Shown in pieces: positions 1 to 6,284 of a stretch of 6,284 bases of DNA. The position numbers and the translations under genes are program-made. The stretch lies in contig CAILKC010000503.1 in NCBI GenBank assembly GCA_903834675.1, positions 1 through 6,284 on the forward strand, in the 5' to 3' direction. The notes beneath the pieces were generated by a model that made no database searches, was not told where the DNA came from, and was given only the letters and a program-made list of their open reading frames with translations. Numbering within the stretch: the first letter of the stretch is position 1; each line of letters opens with the position of its first letter. This DNA comes from an uncultured Victivallales bacterium (GTDB lineage Bacteria; Verrucomicrobiota; Lentisphaeria; Oligosphaerales; JAFGRS01).

Positions 1-1
1 C

Positions 2-1423
2 GGCCCGGACCGAGGACCCGCTGAAGCGGGTACTCCTGACCTCCATCCGCCAGGAGTCCCGCCTTCAGGCGGTCTCTCCCTCTTCCCTCCTTACTCCCTC
101 GACGGCCGCCCCGTCGAGCGCATCACCGCCTACCTCTTCCACGCGGGCGGGCACGACAACCCCGCCGTGCTGCAGGCCAACGTCGGCAAGGGCTTCATCG
201 GCAGCTACGTGCTTGGCATGGGCTTCACCTTTGATGATACGGACAGCAAGGGCGTCGCCAGCCCGCTGGCACTCATGCGCGAGTTGATCGCCAAGGACCC
301 GCGTAACGCAGAGCGCATTTTCCCCTACATCGGCGGCGAGGAGGTCAACGACAGCCCCACTCACGCCCACCACCGCTACGTGATCAACTTCGGCGACATG
401 TCCGAGGATGAAGCCCGCCGTTGGTCGAACCTTATGACTATCGTTGAGGAGAAGGTCCGGCCGGCCCGACTCAACCAGGGATCGATAGTGAATCCTGCTC
501 GCTGGTGGATGTTCGCTCGACCTGCATCTGACCTCTACGCCGCCGCCCGCGGGCTGGGGCAGGTACTGGTGCTATCGCGAGTGCGAGCCACGGCCTTCAC
601 CTTCCTCAGGCAACCGACCATCTTCTCGGAGCAGCTTGTCGTCTTCCCATTCGAGTCTCTCTCAGCGTTCTGCCTCCTGCAAAGCCTGGCCCACGAGATA
701 TGGTCAAGGTTCTTCAGTGGCACGGCTCTTGACCTGGTCCGGTACGCACCCGCTGACTGCTTCGAGACCTTCCCATTCCCCCGGAACTGGGAGACCGACG
801 CGGCATTGGTGACGACCGGCCAGGAGTACTATGAGTTCCGGGCGGCGCTGATGCGGGACCTCTGGATCGGCCTGACCCAGACCTACAACCTCTTCCACGA
901 TCCCGAGATGGAGGAGCGCCTGCGGGCGCTGTACGGGAAACGAGGGTCGAGGGTCGGGGGCGAGGGGCTCGACTGGCGGGCGGCGGAGAAGGTGCCAGCC
1001 GACCAGCCGACCCTGGTGCTCTATCCGACCCCGGCCGCCGCCGCGGCGGGCATCGTCCGCCTGCGCGAGCTGCACACCGCCATGGACCGCGCCGTGCTCC
1101 ACGCCTACGGCTGGGATGACATCCCCACCGCCTGCGAGTTCATCCTCGACTACGACGACGAGGACCCGGCCGCCTCAGACGACTCCGCCGCACCGAGCGA
1201 CGCACCCTCGACCCCGGGTCGCCGCAAGAAGCGCCCCTGGCGCTACCGCTGGCCCGATCCCGTCCGCGACGAAGTCCTCGCCCGCCTCCTGGCCCTCAAC
1301 GCCGAGCGCGCCGAGGAAGAACGCCTCGCCGGCGCCGCCGCGGACTCCGCAAAGCCGAAAGGCAAGGGTCGGGGCAAGAAGGTTGGCGGGGACGGGAGCA
1401 ACCAGCCGGGGCTGGGGCTATGA
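2..1423 (+). CDS. C-terminal part of an Eco57I/PglX-like N6-adenine DNA methyltransferase (5' end outside window)
   Basis: The frame is open from the left edge, so the GTG at 167 is internal and the true start lies upstream. The visible 473 residues match, from memory, the C-terminal half of large Eco57I-type DNA methyltransferases (type IIG and BREX/DISARM-like), which methylate adenine in a recognition site. Recognisable blocks are GKGFIGSYVLGMGFTFDD (63-79), IFPYIGGEEVNDSP...HHRYVINFG (107-131), a WWMF...LVLSRV stretch (168-194), FETFPFP (254-260), YYEFRAALM (276-284), LRELHTAMDRAVLHAYGWDD (354-373) and WRYRWPDPVRDEVLARLLALNAERAEEE (413-440). These cover the target-recognition/helical region. 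The catalytic NPPY and SAM-binding motifs would be upstream and are not visible. The tail is Lys/Gly-rich. Two oddities are a palindromic element read in frame (residues 6-24) and an extra stretch of about 50 residues (302-350). Whether the enzyme is also a nuclease, or belongs to BREX or DISARM, cannot be decided here. Confidence 0.85.
   Translation, partial: GPDRGPAEAGTPDLHPPGVPPSGGLSLFPPYSLDGRPVERITAYLFHAGGHDNPAVLQANVGKGFIGSYVLGMGFTFDDTDSKGVASPLALMRELIAKDPRNAERIFPYIGGEEVNDSPTHAHHRYVINFGDMSEDEARRWSNLMTIVEEKVRPARLNQGSIVNPARWWMFARPASDLYAAARGLGQVLVLSRVRATAFTFLRQPTIFSEQLVVFPFESLSAFCLLQSLAHEIWSRFFSGTALDLVRYAPADCFETFPFPRNWETDAALVTTGQEYYEFRAALMRDLWIGLTQTYNLFHDPEMEERLRALYGKRGSRVGGEGLDWRAAEKVPADQPTLVLYPTPAAAAAGIVRLRELHTAMDRAVLHAYGWDDIPTACEFILDYDDEDPAASDDSAAPSDAPSTPGRRKKRPWRYRWPDPVRDEVLARLLALNAERAEEERLAGAAADSAKPKGKGRGKKVGGDGSNQPGLGL
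17..72. repeat. REP-like palindromic element inside the methyltransferase frame
   Basis: Three nested stems are visible. CCCGCT-GA-AGCGGG is at 17-30. ACTCCTG (32-38) pairs with CAGGAGT (51-57). CCGCCT-TC-AGGCGG is at 59-72. The whole element is also one long imperfect inverted repeat, with arms 18-38 and 51-72 and a 12-nt central loop. In the methyltransferase frame it reads as a Pro/Gly-rich segment with no stop, unlike the sequence that follows. It looks like a mobile palindrome that landed in, or at the broken edge of, the gene. Confidence 0.75.
935..967 (+). other. G-quadruplex-capable G-tract cluster in the methyltransferase gene
   Basis: Five runs of three to five G occur within 33 nt of the coding strand (935-937, 944-946, 951-953, 956-960, 964-967), separated by loops of 2 to 6 nt. 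This satisfies the G3+N1-7 rule. It encodes Gly/Arg/Ser residues at the start of a stretch that relatives, as I remember them, lack. Confidence 0.55.
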
Positions 1424-1708
1424 TAGGCGGATACCGGATCTGGGGGCTCCAAGCACAGTCGTCTGCGGCACGCGCCTGGCGGACGCCCCCGTGGCCGTTC
1501 ACCACGCGCTGAATGGCCGCTCCTCGCCCGCGCCTTCCCCCGGCGTCGGCCGAATACTGTTCTGTTGGATGAGGCAGCGACTGCTGGGGGTAGCAGACAG
1601 AAGGGTGCCTGCTACAGTATGCAGGGGTGCTGGTCACCTCTCGGGACGACGCTGGCCGAGGTGGCGTGGACGGACCCTTTGGCGGGCAGCACTGCGACGG
1701 AGGCGTGC
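1424..1708. other. Spacer between methyltransferase and HEPN operon
   Basis: No convincing gene lies here. The HEPN frame is open upstream to a TTG at 1565, but that extension has no clear ribosome site and composition unlike the rest. Small dyads are visible: CTGCT/AGCAG (1581-1596), CCTGC/GCAGG (1608-1625), and ATACTGT (1554-1560) matched by its complement ACAGTAT (1614-1620). The promoter of the three-gene operon should lie here. A TACAGT (1613-1618) is a weak -10 candidate without a matching -35. No T-run terminator follows the methyltransferase, so read-through is possible. Confidence 0.5.
1699..1703 (+). promoter_or_regulatory. Shine-Dalgarno GGAGG that fixes the HEPN-protein start
   Basis: GGAGG ends five nucleotides before ATG 1709. 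This is the best ribosome-binding match near any start in the operon. It favours ATG 1709 over the upstream TTG at 1565. Confidence 0.65.
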
Positions 1709-2140
1709 ATGTTGGCGAGAGTGGATTACTTGGAGTCAGGAAGGCGCCATTTCGACGACGGCCTGCGCTTGGCGGCCGCATGCCGCCTGCCCAACGCCGG
1801 GCAGTTGTTCGGGTTGTCCGCCGAGTGTGGAGTCAAGGGTCTTCTCGTGGCGCTGGGACACCAGACTGAATCGGACGGAGGTCTGGGTAAAGGCCCCTTG
1901 CGGAAGCACGTGAACCAGTTGCACGCTGCGTCTGCGGACTTGAGCGTGTTCTTGACTGGAAGGAACGCGGGGCGCTATTGGGCGATGTTGCCGAGCTTGG
2001 CGAACTTCGTCGACTGGAGCGTGGACCAGCGGTATTACGGGACTGCCGGGATTCCGCAGTCGCACGCGAACTGGCAGGCAGCCGCCCGCGAAGTCCAGGA
2101 GATGCTGCAGCAAGCCCAACTCGACGGGGTGGTGGCATGA
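1709..2140 (+). CDS. HEPN-like helical protein, first gene of the three-gene operon
   Basis: This is a 143-aa, mostly helical soluble protein with no signal peptide or membrane segment. Its layout resembles the HEPN family (PF05168-like). A first helix (13-26) is followed by a second with the family's A-E-x-x-x-K pattern (SAECGVKGLLVAL, 37-49). Then come a glycine-rich loop, an LRKHVNQLH segment (64-72) like the usual 'HdL..L' stretch, an R-Y pair (108-109), and a long C-terminal helix (118-137). HEPN domains act as RNases, as antitoxin-bound toxins, or as non-catalytic partners of nucleotidyltransferases. The canonical RNxxxH is absent; R65-x6-H72 is the only Rx4-6H-type pair. The start was chosen for the GGAGG at 1699. 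The gene overlaps the next by ATGA, so it is probably translated in a coupled way. The HEPN call rests on pattern only. Another four-helix bundle is possible. Confidence 0.6.
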   Translation: MLARVDYLESGRRHFDDGLRLAAACRLPNAGQLFGLSAECGVKGLLVALGHQTESDGGLGKGPLRKHVNQLHAASADLSVFLTGRNAGRYWAMLPSLANFVDWSVDQRYYGTAGIPQSHANWQAAAREVQEMLQQAQLDGVVA

Positions 2141-3459
2141 CAACGAGACCAGTCTTGTTCGCCGATGTGCTCCCTGCCGCCATCGTCGCCCTAGACCGTG
2201 CTGGGGTCGCCCGGGGCGATGCGGTGCTTGTCCGGGATCTTTCAGGCCGCATACGGGCGGCCCTTGATCTCGAACGCAAGGATGCGGATGCTTCCCGCAT
2301 GCAGAGGCTGGATGAGGATCTCGGGCTTCTCGGAGCTTACTCGGAAACCCGCGGCGCACGGATTCTGTTCCGGGGCGATCTTTTGGACCCAGATATCGTC
2401 TTTAGGAACCCGGGCATTCAGGAAGTGGCGCCCCCTGAGTACAGCGGCGAGCCCGTGCGGCTCCTGGACCGGCAGCTTGTCGGTGAGGACTGGTTGCGCA
2501 CGGGAGTCAGTAGCGACATTCCCCGGCTAGTCTTCTACGGGTTCAAGGGCGGCGTCGGACGGTCGACTGCGGTCGCGGTGGCGGCTTACCATCTGGCAAG
2601 CAAAGGCAAGCGCGTTCTGCTGCTTGATCTCGATCTCGAATCTCCTGGGCTCTCGGCTCTGGTTCTGCCTCAGGACAGTCGCGCCGACTTCGGGTTGGTG
2701 GACTGGCTTGTGGAGGATGCGGTCGAGCAGGGCGACCTTATTCTGCCTCGGCTCGTGGCATCCAGCCCCATGGGGCAGGAGACGCCGGGCGCCATCCGCG
2801 TGGTCTCGGCCGTCGGTGGCAACACCGACCCGACGACCTACTTGGCCAAGTTGGCTCGGGCCTACGCAGACGTGGGGCGGCCTGGGCGAGTGGACCGATT
2901 CGCAGAACGTCTGGCGCGGCTGGTGACGGCACTCGAGGCCGAGGAAAAGCCCGACGTCGTGCTCATCGACAGCCGCGCCGGACTCCATGACCTGGCTGCA
3001 ATCAGTGTCGTCGGCCTCTCCACGATGGCCTACCTCTTTGCCACCGGCTCACCGCAGAGCTGGCAAGGCTACCGGCTGCTCTTCTCGCACTGGCGCTCCT
3101 ACCCGCGGGCGCTGGTCGCCATTCGTGACCGCCTGACCATGGTCCACGCGCTGTTCCCTGAGACAGACCAGGTGGCGCGGGCTCAGCGCTTTCGGGAGGA
3201 CTCATGCAACCTGTTTGCCGATACTGTCTATGAGACCGCCGCGCCCGGTGCCGGTCCCGGTGATGACGTGTTCAACTTTGATCCCAACGACGAGTCCGCT
3301 CCGCACTGGCCAGTGCGGGTTCTCTGGAACAGCAGGTTCCAGGAGTTCGACCCGATGACCCGTGACCGCGGGATACTGACCGAGGCTTTGACCAACGCGA
3401 CGTTCGGTGAGCTCCTGGAGCGCATCACGGACGAGGTGGAGAGTTCCCGCCATGAGTAG
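2137..3459 (+). CDS. KGGVGR-variant ParA/MinD-like AAA ATPase
   Basis: The 440-aa protein has two parts. Residues 1-130 form an N-terminal domain with a conserved-looking 'LLDRQLVGEDWL' lead-in (109-120). Residues 131-440 form a SIMIBI-type (ParA/MinD) NTPase. The P-loop is FKGGVGRST (136-144). It keeps the deviant-Walker lysine K137 but has Arg at the usual GKT lysine (R142). LLLDLDLESPGL (161-172) is the A' region and VVLIDSRAGLHD (274-285) the Walker B/switch region with D278. These hallmarks match what is annotated as 'KGGVGR-motif variant AAA ATPase', a family I know from predicted conflict contexts but not with an established reaction. It probably dimerises on ATP and acts as a switch. 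The ATG at 2137 overlaps the HEPN stop (ATGA). A longer in-frame reading from 1978 would run through the HEPN gene and is rejected. It overlaps the next gene by 8 nt. Confidence 0.9.
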   Translation: MTTRPVLFADVLPAAIVALDRAGVARGDAVLVRDLSGRIRAALDLERKDADASRMQRLDEDLGLLGAYSETRGARILFRGDLLDPDIVFRNPGIQEVAPPEYSGEPVRLLDRQLVGEDWLRTGVSSDIPRLVFYGFKGGVGRSTAVAVAAYHLASKGKRVLLLDLDLESPGLSALVLPQDSRADFGLVDWLVEDAVEQGDLILPRLVASSPMGQETPGAIRVVSAVGGNTDPTTYLAKLARAYADVGRPGRVDRFAERLARLVTALEAEEKPDVVLIDSRAGLHDLAAISVVGLSTMAYLFATGSPQSWQGYRLLFSHWRSYPRALVAIRDRLTMVHALFPETDQVARAQRFREDSCNLFADTVYETAAPGAGPGDDVFNFDPNDESAPHWPVRVLWNSRFQEFDPMTRDRGILTEALTNATFGELLERITDEVESSRHE

Positions 3460-4906
3460 TCCATTCCCCCGAGATGCTCTGCGCGCGGCGCTTCGGAAGT
3501 CCCTGCCAGGCATCGATCCAGAATCGGCTGCAGGCAGTCGCATCCCCTTCACTTACGTTCCGCCCAGCCATGCACGGGCGATCGAGCCCGACAGCGTGTT
3601 GGTGGAAGGGATCCGTGGTGCGGGAAAGAGCTTCTGGTGGAACGCGCTCAAAGACGATGCACACCGACGGTTTGTTGTCTCTGCGTTCCCCGAGACTCGT
3701 CTTCGCCCTGGCACCGAGATCGGGGCCGGCTATGGCCTGGCGTCGGACTCGCGGTTTCCGGCGAAGGACGTCATCACCAAACTGGTCGCCGAGCATGATC
3801 CCAGGCACGTCTGGAAGGCCGTTGTCGCTACGAACCTGGGCTTCGGAGAAGTGGATACGGCTGCGACCACCTGGGAAGCGCGAACCCAGTGGGTACGCGG
3901 CCATGCCGAGGACTACGAAGCCCTGCTTGCCCAGGCCGACAGGCGGCTCTTGCAGGAGGGAAGGAATTGCATCATCCTGTTCGATGCCCTCGACCGTCTA
4001 GCGGCAGACTGGAGTACCTTGCGCCCCATCGCGAAGGCGTTGTTCCAGGTGGCTCTCGACGTGCGCAGTTGCAGGGCTATCCGCCTCAAGCTCTTTGTGC
4101 GGCCTGACATGATCGAGGACCGCGAGATCATCGGGTTCCCTGATGCGTCGAAGCTACTGGGGCAGAAGGTGTCGCTGACCTGGAGGAGGGCCGACCTCTA
4201 TGCCCTGGTGTTTCAGTGTACCGGCAATGACCCCGAGCACGGTGCGGTTTTTCGCGATCAGTGTGACCGCGAGTTCGGAAGCCACTGGACGCAGGATCCA
4301 GGTGGCGAGGCGTGGGTCCTGCCGAAATCGCTGAGGGCAGACGAGGATCTCCAGAAATGCGTGTTCCATGCACTGGCCGGCCCGACTATGGCCTCAGGCC
4401 CAAGCGGGCACAAGCGAGGGTTCCCCTTTACCTGGTTACCCAACCATCTCGCCGACGGCCGCGAGCAGGTTAGCCCCCGCAGCTTCTGTTCAGCTCTCCG
4501 GGCTGCAGCAGAGCACGATCAGCCCGACGGGTGGCCCTTCGCACTCCACTACAGAGGGCTCCAGGTCGGCGTCCAGAAGGCATCGCAGATTCGCGTGGAC
4601 GAAGTGTGTGAGGATCTGCCCTGGGTCCGCGACGCTATGACGCCCCTGAGGCAACTCGTGGTCCCTTGCCCCCAGGAGGACGTGATCGGGCGCTGGGAAA
4701 GCGAAGGCACCGCGAAAAGACTGCGGGGACAGAATCTCGACAAGCTTCCGCCTCAGCACCTCGACGACGGCCCACGAGGTCTACTGCAAGACCTCCAGTT
4801 CATCTCTCTCGTCGACATTCTCGGCGACGGCCGGGTCCAGATGCCGGACGTGTACCGCATAGCGTTTGGGCTCGGGCGGAGGGGCGGAGTGAAGCCAGTG
4901 CGTTGA
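3452..4906 (+). CDS. P-loop ATPase, third gene of the KGGVGR operon
   Basis: This is a 484-aa soluble protein. The Walker A is GIRGAGKS (53-60) after a hydrophobic strand (SVLVE). A Walker B-like CIILFDALDRL (173-183) has acidic D178 and D181. A following strand, RLKLFVRPDM (211-220), places an Arg (R217) where STAND and AAA ATPases carry sensor or finger residues. The stretch RGFPFTWLPNHLADG...SPRSFCSAL (322-349) reads like a family signature. The C-terminal 130 residues are acidic and helical, with no recognised nuclease, TIR or protease motif. The start at ATG 3452 overlaps the previous stop by 8 nt and has GGAG (3438-3441) upstream. The in-frame GTG-type start at 3407 lies deep in the upstream gene and is less likely. 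The likely role is an ATP-driven sensor or remodeller paired with the KGGVGR ATPase. No substrate can be inferred. Confidence 0.8.
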   Translation: MSSPFPRDALRAALRKSLPGIDPESAAGSRIPFTYVPPSHARAIEPDSVLVEGIRGAGKSFWWNALKDDAHRRFVVSAFPETRLRPGTEIGAGYGLASDSRFPAKDVITKLVAEHDPRHVWKAVVATNLGFGEVDTAATTWEARTQWVRGHAEDYEALLAQADRRLLQEGRNCIILFDALDRLAADWSTLRPIAKALFQVALDVRSCRAIRLKLFVRPDMIEDREIIGFPDASKLLGQKVSLTWRRADLYALVFQCTGNDPEHGAVFRDQCDREFGSHWTQDPGGEAWVLPKSLRADEDLQKCVFHALAGPTMASGPSGHKRGFPFTWLPNHLADGREQVSPRSFCSALRAAAEHDQPDGWPFALHYRGLQVGVQKASQIRVDEVCEDLPWVRDAMTPLRQLVVPCPQEDVIGRWESEGTAKRLRGQNLDKLPPQHLDDGPRGLLQDLQFISLVDILGDGRVQMPDVYRIAFGLGRRGGVKPVR

Positions 4907-5063
4907 CGGGACGACTCGGACTGAGCGTGGCGGTATGGCTCGCTGCCGTGGCGGCCTGCGCCGACAACGTGGTGCCGACGTTACTCACCGCGCCGCGTCG
5001 CGCCGTGGTATGGGCCTGAGTGAGCGCCGTTGTGACAACAGCATGCCGTCCGCCGTTCCCCAT

Positions 5064-5093
5064 GATGTGGTGCCGTGATGATGTGCTGCCGTG
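5064..5093. repeat. Two imperfect 14-bp direct repeats with 16-bp period
   Basis: GATGTGGTGCCGTG (5064-5077) recurs as GATGTGCTGCCGTG (5080-5093), with one mismatch. Function is unknown. It could be a short binding-site pair or a slippage product. Confidence 0.6.
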
Positions 5094-5318
5094 TGCACTC
5101 AAACCCCTGGCATAGATTGGGTACCGGCCGTTCCTATGAGTGCAGCCATGCACATAAGAGAGTTTCCTGCCGCGGTTTCCGGCAGTCAGGTGCGACCGGC
5201 TGGGGCTGATTGGCGAGGACATCGGGCGGCTGGAGCATGCGGGGACGCTGCCTGCGGCGCCGCGGTTGCGGCGGGCTGACCGTGTCAACGCAGGATTGGC
5301 GGGTACAAAGCGGCGTCA

Positions 5319-5368
5319 TGCCCTTCGACAGGCTCAGGGCCTTGAGCAAGCGAAGCGCGTCGAAATGG
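5319..5368. repeat. REP-like palindromic element (CCCTTCGACAGGCTCAGGGC type)
   Basis: Outer arms TTCGAC (5324-5329) and GTCGAA (5359-5364) enclose an inner stem GCTCA/TGAGC (5332-5336, 5343-5347). The motif CCCTTCGACAGGCTCAGGGC is, from memory, a widely dispersed extragenic palindrome in environmental bacterial genomes. It interrupts every open frame of the spacer with repeat-derived peptide, which argues against coding here. Confidence 0.7.
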
Positions 5369-5385
5369 CCGCCGGCACTCCAAAG

Positions 5386-5419
5386 CTCGGCATGCCGGCC
5401 GGCGCGGTAACACGCCGAG
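5386..5419. repeat. Nested palindrome with a GCCGGCCGGC core
   Basis: CTCGGC (5386-5391) pairs with GCCGAG (5414-5419) around a perfect 10-bp palindrome, GCCGGCCGGC (5394-5403). It lies 17 nt after the preceding REP-like element and may belong to the same composite repeat. Confidence 0.55.
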
Positions 5420-5457
5420 ACCCGGCAAGAGCGGGACTTTTTGTACCGCGGCGGCTG

Positions 5458-5493
5458 ACCGACCAAGTAACCGATCAAGTAACCGACCAAGTA
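5458..5493. repeat. Three tandem copies of a 12-bp unit, ACCGAYCAAGTA
   Basis: The units are at 5458-5469, 5470-5481 and 5482-5493. They differ at a single site (GAC/GAT/GAC). In one plus-strand frame each unit reads Thr-Asp-Gln-Val and the variation is synonymous. The run ends eight nucleotides before the Fic-fragment ATG. Confidence 0.85.
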
Positions 5494-5501
5494 GGGTGAG
5501 T

Positions 5502-5699
5502 ATGGCGAGCAGAAGCCGCCGGTACACGACGCCGCAAGGGGCTGAGGCCGAGTTCGAGCCGGGGTCGCAGGGGCGCGTTCTGAGGAACCTGTGTGGGATC
5601 ATCCGCAAACGCGAGATGGACAAGGCCGAGTATGAGGCCTCGGGACTACGCCCGCTTGGCGGGCTTCTTCGCCGCGGCAATGCGGGTGCGGGTAGATGA
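5502..5699 (+). pseudogene. N-terminal fragment of a Fic-family protein
   Basis: The first 46 residues match the N-terminus of Fic-family proteins as I remember them: a basic RRYTTPQGAEAEFEPGS lead, GRVLRNLCGI (24-33), then RKREMDKAEYEA (35-46). In intact relatives this continues into the Fic domain with its HPFxxGNGR active site, which transfers AMP or other nucleotide groups to proteins. Here similarity stops at about 5639. The frame then runs through the opposite-strand gene's 3' end to a TGA at 5697, adding a Gly/Arg-rich tail. No Fic motif follows in any frame before the right edge, so the enzyme core is missing. GTG 5496 is an alternative start two codons upstream, with a purine-rich GGGTGAG stretch before ATG 5502. 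I read this as a deletion remnant. An independent small regulator is less likely. Confidence 0.65.
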
Positions 5700-5840
5700 G
5701 GAGCGGGCCCCGTGAGGCGCACGGGTACTCGGAAGGTGGGCGCCCTCGAACACCGAGGAGTCGCGGGCGTTCTCCTCCAGAAGCCTGGCGCGCCGGGCGG
5801 GAGACCGCAGGTAGGCGTTGGTCTGGATGAGTGAAGGCAT
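5646..5840 (-). CDS. Small protein with a Fic-inhibitory-like SxxxEG motif (possible antitoxin)
   Basis: This is a 64-aa basic protein beginning MPSLIQTNAYLRSPARRARL and containing LLEENARDSSVFEGA (20-34). It ends in a Lys/Ala/Pro-rich tail. I recall short proteins with the pattern N-x-YLRDP..RR..LLEENARxSSVFEGA in other genomes, usually unnamed. SSVFEG fits the [S/T]xxxE[G/N] signature of helices that block the ATP site of Fic enzymes. With a Fic stub converging from the other strand, an antitoxin role is plausible but inferred. Opposite-strand placement differs from the usual same-operon order. The start could be ATG 5840 or an in-frame ATG at 5861; neither has a strong ribosome site. A much longer frame reaching 6188 crosses the hairpin cluster and is rejected. 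Its stop overlaps a GC hairpin (5650-5664). Confidence 0.5.
   Translation of the reverse strand: MPSLIQTNAYLRSPARRARLLEENARDSSVFEGAHLPSTRAPHGARSSSTRTRIAAAKKPAKRA
5650..5669. terminator. GC-rich hairpin at the convergent gene ends
   Basis: GCCCGC (5650-5655) pairs with GCGGGC (5659-5664) over a 3-nt loop and is followed on the plus strand by TTCTT. It lies where the Fic fragment and the minus-strand gene converge. The T-tract is poor, so terminator activity is uncertain. Confidence 0.35.
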
Positions 5841-5925
5841 GCTGGAAGATAGCACTTGCATGGCGACGATCAACCGCCGTAGGCCGGGGCTGGTCTGGCT
5901 GGCGGGTTTGCGAAGGGCGGATTGG

Positions 5926-6076
5926 CGGGCGCGCTTGTCGTCGAGTCGCGCGCCCGTACTGTGGGCCATTCCGGGCCAGCCGGAACGGGCTGGCCCGCAT
6001 GGAGGGCGTGGGCTGTGCCCCCGCCGCGGCGCTCGCGCAGGAGCGCCCTCCAACGCCCTTTGCGTCGCGCAGGGCG
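5926..6076. repeat. Cluster of four consecutive GC-rich inverted repeats
   Basis: Stems are CGGGCGCGC/GCGCGCCCG (5926-5934, 5948-5956), CGGGCCAGCC/GGCTGGCCCG (5972-5981, 5988-5997) and GGAGGGCG/CGCCCTCC (6001-6008, 6044-6051). A fourth, bulged stem CGCCC-TT-TGCG/CGCA-GGGCG spans 6054-6076. Almost the whole 150 bp can fold. It lies between the divergent minus-strand small gene and the right-edge gene, where both promoters would be expected. No gene is supported inside it. Confidence 0.7.
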
Positions 6077-6146
6077 GAACAAGACGGGTACTGGGTGAGG
6101 TGGCGATGTCACACGCGGCGGTATGTTCGTGGAGACGGACAGGACG

Positions 6147-6284
6147 ATGAAGCGCAGCAAGGCAGCAGAGATCACGTTCAGGGATCACTCCTTCGAGGAG
6201 TGTGTCCGCCTGGATCCGGACCTGGCCGCCACGCGGGCGGAGTACGCGAAGAAGTCCGCCAAGAGGCGGCGCCAGGCGGCGGAG
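6147..6284 (+). CDS. Unrecognised small charged protein, cut by the right edge
   Basis: Only 46 residues are visible. The sequence is soluble and highly charged, with a segment FRDHSFEECVRLDPDLAATR (11-30) and a Lys/Arg-rich run (AKKSAKRRRQ, 34-43). I do not recognise a family. The 'F-x-E...DP' spacing loosely recalls N-termini of small antitoxins, but this is weak. The ATG at 6147 follows AGGA at close spacing, with GGAG at 6131-6134. An in-frame ATG at 6123 would add eight residues. Lack of an in-frame stop and typical GC codon use support coding. It is separated from the minus-strand small gene by the hairpin cluster and transcribed away from it. Confidence 0.4.
   Translation, partial: MKRSKAAEITFRDHSFEECVRLDPDLAATRAEYAKKSAKRRRQAAE

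Follow-up and report, generated by a model that had tools for sequence, protein, structure and literature searches.

Judged by its profile matches, the three-gene operon at positions 1709 to 4906 of the window (the whole 6284-nt stretch of DNA analysed, from an uncultured Victivallales bacterium) is a member of PDC-M28, a candidate system of PADLOC-DB, and is hence already catalogued. Its adjacent proteins match the PDC-M28A, PDC-M28B and PDC-M28C models over most of their length and in the order A-B-C, with E-values (listed below) that mark conserved families, far beyond chance; no feature tested separates the window triad from the catalogued one. We infer its defence role and mechanism: with about equal belief and doubt, we propose that this PDC-M28 member acts as an abortive-infection type defence module in which B and C gate A. 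A preliminary description of this DNA had taken the set for an uncharacterised candidate that might already be catalogued; catalogued it is, and hence not undescribed. PDC-M28 goes unnamed in the main texts of the literature searched, where no function for it was found either, and PDC systems are termed unpublished or mostly unvalidated candidates in the available portions of PMC11811056 and PMC12988326. PDC-M28 is thus named in a defence catalogue with its mechanism absent from that literature, and the parts identified here make the triad testable. The features of the window are as follows.

2..1423, + strand: DrmMI, DISARM-type methyltransferase, C-terminal 473 residues (PADLOC DrmMI 1.1e-132; 5' end beyond the window)
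1709..2140, + strand: gene A, PDC-M28A, predicted HEPN-fold protein, 143 aa, ATG start (PADLOC 6.3e-35)
1823..1837, + strand: A, E39-x3-K43 in helix 2 (E in 32/32 rows, K in 31/32)
1907..1909, + strand: A, putative alternative His, H67 (32/32 rows)
2030..2035, + strand: A, R108-Y109, Arg at the HEPN motif place, without the His of Rx4-6H (R and Y in 32/32 rows)
2137..3459, + strand: gene B, PDC-M28B, KGGVGR-type ParA/MinD-like ATPase, 440 aa, ATG start (PADLOC 3.4e-133, NF047398 2e-56)
2545..2562, + strand: B, KGGVGR P-loop, residues 137-142 (Arg in 41/41 rows with a letter there)
3452..4906, + strand: gene C, PDC-M28C, STAND/ORC-like AAA+ ATPase by its model, 484 aa, ATG start (PADLOC 1e-162, model pLDDT 90.4, fold matches)
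3608..3631, + strand: C, Walker A GIRGAGKS (G54, G57, G59 and K60, counted with one extra residue, never vary over 41 rows)
3983..3994, + strand: C, D179-x-x-D182 of the Walker B LFDALD (D179 invariant, D182 at least 90%, 41 rows)

The three overlapping open reading frames described earlier are present and co-directional, with overlaps of 4 nt (ATGA) between A and B and 8 nt between B and C. Rfam at gathering score and a tRNA scan of the window returned nothing, and promoter and terminator scans stayed at chance level. The adjoining modification-type methyltransferase had also been recognized correctly, as it is the C-terminal part of DrmMI; the fragment matches type IIG MTase models as well, more weakly, and PF20466 MmeI_TRD (8.1e-10). 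DISARM comprises drmA, drmB and drmC plus a methyltransferase. This fragment is the only DISARM gene found in the window, where the longest ORF in 4907 to 6284 has at most 212 aa.

Protein A had been called HEPN-like by guess from its sequence, and both family matches and predicted fold bear this out. The window's A itself has no match in Pfam or NCBIfam, and searching PDB sequences with the whole A family found nothing; among the 32 family members including the window's, PF05168 (HEPN) is matched in eight and PF18728 (HEPN_AbiV) in 13, with E-values of at most 1 and 5e-5 as the best. HEPN structures are also what the predicted fold resembles, the nearest being 2hsb/AF0298. The canonical Rx4-6H RNase motif starting at the R108 position occurs in 3 of the 32 rows and is missing from the window's A. 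HEPN proteins of the AbiV/AF0298 type are described, in the sections of PMC3710099 available, as keeping the motif Arg and losing its His, while a different His is conserved in the stretch from helix 2 to helix 3 and Ex3[KR] is found in helix 2; by sequence positions A fits the description given there, with Arg kept, His lost, H67 between helices 2 and 3, and Ex3[KR]. We therefore read A as a HEPN-fold protein whose alternative site, of RNase type, is conserved as in AbiV and AF0298 (PDB 2hsb), with which it shares the fold and the non-Rx4-6H site layout, its RNase role being predicted. If A cuts RNA, the 2013 prediction of an alternative His in AbiV/AF0298-type HEPNs, as given in that portion of PMC3710099, would be borne out.

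Because Rx4-6H is absent from 29 of the 32 rows, A may be no RNase. One could then take A as a non-catalytic HEPN scaffold, with C (and, in the fusions, the metallophosphatase-NACHT part as well) doing the work and B positioning the complex like a partition ATPase. The absent His would suit such a scaffold, as would the view, in the same part of PMC3710099, that HEPN domains without conserved polar residues are nucleic-acid binders; but seven polar residues of A (R13, H14, E39, K43, H67, R108 and Y109) are conserved, none of them in fewer than 31 of the 32 rows, unlike in degenerate HEPNs, and we consider the scaffold very unlikely.

For B, the claim of a ParA-like ATPase with a KGGVGR P-loop is upheld by the motif, by the PADLOC match and by a match to NF047398 (KGGVGR ATPase) above the NCBIfam cutoff (191.3 versus 90 bits). 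The P-loop Lys of ParA/MinD KGGxGK[ST] is not kept, its place being taken by Arg in all 41 rows with a letter there. B is, by its sequence, a ParA-like ATPase with Arg replacing the P-loop Lys, and may be poor or inactive as an ATPase. A plain partition system was dismissed, since the P-loop deviates and the triad is found embedded in BREX. Housekeeping outside defence, segregation for example, would accord with the ParA/MinD-like nature of B, but patchy presence, mobile contexts and the lack of a ParB-like partner within the triad make it extremely improbable.

Protein C, which had been claimed as a second P-loop ATPase, indeed carries Walker A and Walker B motifs; its residue numbers as listed are one too high, since the alignment reference starts at 3449 and carries one extra Ala. 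Foldseek matches its model to Cdc6/ORC and BrxC, and VIA-align matches it to 2qen, 2fna, CED-4, Cdc6 and plant NLRs, at identities of 9-15% and rmsd above 4.5, with Foldseek TM-scores of 0.26-0.36 (12 hits below E 0.001). On this model C is a STAND/ORC-like AAA+ ATPase, a likeness of class without close kin: the fold class is shared with STAND/ORC-Cdc6 ATPases and with BrxC of BREX, while the low identity and TM-scores set C apart. A STAND-type C-terminal repeat sensor is not apparent in the whole-protein model of the 484-aa C. Membership among the Sll1717 P-loop ATPases (NF047389) was rejected at 35.7 bits against a cutoff of 75.

The preliminary description had named a lack of co-conservation, or a match to a described non-defence pathway, as evidence against its reading. 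No such pathway was matched, and the A-B-C order is kept in 42 of the 49 loci read, counting a locus with any match to each of A, B and C at E ≤ 1e-3 (this takes in L074, with a partial A, and L096, with A in two frames; a B-like 34-residue piece 6 kb off in L085 was left out). C stands without A and B in six loci (L039, L041, L043, L085, L092 and L100). There were 68 places with a C match, of which the 34 stronger, near full-length ones were fetched and weak, partial or split ones, G543:C201 and G032:C76 for example, left out; a scan of genome contigs with B alone gave two loci, one of them (L002) matching 44 residues only. Among the 120 listed C clusters, 41 have exactly the longest-contig size of a B cluster, 120 of which were listed too; with jittered sizes the mean is 1.3. 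Over the 42 loci the distances of A, B and C correlate (Pearson 0.73-0.88, with 0/500 permutations as high), which proves no interaction because genes inherited together as a unit would show this pattern too. C is patchy, found at E<1e-50 in 13/377 and 18/398 genomes. It matched none of 50,697 phage records, the A1 profile gave 12 pattern matches and no relative among viral contigs, and Enterobacter triad DNA had no match in E. coli genomes, searched in near mode only.

The triad might instead be a toxin-antitoxin or addiction unit, with A as toxin, B as ATPase antitoxin and C as accessory, stabilizing plasmids or islands and giving defence as a by-product. Copies do occur on plasmids, those of Thiodictyon, Gemmobacter and Paraburkholderia among them, and beside integrases, and the sections of PMC3710099 available describe a dyad of an HEPN gene (MAE_18760) adjoining a ParA/Soj-like ATPase gene, as in the triad, with an antitoxin role proposed for the ATPase. 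However, the MAE_18760 HEPN family is listed there with the Rx4-6H that A lacks, and no third ATPase was seen in that account, whereas the triad has C, which was present in 14/14 cases where a plasmid B matches along at least two thirds of its length. BREX-2 insertion and the DS-8-like fusion described below also point to defence, and we consider an addiction unit unlikely.

Among six plasmid records with BREX-2 PglZ, three hold the triad inside the BREX-2 operon (expected 0.0012). The hosts are two proteobacteria and one Streptomyces, and the triad occupies two different slots in the operon. As early as 2013, HEPN genes of other families had been noted within Pgl operons, as had the HEPN-ParA/Soj dyad (PMC3710099, in the same sections). 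Such embedding, the neighbouring DrmMI in the window and the presence of BrxC among the fold matches of C would agree with a BREX/DISARM accessory, a regulator or backup acting only with a modification-based system; but in the whole-genome (chromosomal) loci BREX-2 genes are near 1/34, as a partial helicase match in L088, and several plasmid triads adjoin an integrase without BREX, so that this reading is quite unlikely. Of 12 distinct plasmid triads, five have an integrase adjacent or close to A.

The proposed enrichment near defence genes gave a mixed picture: it is strong for BREX-2 on plasmids, while a matched sample of 10 contigs shows no clear excess, and we claim no enrichment from it. 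PADLOC at 1e-10 was positive for 2 to 10 of 95 near genes (a range, overlaps between models not being told) versus 1 to 2 of 74 controls, and the matches are regulators and mad-type models: near genes matched three RtcR/CARF models with two members each, mad2 (2), mad3 (1) and mad8 (1), and controls mad3 (1) and PDC-M51A (1). Genes were called by a crude longest-ORF choice; the near set is the 95 of 130 with midpoint at most 6 kb from the triad, and the control the 74 of 121 with an intended midpoint within the first 12 kb, with L111 2-7711 and L114 9768-13829 omitted and four L111 genes past 12 kb included.

In the proposed abortive-infection module, C and B would form a nucleotide-gated sensor holding HEPN protein A silent; a phage signal, perhaps a block of the neighbouring BREX or DISARM, would shift the nucleotide state of C/B, and freed A would cut RNA and stop cell or phage. 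This is backed by the PDC-M28 matches, the 42/49 order, BREX-2 embedding, integrases, the HEPN fold nearest AF0298, the 2013 precedents and the DS-8-like and B-C fusions below. It is weakened by the missing Rx4-6H in 29/32 rows, the lack of clear flank excess, BREX-2 near just 1/34, the six loci with C lacking A and B, and a B that is possibly a poor ATPase.

Five loci encode a C that continues into metallophosphatase and NACHT domains, with the motifs DLH[FL] and GNHD present; in L097, the sole fusion scanned, the extension matches DS-9 (6.8e-28) and DS-8 (3e-11), at scores far under the equivalog cutoffs. DS-8 is, according to the portion of PMC13092281 available, a validated anti-phage phosphatase that requires both domains and works as a single-protein system. 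DS-9 is likewise listed as an anti-phage phosphatase. The metallophosphatase-NACHT pair, as far as that portion goes, is common to DS-8 and the C-fusion extension, while DS-8 is one protein and the window's own C is without such an extension. These fusions tie C to phage defence independently of gene neighbourhood, and in them the same core may have gained a further effector. A more specific and rather doubtful version is a guard module in which C as STAND/ORC sensor and B, with its Arg P-loop, as ParA-like relay would watch modification-based immunity such as BREX-2 and DISARM and, when that is blocked, fire an AbiV-type HEPN RNase whose active site is non-canonical. On this view the C fusions show the core wired to another effector, so that it would be a platform into which effectors are plugged rather than a toxin pair of fixed make-up. 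An MNT-HEPN pair was rejected, since none of the three proteins is a nucleotidyltransferase. B and C are themselves fused in L107.

Because its proteins match the PADLOC-DB models M28A, M28B and M28C, the triad is placed, on sequence grounds, in the catalogued candidate defence system PDC-M28. The overlaps of 4 and 8 nt between its genes, read from the sequence in the preliminary description, are borne out by the ORF coordinates in the window of 6284 bases:

2-1423, gene for DrmMI (DISARM-type methyltransferase), cut at its 5' end, upstream of the triad; PADLOC-DB DrmMI, 1.1e-132
1709-2140, + strand, gene A (HEPN-fold protein), PDC-M28A; 6.3e-35
2137-3459, + strand, gene B (KGGVGR ATPase), PDC-M28B; 3.4e-133
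3452-4906, + strand, gene C (STAND/ORC-like ATPase), PDC-M28C; 1e-162 (the reference sequence of C used in comparisons starts at 3449, with one additional Ala)

Adjacency of the three homologues in other genomes, which the preliminary description had proposed to tabulate, held in most loci read: a profile search found the order A-B-C in 42 of 49 loci. These comprised the window, 14 of the 20 plasmid records with C (L030-L043), and the stronger 34 of 68 whole-genome places with a C match (L074-L107), sampled from the phyla to which a Myxococcales MAG and Aeromonas piscicola belong. The exceptions were C alone (L039, L041 and L043, all Streptomyces, and L085 and L092), a cut B with A absent (L078), and a fused C lacking A and B (L100). 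At L092 an Abi_alpha protein (5373-6200; PF14337, 5e-32) lies upstream of the lone C, possibly reflecting an exchange of partner.

Plasmids were searched both ways. B was present in 14 of the 20 records with C, the other six being Streptomyces or Kitasatospora. Of the 17 records matching B, 14 had C, and the remaining three covered only 41-52% of B. Five Streptomyces plasmids with C and without B (L039, L041, L043, L118 and L119) carry an orphan branch of C. Among 120 C clusters listed in protein searches, 41 had a longest contig exactly as long as that of one of the 120 B clusters listed; when lengths were moved by up to 5%, coincidences averaged 1.3 (maximum 5). C was found at E<1e-50 in 13/377 and 18/398 genomes of the two phyla, and the triad is therefore a patchy unit; any match at E<=0.001 raised these counts to 19/377 and 26/398, and none of 14 control genomes had a match. 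Set beside this distribution, a housekeeping role for the triad is most improbable.

B scored above the cutoff of NF047398. Across 42 B proteins, of which 41 could be read at the P-loop, the Lys, Gly residues and Arg of KGGVGR were invariant, with V replaced by A once, as were D164, D166, D278, R280 and G282. These invariant positions indicate that B retains the scaffold but lacks the P-loop Lys. Passages of PMC7159879 predict that MinD/ParA-like domains of other conflict systems, which may differ from B in subfamily, are inactive.

Natural fusions support joint working of B and C, and a capacity of C to be coupled to metallophosphatase-NACHT-type effectors. At L107 (9294-12038) B and C form a single 915-aa protein, with A separate and upstream. 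At five loci in four genomes of one phylum, C makes up the N-terminal ~485 residues of a larger protein (1328-1790 aa), in which a calcineurin-like phosphoesterase and a NACHT NTPase follow, with the motifs DLH[FL] and GNHD present:

L097, 10606-15975, C-metallophosphatase-NACHT fusion
L098, 5381-10702, the same fusion
L099, 10156-14139, the same fusion
L100, 5945-10219, the same fusion, without A and B
L101, 7515-12587, the same fusion

The fused part of L097, the sole one scanned with NCBIfam, matched the anti-phage phosphatases DS-9 (6.8e-28) and DS-8 (3e-11), far below whole-protein cutoffs; L097, L099 and L101 also gave weak PADLOC matches to PDC-S60 and effector-endonuclease. DS-8 is described in part of PMC13092281 as a metallophosphatase-NACHT protein in which mutation of either domain abolishes defence; the C fusions share this pair and resemble an enlarged DS-8.

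The simplest model, to which we give about an even chance, is an abortive-infection module in which C would be the sensor ATPase, B a relay or latch, and A the effector. The module would rest while C and B hold one nucleotide state; a phage, or a BREX or DISARM neighbour that has failed, would shift that state and free A. That the triad is instead a toxin-antitoxin system is possible but unlikely, and that A serves as a scaffold is improbable.

Enrichment near known defence genes, also proposed for testing at the outset, was seen for BREX-2 on plasmids; in the flanks of 10 contigs defence genes were in no clear excess around the triad. On three plasmids the triad is embedded in a BREX-2 operon and co-directional with it, flanked by pglX and a pglY-like gene (so named by us; the annotations read phage resistance protein and DUF6079 protein) in Thiodictyon and Sphaerotilus, and by pglW and pglX in a Streptomyces. 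BREX-2 PglZ occurred in 6 of 72,556 plasmid records (tblastn E<=1e-5), three of them with the triad, where 0.0012 would be expected given 14 triad records (hypergeometric 1e-10), a statistic drawn from non-independent records with a PglZ query from one of the three carriers. Near 33 of the 34 whole-genome loci the BREX-2 queries had no match in the stretches examined, which reached at most some 10 kb on either side; L088 gave a single partial helicase match. A role for the triad as a BREX or DISARM accessory seems rather unlikely to us.

Of the 12 distinct plasmid triads, with three B. glumae records taken as one, 5 have a tyrosine-type or site-specific integrase adjoining A or near it, in one case next to a gene for DUF6650, newly linked to defence in a portion of PMC13092281. 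On an Enterobacter plasmid (L031) a TIR-domain protein (11799-12602) faces the triad, with a tyrosine recombinase on the opposite side.

PDCs are described in part of PMC12988326, with reference to the 2024 preprint of Payne and co-workers, as candidates identified through 'guilt by embedding', most of them lacking experimental validation. 'KGGVGR' and 'PDC-M28' were absent from the main texts of the literature searched. Sections of the 2026 BREX survey (PMC12839542) count HEPN genes that stand alone as one kind of backup effector of BREX, and its text contains neither ParA, Soj, MinD nor SIMIBI as a whole word; HEPN genes of other families within Pgl operons had already been remarked (PMC3710099, in part). 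The window triad is a newly recognised member of a system that is catalogued but unexplained in the literature searched. Our additions are A read as an alternative-site HEPN, C read as a STAND/ORC protein, the fusions of C to metallophosphatase-NACHT, the B-C fusion and the tally of BREX-2 embedding on plasmids, some of which may already stand in the 2024 PDC source preprint.

Downstream of the operon, no ORF >212 aa was found in 4907-6284; an open frame of 46 aa, without a Pfam match, begins at 6147 and is cut by the window end (6147-6284). At 5458-5493 the 12-nt unit ACCGACCAAGTA occurs three times in tandem, one copy being changed.
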